Part shown: in pieces, positions 1 to 64,000 of the stretch
Layout: the number at the start of each line of letters is the position of its first letter
Position numbering within the stretch: the first letter of the stretch is position 1
Source of the DNA: Antedon bifida
Lineage: Eukaryota > Echinodermata > Crinoidea > Comatulida > Antedonidae
Assembly (NCBI GenBank): GCA_963402885.1
Contig: OY727102.1
Location: 18,042,001-18,106,000, forward strand
DNA: 64,000 bases
Direction: 5' to 3'
Notes under the pieces: model-generated
The model's database searches: none
Seen by the model: only the letters and a program-made list of their open reading frames with translations
Told to the model about the DNA's origin: nothing
Program-made: the position numbers and the translations under genes

Positions 1-849
1 ATTATGAAACGTTTTTGTGATGTTACAGTAAGGACATTTGTACTTGATAAGACTGCTGCATCTATTAACATGCATTTGAAGACTAGATTTTAAGGTGTAC
101 GAGTCACCACAGCCTAGACACTTGAATGGACTACCTGTCAGTCTATCAGCAAAGCGCTCAGGTACTTCTTTCACAGCATGCTTTGGTCCAGATTTAAATA
201 GGTTCGACAACCCTCCACTGTTGACAGAATACCACTGAGAGTTAAACTCAAATGAAGTTGTTTTTATCAGGTCTGTTAAATTTATCTCTCCTGCGTCGCG
301 ATTACTGTTTGAAGTCTTCTGCGCAGCTGAACTGATGAACTTGTAATTCAATTTACGGCTCTTTGAGTTACGTGGTGCAATAGTTGACGTTGGCCTCGTT
401 GAGTTAGCAGCTGCTTGAATACTACCAACACTGCTTATCGTCTTCACTACATTTTCTGAAATCAATGCCAATGTATGCGATGCAGATGACACTTTGCCTA
501 TTTCCGGTACCTTTATCAAAGGCTTGATAAACATAGGTGCTGATGATGCTATTGGTAATTGTCCTGTTGGTTGTTTGTTCATGGCTTGCACAGCTGAGAC
601 AGAAATTGGTACAGTACCTGATCCTTCTATGGTTTTATGATTAATTTGATTACTATTAGGTAAGGTTTCTGAGTTTCGGCCCTCTGCTGATGTCTGAATG
701 GCAGTCATGTTTGATTCTCTGTCTAACATACAACTGTTCATTTTGGAATGGTCGCTGATGCCATTCCCAGCTTCACTTTCTTCCCGTTTGTTATCTTGAT
801 TATCATAACTGTTAAGCAGGCCATCAGGTGTGCTACTAGAAGAAACCTG
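1..849 (-). CDS. C2H2 zinc-finger protein, ZNF532/592/687-like, internal exon (partial)
   Basis: The reverse strand is open without stops from a splice acceptor (CAG at 852-850) through to base 1, about 283 residues. Most of it is low-complexity Ser/Thr/Asn-rich sequence. The last ~45 residues hold a zinc-finger-like block, SPFKCLGCGDSYTLKSSLQ then H-x3-R-C, followed by a second C-x2-C. This block resembles the CLECGDSF-type finger of the ZNF532/ZNF592/ZNF687 family, nuclear chromatin factors of the ZMYND8 complex; the family match is from memory. The gene continues to the left of the window. The start codon is in an upstream exon I could not identify between 850 and 2200. Family assignment is moderate; a coding exon of a C2H2 protein is likely. 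Confidence 0.6.
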
Positions 850-2363
850 AAAAGTGAACAAAAATTTTTTTTTAAGAAGACACTGCCAATTTTTCTTTAA
901 AACACCATTTTTTTTGTATTTTATCTACACTTATGGCTGACTCAAGGGTATGCATTTTAAAAAGTTCTTTTGTCAATAATTGGAACGTTTCCATTTTAAA
1001 GAAATCGAGTATTGGAGGAGTTGATTGTATCAGCAGAAAGTTGTTTAAATTGCAATACCTTATTTGAGCTGTCTGCTTCCATTGCCGTACCAAGAAATCT
1101 GGAACTAGATATCACTTCAAAAATCAGTCAATCTAAAGCAAAAGAGCAATGTTCCAAAATATCAATTGTAAGGACTATCATATCTCAACTGTAGGCCTAA
1201 AAAACATGAATAAATATTGTGAATGTCTCTAAAGAGATACCAACAATGAATACATTGTCTGGCGCCACCAAGGCTTCTAGGCCCAAATTATAGTTTGTTC
1301 ATTATAAGATATCCAACTACAGATAGGCCGCAGTTATTTAGCAAGAAGCCACGCCTATGTATCACATACACAGTTGTATCATACAGAGGAAATAAAGAGA
1401 ACATAAACTGAAATAAACTATTTAAATTTCAATATGCACATGCAACAAAATATCCTTTGTCATGCTTTTACATCATCATTAAACCAGGTTCCACGTCCAC
1501 ACTATTTTATTTAGCAAGTAAAGTAAATTATAAAAACTCCCGCAGTAAAATATCCATATCATGTCTTTTGGCGGTGCATAGATAAAGATTGTAGGCTTCA
1601 AGTCAAGTCAAGTCAAGTCAAGTCAAATAAACATTTATTTCTTTCATATTCATATTTGAGTAAAACATTATAATTTCTGATATTTTATATATAAATATTT
1701 TTTTTAGCGATATAATACAGTAAATCATAATGTATAAAAAAAAAGATGATTCAGTTATATAAAAAATGAAAGAGGCAAAAAAACCCAAGAAAGTATCGAT
1801 CAATTGGAAACAAAAATCCAATTGAAAACTTGTATGTTGGGAAGCCATGTAAGAAAATTATATACTTATATATATAATGTAAACATATAACTACACATAC
1901 ACATATGAAAATGAGCTAATAATATTTAGTCACTGTACAGTATTTTAAAAAGCACAACATATCCTTCTATTCACAGCACATCATATAATCAATAATGAAT
2001 TACAATACCCATTGACTACTTTATTTTCAATTCTTCAATGGAATTTTAATACAAACCTCAAACACAACAAAACTACAATAAATAGTTCAGAGAGGTCATG
2101 TACAATAATCAGTTCATAAAATACACATATTAATGATTTAAATGTGAAAATGTATCATGCTATACACAAAAACAACATTTCCCTCACTCACGACCTCCAG
2201 TTTAGTGGACCGTCATGCATTGTAAAAATCCCATGATGCATCATTTCGTTCCCGTCATTCCTTTGAATAATATTAATAAAACAACATGGCAGCGTACATG
2301 TGAGACGGAAACAACAAAGCAACGCGACAAGGCTTGTGGCGTTATCGTGGTGATTTTACCGAT
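850..2363. other. Non-coding region between the zinc-finger exon and the JmjC gene
   Basis: No convincing coding exon was seen. Short ORFs here are AT-rich, lack splice context and match nothing. The region holds a pentanucleotide repeat with a LINE-like 3' tail (about 1600-1700). At its right edge (about 2170-2363) is somewhat GC-richer sequence that is probably the promoter and 5' UTR of the JmjC gene. It may also hold the promoter of the divergent zinc-finger gene. Confidence 0.5.
1600..1720 (-). repeat. (AAGTC)n microsatellite joined to a LINE-type 3' tail
   Basis: Five tandem AAGTC units run directly into AAATAAACATTTATTTCTTT. The same motif, a short tandem repeat followed by AAYAWACATTTATTT, recurs at 10846. 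This is how the 3' end of a CR1/Jockey-type LINE inserted on the minus strand would look. No coding part remains. Confidence 0.5.
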
Positions 2364-5300
2364 ATGTTATATCCAGATTACAACAAATGTTTACTTTATT
2401 TAATGCAACTATTGTGCATATTATTTGTAGGCCTAGTTCAAAAAGTACAGAATAGTTCTGCAGCAGCATCGGACGGTGCAATCGGGGGAGGAGACGCTGC
2501 TGCAAAACCACCGACTGGCCACCTGCAGCCGCTCGGCTCGCATCGACCTGCAGAGCCTGGGATAGACACCGTGGAAGCAATACCTCACCCTAAACAATTT
2601 TATGAAGATTATGTGAATAAGGGAAAGCCTCTGCTAATGCGTGGGGCTGCTAGCTCTATGCCAGCATTTCGACTGTGGAATGACGATTTTTTAAAGTGAG
2701 TTACATGAAATGATGTCATGAATTTGTGAAATTATTTAAATAATAATACTAATAATTTTATAGGCCTACGTAATTTATTCTTAAATTATTTTTTTTTAAT
2801 TTAGTAGGTCTAATTGAATTGGTTGAATTGCCATATTTAATGTATTGACTTATAACAATAAATTAACAGTATTCTTTTTTCTGTTGATTATTTAGTTAAA
2901 GGGGTATTTCGAGCTCAACGAACAAATTAATTATTGTTAATGGAATAATGTTAATCAAAATTCTATTTAATACTTTGATTTAATTTTTTGTAGGGCAGGG
3001 TACCAGCTTGATCAGCTTCAGCTGGATGGGTCACCCTTGTAAAAAATAAATTAAATTAAAAAGTTAGTAGTACTTTTATATAAAAGTACTACTAACTTTT
3101 AAATTAAAGGTTTTCCAATCAAATAATGTCATTTTGAAAATCTAAATGAAGAGTATTAAAAATAATTTTTGAAAAAGAAATTTATATTTGTAATTAAATA
3201 CATGACACTTTATGCTGCATTAAGAAATATTTTCAAATACTCATAAATCAAGGAAACGGGAAGAAATTGTTTAGTATCCTTTCAACTTTTCAAGTGATCA
3301 TTGATCAAATTTCAGCACCATATGCTTACATATGGTTTTCGACGTATTGATACTGATAGATTAATATTAAGGAGTGCCTCTCTGTACAAAGAATATAGAC
3401 CTACTGCTTTTTAAAAGAATGTATAGTTACTGCAGTAGAATAATTTGGCATGATCCATTAACTAATTGTGACAAAACTAAGAAGGTATTAAAAATACTAT
3501 GCTAATAATAATAATTTTAAAGTAGTTAGTATAAAATTATATGTAGTATAAATTTAGGATTACTAATTAGTATACCTCCCTATTGTAACAAGGCAACATA
3601 CAGTATTCAACAGGGCTGTACGCAGCATTTTATTTGGGTGGGTGCAGATTACTATATTTTGGACCATTTTCATAATGTATAGTTTAATACACTACAGATT
3701 AATTTTAAGACCCTATAAAATGTGGACCTTTTGCAATTTGGGGGGGGGGGGGGGGGGTGGTGCGTCAATTCACATTTATTTACTCATCGTTTCATAATAT
3801 AAATGATGGCAAGGATCCTGCATACTGTAGAGAACTTTACACTTCTGTTTTCGCAGGACCCTTTTACATCAAAAACATAAAACAATAAACACAACATAAT
3901 AAATATAAAATTTAAAAAAAAACATTTCCTATACATTTTAGAGTTGTTCATCATCATAAAGCGATAGTGTTTTCTAACATGATTATTTATACATTTGTTT
4001 TTCTTAAAAAGTTTATTACTTCCAGTACATGTGAATTCTTTCTTTATATTTTATAGCAAAAGTATAATACATTATAATATAAAACAGGCTATGTGTGTAT
4101 ACTCACACACACACCACTTATAGTTCTGTATATACAGTGTACAGTATATACTAATAATAATAGTAGACAATGATAGAGACATCTGTGTTCTAGAATTATA
4201 TCCTTTTTGTCCATAATTTATCACAACCATGAGGTATCTCTATGACAACACGGTTCCTTTTGTCCTCAATATTAAATGAAGGCAAAGGTTTGCAAATTTT
4301 CATTTTCTCTGTGAAAGGAAACTGTAATATAAAACTACTGTAGAGATCTGTGTACAATTCATATTATATACAAAAGCAAGTTCAATTTAATGACTGATCA
4401 ACATTCATTATTTGATGAGAAGCCCATCTGTTTTTTACATTGTATATATTTTACAAAACTGTAAAGCTTCAATATCCAGATACTAAGTGCAGATAAATTA
4501 AACATGCTGTACATCCTAATAATACTTGTTGTCAAAATTGGATAAGTCTTCCAAAACAAATCAGCTTACACAAAAATAAATAAGGGCCGAAATATGACAA
4601 TAATAAAATATTCTTTATAATTCTTAAGCTCTGTCTACACTATCAAACTAGTTTGACAACAAAAAAGTGTGATGTGCCCAAATATGGTAACGATATGCCC
4701 AAAGATGGTAGTGATATGACATCATCATGTCCATATATTGGCACACACATTTTTTTGTCACAAAAGTTTGATATTGTAGACAGAGCTTAAGTAATTGATA
4801 GATAGCCTTTATAATATAAAGCATCGACTACAGAATTAAAAGATCAATAATTGTTTTACTGATACATAATCAATAGAGACGAAAAATTGAAATACTAACT
4901 TATTACCACCCTTGATTTTTTAGCAGTAGCTGTCTCTATTTTTTTTTTAAATGCTTTATTTAAAAAATCGTAACATTCAATCATCTAGAGTGCTGTATAA
5001 TACAGTATAATAATACTTTTATTGCATTAAATGATTTTTTTCAAAGTTGAAAAAAATGTACGTAGTTATTCATCTATTCTTCTTGTTTTAATAAGTCGTT
5101 GTCAGTTTAATTAAAAATGGATGTAAAATCAATTGTCGATTACCATCCACATTTGGAAAAAAAAGGTTGACGATTTAAACAAGATATTTTTTACCTTAGT
5201 AAATAGTAGAGAAATTAAACACTACTATTCAACAGTTGAAAGATCCAACACTCACAAAATTATCATACTATAACTGATGACATTATTTATTAAAGATGTA

Positions 5301-8300
5301 TTGTTCCTTGAAACACAAAAAAATGAAGGTCAGAATATTCTAAATTTAAATTGGCCATATCAAAGTAATGTTAAAGTTATTCACTTTAAGTCGAAAATTC
5401 GAGCCAAAAACAACAATTTTACGTAATTAACAGCTAAATTAACTTGATTACATTTCTTCTGGAAAATCATCGCGAGCGAAAGTAAACAAAGATTTCAAAC
5501 CATGATTATACATTATGCATGATGCTAATTAGGATTGTTTACAACTCGTCACGGTTGAGAAGGTGTTTTCACACAGATCGCGAGGAAGTTTTATGAATAT
5601 GCATACAGAGTAGCCAAATAAGCGCGTTGCATATATGTTTTGATCGAAAACTTTGACTGGAAGTCAAAGTTATTTTTTGAACCAAAAAACGTCTGTATTT
5701 CAGTTAAATGATTTTTTTTTCTATTAAGGGACTATTATGATACTTCAAAATGACCCACTTTTTTTCAAAATCTTTTATTTTTTATTTTTTTTGGAATTTG
5801 ACAAAGGGACAATACATCTTTAATGTAATTGAAAATGAAATTTTGTCTATTGCTAGAGAGAAATATGGTCATTTAACTGTAGAAGTTGAAGAAGGCAAGA
5901 AAGAGAATCGGTCATTAGGCTTATGGGAGATGACATTAAAAGAGTACATTGACCAATACAACAACAAAGATATATATCTTGTGGAGAGTATTAAACCAGC
6001 AATGAGGGGTAAGGCCAGCACGACACTTGTGAACTTACCTTACTTACTTACCTGGATAAACCAATAATAGCCCTTTATCCTCGAATCATGACTTTTTGTG
6101 GTGTGGGTAGTCGATTTTCTTCTGGTGTTTTACTGGAGTTTTCCCATAATTTTAGGCCAAATCATAAATTTGCGTAGGATCCTGGAGTTGTGGAAAGGAA
6201 GACTGGAAAGAAAAAGTCCTTTCCCCTTCCTTTCCTCCTTTTTCTTTTACAAATGACCTCTAACTCCCATGCTTAGCGGAGCTAAATATTGCTATTGTAA
6301 GTATTAAAATAATGTCAGGTGTAAAGCTCTGTCTATACTATCAAATTGTATGTGACAAAAAAAAAAGTGATGTGCCCATATACAGTATGTACATGATGAT
6401 GTCATATCACTACCATATTTGGGCATATCACTACCATATTTCACACTTTTTTTGTCAAACTAGTTTGATAGTGTAGCCAGAGCTTTACACTTAAATTTGT
6501 CAAAATTGTCATTTCTGATTTTTTCAAAATTGTTATACTTTTTTTTTTTTAAATAGATGACTTCCATCTGTTGAAATGCATTCTTTGTGGTGGCTTCGTT
6601 GATAACCTCCAAGATGCCGTACTTTGGTTTAGTAGTGGAGGAACTAAATCTGTTTTACATTACGATGAGGTTGATAATATCAACTGTATCATGGATGGCA
6701 AAAAAGAGTTCTTTATGGTAGATAAGGTAATCCTTAGATAATGTCAAAGGTCAGGTTATTTCTAGTTAAGGTCAGGTTATAGATAATGTCAAAGGTCAGT
6801 TAGTTATTTTTACAAAATAAAAAATTCATTTATCAAGTTGATACTTACTTGTTCCCATGCGCCAAATATACATTCACCCGCCCAAATAGAACCAAAATGC
6901 ACCAATTACTTAATACCAGATCCAAAAAAAAACTTAGCTAAATTTATTTATGAAATTTTGTATTTGTTTAAGTTAGATGTTGCTTTTCGATATATCAATT
7001 ATGTATAAGACCAAATATTTATGTCTGGAAGTGTTTAGTTTGTTTCTGTATAAGATTGAAAGAATGTTCTTTCATACCCTGAAAAAGGGTTGATAAAGAA
7101 ATAAAGAATCATTGACATTGTCGTCATTGTTATTACATTATAATATGCAAAAAATATCTTTCATATATATGCAAAATTATCTTTCATCTCACACACAATG
7201 GGTGTTGAAAATAAACTAATTAGATATGCGTAAAAAGAAATATCAATTATGTGTATACAGTATATATTATAATATTAATTAAATTGGTACTGATACAAAA
7301 TTTAATTACAGTATAATGATACTTTAGCAATAAAGGAGATAAAATTTGACTGGATGACATCACTATTATTTGACTGACCACTATAGTACTGTATCAGTTT
7401 CTGTATGGTACACTGGTAGAGTGCCAGCTTTGTAGTCTCATGGTCTGTGGTTCAATTCTCAACATAGGTCGAGGCAATGATGATAAAGAAATTCTCTGAC
7501 TTGATATCACTGAGTGTCACTACTTGTGTTGATCGATGTCTGATGTGTAAACTGGAAAAATCTTCTCTCTGAGCCTTGTTATTTAACTTTATTGATTTAT
7601 TTTATAATACAGTATATTATTTTTCAGTACCAGTTGTATTTTCTATTAGTAATATTTGTATAAAGTAATAATTTTTTATTTTTTTTTTCTATTTATATTA
7701 TTTTATTTTTTTTAATGTATGTGTAAACTTAGTGAGTTTAGTGTAAAATATAATTAACCTTAAAGCTCTGTCTAAAGTGATCCATATATGGACATGATGA
7801 TTTTATATCACTACCACCATATTTGGGCCCATCACACTTTTTTTTGTCAAACTAGTTTTGATAGTGTAGACAGAGCTTAACTTGTATATAAAATAGAAAA
7901 GATGTCTTTTTCTCCTGTACTGTAGGCCTATTGTTTTATAACACCTATTAAATTGACCAGAACCAGGTTTTGCAGGCCATTAAAATTGTTATTTTTTTTA
8001 AGACAGTATCAATGGGACCCTATAAAGTGTCCCTTTAATAGAAGTGTCTCCTCAATATTGGAGTTAGCTAATGTTGAAATATATATTATATAGTGTTTCT
8101 ACTGGATGTGCAGTAGTACTAATAAATTTTAGGTAATATGTGTTTTTTTTTGTGTTCTTTAGAAAAACAGTGAATATATAGATATAGATGCCCCAGAAGG
8201 AAGCTATTCAGAGGTAGACGTTGAAAGGGCTGACTTGTACAAATATCCAGGCTTGGGAACAGTTCCATGGTTCAACGTGACAATGGAAGCTGGAGATTGC

Positions 8301-10324
8301 TTTTACATTCCTTATAAGTAAGCAATTCAAAATAATGTATATTCAAATACAGTCACCTCTCCCAAATACCAGACTCTCTGAAAACTGGAAACTCTCCCAA
8401 AACCAGACTTTTTATGAGTTCCAAAAATGTTCATTTTTACTATTAAAAACACATTTCGAATACCAGACTTTCTCGAAAACCAGACATATTAGTCCAGCCC
8501 AAAGGTGTCTGTTATTGGGAGAGTTGACTGTACAGATTTTATATTCAGATGTACCGTTAATATTGGTGATCAATATCTACAACTCAATATCCCTAATACA
8601 TGCCACACGAATAGACCGGTTCATACCAAATTCTTCAAGTTCATCAGCCCAGCAGCCGGTTCACTCTACACTGGAAAATTACTAGAGTAAAGTACTAGAC
8701 GTACACAGCCACATGTACTCTCCTAATGCATTACTTTATTTATTGATTAATTAGTTAATTTATTGATTCAATTAGACATAATAATTTAAATAATGTAAAG
8801 CTCTGTCTACACTATCAAACTTTATGTGACAAACAAATGTGATGTAGTGCCCATATATAGACATGATGATGTCATAGCACTACCATATTTGGGCACATCA
8901 CACTCTTGTTTTCCAACTACTTTGATAGTGTAGACAGAGCTTAAAGTTTGTTCTTTTGATTTCAGGTGGTTTCATCAGGTCAAGTCGTCTTCAGGACGGA
9001 ACTTGGCAGTTAATGTTTGGTTTAACCACGTGTGGCGATTCAATCACACAGATTGTGATGATAAGCAAGCTAGGGTGCATCATGCACCCCTTAGCTTGTT
9101 CAAATTTGTGGACTCAAAAGAAGAAATAAGGTAAAAGTTATTATTTAGTTTTTTAATAATCGATATGTTTTATCTGATGAAATAATACTGATACATAGGA
9201 TTTAATATGAACCCCTTAACTTGCTGAAATTTGTAAAAACCTAAAAGAAGAAATAAGATTGGATCTGACTTGCTCTCTCTTCTGGACAGAAGATTGTAAA
9301 TACTGTACCTACTGTATTTTAATCTTATTTATTTTTCATTTTACCTCCATAACTAAATGTACAGCAGTAGCATAATTGAATTTATGTATGTAAATAATTA
9401 AACGTTTACTCCATGCAAATGCTTTTAAATTTTAATCAATTAATAACTTTCCAATTCAGTTCTAAAAATAAAGATGTTGCTGTAATTTCTATTTTTTAAG
9501 ACTTTCTTGGTCATTGTTTTTCTGGGTTTTTTCTTTGGAAATGGGGGTGTTCATTGTCACCAAACTGAAGCCATGTTATTATCATACTTTATCTTCTTTC
9601 TAGGCAGCATATCATGTCTTTAATGGATGACCTCAATGTGCAATATCTCAGTGTAACAGATTATAATGAGCTGGCTCTAGCCTTAGATATTGATGAGCAA
9701 GATAGTGAACTGGTAAGGGTCCTAAATGTTGAGGACATTTACAATGCAAAATATATAAAAATTAGGGACCCTTAGGGGAGAAGAAAGTTGTGGTATGTGT
9801 TGTCCACACCTGTGCGCAATTTAGCCCAGTAGGCTGCAAGTCACAGATTATTCTCCATTTATGTTACATTACACTTCTTGTTACATTTTTTAGTTTAAAT
9901 GTCTAGTTATTGTCTTTTTTGTGTTGTTATTCCACCAGTCAGATTTTTGTCTGAAAACTAAGTGATTCCAGATCAAGTATTTTGTGTATGAAATGCCATG
10001 TGTGCCAAAATATATATTTTTTTACCAATATTTAGTGAATTATCATTTTTTTTAATGAGCACATTACAAATGTTTTCCCATTCTTAATTTTAGTGTTAAA
10101 TATTATTGTATTTTATGTATGAAAGGCCATGTGTGCCAAAATATTTATTTATTTTTTTTTATGTTTAGGTATTTACTTATATAGACTCCAATCTGAATGG
10201 AAGGATTACAGAGGAGGAGGTGTTACAAGTAGACGTTGCAAAGATGATAGCATTCCTACCTGAAATCTTTCAAGACTACCAAAGTGAGGATGAGCGACTT
10301 AAAACAACAAAAGATGAATTATGA
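2364..10324 (+). CDS. ER-lumenal JmjC/cupin_8 2-oxoglutarate oxygenase with EF-hand and KDEL
   Basis: Exons: 2364-2695, 5857-6008, 6557-6726, 8163-8317, 8966-9130, 9604-9712, 10169-10324. All junctions are GT-AG and phases agree, giving 412 aa. The frame is open further upstream, but ATG 2364 is the first in-frame ATG after a stop. Residues ~9-25 form a hydrophobic signal segment. The JmjC core has the Fe(II) motif His196-Tyr-Asp198 and distal His273 (in IPYKWFHQV). A canonical EF-hand loop (D367-x-N-x-N-G to E378) follows, and the protein ends in KDEL. It is therefore predicted to be a soluble ER hydroxylase or demethylase-like enzyme, possibly Ca2+-responsive. It recalls JMJD8-type lumenal JmjC proteins, but the EF-hand plus KDEL arrangement is not one I can name. 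The substrate is unknown. Introns carry several MITEs. Confidence 0.9.
3740..3757 (+). repeat. Poly-G run of 18 bases
   Basis: An uninterrupted run of G in intron 1 of the JmjC gene, inside a degenerate repeat (about 3610-3770). It could form a G-quadruplex, or its length may be a sequencing or assembly artefact. Confidence 0.8.
4624..4790 (+). mobile_element. MITE family A, copy 1
   Basis: This copy defines the family. It is flanked on both sides by TTAA and has terminal inverted repeats of about 25 bp starting GCTCTGTCTACACTATCAAA. The left arm continues with TAGTTTGAC and the right arm (inverted) with TTTATGTGAC. The centre holds CAAATATGGTAGTGATATGA and CATCATGTCCATATATGGGC. There is no coding capacity. 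Many copies have TTAA at both ends, others TAAA/TTTA, so a TTAA target (piggyBac-like) is likely but not proven. Confidence 0.9.
5290..5823. mobile_element. Non-autonomous DNA element, TIR TAAAGATGTATTGT
   Basis: About 530 bp with inverted termini: TTAAAGATGTATTGTTCC at the left and GGGACAATACATCTTTAA at the right. A related shorter copy lies at 34637-34943, and partial tandem copies lie at 57735-58026. The right end is only ~34 bp before JmjC exon 2, so it probably supplies part of that intron's polypyrimidine/branch region. It has no coding capacity. Confidence 0.75.
6322..6487 (-). mobile_element. MITE family A, copy 2
   Basis: Reverse orientation: TATGTGAC arm at the left, TAGTTTGA arm at the right. 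Ends are TAAAGCTCTG and CAGAGCTTTA. Lies in JmjC intron 2. Confidence 0.9.
6990..7130 (+). repeat. Probable LINE 3' UTR relic
   Basis: The end GAAAAAGGGTTGATAAAGAA, then ATAAAGAATCATTGACATTG, looks like a LINE 3' end with a short CATTG-type tail. No reverse-transcriptase sequence remains. Confidence 0.4.
7403..7480 (+). repeat. tRNA-derived SINE relic
   Basis: TGGTAGAGTG resembles a pol III A box, and GGTTCAATTCT about 40 bp later resembles a B box. Flanking sequence does not fold as a full tRNA, so this is a SINE or tRNA pseudogene rather than a functional tRNA. Confidence 0.5.
7761..7880 (-). mobile_element. MITE family A, copy 3 (internally deleted)
   Basis: Short copy of about 120 bp lacking part of the left arm; right arm and TIR intact. 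Lies in JmjC intron 3. Confidence 0.85.
8351..8530. mobile_element. Mariner/pogo-type MITE, TIR CAGTC(A)CTCTCCCAA
   Basis: Left end TA-CAGTCACCTCTCCCAA and right end TTGGGAGAGTTGACTG-TA are inverted repeats flanked by TA, the target duplication typical of Tc1/mariner/pogo elements. Internal short repeats contain ACCAGAC. It has no transposase and lies in JmjC intron 4. Confidence 0.7.
8796..8944 (-). mobile_element. MITE family A, copy 4
   Basis: Complete copy ending 21 bp before JmjC exon 5 (8966), so it abuts the acceptor region of intron 4. Confidence 0.9.
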
Positions 10325-10796
10325 AAAAAAAAAAGCATCTCAGTTGTAAGAAATATAACATAAAATGAATAATTTTATTTATTCGTATCAGCTGTTAGTA
10401 GCAAAGCAAACTTTGATATGATTATTTTCTTTAACTTTTGAAAATATATCACCTACACAGATGCATATAATGCAGTGTGTATGAAAAAAAAGCACCCATC
10501 AATGGAACATACCATTTCACAGTAGGTGTGACTGCAGAAAAAAATGTATTTAAATTTATTATTTAAAGTTTATGGTTGTAAAGAAAGAGCAGTGAAACAA
10601 ATTGTGTAAATGTGGTAATTGTCTACATTTTAAAAAATATTTGAAAGCAACTAACCTACTAAGATGCATAAAATGCAGAGGTAGAAAAAAAGCCCTACTA
10701 CTATTTCATTGTAGGAGTGAATGCAAAAATCTTCAGTTTGTAAGGTAAATGCGATACATTATGGTTTTAAATTTGAAATGTTTTAATGTTAGGTGC

Positions 10797-10802
10797 AATA
10801 AA
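10797..10802 (+). terminator. Candidate poly(A) signal of the JmjC gene
   Basis: AATAAA 473 bp after the stop codon, the most plausible one in the 3' flank. Position only; transcript ends are not known. Confidence 0.4.
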
Positions 10803-10845
10803 ATGCAACCTTATGGAATAGTTACTACATAGTAGTACAACCATA

Positions 10846-10920
10846 TTCAATCAATCAATCAATCAAAATAACATTTATTTTCTTCAAATTATAACAGTAT
10901 ACAAAATGGTGTAAAGAAAG
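10846..10920 (-). repeat. (TCAA)n with LINE-type 3' tail
   Basis: Five TCAA units, then AAAATAACATTTATTTTCTT, parallel to the (AAGTC)n tail at 1600. Consistent with a 5'-truncated LINE on the minus strand. Confidence 0.45.
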
Positions 10921-11691
10921 GTACAGTAGCTTTGTTTCCACTTGGATGCATCACAAAAACGTAGGCACTTGAGTTGACCAATCACAGTTTAGATGATGTC
11001 CTTTCGTTGCGTCCTTTCGTGAGCTTTAGATACCGGTAGTAGTGTGGTGTAACGGTATGACCAACCCCTTTTTGTGCGTTAAATAACTTTTATAATTTAA
11101 TTTATATGAATTTTACGAAACCATTTTAGAGTTTTGTTTAATATAATTTGTGTTACAGAATACTCGGGTTGGTTGTCAAATATTTTATGTATGGTATGCA
11201 ATTTGAGGTGATGGTACAGTGCAATGTTAATTGCGATTGTTTTCCCATTCAAAAACTAAGGTGATCAAGAAGAGGTAAAATGAGGATAAAGTGTTTTTGG
11301 ACATTGAAACACCAAACAATTTTTTTAAACGAGAAATGATAAATGTTGTTATTTTTAAGAACGAAAATGCATGAAACATGCAGTTATTTTGTAAAATACA
11401 TTTTCCAATTTTTTAGAAAATACATTTTAATACATTTTTTCATCCATTTATCAAGATTTAGATTTTTATCTTAAAGAATATTTGTGAATTTTAAATAGTG
11501 ACATTTACTTTGTATTGAATTCTTTAGGGGGATGTTATAAAATAAAAAATCATAAAAATAAAAAGGTCTTAAAATATCATTATTTGCCTCATGAGTTATT
11601 CATAAGTTAGGAGGTTGCTCACGCACATAAAAATAATAATTTTGTAAAACAATAAGCAGTTGGGGCAAGTCCATGTCTTTCTCCTCTGTCT

Positions 11692-11843
11692 ACACTATCA
11701 AACTAGTTTGACAAAAAAGTGTGATGTGCCTAAATATGGTAGTGATGCCTAAATATGGTAGTGATATGACATCATCATGTCCATATATCGGCACAATACA
11801 TTTTTTTTGTCACATAAAGTTTGATAGTATAGACAGAGCTTAA
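11692..11843 (+). mobile_element. MITE family A, copy 5
   Basis: Left terminal bases are altered (CTCCTCTGTC); the rest of both arms is present. Intergenic. Confidence 0.85.
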
Positions 11844-12061
11844 TACTTGGCAAGTCTAACCATGTTCTTGACTTTGATTCAATTTCTACAGTAGATTACA
11901 CAATTTACAGACACCTCATAGAACATAGAAAGTAGAATAAATGTTTTCCAATTGTGCAATTAACACAAATTTAATCAAAATAAAATTTTAATATAATTCT
12001 TTGGTGAAATATGCTCTGTAAAAATGATATATAATATAGAAAACGTTTGGCACAGTGATTC

Positions 12062-12207
12062 TAAAGCTCTGTCTACACTATCAAACTAGTTTGACAAAAA
12101 AGTGTTATATGCTCAAATTATGGTAGTGATATGACATCATCATGTCCATATATGGGCACATCACATTTTTTTGTCACATAAAGTTTGATAGTGTAGACAG
12201 GGCTTAA
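12062..12207 (+). mobile_element. MITE family A, copy 6
   Basis: Complete copy; ends TAAAGCTCTG and CAGGGCTTAA. It lies only 219 bp from copy 5. Confidence 0.9.
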
Positions 12208-13419
12208 AGATGAAAATTGGATTTGCAGTGAACAGTCACTATTGTATACCCCTTACTAAACAATAATTTATTTTACCATTTACAGGGCCAGATTTTTTAT
12301 ATTTCAATTTGCATACACTGTTTAGTAACATTAAAATATAGGTAATTGTTGTGAATATTCATGCAAACGCATATTTAAATGTTTTATGAATGATAGATTT
12401 ATTGGAACAAGAATTCTAAATAACTGGATGATACATAATAATGGTCCTTGGAAACAGACAAATGCTGATCTCGGTATAACTAGGTCATCGGCAATCAACA
12501 GCATATGGAGAAAAAAACTCTATTCTTTGCAAGAATATTCATACATTATATTAAGGTCATAGGTCAACCAGACGAATGAAATACTGTAATAAGAGCTGAG
12601 AGCAAATTGTCTCCGAATAAGAGTGAAATAATTATTAAATATTTCAGAATTTTAAGTGATTTATATTTGTGGTGCATCTTTTCGAATAATTATAATAACA
12701 TTTATTTTTTATTTTAGTAGTAAATACATCTTTATCAAGGCACAAACAAAATAATCCTCCAGGATTAGTAATTAGTGTTTAGTAATTATAATATGATTCA
12801 ATCTAGACTTATCCTTAATTATCATAAACTTCCATTAATAACTGGTAAATTGTAACAAAAATTATTAAAAAACTCTTGAGCCTGTAACCTTTGTCATTTA
12901 ATTAGTTTATTGCCCTAGACTCTTCTATTAATATTTTCATCAATAATTTATCTTTTTTTAGCTAAAAAAATAATTGAACAATGTTTTTAAGTTTGTTTGT
13001 TTTTGTTTGTTTAATTAGTTTTCCACAATTAATACATATATTTTCTAAATAAATCTTTAAATGTTTATAAATGTGGATGGTGGTCACATAAGTCTAGAAA
13101 TAGACTTTAAGCAGAGGCCACCATTAACAAAATATAAAAAATGGTTTAGGCACTTTGAATTGTTTTTGTTGTCTTGTGTTGTTAGATATATTCCATTCTG
13201 TAAGTAGTTGACTGCTGTTGAGTGTGAATTGAAATACAAATATAAAAAGAAGTGTACCTTAACCACTAGACCGCATATGAACTTATTAAACACCTGATTA
13301 TATATACATATTTTCAAACACGTCCCCGACTAAAATATTATTGTGGTACTGCCCTACTGGCAAACCATGAAAACCTGTGTACTAGAAAATAAAATAAAGA
13401 TGTCAAAGTTCACACATGA

Positions 13420-13425
13420 TTTATT
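13420..13425 (-). terminator. Candidate poly(A) signal of MALT1
   Basis: TTTATT on the plus strand reads AATAAA on the minus strand, 60 bp past the MALT1 stop codon. Confidence 0.45.
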
Positions 13426-13485
13426 TACATATTAAGTAATTATTAATTAAATGTTCTTAGTTCCCTGAACAATATTAAACTTTTA

Positions 13486-16400
13486 TTATTTTGGTACAGG
13501 TAAACTTGAGGTATCTTTTGGTTCCTGTGACAGCCTCCATTTACCCAGTTCTGGTGGAACTTGGGATGGTGGTACTGGTATCCATATTTTAGGCATTTCT
13601 TTAGGAGATGTTGTGTTAACAAACGGTACAGGCTGTATGCCTCTTCTTTGATGTTCAGGTACATCATTGAAATCTGGATACGCACTTTCCGTTGGTTGTT
13701 TATACGGTGTTCTTTGCCATATCTTGGCAACCAATGGCATGCCAAAATCTATATCACGCTTCCATGTACCGACTGCTCGACCACTCTCATCACTGTATTC
13801 AACATACAGATCTGGATGTAAGTTGGTCTATAAACAAAATATTGAGAGAAATGCATGTGAAATTATCTATGTGACTTTTTCTTACTGTATGTTATTTATG
13901 TTATGGTAATATATATCAGTGTTTCTTTTTAATGATTGAGTACAGTATTACAAAAAGCAAGTTACCAACAGATTAAAAAATGTTCACATTCTCACTCGAT
14001 CATAGAATATTTATCGAAACGTCGAGAAACTCAACACTTCGTTTCAGAACTAATATATGTGGTGTACTGCAAATTTTATATCAACATTTGATTTCGCCAT
14101 GCAAACCTTCAAACCTAAGGGACCATCCAATGCCGGGTAGTTGCATTGGACTGCTCATGCTCTGGGGCCCCTTAAGCTCTGGACCCTGTGTTTAGCCAGT
14201 GAGCGCTCATAGCCATGCACTCGGAAATGAAAATATTTTTTATTTTATAGGCATTTCTATTTATTTCTTACACAGCAGGTAACTCCCCAATTACAGGATG
14301 GATAAACTACATCATTTTTTTGAACTAAAATATGTGAGTTACAACTCTAGTACAAATAAATTTAAATTTCAAATGAATTTGTTACTACTCTACCTTTAGT
14401 TTTTGTAGTCCAGAAACTGTGGTCGTTAGAACATTTGCATTATACATGGGCTGAAAAAAGTATAAAAATATGATAGTACATATAGTAAAAACATAGGAGC
14501 CTATACTACAATTGATGATCATAAATGACATAAATAAATATTCTAGATATTCTAGGTTATACAGTTCATTAATGATTAAGAACACTATGTTAGGTCCCTG
14601 AAAGTGTCCCTTTAATAGGGGTTCTACTGTGCTCGGTGTCCCCTTAATAGGGGTTCATGGTAGGTGTCCCCTTAATAGGTGTTCTACTATGGTAGGTGTC
14701 CCCTTAATAGGGGTTCATGGTAGGTGTCCCCTTAATAGTTCTGTAGTAGAAATGTAACCTGCACCCTACCTGATATGCTTTAGTTACGGTCACATTCAGT
14801 TCCTTGAATAAAAAGAATACGTAAATTTAAGTGGTTTCAAAGAAAAGTGATATTAATGATCATATCAACAGTGATGAGGGTAGTCATAATTATTATGGAA
14901 ATAGTTTTAATTATCTTCTTCCTCTTCTCATACCTTCCCGTTGCCTTCGCTCGTCTTAAAAAATCTCCTATCCATTATGACTTTTAACACTAAAACGTAT
15001 GGCCTAAGCATCTTTACTTCTGCTGCCTCTCACTTATGGAATGACCTACCCGCCTCTATTAGATCATGTTCTTCTACTATCGCCTTTAAATTTGCCTTAA
15101 AAACTCATCTTTTTCTTTCAAATTGAGCTCTCTCATACACCGCACCTTTGATCACTTACTGCTGGAATTGGCGCATTACAAATTCGTATTATTATAATGG
15201 AAATGACACATCTTTCATAAAAATTTAATTCGATAAACTTACCAGAGTAAAATTGTACAGTTGAATATTAAACCTGTTACAGAAATCGTTTTCAACAAAA
15301 ACAACAATGTTCACTATATTAGATGTTTGCATTCCAATGTCGACATTCACAAAGAAATTTGAAAACAAATACCATCTAATCGGTAGAAATTCGATTACTG
15401 AAAGAAGAAAAAAATACCTTACTGTGTTTATAACCGTTTATAATACCATGGTTATTATGGGATCATGTCAACATTATTCTACTGCAGTACTGCAGTAATT
15501 CTACTGCAGTTACTGCAGTAACTAGATATTGTTTTAACCTGCTTATTAAATTATTTAGTACGCTTTCTTTAGAAAACCATACACACTCTGTTGTAGTAAC
15601 TTCCTCATAAACCTCTACATTGAGATAAACAAAAATAATAGGCTATTTCAGTAAAAAAAGTGTCATTACTGCAGTAACTTCTTTTTCTATCAAACCATAT
15701 TTCAAAAATGGACAAAACCAGTATACCTCTGCTCGAACGTAGTTCTGGTGGCAGAACAAATCTTCTCTGACTTAAGCTCTGTCTACCCTATCAAACTTTA
15801 TGTAACAAAAAAATGTGATGTGCCCATATATGGACATGATGTATATATACATATCACTACCATATTTGGGCACATCACAGTTTTGTCAAACTAGTTTGGA
15901 GGAGGACAGTTTCACTATATCTATATCATATTATATAAATGTGAATTCAGCAGAAAAAAAAAAATTTTAAATTAAATAGATATTATTTTACCATGTGCAT
16001 CTTCCCACATCTGCATCTTCGCATTATACAAAGTTGTCTGTCCATGGCTGTTAATAGGATCACGTAAGCCACGACCCACAGCAAGATCTGATACCACTGT
16101 TGGATACTGCTGCCCGGAAGAGGTTTTATCTTCTTGTACACCTAAAATCAATGATGAAGAACTAATCGTAAAGTTGCTGTGTCTGTTTTAACATCATCAT
16201 CACTTAAGCTCTGTCTACATTATTAAACTTTATGTGACAAATAATGTCATGTGCCCATATATGGATATGATGATGTCATATCACTACCATATTTAAGCAT
16301 ATAACTACCATATTTGGGCACATCACACTTTTTCTTGTCAAACTAGTTTGATAGTGTAGACAGAGCCTTAAGGTTAAATACAGCATCTCTTCACTGTTTA

Positions 16401-19400
16401 CTGCTCTCTTGATTTTCATGCCATCTCTCAAGCTCAGACAAGGAAGAGTTCAACATTTCTTACAGAAAACCTTTAGTTGCATATATAAACCAAGGGGCTG
16501 TTTTGATTTATTGTTTTACATGTTTCTAATATATTATATTGTATGTTTATCAAACCTGTTAGTCGTGTTATTTATTGCCGTTGGTTTCGTTCAAATAAAA
16601 TAAGAAAAAAAAATTGGCAGGGTGTAAGTCTGGGGGAACCCAGCCGGGGCCTCTTAATTTTTAAAAAATGCAAAAGATAGAAGATTATGTTGAGCATTTC
16701 ATTTTAGCTCCTGGGCTGTCCTATCTCACAATCCATTACTCTATTCTGATTGCCTGTACTATTAAATCTGTAGGGTACCTTTTTTGACATCGTCAAGAAC
16801 ACGTTCTATCCTCTGTCTATTCTTAACATGCTGAAGCAAGTGTTTTGCAAACACACTGTACTTTTCCCCCTCTGGTTCATAAGCATTGCAATTAGCACCC
16901 CTACAATTGTAATAAAATGAAAAATAAACTATGGAATTAAAAATTTAGTTCAATCGAATTGAATGAATTCACAGCCCTGGAAGGTGGGACCCCAGAATAT
17001 CATGTTATGGTGACTTTGCTTTTGGTGTTGGATAAATACATGAAATGAAATGATTGTTGTTTTATTGTTGTTGTTGTTCGTTTTATACCTGAATATATAT
17101 ACCTGTAGTTCAGTATAAGTATCTATACTTACAACCTCTATTTTAAGGCAATACCTTCAGGACCCATCAGTTTTCCCATAAAAGGGGTGTCCCCCGAATA
17201 AGGAGTTACTGTATTTAACAATATTATAGATTACCTCATTTACTAAAACTTATACAATAAATTTGGATATTCAATTCTCCCTTGACCAGTTAATTATTGA
17301 CTGACTATTTTACAATACTTACGCAGCATATCCAAAGACAGTGTTACCTCTGACCTGTGGACTGACCTTATCGTCTACTTTCTGGTCCTGATAGTCATTC
17401 CTAGACAAATAAATTTAAAATAGCACACAAAAATTATTATTTTGGCACACATATATTAATATAGAGAAGAAATACTAATTTAATAAATTCAATATTATCA
17501 CTATTATCTTAAGTTTTTTTTTTTTCAATATTTTAAGCTAAGGTGAAACCAGAAAACAAATATAAATATTCTTAAACAGCAAAGAAACTAACAGAAACAT
17601 CAATCAAATCTTCCAGAATTAACAAGAAATTGTTGCACATAATAAAACAATAAAGCATTTTCACTAGTAGAAAGAAGAAAACATTTTTAGTTATTATTAT
17701 TAGTTTCTGTAGGTTGTCAAACATTCTCCTATTTGATACTTCTGGCATCAATGTACAATTTATCATAACAATCTATAGGACATTATACAAGTAATAAAAA
17801 TATTCTCCCCATTCAACACTGAACATGCAATAGAACCATAATTTAATAGAACCATTGAATAGAACTTTAACAATAGACCTAATACTCAATGGCATATGAA
17901 ATTAACCAATCAGATAGTACAGGAATCACTCAGGCGTGTTACAAAACAAAAGAACAAGCAATGTTATTATTACTTCATTCGACAGATGTCCAACAACATA
18001 ACATTGAGGGCAGGATCACGAGACTGCATCTGGTCCAAAATCCATTGCGTATCGACGCAGTCGTCACTCTTATGCTCAGATGTTGAATCAACCGGGATAA
18101 GGAAACTGTGACCATTATTTTCAAAACCATGTCCACTGAAGAAGAACAAACCTGGGAATTGAAATTAAAAAAGAAAAATAGTTATAAATAATACCTTATG
18201 CTGAAAACTATCATTAAAGGTCAGGTGGGGATTTTATTTGTGTTACACGATCTTGTTGAAAATAAGCACTTTCTTATCAGTGGGGATAGGATACAGTAGG
18301 TCAAATTACACAGTTTAAATACACATTTGTAAATAGAGAGGCATTTTTAAAAAACTATGAAATACAAATGGGTGATAAAAATGTTATCAGATGACTAAAT
18401 ATAGGAAATATAACTTGAATTTTACGTTTCTGGTGTTTTTATTAAACTTTTTTTATTTTCGAACTATATCAAAAATGTCTTTTATATTTACCATACATTC
18501 CTCTTGCTAGCAAATCACAGAATAACCGTACAGCAGTTCTAATTTCTTCTTTCGTCAGATCAATCAATGTGATAACCTTAAAATCACAATCACGATATAA
18601 CGTAAGTGCCAAGGCTTCTACCTCGTTTTGAGGAGTATTCAGTTTCTGTAAGGCTCGATATGATTGGTTGCCTATCAGTAACGCCACCTTATTGAGGGCT
18701 ACAATAATAAGATGTAAAACAATCATTATGATAATACAGTATTGTTAAATATATTTTAAAAACAGTTGAATTTTCCAGGCACTCACAGTGGTGTTACGGC
18801 TATGTGCGCTCACTGGCTAACTCATGGGCCTCACAGCTTATGGGGACCCCTGAGCAGTGCCAAGAGGAAAAAACAGACATTTAAATGTCAAAAGAGCTAA
18901 AAAAAACCTGAGGCCTCCAGCGTTGGAGGGCCAATTAGGGTTCCAAAACCAGGGGCAGCCTCAGGTATCTGCATTACGCCACTGGACACTCTATTTCTGG
19001 TTTTCAAACGTAGTCAAAATACAATTATTCCCTTGATATAATTATTATTATTTGGATGTTACAATGTTTATAATTTATATTCATTGGTAAATAAAATGAA
19101 TGAAAAACATCTAAATTAGTAGTGACTCACCAAAAATTGAGTTATCGGGCGTGGGAGACTGTAGGACAGCTTCCGGTGACTGTACTTCTCCTTTATTATT
19201 ACAAACAACACATATGTAGGTCCCGTAATGAGATGGTTTCATTGATTCAATTCGATATTCAGACCCTGATGCATCTATAATAATCATTTTATATTAATAA
19301 TTTTATAATAATGATATTTTTCCATTTGTATAATAATAGTACCATTCAAACAATCATTGTTCATGGTGCTGAGCACTTAAATGCTGTTTTTTTTTCAACT

Positions 19401-22400
19401 ACATTTTTCTCCCCTTAAGCTCTGTCTACACTGTCAATCCTTTTGTCATATCACTACCACATTTAGGCATATCACTACCATATTTGGGCACTTTTTTTAT
19501 CACATAAAGTTTGATAGTGGAGACAGAGCTTTAAGTATGATTGATGAAACAGTTCTTACCTGGAATCTCTTTGCCATCTTTATACCATTGATAAAATAGT
19601 GGGCCTTTTCCGTATGCTTCGCAGGCTAGCACATAAGGATCATTGTCTTTGATATATTCTGATACTGGTGGACGAACTATTACTGGCAACTCTGAAAAGA
19701 GAAATAATCATCATCAATACAGTTCATTCAGACTTATAGTCAACTATCACTAATGTAGATTTAAATAGAATTTGTAGCACATCTATACACAGACCTCTCC
19801 TCTATTTTGTGTCATCTTCCTGCTCTCCCGCTAAACTGATCCTCCCAATTTTAGGGAGAAACTAAAAATATATCCCGATAATGTATAATAAAATATAATT
19901 TCTACTACTAGTACCTGTACTATCATTACAAAAATAAAATATTGTATAATAATATTTACCTGATTCGGTGTTATAATAATTTCTTGGAACTGGAAACAAA
20001 GTAGAAATGATAATGTATAAGTTTAAGAATATTCTTTAAATAAATTATAAATTGTCAAAAGTTTGTCTGAATTATCGCATTACCAATTTATTGGTTAAGC
20101 AATTATGTATAAAATAGTGTTACTAACCAACTTCCAATTCAGCAAAATTTGTCCATACTTTTTCTCTACCACTTTCAATTTTACATTTATAACCTCCACG
20201 GTCTTCAAGAGTAACCTGTTTGAACTGTAGTGTAAGAAAGAATGTTTTGACATAGGTCATAGGTCATAATAAAATGTTGGGCAGCTAAACATTCAAAACC
20301 TTACTACATTTGCAGTAGTACTGTTTGGCAAAATAATAAAATAAACTGATGTATGTACATACTATAAGTTTGCTTTCGGTTTTCCCAGGTATAACAATCG
20401 GTGAGAGGTTTGATTTTATACAGTACCATTGGTATCGGGGAGAAATTTGACATTCGACCTCACATTCAAAACATATAGAATTTCCGACAGAGGCTTTTAC
20501 TGAAGATGGATGCTTGAGTACTTCCAATGTTAGAGGTAGATTTTCTGGAAGAAAAAAAAACTATTGGTGTATTCCTTATTAAACCAAATTCTAGTATTAT
20601 TTGTATTTTATTCTATTTCAAAATCAACCAATTATATCATGCGTATCATAAATTTATAAGTGTATTGTAATATCGTAGGTAGTATACATTATACAATGCA
20701 GATAAGTGTAGGGCTACCATGTTTTGAGTAAAACTGAGAAGTGGAATAGTACAAGGGACAGCATTTTTCCACTGAAGTCTGAACTATCCAACTTTGACAA
20801 AAAAATGTAATTTACTCAGGGTATGTAACATAGATCATACCAATTGCATTTTCGACTTTCAACTCTGCCCATTCTGTAAATATATAGCTGACAACACTAT
20901 CATCCCGATCATTGTGTAACCTGCAGGAATACGAGCCAGCATCCTTTGGCGAGACCGGATTGATCCGTAATACACGATCATTCCCATTTTCAACTGTTAT
21001 AGCCTCGTTATCAGCAGCCCTGAACCATTGGTAATGAGGGAAAGGGAAACCTTTTCCGTGGCACGAAAATACCGCATCTTCGCCTTCGTCAGCTGTGACG
21101 TTCGTTGGCTGTTGGATTATTCGTATATCTTCTAAAAACAAAAACCAAACACAAAATGTTTATGTGAATGATTACCAACTTCAAGGAGGACAGTGAATGA
21201 AATCATCAAGGCTAATGAGAATACCATATACCATTCAGAGGTGGATCCAGGATTTTTTAAACAGAGGAGCGCTAACATACAATATTAATAGTCTGTCAAA
21301 AATAGATAACAAAAAGTAGTTATGCACCCTATGCAATCTGCTCCTGAATGTGTATAAATAATAATTTATGTATAGTTGTTTAGGGAGGTATGTTTGCCTT
21401 GTTAAACACACTGAATATTAAAATATTGAGACTGGAATTGAAAAACATAAATAAAGCGTGGATCCCAATAGGATGCAGCGCCATGCAGCGACATATCGGC
21501 ATACTATAATCACAAGTGGGAACCGACGATGCCATGGGAAATCAATTCAGTTTAAACACTAAAAAAGAACACTGGAAAACATAGTACATGAGGTGAACCA
21601 GGTCAAAGTCTACGGCAACTAACGTTGATGCGCAAATGAGTAGGTTTTATTTCATGCAGGCGGGGGAAAACACAATTATTGAAAGGGCAGTTTCTTACGT
21701 TGCGTAGGTTACGTTGCGTCGATAGTGAGAACCACGCTTTATAAATAATAGTTTACAAACCAGAGGGCACTTGTAGTAGAAGCAATGCAGGTTCATTCCC
21801 GATTGCTTTGAGGTAACCAATCAGTTGCTTCACTGTTCTGCCATGGCCAGCTAAAGAAGACAACAGTGCTTTCGCTGGACTTTTGTTCTCAAGTTTTTTA
21901 TTAGCAAAACATTCAATATCAAGCGCCCTAGGAAACAATTAATGGAAAAAATAATGTAATTATTTACTAATTTGGTATTTTGGTAACAAAAATTAGATGG
22001 TTCTATGTTAAATGTTAAAATGTTAAATGTATTATTACTGGTCCTCAAGTTTAACTGGAAACTGAGGAAATTCGGATTAGGCCCTCCACGGACCCACGGC
22101 AGCCAGCAGTACAGCGCCTACCAGATCAGTACACCGGGAGACGATCCCCTACTCGTTTCGAATAGTGTACCAAGTTCTTTAACGTGCACTGTTAAGTACA
22201 CGGGACCAACGGCTTTACATCCCATCCGAAGGGTTCTATGCTATTAACTAGGTAAACATATTGATTTATAACCCACCTGAGTAGGTTATTGTCATTTGAT
22301 TGAATGATAATATAATAAAATATAATAAAAAAATTGATCGTGCTGTGGTATCTGTTTAAATATTTTTAGTCAAATATTGGTGTAGACATCCATACTTTTT

Positions 22401-22630
22401 GTGAGGTGAAAAAGAAATACTTAAAAACATGTTTTTAACAAAACATGGTTAGCAACTTACGAGAAAGGAGCATCAGGCAAGGCATATGCGAGTGCCCTCC
22501 AGTCTTTACCGTTAGCGTGCAGGTCAAGCCTAGAAATTAGTTTTCTAATGATAACAGCATTAAGGTCACCAATGTTGCTGTTGGGGTTTACCCTCGGCTC
22601 TGGTGGGTAGTTGTTGTATGTATGATTCAT
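13486..22630 (-). CDS. MALT1: MALT1 paracaspase
   Basis: Cysteine protease and scaffold of the CARD-BCL10-MALT1 complex that activates NF-kB. Seventeen coding exons, 5' to 3': 22630-22461, 21927-21761, 21131-20841, 20544-20363, 20224-20128, 19989-19960, 19691-19560, 19274-19131, 18698-18492, 18151-17974, 17400-17323, 16900-16779, 16141-15992, 15770-15727, 14802-14770, 14450-14394, 13827-13486. Total 807 aa (human 824). Order: death domain ~20-113, three Ig-like domains ~113-210, 211-303 and 313-404, paracaspase from ~405 (VALLIGNQSYRALQKL), then the C-terminal Ig3-like region. The catalytic dyad is intact: His481 (FSGHGFENNG) and Cys530 (MLLDICRMK), 49 residues apart as in human. PTESAY at 739-744 fits a TRAF6-binding P-x-E-x-x-aromatic site. 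An acceptor lies just before the first ATG, so a 5' UTR exon exists upstream. Confidence 0.95.
14110..14212. repeat. Degenerate hAT-like element fragment
   Basis: GCCAGTGAGCGCTCATAGCC is the inverted counterpart of GGCTATGTGCGCTCACTGGC in the element at 18787. Fragment only. Confidence 0.4.
14595..14745. repeat. Dispersed GTCCCCTTAATAGGGG repeat, locally tandem
   Basis: Several tandem units of TGTCCCCTTAATAGGGGTTC, ending TAGTAGA. The same family occurs at 30748, 35905 and 60722 and seeds the minisatellite at 53150. Lies in MALT1 intron 15. Confidence 0.7.
14926..15190 (+). pseudogene. LINE fragment (RT C-terminus and 3' UTR)
   Basis: The plus strand encodes a 5'-truncated end of a non-LTR RT: TYGLSIFTSAASHLWNDLP, then IRS-x-FKFALKTHLFLSN and a stop. 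This is the usual tail of CR1/Jockey-type ORF2 proteins. It is followed by the GGCGCATTACAAATT-type 3' UTR. Antisense in MALT1 intron 14. Confidence 0.75.
15772..15899 (-). mobile_element. MITE family A, copy 7 (one end lost)
   Basis: The plus-left TIR (TTAAGCTCTGTCTACCC) is present; the right TIR is lost after TAGTTTGGA. Its outer edge coincides with the splice acceptor of MALT1 exon 14, which begins at 15770 on the minus strand. Confidence 0.85.
16204..16371 (-). mobile_element. MITE family A, copy 8
   Basis: Complete copy with TTAAGCTCTG and CAGAGCCTTAA ends, 62 bp upstream (in the MALT1 sense) of exon 13. Confidence 0.9.
18787..18986. mobile_element. Non-autonomous hAT-like element
   Basis: Left CACAGTGGTGTTACGGCTAT and right GCATTACGCCACTGG are imperfect inverted repeats of the CAGTGGCGTAA type common in hAT MITEs. 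The interior is GC-richer than its surroundings. No coding capacity; lies in MALT1 intron 8. Confidence 0.6.
19415..19534 (+). mobile_element. MITE family A, copy 9 (short)
   Basis: Left arm shortened; both TIRs recognisable. Ends 26 bp from the donor of MALT1 exon 7 (19560). Confidence 0.85.
21452..21742. mobile_element. MITE family C, copy 1 (~290 bp)
   Basis: Left AAAGCGTGGATCCCAATAGG and right GTGAGAACCACGCTTT are inverted repeats. Internal sub-terminal stretches are rich in TTGCGTAGGTTACGTTGCG. Related copies lie at 32387-32689 and, truncated, at 27802-27978. It lies between MALT1 exons 2 and 3 and ends ~20 bp from the exon 2 donor. Confidence 0.75.
22070..22247. repeat. Dispersed GC-rich repeat in MALT1 intron 1
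   Basis: GC-rich block with TCTTTAACGTGCACTGTTAA and ACATCCCATCCGAAGGGTTC. It resembles a repeat I have seen across invertebrate genomes with a phrase like 'ttaacgtgcac...cccatccgaagg'. Its class is not known to me. Base composition differs sharply from the flanks. Confidence 0.45.
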
Positions 22631-23783
22631 GTCAAAAACTCTATATAAAAAAGTTAATAATACAGTATTATAAGTACAGTATTTTAGGTGAATTTTCAAA
22701 CATAAAAACATACAGAATAATAAACAATATATTTTCTTCAAATATCTTCAATTTAAAAACAAAACAACCTTATGGATATAACAATATCTTATTATTTTAA
22801 TTAAATATTGTTATTCATACAACATCTCAATCATTAATATTTGTGATTTAAACAGATTGTCTAATAATGTTCCGAATATTAAATAAAAATGTATGAATTT
22901 TATACTTTAATTTTAATAATAGAATCACAACATATAATATAATCTAGGCCTAATAATTTCAGTGGACCAACATATAATACGTCACTTCATTACAAATTAT
23001 TCTAGAAATATGTGTGTGATGTAGGCCTAGGCCAACCGGATGCTTCGTAGTAGGCCGACCTGTTTCAATCAGATATAGCCTAGGCACTAACCTCTCTCTC
23101 TCCCCACGGCGATGGTCGTTGTTTTTATTCTCTTCCGCTTTAATCCACGCTTGGTAAACAAACAGTAATTAGTGAAAACAAACCTTAACTGAATACAAAT
23201 GTTCAAAAGAATTCATTTAATATAATCTACATTATCCTGAAATGTATTAAAACCACATTTAGATATTATTCTGACAATACTTTACCGGATAATTCTACAC
23301 CACATTTCGAGCAGTTTTAACTGCACGAATGGCAACCACTACGATGACGTAATAGGCTGAAGGGAAATTCCCTAAAATTTTACATCCGCAACTCTAAACT
23401 CTAGACACAATAGATATGCGCGAATTAAAAGCTTTTGGGGTTGAATTTAAGTGACAATTGAACTACTACAACCAAGGGTCACAAACTATGTTATAGTGAT
23501 CTGTTTAACTTACGAGTGTCTACACTATCAAACATTATGTGACAAAATGTGTAGGATTCGACAAGGCCTATAACAAATTTCTTGCGAAAAATGTAATGCT
23601 GACAATGACAACCATGCGCGTTTTCTGCGCGCGTGATAAGCCCTATGGAACTTTGCGCATTTTGAAACGCTAGTCAAATTATTCGAAGCGTATGCGTGGA
23701 AAGAATTTTTGAACACGTTTTTTACATTCCTTGAATTTAACCGCGAAATTATTTAATTGATTTCTTACGTATTTAATCACACA
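22631..23783. promoter_or_regulatory. Divergent MALT1/CATSPER2 promoter interval
   Basis: The region between the two start codons is 1.15 kb. It must hold the MALT1 5' UTR exon, because an acceptor precedes its ATG, and both promoters. The stretch 23100-23420 is less AT-rich with several CpG. A partial family-A MITE lies at 23514-23553. No core promoter element is convincing enough to place. Confidence 0.45.
23514..23553 (-). mobile_element. MITE family A, terminal fragment
   Basis: GTGTCTACACTATCAAACAT then TATGTGACAAAATGTG: one arm only, ~230 bp upstream of the CATSPER2 start codon. Confidence 0.75.
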
Positions 23784-26700
23784 ATGGCGGAAGAACAAAA
23801 TGCCAGAAAGTCACAGTTGTACGAGAAACTCTCTGCTAAGGCAGAACTTTTTCGTTCAAAACTTATTGAGGATTTTCACCTTTTAGACAGCTTTGACGAA
23901 CAAGGACTTGTTGATGCCCCAGTACATTATTCAAAAGACATGGCAGGTAAAACGTTGTCAATAATATATACATATCATAATCAACAAACCAAATATAGTG
24001 CGATAAAAACCTATTATTGATAATTGAACCCAACAGCATGGCTCGTAAGCTTCCCAATAATAGGGCCTGGAGAGACGCAGCGCAAGGACGTAGGCAGTTG
24101 GCCAATGACAATCGACAATTCGAATAATCCATCGCTTGTGATTGGTCACAATCACTTACGTTTCGTTACGTTCTTGTGTTGGATCTCTAGTGGGAACCAA
24201 GCATAATTCATTCACAGAGCATGTTCAAAATATAATTAAGAATAGGCAGAATACTTTGATTTTATTTTATTTTTTCAGACAGTGAATTTTTAAACCAAGT
24301 GATGCTGGATAATGCAAATGAGTTGATTAAGTTTCAAGTGTATTCAAGTAAAGATAAATCACAAATACAAATGAGCGACAGACGTAAGAATCGAGTAAAG
24401 AACAAGAACTCTAAAAATCCACCGTTGGACATGTGGGCGCATTTTGTTCTAGAGAGTATCCTTTCAATATCAAACTCTGTGTCTACACTATCATACTAGT
24501 TTGACAAGAAAAGTGTGATGTTCCAAATATGGGAGTGATATGACATCATCATGTCCATATTTGGTCACATCACATTTGTGTTGTCACATAAAGTGTGTAG
24601 AGTGTAGACAGAGCTTGAGTGTGTTGTGTACAGGTCTTTTAGGCCTAACCATCGTCGTTTAATCACCATCTTTTAAAAACAAGAATGTCCAATATTTACC
24701 ATCATCATCATCTTCTCCTTCTTCCTCTAATGTTAGCTTCATCATTGACATATGACACGATATAATTGACCAAGTTCGTGAACCAAAGATTAAATTATGT
24801 TTTTCTTGACTTTTTGACAACATGCTCCCTATTTCAGAATTCAATGTTATTCCTCATTCTAACCAATTCTATCGCGCTAGGAATACAATCAGGTGAGACA
24901 TTATAGACCTAGCCTTGTGACGGCATTGTGATCCTGGTATCCAACGCAATTCATTTTAGTGGCTTTCTTCTCCCTTCACTTTTATCTTTCCTATTCCTGT
25001 ATTAGTAACTGTTTAGAGCGTGTGAAACGATCATTTATTTTAGCAACATTTTGAGACAGGCGAACGGCAAGAACGAGAGAGAGACCACAGCAACGACGCT
25101 TAACCCGATACGGATTAGACCGGCCGCCCCGTCAGTCTTCCCTGGTCGACTAGAACTCGTATTGTATTGTTTCTTATTACAACATTTTTAATAATTATTT
25201 ATCCTTGCAGAGGTATCTGGTAACACGAATCCTGACCTAGACGGTTTGCGATTTGCTCTGGACATCTTTGATTACTGCTCGTTAATCCTGTTCATGTTGG
25301 AGATCATTCTGAAGTGGATTGACTGCTTCTGGACATTCTGGGGAAACGGATGGAATATCTTTGATTTTACAGTCACTGTCGGGGTAAAGCTTGAATCCCA
25401 CTAGGACGTAACGCAAGAACGTAAGCGCAACGCAAGCGAGTTGTCCAATCACAACGCGATAGATCATCGAACTGTCGCTTGCCATTGGTCATCTCGCTTG
25501 CGTTGCGTCTACGTCCTTGCGTTGCGCCATAGTGGGAACTAAGCTTAAGAAAGTCAATCTGAACCCCGCCGATACAGAGTCTATTGGTGATCAAACAGTT
25601 TAGGTCTAGAGTATGCGTCGTTTTCAATGTATATTGTCCTATGACCATCATTGGTCCAGATAGCTCTGTCTACACTATCAAACTTGTTTGACAAAAAAGT
25701 GTGATGTGCTCATATATGATTATGATATGACATCATCATGTCCATATATGGGCACATCACATTTTTTGGTCACATAATGTTTGTTATTAATTGTAGACAG
25801 AGCTTAAGATTTCAAGAAACAGGTTAAAATATAAACTACACCTATATTAATATTTAAATTTATTTATTCAGGGCGAGTGACAGCAGTCATATAAATTAAA
25901 TGAATAATGTTCTCAGGATTAATTTTGTAAACGAATTTTGTTCACAAAAAAAACTTACACAGCAGGGGATCAATCGAAGCGTAAACAAATCCGCAAATGA
26001 ATATGTCTAATAATCAAATTATAATTTTGTTGATTTAAGTCGTTTGTTCCCGAGCTGATTGCCTTTACAGCAGGCGATCTGAAAGAAGTGCGTGTGATAG
26101 TAAACAACTTACGAGTGTTTCGTATTCTACGATCTCTTAAGATGGTTTCTCGATTCAGACAAGTACGTCTCATCGCCCTTGCGATTACAAAAGCGTTCAA
26201 TGTAAGTAAATGGAAATTAGGCTATGACATTATTCAGTAGGGTTTATTGGACCATGATAAATTAAAGCGGATAAAAACGATACTGCTCTTTCAACACATC
26301 AACTAAACATGGATTCGACCAGAAAATAGTTTAGTTGTTTCTTTCCTTAAGCTTGGTTCCCACTATAGAATGCAGTAAGGACGTAAGCCGCAACGCAAGC
26401 GAATTGACCAATCACAATGAACGGTTCGAATAATCCATCGCTTGGATAGGTCTATTCGCTTGCGTTGCGACTTACGTCCTTGCGTTGAGTGCTAATGGGA
26501 ACTAAGTTTTAGAAAGGATCTTCCCTGATTCGACTTATTATTTGAATACATTTAACGCTGAATGACAAGAAAGACGACAGACGATTCTTACCAATCAGAG
26601 CCTCCGATTCTGTCCAGTAAGATTCGGCCGGGATGAGACAACCCTCTCACAACACTTCCATCCAGCCTAAATAATGAGGTATCTGTATTATATACCATAA

Positions 26701-28994
26701 GGAGGAGAATGGCAATGAATGATTAAAATTGCAATCACTTTTCAGGGGCGTTAGGCTGGGGTGTTAGTTAGGGTAGTTCCGCTTTAATGTTGCACTCTCC
26801 CAGCCAGCAACCAGCCTACGCCTCTGCTTTTATCTTTTCAAGGCAATGACGTTCATCATGCTACTACTGTTCACATTCGCCTACATCTTTGCTATAGCAG
26901 GTGTCATCTTTTTTGACAGTTACTCGCGATCGGATCGTAAGGATCTTGTCTACAAGGACAGTTTCAAGTAGGTATAGGCCTACGTGGTTACTCACTGAAA
27001 TAAAGCTCTGTCTACACTATCAAACTTTATGTGATGTGCCCAAATATGGTAGTGATATGCTTAAATATAGTAGTGATATGACATCATCATGTCCATATTA
27101 TGAGCACATCACATTTTGTTGTCATATAAAGTTTGATAGTGTAGACAGAGCTTAATAATGCTGATGATTGCTTTCTCGTTGTTTTTTTCTTGTGTGTGGA
27201 CACAATTTGAAGTGGTTTTATTTTTGTTGCAGCAATCTTGGACGCGCCATGATCACGCTCTTTCAGCTCTTCACGCTTGACCAATGGCATAGAGTTCTCA
27301 CTGACATCTGGAAAGTTTCTGATAAATTCTTCACGACTTTCTACATCATTCTTTGGATTTGTATTGGATCGTTCATCTTCCGTAATATCTTCGTTGGAAT
27401 TATGGGTAAGTTACTCAAGACTAAAGCTCTGTCTACACTATCAAACTTTATGTGAAAAAAAAATGTGATATGCCCATATGTAGGATATTGATGTCATAGC
27501 ACTACCATATCTGGGAATATTTGGGCACATCACACATTAAACTAGTTTGATAGTAGACAGAATTTTACAGTATAATTTCTGATTCCATTGTAACGCTTGA
27601 AAGTTTCATGTCGGCCTAAGTTCCAATTATTGTATTGTACTTTTATTTTGAACAGTCAATAACTTTCAGAACATTCGCAACGATCTATTCGACGAAGTTC
27701 GGGAGCACGAGACGACACGCCAACTGATATTGAATGCCGAAAAATTCAATGACGAACTCAATAAGCACGACATGACCTTAAATAAAGCAAGGTAATTTGT
27801 GCAGTAACGCAACCTACGCAACGTAAGAAAATGCCCTTCCAAACATTGTGTTTGCCTCCGCCTGCGTGAAATCAAACATACGATGTTTGCAGTGTTGCCT
27901 CGTCGGTTCCCACTTGTGATTACGCAATGCAGCACTTTGCGTCGATACGTCGCTGCGTTGCGTTCTATGGGAACAACCCTTTTACAATTCATCAGGAGTG
28001 ACTTTTGTGTTCTTTACAGACGTGCTAGCCAGGTTTCATCGGTTGCGAGTACGGAGAACATTGATAGTAAGGATTCCGCAAAGAGTGATGCTGGTGTAAA
28101 GGACACGACGTCATCTGGATCTATGAACCAATCAGAGTTGATGGACACCATTAGTCATCGTATGATGGACACTCAGCTGATTTCCGATAGTAAGTTATAG
28201 GATGGATTAATTCTTTAATCCATGGTTATAGTAGCCGTTTGAAATACTAAAATGTGTTATGTAAAGGCCAACTAAAGACAGTATCGTACGAGGCCCGACG
28301 AAACGTCTTGACTCGTCGGTGCTGTCTGAGTTGAATCGTCGGGAGAACTTTTAAACATGTTACATTTTCTCGCCGTACGACGCTGTCTGAGTTGGCCACA
28401 AGCAACCCGGATGAAGAGGACACTCCACTTTGGAAGTTTCAACTTTTTGTTTTTCAGATTGGGAGAAGATGGTACACGATAACCTAGAGATTTTATCACG
28501 GACACCCACAGAAACGTTGTGGCCACGGGACACTCTCTTTCGATACCTACAGCTGATGGAAGCCATGCAAGAGAACCTCGAAGAACGAGAGCACTTCCAG
28601 AATCTTGCGTGTAAGGAAATTGACATTCACTGCTCAGTGCCAAACTAATTATCTGAAAAAACTAATATTAATCGGCAATTGTTTTCTAGTCTTTATACTC
28701 TATTGAAAAATGGTACGCTTAGTTCCAACTTTGACGCACTGCAATTTAAGGATGTAAGCGCACTGCAAATCATTTGGCCAATCACGATTCGATGGATCGT
28801 CTGAACTGTCGCTTGTGATTGGCCAACTCACTTGCGTCGTGCCTGCAACTGATTCCCAGTGCTGTATCCCACATACTATCTATTTCCGAAGTAGGCTAAA
28901 TCACATGTGGTGCCTGTATAATCGTAATTTTTTTTTTTTATAATTGTCTTTCATAGATCATGCCTTGCTACGAATGTTCGACACATCGGCATAA
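23784..28994 (+). CDS. CATSPER2: CATSPER2, sperm calcium-channel pore subunit
   Basis: Pore-forming subunit of the flagellar CatSper Ca2+ channel. Exons: 23784-23946, 24279-24478, 24838-24892, 25211-25383, 26040-26201, 26843-26967, 27233-27405, 27656-27791, 28020-28189, 28458-28610, 28957-28994. The chain closes at 515 aa (human 530). A six-segment ion-transport domain is evident: S1 FLILTNSIALGI, S3 WNIFDFTVTVG, and S4 with regularly spaced Arg/Lys (RVFRILRSLKMVSRFRQVRLI, residues ~221-242). The pore loop carries T307-L-D309-Q-W311, the T-x-D-x-W filter of CatSper subunits. S6 is followed by the typical NNFQNIRNDL linker and a Ser-rich, then acidic C-terminal tail. Divergent from MALT1. The exon 2 donor and the exon 4 donor flank are MITE sequence. 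Confidence 0.95.
24046..24203. mobile_element. MITE family B, copy 1
   Basis: Family B is ~150 bp with TIR GCTTGGTTCCCACTA and inner motifs GCAACGCAAGGACGTAAGC and TTGACCAATCACAA. This copy has a degraded left end; right end TAGTGGGAACCAAGC. CATSPER2 intron 1. Confidence 0.75.
24474..24617 (+). mobile_element. MITE family A, copy 10
   Basis: Left end reads AACTCTGTGTCTACACTATC (a GT duplicated against the consensus); right end CAGAGCTTGAG. Its first bases overlap the 3' end of CATSPER2 exon 2 and provide the donor GT. Confidence 0.9.
25386..25548. mobile_element. MITE family B, copy 2
   Basis: AAGCTTGAATCCCACTAGGA at the left, TAGTGGGAACTAAGCTT at the right. Starts two bases inside the donor of CATSPER2 exon 4 (GT at 25384-25385). 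Confidence 0.85.
25661..25806 (+). mobile_element. MITE family A, copy 11
   Basis: Complete copy in CATSPER2 intron 4; the right arm carries a small insertion (TTATTAATT). Confidence 0.9.
26348..26509. mobile_element. MITE family B, copy 3
   Basis: TTAAGCTTGGTTCCCACTAT at the left; GCTAATGGGAACTAAGTTTT at the right. CATSPER2 intron 5. Confidence 0.85.
27001..27154 (+). mobile_element. MITE family A, copy 12
   Basis: Complete copy in CATSPER2 intron 6; both arms carry the TTTATGTGA/TCATATAAAG form. Confidence 0.9.
27422..27567 (-). mobile_element. MITE family A, copy 13
   Basis: Starts 17 bp after the donor of CATSPER2 exon 7 (27405) and ends in a decayed TIR (GTAGACAGAATTTTA). Confidence 0.85.
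27802..27978. mobile_element. MITE family C, copy 2 (truncated)
   Basis: Contains ACGTAAGAAAATGCCCTTCC, as in the 32387 copy, and TTCCCACTTGTGATTACGCA. Outer TIR at the left is lost. Lies between CATSPER2 exons 8 and 9, starting ~10 bp past the exon 8 donor. Confidence 0.65.
28717..28863. mobile_element. MITE family B, copy 4 (old)
   Basis: GCTTAGTTCCAACTTTGACG at the left with inner TTGGCCAATCACGATTCGAT; the right end is degraded. Last intron of CATSPER2. Confidence 0.65.
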
Positions 28995-29261
28995 TACCAC
29001 TGTACCAGTTACATGTCCACTAGCTGATGCTAGCAATACTGTAGTTGTTCCATCTCGGGTTTGGAAAGGATTAGTTGAAAGTAGCCTACACCTCATCAAC
29101 AGAGAATCTTCATCAATTTCTGATTTCGAATTTTAGGATTTGGTTTAGCAAGCTCAAAAATGTTTGGCTGCCAAATTAGCGAGATACGGGCCACTCGCAG
29201 CTGGGTTTTAATCACATCTTAGTTTGGGTAGACACCTGGTCAACATCAGTGTTAAACTAAC

Positions 29262-29369
29262 TAAAGCTCTGTCTACACTATCAAACTTTATGTGACAAAA
29301 AATGTGACATATATATATGGACATATTTGAACACATCAAACTAGTTGGATAGTGTAGACAGAGCTTTAG
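29262..29369 (-). mobile_element. MITE family A, copy 14 (internally deleted)
   Basis: About 108 bp; both TIRs good, the centre shortened to ACATATATATATGGACATAT. Confidence 0.85.
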
Positions 29370-29865
29370 AATACCCACTGTTCAAAAAACATTAGTTTAC
29401 ACTGAAGATGGTAGTTGTCTACCAATACATGAACTTGTATGTTCATATAGCTACCAATAAATGGTTTTATCTGCAATATATAAATTACATAACAAAATAT
29501 TTTAATTAATAAATAAAACACAAATATTTACATAAAATATGACTTTTGCCACAACTTTATTTTGTATCCGCATTTATATAAATATCTATGGTGCTTTGGC
29601 AAATGTGCATATTTACATGAATATGTATTTACCTCTTTTAATTTTATCAAATATAACTAGTGTTAGCTTTATTTTATTATATGTTTTCAGATGCCTTTTG
29701 CAATTTTATCGTCGTTAGTACCTGAAACAAATTTATATATTGTTTGCCAAAGGTAATATTTAATAAAATATACTAATACAAATATGATATAATATAAATG
29801 GGACATTAACATTCAGGTATCAACATACAGCTTAGAATACCCATTTAGGAAACAATCATCATGAC

Positions 29866-30038
29866 TAAAGCTCTCAGCCTGTCTACACTATCAAACTAGT
29901 TTGACACAAAAAGTGTGATGTGCTCAAATATGGTAGTGATATGCCCAATTATGGGAGTGATATAACATCATCATGTCCATTATGGGCACATCATATTTTT
30001 GTTGTCACATAAAGTTTGATAGTGTAGACAGAGCTTAA
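29866..30038 (+). mobile_element. MITE family A, copy 15
   Basis: Complete, with a 4-base insertion in the left TIR (CTCTCAGCCTGTC). Confidence 0.9.
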
Positions 30039-30453
30039 CATTTCTCACCAATATGGATTTCCCCATCTGCTGTTCTGCTGTAAAGGTAAAACATATATTC
30101 CACCTTGTTAATGTTATAAGTGCCCCTTAATAGGTGTGTCCGGTCTACTGTATTTAAACAAGATTTCCCTGGAATGTGCCCTCACAGTGACCCCTCATAC
30201 AAATTAATATAATTATTTTGGATACTTTTTAGCAACACAGACAGTTTTACATAATTCTATACTATAATTCACTTTCATCCACATCATTGCACTAAAAACA
30301 CATTGCATAAAACAGATGCTCCATACAAACATAAACAGGCTCTTATATTATAAAAAATGAGTTAAATTGCTATAGGTTTAGTAAGGCAGTTGGGTCAGTC
30401 TATTCATATGACATCAGACGATAAAGGAGTCATCTTCTTTGGTCATCATCATA

Positions 30454-30616
30454 TAAAGCTCTGTCTACACTATCAAACTAGTTAGACAAAAAGTGTGATG
30501 TGCCTAAATATGGTAGTGATATGCTTAAATATGGTAGTGGTATGACATCATCATGTCCATATATGGGCACATCACATTTGTTTGTCACATAGTTTGATAG
30601 TGTAGATAGAGCTTTA
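30454..30616 (+). mobile_element. MITE family A, copy 16
   Basis: Complete copy, TAAAGCTCTG to TAGAGCTTTA. Confidence 0.9.
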
Positions 30617-30747
30617 GGCAAGAACTTAAATCTAGCATTTAAACAATGTGCCTCTTTCATTTATAATCAACCCCTCCCTCTTTTACCTGGATTGAAAAAA
30701 GTTCTACTAAGTGCTCGTAATGTTGTCATCATTTTTATAATGTACAG

Positions 30748-30912
30748 TAGAACCTCTATTAAGGGGACATCTTCAGGACCCAAAACAGCATCCTCTAAAT
30801 AGAGGATGGTTGTTACGTTATTATATTTCCCCTCATTTGTTTCACAGGAAAGTGTCCCCTTAATCGAGGTGTCCCCTAATAGGGGTTTCCCAAAGGAGAG
30901 TCCTACTATATT
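30748..30912. repeat. GTCCCCTTAATAGGGG-family repeat with inverted ends
   Basis: Left ACAGTAGAACCTCTATTAAG and right AGGGGTTTCCCAAAGG, with GTGTCCCCTTAATCGAGGTG inside. The ends are imperfect inverted repeats of the pogo-like CAGTAGAACC type. Confidence 0.6.
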
Positions 30913-31367
30913 TGTGTTCACTTTAAAATACCAATATAGTTGCAATATGTACAGTACTCCTTTTAAAGAAAATAATAAAATAACATTGCGGAGGCTTATC
31001 CAAACTGTTTGTTCATATAGCTAATATTGTCCATTTCTTTTTTTTTTAAACGTCACTTATCTAGAAACCTACTAAAATTCAAGGTATTTTATAGTATTGC
31101 AATTCCATTTATCAAGAAATTATTTTAAAGTCTCAAACACAGTTTCATTGTATCCTATTGTCTAGTAGTTTTCTGCCATTTTCACAAGACGTTTGTCAAC
31201 ACCCAAACAAGAGGTTGGCCGGAGGCTTTTAAAGTTTGGTTTTTCCTCTGAATATCACAAAAATTCTCAAACTTAATGACATAAAAATACTACAACCTGC
31301 TGTATTTATACCCAATTTACACAGAATTGTCACATTGTAGTACCAACTGTATCCTCTAATACCCAAC

Positions 31368-31533
31368 TTAAGCTCTGTCTACACTATCAAACTTTATGTG
31401 ACAAAAAATGTGATGCGTCCATATATGGACATGATGATGTCATATCACTACCATATTTGGGCATATCACTACTATATTTGGGCACACCACACTTTTTTTG
31501 TCAGACTAGTTTGATAGTGTAGACAGAGATTTA
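31368..31533 (-). mobile_element. MITE family A, copy 17
   Basis: Complete. It begins 31 bp past the KATNAL2 stop codon, so it lies in the 3' UTR or just downstream. Confidence 0.9.
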
Positions 31534-31563
31534 CAGATATAGTGCTGTATCAATGTCCAGTCT

Positions 31564-41348
<9,785 letters not shown>

Positions 41349-41603
41349 AAGCCGGTCTAGGCCTAGTAGCCTAACTTTTTAGTAAAATATAAATAAACAC
41401 TTTTTCTTAAAAGTCGTCTGGGAATCGAACCGCCAACCCCTAGCTTTATGCCAACGATGTTCTGAACCGACTGAATTTTATTTAAATTTAGTTTAGTTTA
41501 TCCTTAGTTTATTATCAGACCTGTCAACTGGTCCTTGACCTTGTCATTGCACAATTTCAATGATGTATTGATGGCCTCACAATCACATTCTTCACTTAAT
41601 AAC
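41349..41603. promoter_or_regulatory. KATNAL2 upstream region with tRNA-like SINE fragment
   Basis: This is the KATNAL2 5' flank up to the Ty3 insertion. On the minus strand, GGGGTTGGCGGTTCGATTCC (41421-41440) contains a perfect pol III B box, probably from a tRNA-derived SINE. Before the Ty3 insertion this segment was continuous with 50735-51236. Confidence 0.5.
41599..41603. repeat. Target-site duplication of the Ty3 element (left)
   Basis: ATAAC immediately before the 5' LTR, matched by ATAAC at 50730-50734 after the 3' LTR. Confidence 0.85.
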
Positions 41604-41902
41604 TGTAGTATCGACCATAAGGGGGTGGCCGCTAAATGAATGGCCCGAACCTACCAACCGTCTGCGGGCGCCTGGTTCTAGTGCTTGTGACGTATGGACG
41701 GCTGGGCGTCATGCGCAGACGGTTGGAGCAGACCAAGAATCGGGGCAGTTAGCCACGGAGTTTGCCGTGGTTAGAAGGATATTACGGCTTTTAGCAGTAT
41801 TACCAGAGGATTTATATATATCAATTGGATTTGCCCCAAGCGGGAAGAAGTTCCCAGATAGGTGAGTATCTGGTGCACTTTGTTAAACGGGGTGAATACA
41901 AT
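41604..41902 (+). repeat. 5' LTR
   Basis: 299 bp, TGTAGTATCG to GAATACAAT. It contains a TATA-like TTTATATATA at 41811 and, ~50 bp later, a splice donor. The end is not canonical CA; the boundary is set by the 5-bp TSD (a 4-bp TAAC reading, with the LTR one base longer, is also possible). Confidence 0.9.
41862..41863 (+). promoter_or_regulatory. Candidate splice donor in the LTR/leader
   Basis: CAGATAG|GTGAGTATC is an excellent donor, ~50 bp downstream of the LTR TATA box, and would lie in the leader of every transcript. Paired with the acceptor at 48633-48634 it would remove gag and pol and place ORF3 first. Confidence 0.55.
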
Positions 41903-41904
41903 AT

Positions 41905-41922
41905 TGGCGCTGCGAGCAAAAA
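41905..41922 (+). other. Primer-binding site
   Basis: TGGCGCTGCGAGCAAAAA begins 2 bp after the 5' LTR. The TGG start fits the CCA 3' end of a tRNA primer. I could not assign the tRNA. Confidence 0.6.
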
Positions 41923-42240
41923 AGGATAATTATTCCTGTATTTTTGCTTGTTTTCCTAAGGAATTTGTGTGTGCGATAAAAGACACACTTGTTCCGCATA
42001 TTTATGCAAATTAGTTTCCAAGGTCGGTAGGAAAAGCATTTGCCGCGTTATTGCGGTACGGTGGGTTAGTATTACTTAATTGGATACATATATTTGTGTG
42101 TCTATTGGGATTGTGATAAATTAATATTTATTTCGCTTTTGGAAATCGAGAATCGATCTCCAGCGGCGGGGTTCAAAATTCCCGGTTGGGTGATAATAAA
42201 GTACGGGGTTTCTTTAGTGAATAGTAGCGTCTGGATTACC

Positions 42241-44433
42241 ATGCCCATAGACGGGAATCGCATTCGAGTGAATTTCTGTACACTCGAGCAATTATGCGAT
42301 ATTCCGGGAATAGGGGTGGTTCGGGCGGACGAAATTTTGTCCCTTAGGACCAGATTGGGGAATATTTCATCCGTAATAGATTTAAGTTCTATTAAGGGTC
42401 TGAGTAAGAAGCCAGAATTCTTAAGCAGATTCGATTTTTCACCTAACCCTAGGTTGTCACCCGAGGATTTTCGTCGAATGTTGGGTTCTGTGTCTTCGTT
42501 GGTAGATGATCGGAATGATTTTAGTGTTCATTCTCCAGCCCAACATTTAGAATCTGAGGGTGGAGCTGAAAGGGGAGGCTCTGGGGCAAAGGGAGTAGAA
42601 TTTGATAAGGCTCATCATAGATTAGGTGTTAGGTCTCCGATGGTCCTGCAGCAGCAGGGGTCGGCATCGTCTGGGTCTGCTGGGGTTAGTAAGGGCGCCG
42701 ATACAATTAAAAGTGCCCTAAAGAAGGCGGTGGGTCCCGGGAAGGACGATACTCGTTCCCGTAAAACTGAGCAAAAGCTTAAGTTTATGTCCTTTAGGGA
42801 ATTCTCTCTTTCTCCAGAGAACCAGGAAGAGGGTTACTCTAGTGGGGAGGAGGCTCATGTGGGTTCCGCAGAAGACTACGCAGCGACTCTCCGGTACAAG
42901 GCTGGGGAAATATCCTCATGTGGAAGGGGGAAAGAGTTTAGCGGGAATAAAGAATATGGAACTCCGGTATCAAAAGGGGGATATCCGGCTCCACAGAGGG
43001 AATCTCAAAATTACGAAGTTGGTACAGGCCGACAATGGGCAAATACGAGAGAGGGGAACTCATGGGGTGGAGATAGATCAGGGAACGGGTTCCCTGGGGA
43101 TGGTACTTGGGACCGTCCTGAATATCGTCCAAGGGATGACAGACCAAGACTCCCACACAGGCCTACTCATCAGGAATCGGATTGGACTTCGGACCGATCC
43201 GGGAGGTGGGACGGATACCAGGGGTCCGAGTCTCCTTATGGATGGTCATCCGGTCGTCCACGGGAGGGACCAGGGCGTCAGGACTGGGACTATTCATGGG
43301 TCGTTCCACAACCCTGGGGTAGATACGAAGAGAGGCCAGTATTATACCAGGACCGAAGGGATAGAGGTCCAAGGGCTGGAACTAGGGGTAATAGGGCAGG
43401 GGGTAGGCCAAGATGGGAACCTTTCCGATCTAAGGATGTCCCGAGAAGCCTGGTATATAGAGGGAAGGATAATTGGGCTTTCTTTAAACGTAGATTTAGG
43501 GCTTTTTCGGAAGAGCATCATCTTTCGCCCTGGGAAATGAAGGAGGCGTTTTGTTGGTGCGTGGAGGGGGCTGCGGCAGACCTCTACACCAATTTAGTAA
43601 CCATGGATGGGGACATTTCCTTTTGGGACATAATTCATGCCTTTGACCAACGATTTACGGAGGATGAACTTCCTGAGGTCCTCCAGGCCAAACTAGAGAC
43701 GGCATCCCAACATGAGACAGAAACCGTAGGGGAATGGGCCGATCGGGTATTAACCCTAACTAGGAAAGCCTTCAAGCCACTTTCCAATGAATGGATACAG
43801 AGACATTCAGCTATGAAGTTCTGTATTGGGTGCCGTAACACGGGGGTGGGGAAATTGGTACTTTTTGAAAACTGCGCGACTATGTCCGAGGCGCTTAGAA
43901 AGTACGACAAATTTAACAGCCTCCAATCTCTGTATGAAACAAAATGGGGAAAGGAAATAACATCTCTACCACCCCAGGCCAGGTCTCCAACGGTCTCGGC
44001 TAGGCCGATGGCGCAATCACGCCCGCTTTCCTCCACTTCCGTCCAACCGGAGGACGACAACGATAGTGAAGGGGAGGGGGAGCCCCTGGTCCGGTTAGTC
44101 GAGCGTAGGCCAGGGATGGAAAATAGGGGATTTTACCGACCACCACCTAGAGGTGGGTCCGAGGCCCGACCAGGTGGGTTAGGTAAGAGGGTGATGGCAA
44201 TCGAGGCGGATTTAGCCCAGGTTAAAGGGTTGTTAAAAAGGGTTCTGGAGATAGTAGAGGGCGGGGACCGAACGGGTGGGGGTTCAGGGCCGCCACCTCC
44301 TCCCCAATCCACTACTACTACCTGGGACCGCTGCTTTGAATGTAATGAGGTGGGTCATTTCAAAAGGGAATGTCCGAAATTAGCGCGGCAAGCCAGGCAG
44401 GTAGGGGAACAAGAGGATCCTTTAAACGAATAG
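42241..44433 (+). CDS. gag: Gag with HhH motif and CCHC zinc knuckle
   Basis: 730 aa from ATG 42241 (ACCATGC context). The frame is open further upstream but has no ATG there. Residues ~9-54 (VNFCTLEQLCDIPGIGVVRA, then DEILSLRTRLG) match a ComEA-type helix-hairpin-helix DNA-binding motif, unusual for Gag. A long Gly/Arg/Asp-rich region (~150-390) precedes a capsid-like segment (DNWAFFKRRFRAFSEEH through QHETETVGEWADRVL). The nucleocapsid knuckle CFECNEVGHFKREC (C-x2-C-x4-H-x4-C) lies at 698-711. The stop is 6 bp after the slippery heptamer that leads to Pol. Confidence 0.9.
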   Translation: MPIDGNRIRVNFCTLEQLCDIPGIGVVRADEILSLRTRLGNISSVIDLSSIKGLSKKPEFLSRFDFSPNPRLSPEDFRRMLGSVSSLVDDRNDFSVHSPAQHLESEGGAERGGSGAKGVEFDKAHHRLGVRSPMVLQQQGSASSGSAGVSKGADTIKSALKKAVGPGKDDTRSRKTEQKLKFMSFREFSLSPENQEEGYSSGEEAHVGSAEDYAATLRYKAGEISSCGRGKEFSGNKEYGTPVSKGGYPAPQRESQNYEVGTGRQWANTREGNSWGGDRSGNGFPGDGTWDRPEYRPRDDRPRLPHRPTHQESDWTSDRSGRWDGYQGSESPYGWSSGRPREGPGRQDWDYSWVVPQPWGRYEERPVLYQDRRDRGPRAGTRGNRAGGRPRWEPFRSKDVPRSLVYRGKDNWAFFKRRFRAFSEEHHLSPWEMKEAFCWCVEGAAADLYTNLVTMDGDISFWDIIHAFDQRFTEDELPEVLQAKLETASQHETETVGEWADRVLTLTRKAFKPLSNEWIQRHSAMKFCIGCRNTGVGKLVLFENCATMSEALRKYDKFNSLQSLYETKWGKEITSLPPQARSPTVSARPMAQSRPLSSTSVQPEDDNDSEGEGEPLVRLVERRPGMENRGFYRPPPRGGSEARPGGLGKRVMAIEADLAQVKGLLKRVLEIVEGGDRTGGGSGPPPPPQSTTTTWDRCFECNEVGHFKRECPKLARQARQVGEQEDPLNE
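44421..44427 (+). promoter_or_regulatory. -1 ribosomal frameshift site, T_TTA_AAC
   Basis: TTTAAAC is a canonical X_XXY_YYZ slippery heptamer, and it is in the correct phase: TTA and AAC are gag codons, GAA TAG follows. Pol lies in the -1 frame. Downstream GGTCGGGGCCTGACC and CCGAC can pair into a stem or pseudoknot, as such sites need. Confidence 0.85.
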
Positions 44434-47400
44434 GGGTCGGGGGTCGGGGCCTGACCACCGACTGCCAGCGTTCTGAAGGCTCGTGCGCTAAAAAGGAAGA
44501 GGGACAGGGGTACCCGGGTGGGGATCCTCTGGCGGTGTCCGGGGATATAGTTAGCTTAAAGGAAAGGGAACCATGCATAGTGGTAAATAGAGTGGAGTCA
44601 GCGAATGCATTGCATGCCACGGTGTTTGTGAATGGGCTTCGCACGGTAGCTGTAGTAGATACCGCCGCTGATTATACAATTCTTTCAGACCGGGTATTTG
44701 CCAAGCTGGACCCTGCCCCACCAATAATTGCAGAGCTTTCCTTTAAATTAGCAGGTAGGGGGACTTCTATGCCGGGATACCGGGTAGGCCCAGTCACGTT
44801 CGCATTAGGTTCCGAGGTGTACACTGAGTATATGTACGTGGCGCCGATTAATGACGATATGTTGCTGGGAGGGGACTTTTTGATACCCAATCGAGCTCTT
44901 ATCGATTGTGGGAAATTATTATTATCTGTGGGAACAAGTACACTTTCTCTTCGCAAAGAGGTGGGGGAGGTTAACCCTAGGGTTGCCCGGGTGACGGTTG
45001 GCAAGCGCAGGGTGCTTCCTCCGTTTTCGGCGGGATATATACTGTGCCGGTTAGATGTAACAGGGGAGCATCTCCCCGATTATTTCATTGAGCCCGATAA
45101 TCAGGGGAAAGTTTTAATTCCAGCCACTATTCATCGGGGTGGGACTGTTCCCAAAGTTTGCGTGGCGAATCTTACGGGCAGATATGTAACACTGAAACAG
45201 GGAGAGGTTGTGGGGAATGCCACTGAGTGGGAAGGTAATCATGCTTCTCAAGGGGGATCGGTGTCCACCGTAGGGGTTGACGCTTCAGAGAAATCCTCCA
45301 CGGACCAGGGTGGGGTACCACAACACCTGGAAGGAATGTTAGCGGATGTAAGGAAAACCTTGTCCGATTCTGAGTTCGATAGGGTGAAACAACTGCTCAT
45401 TGAGTTCCAAGATGTCTTTGCCGCCCATCAATTTGATATAGGAACTCTGAAGGGGATCGAGCATACTATTGATACGGGGGACGCGCCGCCAATCCGACAA
45501 CGACTCCGACCAACTCCTATGCACTTTGCCGGGGAGGAGGAAAAGGAGATCGATAAAATGTTACAAGCAGGGGTGGTTCAGCCTTCAGTGTCCGAGTGGG
45601 CCTCCCCACCGGTGTTGGTACGCAAACGGGACGGCTCAGTGCGGTTCTGTATCGACTACTGGGCTCTAAATAATGTTACAATTAAAGACGCCTATCCTCT
45701 ACCCTTGGTACGGGATTGTCTCGACGCTCTGTCGGGCAACACGTGGTTTACCAAATTGGATGCCATATGGGGGTACTGGCAAATTAATATGGGGGAAAAT
45801 GATAGGAGAAAGACGGCATTCATTACCAAGTACGGGCTATTTGAATTCGTTAAAATGCCATTCGGGCTATCAAATTGCCCAGCCACTTTTTCACGGGCTA
45901 TGGGTTTAGTATTGAGGGGGCTAGCCTGGGACACCGTTCTTGCCTTTCTGGATGACATTGTAGTGATGGGACGGGATTTCGATGACCATTTGGGCAATGT
46001 CCGACAAGTTTTAGAGCGTTTCCGGGCAAGCAGCCTTAAGCTCAAGCCGAAAAAATGTATCTTTTTCCAACGGGAGGTGGAATTCCTAGGCCGGGTAGTT
46101 GGTGGGGATACCTTATCGGTTTCGGCTACGGATGTTACTGTAGTCCGAGATTGGGCCGTACCTACCTCGGTAAAGGAGTTGCAACAGTTCCTGGGACTGG
46201 CTAATTACCACCGGGAATTCATTGACCATTTTGCCGATAAGGCTGGCCCGTTGTACGAATTACTGGGTAAAGGGGTCCCATTTGTATGGGGGCCCGAACA
46301 GCAAGCTGCTTTTGCTGGCCTAAAGTTGGCTCTCATTACACCTCCTGTTCTCACCCTTCCCAATACCAGGGACGAATTTATTTTAGATGTCGATGCGTCA
46401 GACCTGGCGTTAGGGGGAGAACTAATACAGGTACAAGGGGGACGGGAGAAGGTAATTGCGTATGCTAGCACCCGACTTACGGCGGAGCAACGCAATTACT
46501 GTACGACCCGAAAAGAATTATTGGCGGTGGTGTATTTGACGCGCCATTTTCGCCACTATTTGTTGGGTAGACCTTTCCGGGTTAGAACAGACCATAACAG
46601 CCTGGTCTGGTTACTGTCGTTTAAAAACCCCCAAGGGCAATTAGCTAGGTGGATAGAGGAACTCAGCCTTTATAATCTTGTTCTGGAACATCGTAAGGGG
46701 GTATTACATGGGAATGCAGATGCGTTATCCCGTCAGGCCAAACCGGTTGACCACTTTGAGCAGGGAGTTGACCCCGGGGATTTACCATGCGGGGGATGCA
46801 CTTATTGTGTCAGGGCGCATGGCCGGTGGGTCCGTTTCCGGGAAGACGTAGATGACGTGGTCCCGATCTCACAAATCCGGCAGATAGAACCGGACCCTAA
46901 TGAAGGGGGGTTGGTGGACCCGGGTGGGACTACGATCGAGGTCGTACGGGGGCCTTCGTGTTGTGCTATTAATTTGGTTCAAAACGATGTGGGGGGGATT
47001 TCAGCTATACAACCCGACGGTCGGGTATCCATGTGTTGGGGATACTCCTGTAAAGAGCTTGAGCAATTGCAGGCTAAAGATCCCGATTTAGCGGTTATCA
47101 GGGGATGGTTAGAATTGGGGGAACCGCCAGACGGGGAATTATTTAGATCCAGTCCAGCGACTAAACACCTATGGCTGAATCGAGAGTGGTTACATATCGG
47201 GGAGGATGGCCTCCTGTACATTCTCAGGGATGACATGGGGGGCGAGCGGCTAATTTTACCACGGGAACTCCATGCCGAGGCTCTGAGGCTTCATCATGAC
47301 ATCCCATCGTCCGGGCACCAGGGAATGTCCCGCACCAAACTCCGCCTCCGAGCTAAGTTCTTTTGGTATGGGATGGGGAGAGATGTGGAGCGCTACATCC

Positions 47401-48590
47401 GAGCCTGCGAAATCTGCAATCAAAACAAAAAGACTGCACGTAAGGGCAGGTCTCCGTTAACGGAGTTTCACGCAGGGGCGCCAATGGAGCGGGTCCACAT
47501 TGATTTCCTGGGACCTTTACCTAAGTCGGAGGCGGGTAACGTCCAGATCCTGATGATGGTGGATCAATTTTCAAAATGGGTAGAAATTAGTCCGTTACCA
47601 TCACAGACTGCAGAGGTGACGGCCAGGGCCTTAGTAGCTAACTTTTTCAGTCGGTTTGGGGTTCCGTTCGAGCTTCATTCGGACCAAGGCCGTAATTTCG
47701 AGAGCGAACTTTTTGGTTCTCTCTGTAAAGTTCTCCAAATTCACAAAACCCGGACGACCAGTTATCGTCCATCCGCCAACGGACAGGTCGAGCGTTATAA
47801 CCGCACACTGATGGATGCGGTTCGTTGCTTCGTGGGGAAGAGGCAACGGGACTGGGACGTCCACTTACCTCAAATAGCGGGGGCATTGCGGGCGACCGTT
47901 AATCGGTCAACCGGGTTTACACCGAATATGTTGATGCTGGGGCGGGAAGTGAACCTTCCAGCTGATCTCATGTTTGGGGGGGAATTGCAAGGAGATGGGC
48001 CGGATCCGGGGGTGGGGGTTTATGTCTCGGAGCTGGTCAACACCATCCGAGATGCACATGAGGTAGCTCGCACCACTCTCCGGCAAGCCCAGCGGCGTAT
48101 GAAGAGGGACTATGACCTTCGGGTACTGAAACGTTCCTATGGGTTGGGGGACCGGGTGTATGCCTTGGATGACAGCACGCCCAAGGGCAAGAGTAAAAAG
48201 TTGTGTCCTCCATGGAAAGGACCGGCGGTTATCGTGGGGGTCCTAACTCCCTCACTTTTCCGGGTTCAGTTCCGGAACAAAGTTATGGTGCTAAATCACG
48301 ATAAACTGAAGCCTTGCAGAGACAAGTTGCTACCCAAGTGGCTTCAGACCTTCCAGTTGCCCACTGCGTCAGCGAGTGGGGACCGGGCAGACACCACCAC
48401 GGGCGGCGAGTTGTATTGTTTTTGCCGACGGCCCTGGGGTGGAGCTTTTATGATCCAATGTGATTATTGTGACATCTGGTACCACGGGGTGTGTGTCAAT
48501 ATTTCGCAGCTAGATGCGCTCAATATTGACCGTTACAAATGTGCCGCTTGCCGAGAGCCAGCTATAGTCTCGGCGGCGCCTACTATCTAA
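44428..48590 (+). CDS. pol: Pol polyprotein: protease, RT, RNase H, integrase, PHD finger
   Basis: Made as Gag-Pol by -1 frameshifting. The frame is open from 44370, and residues are numbered from the ATG there (1406 aa). Protease VVDTAADYTILSD (~96-107). RT with RKRDGSVRFCIDY, KLD, and catalytic FLDDI (D528-D529). RNase H LDVDASDLALGG and TDHNSLVWLL. Integrase with an HHCC zinc motif (HHDIPSSGHQG to C-x2-C) and DDE residues in HIDFLGPL, HSDQGRNFE and GQVERYN. A GPY/F-like PPWKGPAVIV segment follows. The C-terminus is a PHD finger: C1350, C1352, C1364, C1367, H1372, C1375, C1391, C1394, with FMIQCDYCDIWYHGVCV. Two Trp (DYWALN, DAIWGYW) sit where Arg or small residues are usual and may be CpG-decay changes. 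Confidence 0.95.
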
Positions 48591-48632
48591 TAATCAATTC
48601 AATTTTAATTGCTTGTATTTTTCTATCGTTTC

Positions 48633-48634
48633 AG
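48633..48634 (+). promoter_or_regulatory. Candidate splice acceptor before ORF3
   Basis: TTGTATTTTTCTATCGTTTCAG is a pyrimidine-rich tract with AG, preceded by CTAATAATC-type branch-point candidates, in the 52-bp pol-ORF3 gap. The ORF3 ATG is 8 bp downstream. Confidence 0.65.
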
Positions 48635-48642
48635 AGTTAATA

Positions 48643-50187
48643 ATGAGTGACCCAAAACCAGAGGGGAAGACGGGCCAAGCCGATGATGCTTCGCTTTCCA
48701 GTGACCCGGGCGCGAGGGAGGCGCCAGTGGAGGACCGAGGTGCTCCTAGCCGAGTGGTAGTGGTCATGGACGAAGAACCAACACCATCGACCGAGGGGGT
48801 GTCGTGCAGCTTTCCTGGATGCGATGCTACGGGTATTCGTCATCTAAGAGCACATATGCAGGCCCGGCATTTTCCACCTTGTTTCCGGCCACAATCCCGG
48901 AGTACGGGGCGCCGTGCGCAAGTTCAGGCCCAAGCCCTGAGCGAGCTGGCGCGAATTATTGTCCGACCTGGTGGACGACAAGAACCACATGATTTGTTGA
49001 GGAGCCTGCAAGAAATGAAACTTCTTCCCATGGATGTGTCCTGGGAAGCCTTGGACCCTAAAACCCAGGGAGCAATGCTCAAACTGAACGGGGTTTTTAA
49101 GGGGAGGGAGGAGGACCTGTGTACACGGGTTGATAATCACCCTGCTTTCCTAATACATTACCGAGCACTGGCCGCCATGGCCAAACTCGTGGGGGTGGTT
49201 ACGTTTATGGCAGTGGCTGAACGGGCGGAGGCGAAGGTCCCAGTGCCTTCCCAGACGCCGGCTGACAGAAGGGGGAGGAAGCGGCGTGCGCCGACGGAGG
49301 GCTCTCGGGGTCCTGGCCCTGTGCCGGAAACCCCGCCTCCGCCGTGCGCTTTTGACGCACATTTTCACCCGGATCGTTTATTTTCGGCCCTAGGGCTGTC
49401 CCCAATCTATCAGATACGTCGGGTGAGGGATGCAGACCCTGTAAAGCCAGGAGACCCAAGGGTCACCGTTCTAGGGGCAATCGCGGTTTTCTGTGATCCG
49501 CCCACTTATCCATCCCTCAGGGAGATAAACCTGATGCAGTCGCCGCCGTACAACCATGTTTCCGTTGGGCTACACCCCACGCGCATGGTGTCGGCGCGGG
49601 AGTTTGCTACTTTTCGGGGGTTGGCCCAGAACCTGAGTGTTCGGGCGCTGGGAGAGGTGGGTCTGGACCACAACCGTTCCATCACCGACTGGCCCCGACA
49701 AGATCGGCTCCTGGAGCGGATCTTGCGGGAATGTTTCTGCCCCCAGCGTCATCACGTGCTGACCCTGCACCTGCGGGGTGCGGCGACTGACCCAACGGGG
49801 GAGGAATGCTACCTCCGGGGGCTGGACCTTCTTCGGCTGGTGGGGGTACCCCGTGGACAGAAACTGATTTTGCACAGTTTCTCGTCATCGGTATTCATTG
49901 TGGAGGAATTCCTGAGATTCTTCCCAATGACCTATTTCAGTTTCAATTTGGGGGTAGGGCGAGCGTGCCCAGCTGTGCAGGAGGCCTGCAGATACCTCAT
50001 GTACCAGTCGGAGCGCCGGGTCCTACTGGAGACGGACGCCCCTCACTTTCGTCCGGCGGGCCACCGGGTAGGCTCTCCCTACCTCATCGGCTTCGCCGCC
50101 GAAGCCCTGGGGAAGATTACGGGGATGGAGGCCAGTGAGGTTCTGGACCTCACCTGGAAGAATGGCCGGGATCTGATCCCGGAATAG
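48643..50187 (+). CDS. Retrotransposon ORF3: C2H2 finger plus TatD-family metal-dependent nuclease
   Basis: 514 aa from ATG 48643; the open frame upstream has no ATG and lies before the acceptor. A single C2H2 finger (C55-x4-C60-x10-H71-x4-H76) and a basic cluster (RRGRKRR, 209-215, possible NLS) precede a TatD-like TIM-barrel domain, ~236-514. Every metal ligand expected for TatD hydrolases is visible: H240-F-H242 (FDAHFHPD), E338 (LGEVGLD), H376 (LTLHLRGA), H411 (LILHSFS) and D465 (LLETDAPHF). TatD enzymes are 3'-5' exonucleases/DNases. The ORF lies wholly between pol and the polypurine tract, matches the element's GC-rich composition and has no introns. It is therefore part of the element, probably captured from a cellular TATDN gene. 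Confidence 0.9.
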   Translation: MSDPKPEGKTGQADDASLSSDPGAREAPVEDRGAPSRVVVVMDEEPTPSTEGVSCSFPGCDATGIRHLRAHMQARHFPPCFRPQSRSTGRRAQVQAQALSELARIIVRPGGRQEPHDLLRSLQEMKLLPMDVSWEALDPKTQGAMLKLNGVFKGREEDLCTRVDNHPAFLIHYRALAAMAKLVGVVTFMAVAERAEAKVPVPSQTPADRRGRKRRAPTEGSRGPGPVPETPPPPCAFDAHFHPDRLFSALGLSPIYQIRRVRDADPVKPGDPRVTVLGAIAVFCDPPTYPSLREINLMQSPPYNHVSVGLHPTRMVSAREFATFRGLAQNLSVRALGEVGLDHNRSITDWPRQDRLLERILRECFCPQRHHVLTLHLRGAATDPTGEECYLRGLDLLRLVGVPRGQKLILHSFSSSVFIVEEFLRFFPMTYFSFNLGVGRACPAVQEACRYLMYQSERRVLLETDAPHFRPAGHRVGSPYLIGFAAEALGKITGMEASEVLDLTWKNGRDLIPE

Positions 50188-50410
50188 TCTTGCTCCGCCA
50201 AGGGGCCCAGAAGTGTTTTTGTTGGTTTATTAATAAAATTAAAAGAAGAGTACGGTTATTTTTAGTTCAGTTAACAGAAGCTCGTTTAGTTGTAATTTGC
50301 ACCAGGCCCACGGCCGGGTGCTACGTTTGGGATCACCAGTTAGCAATTCATTGAACCCAGTCTCAGGGACTGGGCTGCAACGCTGGCCAGGTGACCCCGG
50401 GGACTACCTC
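50188..50410 (+). other. Retrotransposon 3' untranslated region
   Basis: Between the ORF3 stop and the polypurine tract. It holds an AATAAA at about 50230 and GC-rich sequence; no ORF is supported. Confidence 0.5.
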
Positions 50411-50430
50411 TTTTTCAAAACCGGGGGGAG
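50411..50430 (+). other. Polypurine tract
   Basis: CCGGGGGGAG directly abuts the 3' LTR and would prime plus-strand DNA synthesis. Confidence 0.75.
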
Positions 50431-50729
50431 TGTAGTATCGACCATAAGGGGGTGGCCGCTAAATGAATGGCCCGAACCTACCAACCGTCTGCGGGCGCCT
50501 GGTTCTAGTGCTTGTGACGTATGGACGGCTGGGCGTCATGCGCAGACGGTTGGAGCAGACCAAGAATCGGGGCAGTTAGCCACGGAGTTTGCCGTGGTTA
50601 GAAGGATATTACGGCTTTTAGCAGTATTACCAGAGGATTTATATATATCAATTGGATTTGCCCCAAGCGGGAAGAAGTTCCCAGATAGGTGAGTATCTGG
50701 TGCACTTTGTTAAACGGGGTGAATACAAT
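50431..50729 (+). repeat. 3' LTR
   Basis: 299 bp; I found no difference from the 5' LTR on reading through both. Confidence 0.9.
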
Positions 50730-50734
50730 ATAAC

Positions 50735-51236
50735 TACACCCTCCACCACACAAAAACACACACTACCACCAGCAGATGCTGCAGCAGTAGCCTACCTACT
50801 AGCTACTACTAGACCTACCTACAGTTAGTATAATCTACCTAGGCCTAGCAAGGGCAAGGCTATATACAGCCTAGCTAGCCTACCACCAGCCGAATGAGAG
50901 AGAGCAGCCCAACCAAACCTAACTTTTAGCCTAGCCTAGCTAGAGGGCCTATTCAGGCTACATTTGAATATGAAGCGTATAACTACCACATACCGCCTCC
51001 CTTGCTTGGTTTGCTGATTTTAGTGTTACATAACTAAGTGATTCCATTTTATTTAAACATACAATCTACAACTTTAAAGACAGTGTAGGCGTCTGGTTGC
51101 CTAGAGGATCGGATCGAGGATCACACGACGGAAGTAATATTTTTAATAATGTATCCCGAAATGCATTGCTGCAGTTCAAACTTATTGCGCATGTGCACAA
51201 TTTGGTACGAGATTGTAGTTTTGAACAACCAGCAAG
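50735..51236. promoter_or_regulatory. PIAS promoter / 5' UTR side of the split bidirectional promoter
   Basis: Sequence rich in CTACCTA, CTAGC and CACA repeats (50735-50940), then the unannotated 5' flank of PIAS exon 1. Removing the Ty3 element and one TSD leaves about 0.76 kb between the KATNAL2 and PIAS start codons. No core element was placed. Confidence 0.5.
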
Positions 51237-54200
51237 ATGTCGGACTATTTGGAATTAAAAGTAAGCAATATTTGTCAGTTTGTGGTCCTTTGATATACTA
51301 TTTTTACTTATCGGACATATCGTTAGGCCATGGATGAATTTAACTTTCCGTGTAATATTTATTCACTTTTTGTAAGGTTTAATAAAGGGCTAAATCAATC
51401 GAATGACTTTGAGAGCGCAATTTGTTTTGTCCGGCTGACTGTGTGGAGGCTAGCCCACACTTTTTTCGCGGTGTACGATAGATCGGTCCGCCTTCATCAG
51501 GGTATTCGTCAGTGGGCAATCATCTTGATTGGTGAAGCCTATATTTAGTCTTTGGGCTTAGGCCACACCGCACTTGTTGTTATATTTTTGTATTAATTGT
51601 ACTGCTGTTCTAGGCCAGGCCTAGTCTATATATTTATGATCAGTATTTTTTTTTGGTAACTTCAAATGTTGCATAACATAATATTAATAATTTGATTTCA
51701 AAAGAATAAAGATAAAGATCTGGTTGTCTTTTTTTGAGCAGACTGACAACTGAGATAACACGTTTAGCCTCTTATATACAGCATACAAAGGTCTTCATGT
51801 TGAAATGACAATGTAAAGTATTGTCTAACTCTGTGTTAGTTAGCCTACTACTTGGCCCTCAAGGTACTCCCTATAGCTAATACACTTGCCTATAGCAGAT
51901 CTGGCCTAGCTAGAGCCATAAAGCATAACAATTTTAATTAAAAAATGTACAATGATATGTAATTATTTTTTAAACCATGTTTACCTTGTTATCTTTCCAT
52001 ACTGTACGGTACATAATAATGAGTTCTGTATTTATTTTCGTTACGGTCAACTATGCGTGTGTAATTTATTATTTTCCATAGGCATGGTTGACCATGCATC
52101 AAATTTAAGGTTTTAGGTTTCTATAGGCACTTTCAACTCTCTGTCTAGTTCTATGCCGATAAAAGAAACATAATTAATTATTAAACATTTTTCTTCCACT
52201 TCAACATAGAGGTTGAACTGTGTGCGAGAAACCTGTATGTAAAATCATCAATTTAAAGGATTTGTTACTTTTTGTGTGATTTTCCTTCATAAAAGTACTT
52301 ATGAGGCCTAATTGTAAGGTACATTCACAATAAAGTAATTGTAAATTTTTACATGCTGTCATATGGATGTTGTTATAAATAAGGAAAAATCGCACTCAGC
52401 GGAAATTGACAAACAAGATTTAGCTCATAGGTTTCTTTGGTCAGTGCTGTTTTGAAAATACAGATAGTCTTAGAAAGTGAGCACAGTATCCTACTGTATG
52501 TTATGTACCTAGTCTAGCACAATTACATCCATGTCTGAGTAATTCTGTATATTTTTTTCAGCGAATGGTTATGAGTTTTCGTGTTTCTGAACTACAAGTA
52601 TTGTTAGGATTTGCAGGAAGGAACAAAAGCGGTCGTAAACATGAACTCCAAGCAAGGGCACTTGCATTGCTAAAAAACAATTGTAATACACCAGTTGAAA
52701 TTAAAATAAAAGAGCTAAATAGGAGACGATTCCCTAGGCGGTTAGTTAGCCCGCCGCAAGTAGCAGTTGGAAATTCAAATAGTAGCAGTAGGAACACAAA
52801 TCAAATGCCAGCAGAAAGAATATCGCCGCCAAGCAATCCAGCATTACCGCAGTTTCCACAATTCTATCCGTTTAGTTCTCAGCAACATACGCCACAGCAC
52901 GTGGGAGGTCAACATATTGAACTGACCTCGCCTCAGCCTGTTAGACCTGATGTTAAATTTTGTCCATTACCATTTTATGATATCCAAGATGACCTAGTAA
53001 AACCAACTGGTCTGGGTAAGTACTGTAATTGCTTTTTTTTTAAAGATGAAGCTATAATTTTTTAAAGAAATATAGTGATTGATTTTCATTTACTCTTTAT
53101 TGTTCACATAAAACATTTGGTAAGTGTTTTTCTAATATATAAGGGACACTACTATTGAAGTGATATCCCTATTGAAGTGACACTCCTATTCAAGGGACAC
53201 TCCTATTCAAAAGATACTTCTATTCAAGGGATACTCCTATTCAAGGGATACTCCTATTCAAGGGACACTCCTATTCAAGGGACACTCCTATTCAAGGGAT
53301 ACTCCTATTCAAGGGATACTCCTATTCAAGGGATACTCCTATTCAAGGGATATTCCTATTCAAGAAATACTCCTATTCAAGGGATACTCCTATTCAAGGG
53401 ATACTCCTATTCAAGAGATACTCCTATTCAAGGGATACTCCTATTTAAGGGATACTCCTATTTAAGTGACATCCCTATTCAAGTGACACCCCTACCTATT
53501 CAAGGGACGCCCCTATTCAAGGGACGCCCCTATTCAAGGGACACTTTGTTGGTTCCTGAAAGTGCCCCTTTAATAGAGGCTCTAATGTGTACTAAATTAA
53601 TAAGCTGATTAATATTCTTCAATGACAGTGCCATCTGGAAAATATAGAGAAATCCAAAGAACCGTGTTATTTCACCTAACACCACAGCAATTACAGATGA
53701 TTCGTGAATCTTGGACACCGAATCCACGAATAGAATATGCAGTACAAGTTCAACTAAGGTAAGTCAATTCATCCACACTGCATATTTAAATGAATTATTA
53801 ACAATTATAATAGTAGCACATATATTTCACAGGGTATTTAAACAGTTTTCAGGTATTAAGCTCTGTCTACACTTACCAAACTAGTTGGACAAAAAAAAGT
53901 GTGACATGCCGAAATATGGTAGTGATATGACATCATCATGTCCATATATGGGCACATCACATTCTACGCTCGCGCTAAGGTCAAATTTTCGTTCGCCAAA
54001 ATGGCGAAAGGTTTTGAAAAACATTAGCCAAATTGAAAATCCTTTAGCCAAATTAAAAAAACCATAAAAATTCGCAAAAATGTTTATTTAATAAATAATG
54101 CATGTATTTGTTTGTTATTTGTGACTTCTTTTACATTTATATTATTATTAGGTATCCCAATGAAGCTGATTTTCGTTACCGCGATTTTAACACGTTCGTG

Positions 54201-57200
54201 AAATTTCAAAAAGTGACGTGTCTTTGAAGTTAAAAATATACTATTTCTTATGTACCCATGAGAATAAAAATTATATGCCTGGAAAGATCTTGTTTAAGGG
54301 ATTATTTTTATATATTTTTAATCTATGTTTATTAAATATTTTAATAGAAAACGCGAGTTAAAAATGAGGTACAAAAGCCGGCGAGCCGAAATCCGCGCGC
54401 TAAAAATAACTTTGGAAAACACCTACCCATTTTCGCACCCGATCGCACGAGGTCCATAATAGGTGGTGGAGTAATTTTTGTTGCATGTTATCAGGCTTTA
54501 AATACTCTTTATTTTGATATGTAAATCGGTTATTATTATTATGTACATCCGCCTCATATGTCAATTTTAACGATAAAAATTGAATTTTTGAGTCTTTCTC
54601 ATTATCAAAATCTGGCTAATTTAGTATTGAATTAAAGCTAATTTATATTTCTGTTTGATAAACCACATCGTTTTATTTGACTTTGCGTGGACCTCGTGCG
54701 AAGAAGCCAACAAGACCAACCACTGAAAAAAATAATCCCTACCATAAATATCAGTGTTTACCATTTTCCTTACGGGGGATTCAGTTCTCCGCTTATTACT
54801 AAATTACCGTCGCCCAGGCAATGTGCATGGTATGCATGTATTAGCGCGTTAATTAATGATTGGATAACCCCCGCAGTGGACTGTTCCATTTTCTGAACTA
54901 GTCTTCGCCGCACACGAGGCATGTCGAAAAATGTCACCTCTCATCATGGAATATTTGCTTCGAAACGTCAATTTTACCGATTTATTAAATTATTTAATAA
55001 GTGGAATATTTATCAATCTATTATATAAAACAAGTACGTTAGGAAGAAATGTACCGCAGAAATTTAAGAAGCTTTGAATTTGCTATGCAGCGGCCGTAAC
55101 CCATTCTATGTAGGCGGCCGAAACGCGCTTTGGCCAGGGTTGCCGTTGTAGTATACGCTGTTTCTTAGCTATTCAATTTAAGCGCAACTTTCGGTTAGAA
55201 TAATCGAAAGGGAAATAAAATTAAACATGTTAACATTTTACAATTGAGGTAATTACTTTTACTTTTTAAATAACAGAACAGCCTCGTTTACGGAAGTATT
55301 CGTCCACATGTTTCTGTTTACATTTTTCTTCTCGAAGTTCATTTTCTACGTCGAAGAATAGGGACTTCCCCTTTTATTCGCTCATCATCACGTCGACGAA
55401 GGCCGGCCACGAACCAATCACATTAACTGTGTGTCATTAAAACGTCATCGAGGCACGCTCTGCGCATGTTTAATCAGAACTAAAAAAATAAACACGGCGA
55501 TCGTGACGTCGTCACATAAAATGCTGTGGTGGTAAAAAGTGTACCCGAGTCAGAAAGTACCGAAGTGTGGCGAATTCTCGCTCCCATAAGAAGTCACGCC
55601 GACCAGGCTAGGCCTAGGCTTGGAAATGTATTTTCGCCAATTTGGCGAACGAGGCAATAATTATTTTCGCCAAATGGAGACTCCAGTCGCCATTGGCGAA
55701 TTGGCGAGCGGTTAGCGCGAGCGTAGACATTCTTTGTCATATAAAGTTTAATATTGTAGACAGAGTTTTACTGTCTCTACATTTGTTTAAGAAAAGACAT
55801 TATTTACAACAATATACTACTAACATTTGTTGTAATTTCGAAATACTTTAGTCTCCTAGCAAGGCTATGGTTTAATGTCAATCGTGTACAAGTGAACACA
55901 AATTGATTCTAAGTCTATCAGTACTAGACTGTCCTTCATCTCTTCAAATGATGACGTTACAGTATTCAAAAGAAACAAGCCCGAAACCAATAAATTCGCT
56001 ACAATTCAGTACTTTAATGGATATTTACTCAATGGTCAAATACTGGACAATCAACTGATGCATAAATTTTGTAAATTAGTGAATTAGAATCGACTGGCTT
56101 GCTTACAGTGTGGTACAATAATTTAAAAAGTCTATAAAATCAAAGCAGGTTGAGAGACTTAATATTCATGTTTTTTATTTATTGCACACCATGGATTAGA
56201 AACGTACATCTGTTAGAACAGAAGGTTATTGTGGTTTATCTATGGATCCCTCAACAAGAAAAATTATAATAATAATCTTCTGATACTTTATCACTTCCCG
56301 TTTGATTAGACATTCTGTGAAATTGGTTTTTTTTTTAATTTTCATAGCAAACAAGACATGAAAAACACTTACTGAATATTGTTATGATAAAATATCATTA
56401 GTTAAACAAAACATCCTTAATTACCATAAAGATCTGAACAGTACATAATAGTAATTCATGTTATGAAATCAATCAATAATAATTTAAATATATGATTATT
56501 AATTTAGTTTAATGTTGGCAGCGTAATAATTTTAACTTGTTCTTTGGTTAAATTCAATCCCAAACATAAAGTTTGATAGTGTAGACAGAGCTTTAGTTTA
56601 GACTAGACCCTTTAATTGTTAGAATACTGTATCCTTTTTTGGGTTGTTTTTTTAAAATATTAAATTACTTAAGTAAAAAAACTTCAGATGTACAGATTTG
56701 TTATTAACATTAACATGTGACTTCCTTTTATGTTGTTTCATTTAAAATACATTTTTTACTGATTTTTTTTCATTGATATTTTTTATTTTAAAGGTTTTGT
56801 CTGGCAGAAACAAGTTGTGAGCAAGACGACAAATTTCCAGGGAGTGTTTGTGTTAAAATAAACAATAAGTTATGTCCACTACCGGTAAGTATTATACAAT
56901 TCTACTTCTTACAAAGGTTTCAAAAGTTAAGGGTAGGTGGAAATGCTGCAAAGGTTTATAGTACAATGAGGCAGTAAAATAAATCTTACAACTCAACAGA
57001 TATAGGTCTATATGTATATGTGTGTCTCACAGAATAAACCGTTTTGTATTTCAAAATTGCATCCTGCTAAATTTATCAAACCTGTTTAAATCAGTTGGTG
57101 ATCGTCAATGAAAAACATTAACATTACCCAAAATGCCCTCAGATGGTCAACGTTCAAGATGATAGTAGTTGGGGCAAAGGTCAATGGTGGTCAATCAATT

Positions 57201-60200
57201 AACAGTTATTATTTTGCGTTTTATTGTTCTAACACCCAATCAATTGGGTGTTTTAAACAGTTATTTTCAGGCTGCTATTTAACTGGTTATTGAAAATTAG
57301 TCCTTTTTCCTCTGCCAAGAAATTGGGGTTAATTTATGCACATGGTTGTTTATCCAGTTATTTTGTTTGCAGCAGAAACAGACCCTTATTTAAAAACACA
57401 TATTTAGCTGATTCCATTAGTAATACAATATTGGTAGTACAGTAGAACCTTTGTTTTACGTTCCCTGGATTTTACCTACTCATAAAATGACTGATGACGT
57501 CATCGTTTTTAGTAAATAGTGTTATTTTCTTACATTGAGGATGCAGTTTAACAACAAACAACAAAGCCAAGGTCAACCTGGATTTTACGAATCCTATGTT
57601 TTACGCACGCCTTTGGTCCCGTACTGTACGTAAAATGAAGGTTCTACTGGACTACAGTATGTTCACTATTAAACCTACAATCGACAACAATATCCCTTCT
57701 TAATTACATTGCATGATATTAGTATTACTGTAATTTAGAGATTATGATTTTGGTATACCTAATATTAAAGATGTATTGTCTTCCAAAAACATGAAAAATG
57801 AAGATTAATATAATTTTAAATAGACCATTTTGCACTTATTAAAGTTATTCACTTCTGTAAAATTCAATATTCAATAGTTGTTAGAGATTATGACTTTGGT
57901 ATACCTAATATTAAAGATGTATTGTCCCCCAAAAACATGAAAAATGAAGATTATATAATTTTAAATAGACAATTTTGCACTTATTAAAGTTATTCACTTC
58001 TATAAAATTGAATATTCAATAATTGTTTAGATTGTAGTGGTCTGTAGTTGTGAATTCAAGGCTATACTACTACCTGTAGTTTATATCAGCAGTGTCGGGT
58101 TACCCTACAGGGTGTGTCAAAAACAGAAACCTGACACTACAGTACCTACAGTACAATCTCCATCCTACTGCGAATTTAACTTTCTGGTATTACTGTTCCT
58201 TGTACTGTAGGCATTTTGCAATTAATACACAGATCACAAGATGCTCAAATCTTATTGTGCTACCCAATTGTTTTCCTATCTTATTATATACTTGTGATTT
58301 TGTTTATAAATCTGGTTCCTGGTTTACTGAATTATTTTGACATTCTTTAAGATGAAATATTTCGAGAAATTTTGAAATGTTGCTAGGCTACTGAACAAAT
58401 TCATTTTACATTTCAAGCAAGAATTGAAAGAAACACTATTGATTTCAGTTTGTGTTAAAGTAAATTTTTTTTTTAATTTAGTAGTGTAAAATAATAATAA
58501 TTAATAATAGTGAAGCATATGAACAAAAAGTAAATTGTTAATCATATCCCCTACTGAAGAAATTTTCCCAAAATCTGAGTGAATTGCTTTACATCTGAGA
58601 TTTCAATATTGTTAAATGCAGGTGTATTCCAAATAATTTTATTCATCATCATCATCTTCCTATACTTTGCAGAACTCTATTTTAAATATATCATTTACTA
58701 TTTAAGTAGTTGCACTTATAGGTTGGTCACATTTAATTTATGCAGTTATAATTAATAATTGCCTAAATTAAATGTAATAGTGATTATTTTTTTTTAAATT
58801 TGTGTTCCACACATTTTATTTATTCTTGTTATTTCCAGTCAATGTACAGATTTCAGATTACAATGACATGATTTGGGAATTTCCAGTAGACATCTGTTAA
58901 GACCGTGATTTTCCTAAAATTCGTCGTGACATACCATACTACTATTTTAACAATTTATTTAGGAAATCATTTCATTTTAAATAGTGCTACCTGGAACCGG
59001 TACTATGTTGTACCAAACAAAGAAATACTATGGAAGCAATTAAAATCACAACCCGATTTCAATTAATGATTCCTACATATAGTCTGGTGTTCTATGATGT
59101 CATTTCCTGTTAACCTTTCAAAAAAGGAAATTGACCTGAGCCACATAGACATCAGTCCGTTGACCTGGAAATCTCAGGGGAATTCCCTGCTATATTATTA
59201 TATCTGTTATTAATTTGTTTGTCATGTAAATCCTCTCTCCAAGAAGCAAATTTGATCCGTTTTACACATTTTCATTTTATAGAATAATTTTAAAATAAAT
59301 CATTTCTTTTAATATTTTTGTGCCTTTCATGGCAAAGTGTCAATTTTTAATTAACTAGCATAAACTGTTGATTCTTTTGTAAAATTAATGATGAATTTAT
59401 GATGCCATTTTTGTTTAACAGGCAATACTGTACTGTAGGTACCGTACTCTCAATCATATATGAATATTTATGGAAATTTTTTATATATATATGGATTTTG
59501 GTATTTCATGTTTTAATTAATGTTACAGTATCTATTTTACTTTATTATATTCATAATGTTCAATTGCTTTTATGCTTTTTGTAATGATAATTTTAAACCA
59601 AAGTAAATATTAAGATAAGATATATATTTACAGTATTCGTCCAATCATCATGTTTCATAGGTTCTATTACTACTACAGGTATATATACTATGTTAGTATT
59701 CAAAGTAGTAAATGAAGAGATTTAGTTTATTAATTGTGGATATTTTTAATATATTTTTTTAGGCATTTCTGCCACAAAGTAAGGCAGGTGCGGAACCAAG
59801 ACGACCAAGTCGGCCAGTGAACATTACGCATTTGATACGCCCGAACTTAAATGAACCTAACCGAGTAGATATAACGTGGGCGCAAGAGTTTGGTCGAGTA
59901 AGTAATCAAAACATTTCTTTTAGAAAATTATATTGAACACTTATTTTGCTTTACTATGAATGTTAACCTACGGCCTACAAATGTCATGGAAATTTAACTG
60001 TAGTGTAGGTGTTTTACATATATTCCCTAAATACTAAATAAAAATATCAAGGTCAAGTTTAACATGTTTTATAAGGAATACAAATTATTGATGTGTTTTT
60101 TTCTCTATAGCAATACTGTGTTGCCGTCTACCTTGTAAAACAACTAACTTCAGATATATTACTACAAAGATTACGCAGTAATGGTTTTAGAAATGCAGAC

Positions 60201-63200
60201 CATACGCGGGCATTAAGTAAGTAATGTTTAATTTTAATGTTGTTTAACTTTTAACATTGTGTGCTATCCCATTGCATTGGTTCAAAGCTGACTCGCTCCT
60301 AGTGTTGTTACTTTATGAAACTTGGGTAGACTTAGCACTCCTTTGGCCATGAAAAAACAGTTTATTTTGGTATCATATAACTGAGTAGATACCAATATAT
60401 TCATTATCTTTTAAATCCAGAATGTAAAACACTTCCTATTCTGTTGAAATAGGAAGTCATATGCAACCCCTGTCTTATCGAAGCATGCAATTATGACCTA
60501 AGGTCATCAATAATTATTTTTGTATTTATTATGGATGCTATGCTATAATTTTCAAGTCCTTCAAATAAATTGATTTTTTATTAAAACCATTGATAGAATG
60601 TTCTTGTAACAATATCCCAAAATCATTTTACAGCAATCCCTCCTTTGGGTCATCCTGTTAAATTGACACCCCTTCTAAGGCGGAACTTTCCTGTATAAAA
60701 TAAAACAAGGGACTGCTACTATACATATTTTTTAATACAACGGCCAACCCCTATAATGGGGACACTTTGTTGAATCCTGAAGGTTTTCCCTGAATAATGA
60801 TTCAAATATTGATTTCATTGTCAATGTGTTATTGGAAATTTGTGTTATTCCAATCCATTGATCAGATAATCCGGTACAACATATTCATGACCATACAGTA
60901 CTACAAGACTTACCTTTTTTTGCTTTATCTACTGTTAAATAGCAGAACAATAACATCAATTCATATGCAAATTAGAAACTTACAGTTCTTTATTGTTCGG
61001 TGAACCGTGAAAATTATTTGAATATTTTACGAAGGTCGTTGTCCTTATTACGCAATCATTAAACTAAAAATAGCTTTCTAGTTGTTATTAATTAGGAATA
61101 CATATAATAATATTGTGATAATAATAATAATTTATGATAATATGAATTGAATGCTGTTAATATACAAAGTTTCTAATGTTTTATGACATTACAATGTCTA
61201 GAGTACATACTTGATAATTCAGAATGGCTCGTCCCTGATACCATTATTAACAATTTGAATGTTTAGAGTTGAAATTTGTTTACAAAACATTATTTTTAGC
61301 AACATTTTATACCAGAAGTTTGAGTTTTGTTTATAATGAATACAACAATTGATAATTGAAAACAACTATCAGTACTATTAATAAACATATTTGTTTATTA
61401 ACAATGCTCGAAGGGAAAAAGAATCGGTGATAATGCAGTTGGATATAATGACTATTCATTTGTTTTAAAATAATATTGTATGAAAAATTGTATTTTGTTC
61501 TGTATATAAAACGTGATGTTACAACAGCATCTTTCAAAATAATCTTGCATCTTTCCAATGCAATAAATAAATCCAATTTATCGTAACAATTAATTTTCCT
61601 TTTTTTTTTGTTGTAAATCTCATAAGGATTATTAAAATTGATTATTTAATCGTGCAGTTTTTAATTTCTATTTCTAGATGGAAAAATATTAAATGTAGTT
61701 ACAAATTCAGGGTGCTTAAAAAAACTGTAAAATATGACATATTCCTTTTTCAGTAAATGCGTACTAGACCTTAATGACATGTGAATAGACATGAATACAT
61801 AATATTCAATGACCTATTTCAACTGTAGACTCTAACATGTCATGTGCAATGGTTTATTATCACACTAAGCATGTATTATCATTTATTTATTCTAAAACAG
61901 TCCTGATCACCAAGAAAATATTCATTTCATTGTCATTTTGGAAAATTAAAAAATTATAAAACAATTAAATCTTTTTACAATTTTTTTTTTTCAGTATTAA
62001 ACTTTTTGAAACACTTTCAAATATGTAAATTTTTCATGAGGTCCAATACTGTACTGTACGTGCCCCAAATTCCTTTTTAAAATTAAAAAAAAAAGCATTC
62101 TAAATAGCATTAATTTCTTGAAAATAATCAATATTAGGCACAAATTGATTTTCAGTATTTCCACATAAACAGTGTGTCAAACATTTTATTCATTATTTTT
62201 ATAATATTTTTCACAAAATATTATTGAGCGTTAATGTGAAATTCACATGTTTACTACTTTGTGCATCATTATGTCTGTCAACATACCTCATTACTATTTT
62301 CAATTTGCTTGAAATGTTGTTAATATTGCCTTTTTATTGATAAACAATATTAAGCTCTGTCTACATTATCAAACTAGTTTGACAAAAACAGTGTGTGATG
62401 TACCCAAATATGGTAGTGATATTCCCAAATATGGTAGTGATTTGACATCATCATGTCCATATATGGTCACATCACATAAAGTTGGATAGTGTAGACAGAG
62501 CTTTAGCCATGAATTTATCTCATTTATCAATTGCAATGGGTTTATTCACTTTAACACTAGCATAGCAGCGGCAGTATATAGTTGTTATAATGCGTTTGTA
62601 AGTAGAAGATGAACTACTTTACTAATGTAAAAGGTGAATTATTGTTTTCATTTACATATTTCTATCTGCTTATTGACAAATATTGCCAATATGATTTTAA
62701 TATTATGTGTGATGTCAAAGTTGTGTTATTTCTTTGCACGTCCCTGATACTTGGGTTATCACACCATAATAATGCATCAACAATGTCTGTTGGCTTATGT
62801 CCTAATGGAAAATATCAGGAAATCTATTAATATATGGATTTTCCCAAAGAATTAACAGATCATTATCATTCATCATCATTCATACTAGTAGTTTGTTCAT
62901 GTGTAATTACAAATACTGCCTTACAACATTACATGGCTAAGCAATGGATAAAATCTAGGAACACATTATTCTTCGAGGGTACATATCAGTCATGTGCCTT
63001 CATGGTATTTATTCTTTTTCATACAATATTGTATACTGTATATTAATTTTGTAATAAATAAAGAATAAATGAAAGAAATGAAATTATTATAATGAGAAAA
63101 AAATGAATTGCATATAAATTATATTTTGTTAACCTTTATCTGCATAATAAATATTGTTGTATGCTTAATTATTGGTGTAGGCGGACACAATGCAAACATA

Positions 63201-64000
63201 TTTAAGATAATCATTTCGGATATAACCATTCTATAAATAAACATAGATAATTAATTTTTGGTTGTCTGCACTTCAATTTAAAACATTCTACCTTGGGTTA
63301 TAGGTTTGTCTATTATTTAATATTAAAATAATAAAATTGAAAAATAAATATATATCAAGCACATGAATTGTTGGTCTTCGCAAACGGTCAATTACGGCCT
63401 GAACCCAATCATGAGGCCGGCCAACAAAACAAGTAACAAGTGATTACAAACCAAAAAAATGACAAAATGGATCTACAAGAAAATTGCATGTATACGATTG
63501 TGATATGATTTGAGTAGTATAACTAGAAAAAAAAATGTAGTAATTTTTATTAATGGATTCATTTAAAAAGAAAGTATGTCAAGGTATTATACAATTGTAA
63601 AATATTCTAATATTGATTTTTTTTTTCAACAGTATAAATTTATTAAAAGTGAATTGGTGATTCTTAAAACTCGGCTTAATTTTAATACATTAACCTCATA
63701 ATAGAAAAAGAAAGAAGAAAATTGAATACACCGTACAGTATATCCTCGGGTATAATCCCACTTCGGGTTTAATCCCACCACCTACTTTATGTTTGATTTC
63801 ACAAACAGGCATATCCCCAGGTATATTCCCAGTATTGACTTTTGGTCTGGATGTACAGTAGGCCACTCTCTAGCCAGTTCAAATGAGTATTTACAAGAAA
63901 TGGTTTAACAATCATTTTTGTCATGAACCAGGGTTTCCCTGGGTATAGTCCCACACCCCAAAGTCGGCCCAGTTTCATGTTCTAGGGGGGTGGGATTATA
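51237..64000 (+). CDS. PIAS: PIAS-family E3 SUMO ligase (5' part)
   Basis: Exons seen: 51237-51260 (MSDYLELK), 52562-53015, 53629-53758, 56794-56884, 59763-59897, 60111-60216; all in phase, 313 aa so far. The SAP domain (residues ~10-45, RMVMSFRVSELQVLLGFAGR then NKSGRKHEL) binds A/T-rich DNA. A Pro/Ser-rich linker follows, then the PINIT domain (from VKFCPLPFYDIQDDLVKPT; the signature is RPVNITHLIR here). The last exon ends TRAL at a donor, and the SP-RING zinc domain that recruits the SUMO-E2 should follow beyond 64000; no further exon was found in 60217-64000. Divergent from KATNAL2, as PIAS2 is in human as I recall. Intron 2 contains a minisatellite; intron 3 a nested transposon. Confidence 0.95.
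53144..53575. repeat. Minisatellite, ~17-bp unit CCTATTCAAGGGATACT
   Basis: About 24 tandem units with small variations (GGGACACT, GGGATACT, AGATACT), giving a long spurious ORF. It ends in GTGCCCCTTTAATAGAGGCT, part of the GTCCCCTTAATAGGGG dispersed repeat, so it probably arose by expansion inside one copy. PIAS intron 2. Confidence 0.95.
53856..53963 (+). mobile_element. MITE family A, copy 20, left part (split)
   Basis: TTAAGCTCTGTCTACACTTA up to GGGCACATCACATT, then interrupted by the 1763-bp element. The missing right end resumes at 55727. Confidence 0.9.
53964..55726. mobile_element. Non-autonomous DNA transposon, TIR CTACGCTCGCGCTAA, nested in a MITE
   Basis: 1763 bp with perfect 15-bp inverted termini and an ACATT duplication on each side (53959-53963, 55727-55731). 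Sub-terminal regions repeat TTCGCCAAA/TGGCGAA motifs. TCGCACGAGGTCCA at 54443 recurs inverted at 54688. No transposase or other supported ORF. Superfamily not assigned. Confidence 0.85.
55727..55770 (+). mobile_element. MITE family A, copy 20, right part
   Basis: ACATTCTTTGTCATATAAAG to TAGACAGAGTTTTA, completing the copy begun at 53856. Confidence 0.9.
56565..56596 (+). mobile_element. MITE family A, solo right end
   Basis: CATAAAGTTTGATAGTGTAG then ACAGAGCTTTAG; no left arm nearby. Confidence 0.75.
57440..57649. mobile_element. Pogo-like MITE, TIR CAGTAGAACCTT
   Basis: Left CAGTAGAACCTTTGTTTTAC and right GTAAAATGAAGGTTCTACTG are inverted repeats, with TA before the left end. CAGTAGAACC-type ends are typical of pogo/Tigger derivatives. 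PIAS intron 4. Confidence 0.75.
57735..58026. repeat. Tandem duplication, ~146-bp unit, two copies
   Basis: TTAGAGATTATGAYTTTGGT starts both copies; each contains TTAAAGATGTATTGTCYYCC, one end of the 5290-type element. Few differences between copies. Confidence 0.85.
62350..62505 (+). mobile_element. MITE family A, copy 21
   Basis: TTAAGCTCTGTCTACATTAT to TAGTGTAGACAGAGCTTTA; complete. Confidence 0.9.
63737..64000. repeat. Repeat with TATAATCCCAC termini, cut by the window end
   Basis: CGGGTATAATCCCACTTCGG near 63747 and GGGGGTGGGATTATA at 63986-64000 are inverted, with further ATCCCACC/TATCCCC units between. A non-autonomous DNA element is likely; its right boundary is outside the window. 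Confidence 0.45.

Follow-up and report, generated by a model that had tools for sequence, protein, structure and literature searches.

The window analyzed here, 64,000 nt of Antedon bifida DNA, contains one Ty3-type retrotransposon, at 41604-50730, which is complete, is bounded by identical long terminal repeats (LTRs), and carries an intact third open reading frame (ORF3) whose product has a TatD fold in its C-terminal half. There is good support for regarding ORF3 as a functioning component of the element instead of cargo, descended from a cellular nuclease of the TATDN2 type, and we take it to be a real, intact, and probably functional Ty3 accessory nuclease. The explanation that best covers the whole, and that we favor with moderate confidence, is a functional TATDN2-derived ORF3 that would be expressed from a spliced mRNA as a nucleic-acid-binding nuclease acting on hybrids or 3' ends. 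The features discussed below are listed here by their position in the window.

41600..41603, no strand: target-site duplication TAAC, left copy, same as 50731-50734
41604..41903, + strand: 5' LTR, 300 nt, TGTAGT...CAATA, no difference from the 3' LTR
41859..41867, + strand: predicted splice donor TAG/GTGAGT, GT at 41862 (site score)
41905..41917, + strand: probable primer-binding site TGGCGCTGCGAGC, its TGG one base past the 5' LTR
42241..44433, + strand: gag, with helix-hairpin-helix, capsid-like region, and CCHC knuckle (in-frame ATG at 42241)
44370..48590, + strand: pol ORF, with protease-like region, reverse transcriptase, RNase H, and integrase (Pfam)
44421..44427, + strand: slippery heptamer T TTA AAC for -1 frameshifting, in the gag frame (canonical X XXY YYZ phase)
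48417..48551, + strand: PHD finger at the integrase C-terminus (Pfam PHD, 4.9e-7)
48615..48635, + strand: predicted splice acceptor GTATTTTTCTATCGTTTCAG/A (ranked fifth among 579 AG sites across the element)
48643..50187, + strand: ORF3, 514 aa, predicted TatD-family nuclease (ATG to TAG)
48805..48870, + strand: C2H2-like motif C55 C60 H71 H76 of ORF3 (sequence motif)
49261..49287, + strand: basic stretch ADRRGRKRR, ORF3 residues 207-215 (sequence)
49351..50175, + strand: TatD domain, ORF3 residues 237-511 (Pfam, AlphaFold2, Foldseek, VIA-align)
50423..50430, + strand: polypurine tract GGGGGGAG, abutting the 3' LTR
50431..50730, + strand: 3' LTR, copy of the 5' LTR
50731..50734, no strand: target-site duplication TAAC, right copy, same as 41600-41603

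Borders, gag, and pol of the element

That the element is of the Ty3 type, as the original prediction held, is borne out by its paired LTRs, the target-site duplication, a probable primer-binding site, a polypurine tract, and an integrase that lies 3' of reverse transcriptase and RNase H in the order of Pfam domains along pol (RVT_1, RT_RNaseH, Integrase_H2C2, rve). The LTR repeat is identical over 301 nt; its final T was assigned to the flank and the LTR taken as 300 nt. Sequence outside the element is AT-rich, at about 28-40% GC, and the GC-rich island at 42-50 kb is the element itself. ORF3 does lie between pol and the polypurine tract, as had been claimed, with the pol stop codon at 48588-48590 and the tract at 50423-50430. 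The identical LTRs and the 4-bp duplication together mean that ORF3 was most likely inside the unit that inserted. Neither the identity of the LTRs nor the TAAC duplication had been mentioned before, and the same is true of the PHD finger of pol, the pair of splice sites, and the relatives of ORF3. Within the window no second copy of gag, pol, or ORF3 was found by tblastn, and scans for tRNAs and Rfam families gave no match. A nested insertion of ORF3 was rejected, there being no flanking repeat pair among repeats of at least 40 nt, as was bacterial contamination, ORF3 lying between identical LTRs with a PIAS-like ORF nearby. Between ORF3 and the 3' LTR are an AATAAA at 50232 and an ATTAAA at 50238, use of which would drop the 3' LTR; they may serve the ORF3 RNA or be ignored.

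Gag matches the Pfam models HHH_3 (3.5e-7) and zf-CCHC (2.2e-5), and falls slightly under the cut-offs for Retrotrans_gag (1.3e-4) and PNMA (5.6e-5). The helix-hairpin-helix lies near its N-terminus, at 42256-42411, and to our knowledge is an unusual motif in a Gag. In pol, the reverse transcriptase, RNase H, integrase, and PHD domains all score over their Pfam cut-offs, and the protease-like region is represented by two aspartyl-protease matches slightly under the Pfam cut-off. The slippery heptamer stands one codon ahead of the gag stop, at a point where the -1 frame is open for pol, so that -1 frameshifting is the most likely route to Gag-Pol; the fold 3' of TTTAAAC is no better than those of shuffled sequences (z -0.04). 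Features shared with Ty3/gypsy elements (Metaviridae) include the LTRs, the 4-bp duplication, the probable primer-binding site, the CCHC gag, the reverse transcriptase-RNase H-integrase order, the -1 slippery site, and the polypurine tract, whereas in place of env its third ORF encodes a predicted TatD nuclease, and a PHD finger follows the integrase.

ORF3, its relatives, and its descent

The reading of ORF3 as 514 uninterrupted codons stands, the longest stop-free run in 2000 base shuffles being 351 codons (mean 148, six frames). TatD_DNase, the Pfam model proposed as a check, matches with E = 3.7e-22 (79.4 bits vs a cut-off of 27) and is the sole Pfam match at E up to 1, on which ground an Env-like ORF3 was rejected. 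The catalytic and metal-binding residues (HxH, E, H, H, D) are all present where they had been placed, as H240, H242, E338, H376, H411, and D465. AlphaFold2 models the TatD domain with pLDDT mostly >90, and the structural comparison that had also been suggested (Foldseek, VIA-align) identifies the TatD fold. Judged by its score against NCBIfam TIGR00010 (2.6e-15, 56.6 bits, below the cut-off of 206), ORF3 is related to that TatD subfamily but falls outside it. QatD of the Qat anti-phage system offers another TatD nuclease in a genetic-conflict setting, and ORF3 matches QatD models at 2.8e-15 and 8.7e-12; QatD is bacterial, however, and the 56.1 bits of ORF3 lie far below its NCBIfam cut-off of 230.

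For the part of ORF3 ahead of the TatD domain, the predicted structure, taken alone, has a mean pLDDT of 55. The C2H2 finger of the original prediction holds as a motif, one that recurs in four relatives (P0001, P0002, P0003, and P0007), but at E up to 1 it is matched by none of the Pfam zinc-finger models. The remaining relatives either do not have the finger region or are shorter proteins. N-terminal parts of ORF3, P0001, and P0003 gave self-matches only among 163 proteins (phmmer, E up to 1). The basic stretch is also found as described, at residues 207-215, and its sequence makes it a possible nuclear localization signal.

Used as a single query against 5.8 billion proteins, ORF3 retrieved 12 of them (P0001-P0012), and a profile search retrieved 38, including P0133, P0134, and many ordinary TatDs. 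Over the aligned region of the single-query search P0001-P0011 are 29-39% identical to ORF3; in the comparison made for the tree, identity is 28% for P0011 and 31-39% for eleven other relatives. The six residues are invariant in all 12 rows formed by ORF3 and P0001-P0011. Of 26 TatD columns that are invariant among the other rows (at least 8 letters), ORF3 agrees with 24. Across a 24-row alignment E338, H376, H411, and D465 are invariant. H240 and H242 vary there, an effect due at least in part to fragment rows, such as P0133, that lack the N-terminus. Retention of all six residues in relatives this diverged supports purifying selection on the ORF3 family, in line with the selection inferred originally.

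Origin from a cellular TATDN-type gene, likewise part of the original prediction, is supported by a tree of 27 rows in which a provisional sequence stands for human TATDN2. ORF3, P0001-P0011, and P0133 (13 rows) form one group (support 97/91), with P0012 outside the family; provisional human TATDN2 groups with P0134 (99/94); and the ORF3 group joins these TATDN2-like rows (99/96), apart from TATDN1, TATDN3, and other TatDs, with ORF3 on a long branch. For P0001, P0003, and P0007 the best match outside the family is provisional TATDN2 (2e-26 to 5e-28). Besides the tree grouping, ORF3 shares with TATDN2 (human; medaka tatdn2) a TatD domain with an FCDP motif, which reads AVFCDP in ORF3, ANFCDP in P0134, and ADFCDP in provisional TATDN2; it differs in being element-encoded, in its C2H2-like motif, and in being about 27% identical to the provisional sequence. 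Two other sequence comparisons pull the other way and count against TATDN2 descent. By BLAST, ORF3 has its best non-family match in P0155, an ordinary TatD (1.8e-14), with provisional TATDN2 scoring lower (1.9e-12). Among solved structures, in a set that includes no chain named TATDN2, bacterial YcfH-type proteins fit the family profile (1.7e-33) far better than TATDN1 or TATDN3 do (about 5e-15).

The relatives may instead constitute an ordinary animal gene family from which the element recently gained one member, a reading that we regard as unlikely. In its favor, ORF3 of this element is the only family member directly seen inside an element, and P0010, the one relative assigned to a named organism, is an uncharacterized YabD-like protein of Lytechinus pictus annotated as a gene. 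Against it, the relatives are long (up to 900 aa) and uninterrupted, ORF3 is close to none of them at the identities given above, and P0007 (TatD) and P0067 (Ty3 pol with a PHD finger) each come from one contig of 9947 nt. This coincidence, of which 0.046 are expected (6 TatD contigs of at least 3 kb vs 93 of the 120 listed pol contigs), is suggestive of an element-borne ORF3 family. The long relatives, with ORFs as called in the source data, would also fit intronless genes. No TatD was found on viral contigs, comprising 69 picked by a seven-residue pattern and the distant Ty3 viral contig L081 (tblastn with ORF3, pol, and five relatives), of which L081 matched pol only, and phage records held no match. 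At least 304 genome-contig loci encode a relative; the best 80 all have titles that name bacteria, with best segments 23-31% identical, and by these matches and titles look like ordinary bacterial TatDs.

Expression and possible roles of ORF3

The predicted splice donor, which sits in the LTR 3' of a TATATA-rich stretch (41813-41820), shares with its 3' LTR copy the top score among the element's 534 GT sites. When the LTR was resampled 1000 times under a first-order Markov model, 33 resamplings equalled this score. Four acceptors in the element outscore the one that precedes ORF3; when 75 nt around the gap between pol and ORF3 were likewise resampled 1000 times, its score was equalled 28 times, and 55 of the 1811 overlapping windows of 75 nt laid across the element contain an acceptor as good or better. 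The gap from the pol stop to the ORF3 ATG spans 52 nt and contains a polypyrimidine tract ending TTTCAG; candidate branch points TTAAT and CTAAT lie 26 and 44 nt 5' of the acceptor, and the ORF3 ATG is the first ATG past it. With donor and acceptor each an event of about 3%, splicing of ORF3 appears likely. There is moderate support for a scheme in which the LTR-leader donor would be joined to the acceptor before the ORF3 ATG, yielding a subgenomic ORF3 mRNA, while full-length RNA would give Gag and, via the -1 frameshift at TTTAAAC, Gag-Pol.

The ORF3 protein would bind nucleic acid via its finger and basic stretch. TATDN2, the closest relative that has been studied, is reported as a structure-specific RNase acting on R-loop RNA (PMC10707325), and a second report places TATDN2 in germ-cell genome maintenance (PMC12709183). 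The roles originally put forward for ORF3, namely trimming of cDNA, quality control, and countering of DNA sensing, are hypothetical, and by comparison with TATDN2 its substrate would be RNA or an RNA-DNA hybrid no less than DNA. Reverse transcription yields long RNA-DNA hybrids, an obvious substrate class for a TATDN2-like enzyme, and by this analogy we infer that hybrids of the element could be a substrate of ORF3. Like TATDN2, ORF3 would degrade the RNA in such hybrids or trim 3' ends. In doing so it would remove RNA that RNase H leaves behind in reverse transcription or, alternatively, resolve hybrids in the nucleus at element transcription or integration. This more specific proposal, of nucleic acid binding combined with hybrid-RNA degradation or 3' trimming in reverse transcription or in the nucleus, is advanced tentatively, as possible rather than probable.

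Several other accounts of ORF3 must be weighed against a functional accessory nuclease. LTR elements in general are known to capture host transcripts, and ORF3 might be a functionless passenger derived from a TATDN2-like mRNA captured in reverse transcription. There is a single direct instance, and the composition of ORF3 is unlike that of gag (GC3 0.625 vs 0.473; codon-usage correlation 0.37), the codon-usage correlation with pol being 0.64, equal to that between gag and pol. Yet 514 codons are intact, six residues are kept at 28-39% identity, the N-terminal finger is common to four relatives, and a predicted acceptor lies just 5' of the ORF3 ATG, which makes a passenger quite unlikely. Single-stranded nucleic acid is a substrate of TatD nucleases, which would suit a role in counter-defense, with ORF3 destroying element cDNA in the cytosol, small RNAs of the host, or further nucleic acids that host surveillance would sense or use. 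Orchid Ty3/gypsy elements carry an ORF for an AlkB-type m6A demethylase, active in vitro, and the authors who describe them propose a link to host surveillance (PMC9289625). The basic stretch of ORF3 hints at the nucleus instead, and to counter-defense we assign a small though real probability.

Cer1 of C. elegans produces from spliced RNA an accessory protein, CERV, that is needed for export of genomic RNA (PMC10309623). An extra LTR-element protein from a spliced mRNA is also what is predicted for ORF3; CERV differs in that it shares the frame of most of its exons with the polyprotein and is described without obvious homology beyond nematodes. ORF3 might accordingly be mainly a nucleic-acid-binding factor for export or packaging, with the nuclease secondary, a view to which the finger, the basic stretch, and the need of an RNA retaining splice sites for an export route all lend weight. 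A binding role, however, leaves the strict conservation of catalytic residues unexplained, and we judge it very unlikely to be the main one.

To process their nucleic acids, reverse-transcribing elements normally depend on RNase H together with nucleases of the host. ORF3, as a dedicated TatD-type nuclease kept by an LTR retrotransposon, would give the element a second nuclease of its own, one with a directly testable substrate. It would also be a small model for TATDN2, a germ-line genome-stability enzyme. Among the literature matches listed, none by its title concerns TatD or TATDN proteins in retrotransposons and none describes this arrangement, in keeping with the original view of it as undescribed. 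ORF3 extends a known theme, that of LTR elements with acquired enzymes. Terminons, which are Penelope-like, provide a parallel among other retroelements. These giant EN-deficient elements are reported to carry DEDDy 3'-exonucleases, an accessory 3'-exonuclease as proposed here but of unrelated nuclease type and element class (PMC6431247). The orchid elements likewise combine an extra ORF of cellular enzyme type with a Ty3-type element, and differ in the enzyme, the plant host, and their size of 25 kb.

The PHD finger of pol and neighboring sequence

By sequence, the PHD finger of pol is nearest to those of PHF8, BPTF, and PHF2 (4e-12 to 6e-12). The PHD fingers of these three proteins bind H3K4me3, and the Y, W, M, and W of the pol finger occupy what we take to be the H3K4me3 cage positions. 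A C4HC3 pattern is found in the final 40% of 83 of the 120 pol relatives listed (P0013-P0132, out of 420), including proteins of Ostrea edulis and Pinctada imbricata; pol relatives from Lingula and Elysia are without it. A PHD finger of H3K4me3-reader type in Ty3 pols is possibly a targeting module. Chromodomain elements read repressive marks, and unlike these the ORF3-bearing element would, from its PHD finger, be directed to active chromatin. A wider model, which we regard as highly improbable, has an animal Ty3 lineage in which the PHD finger brings cDNA to active promoters, sites rich in RNA-DNA hybrids, and a spliced TATDN2-type nuclease resolves hybrids there, or the element's own, letting integration proceed. 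No title among the literature matches listed describes a PHD finger in a Ty3 pol; among Ginger1 DNA transposons, a published table shows one family as having a PHD finger (PMC2836005).

Some pol relatives have further domains: P0090 has a KptA/Tpt1 RNA 2'-phosphotransferase domain (4.2e-43) between integrase and PHD finger, and P0125 a Macro domain (6.3e-34) fused ahead of the protease. Three Ty3 pols (P0017, P0097, and P0109) are labelled as bacterial MAGs (Sedimenticola, Thiodiazotropha) and are most likely host DNA in symbiont bins.

Upstream of the element, on the minus strand, a LINE-type ORF at 38932-41136 encodes an endonuclease and a reverse transcriptase and ends within the reverse transcriptase match; a further ORF follows at 38143-38892. 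An ORF at 52565-53065, 1.8 kb 3' of the element, encodes a SAP domain resembling the one in SUMO ligase PIAS1 (1v66, 5.8e-20) and, to judge from this match, is probably an exon of a PIAS gene. A 17-bp minisatellite of 23.6 copies occupies 53141-53545, and interspersed repeats of about 160 nt, SINE- or MITE-like and with many pairs 88-91% identical, occur in both orientations at 4629, 11684, 16202, 29879, 30454, 31366, and other positions.
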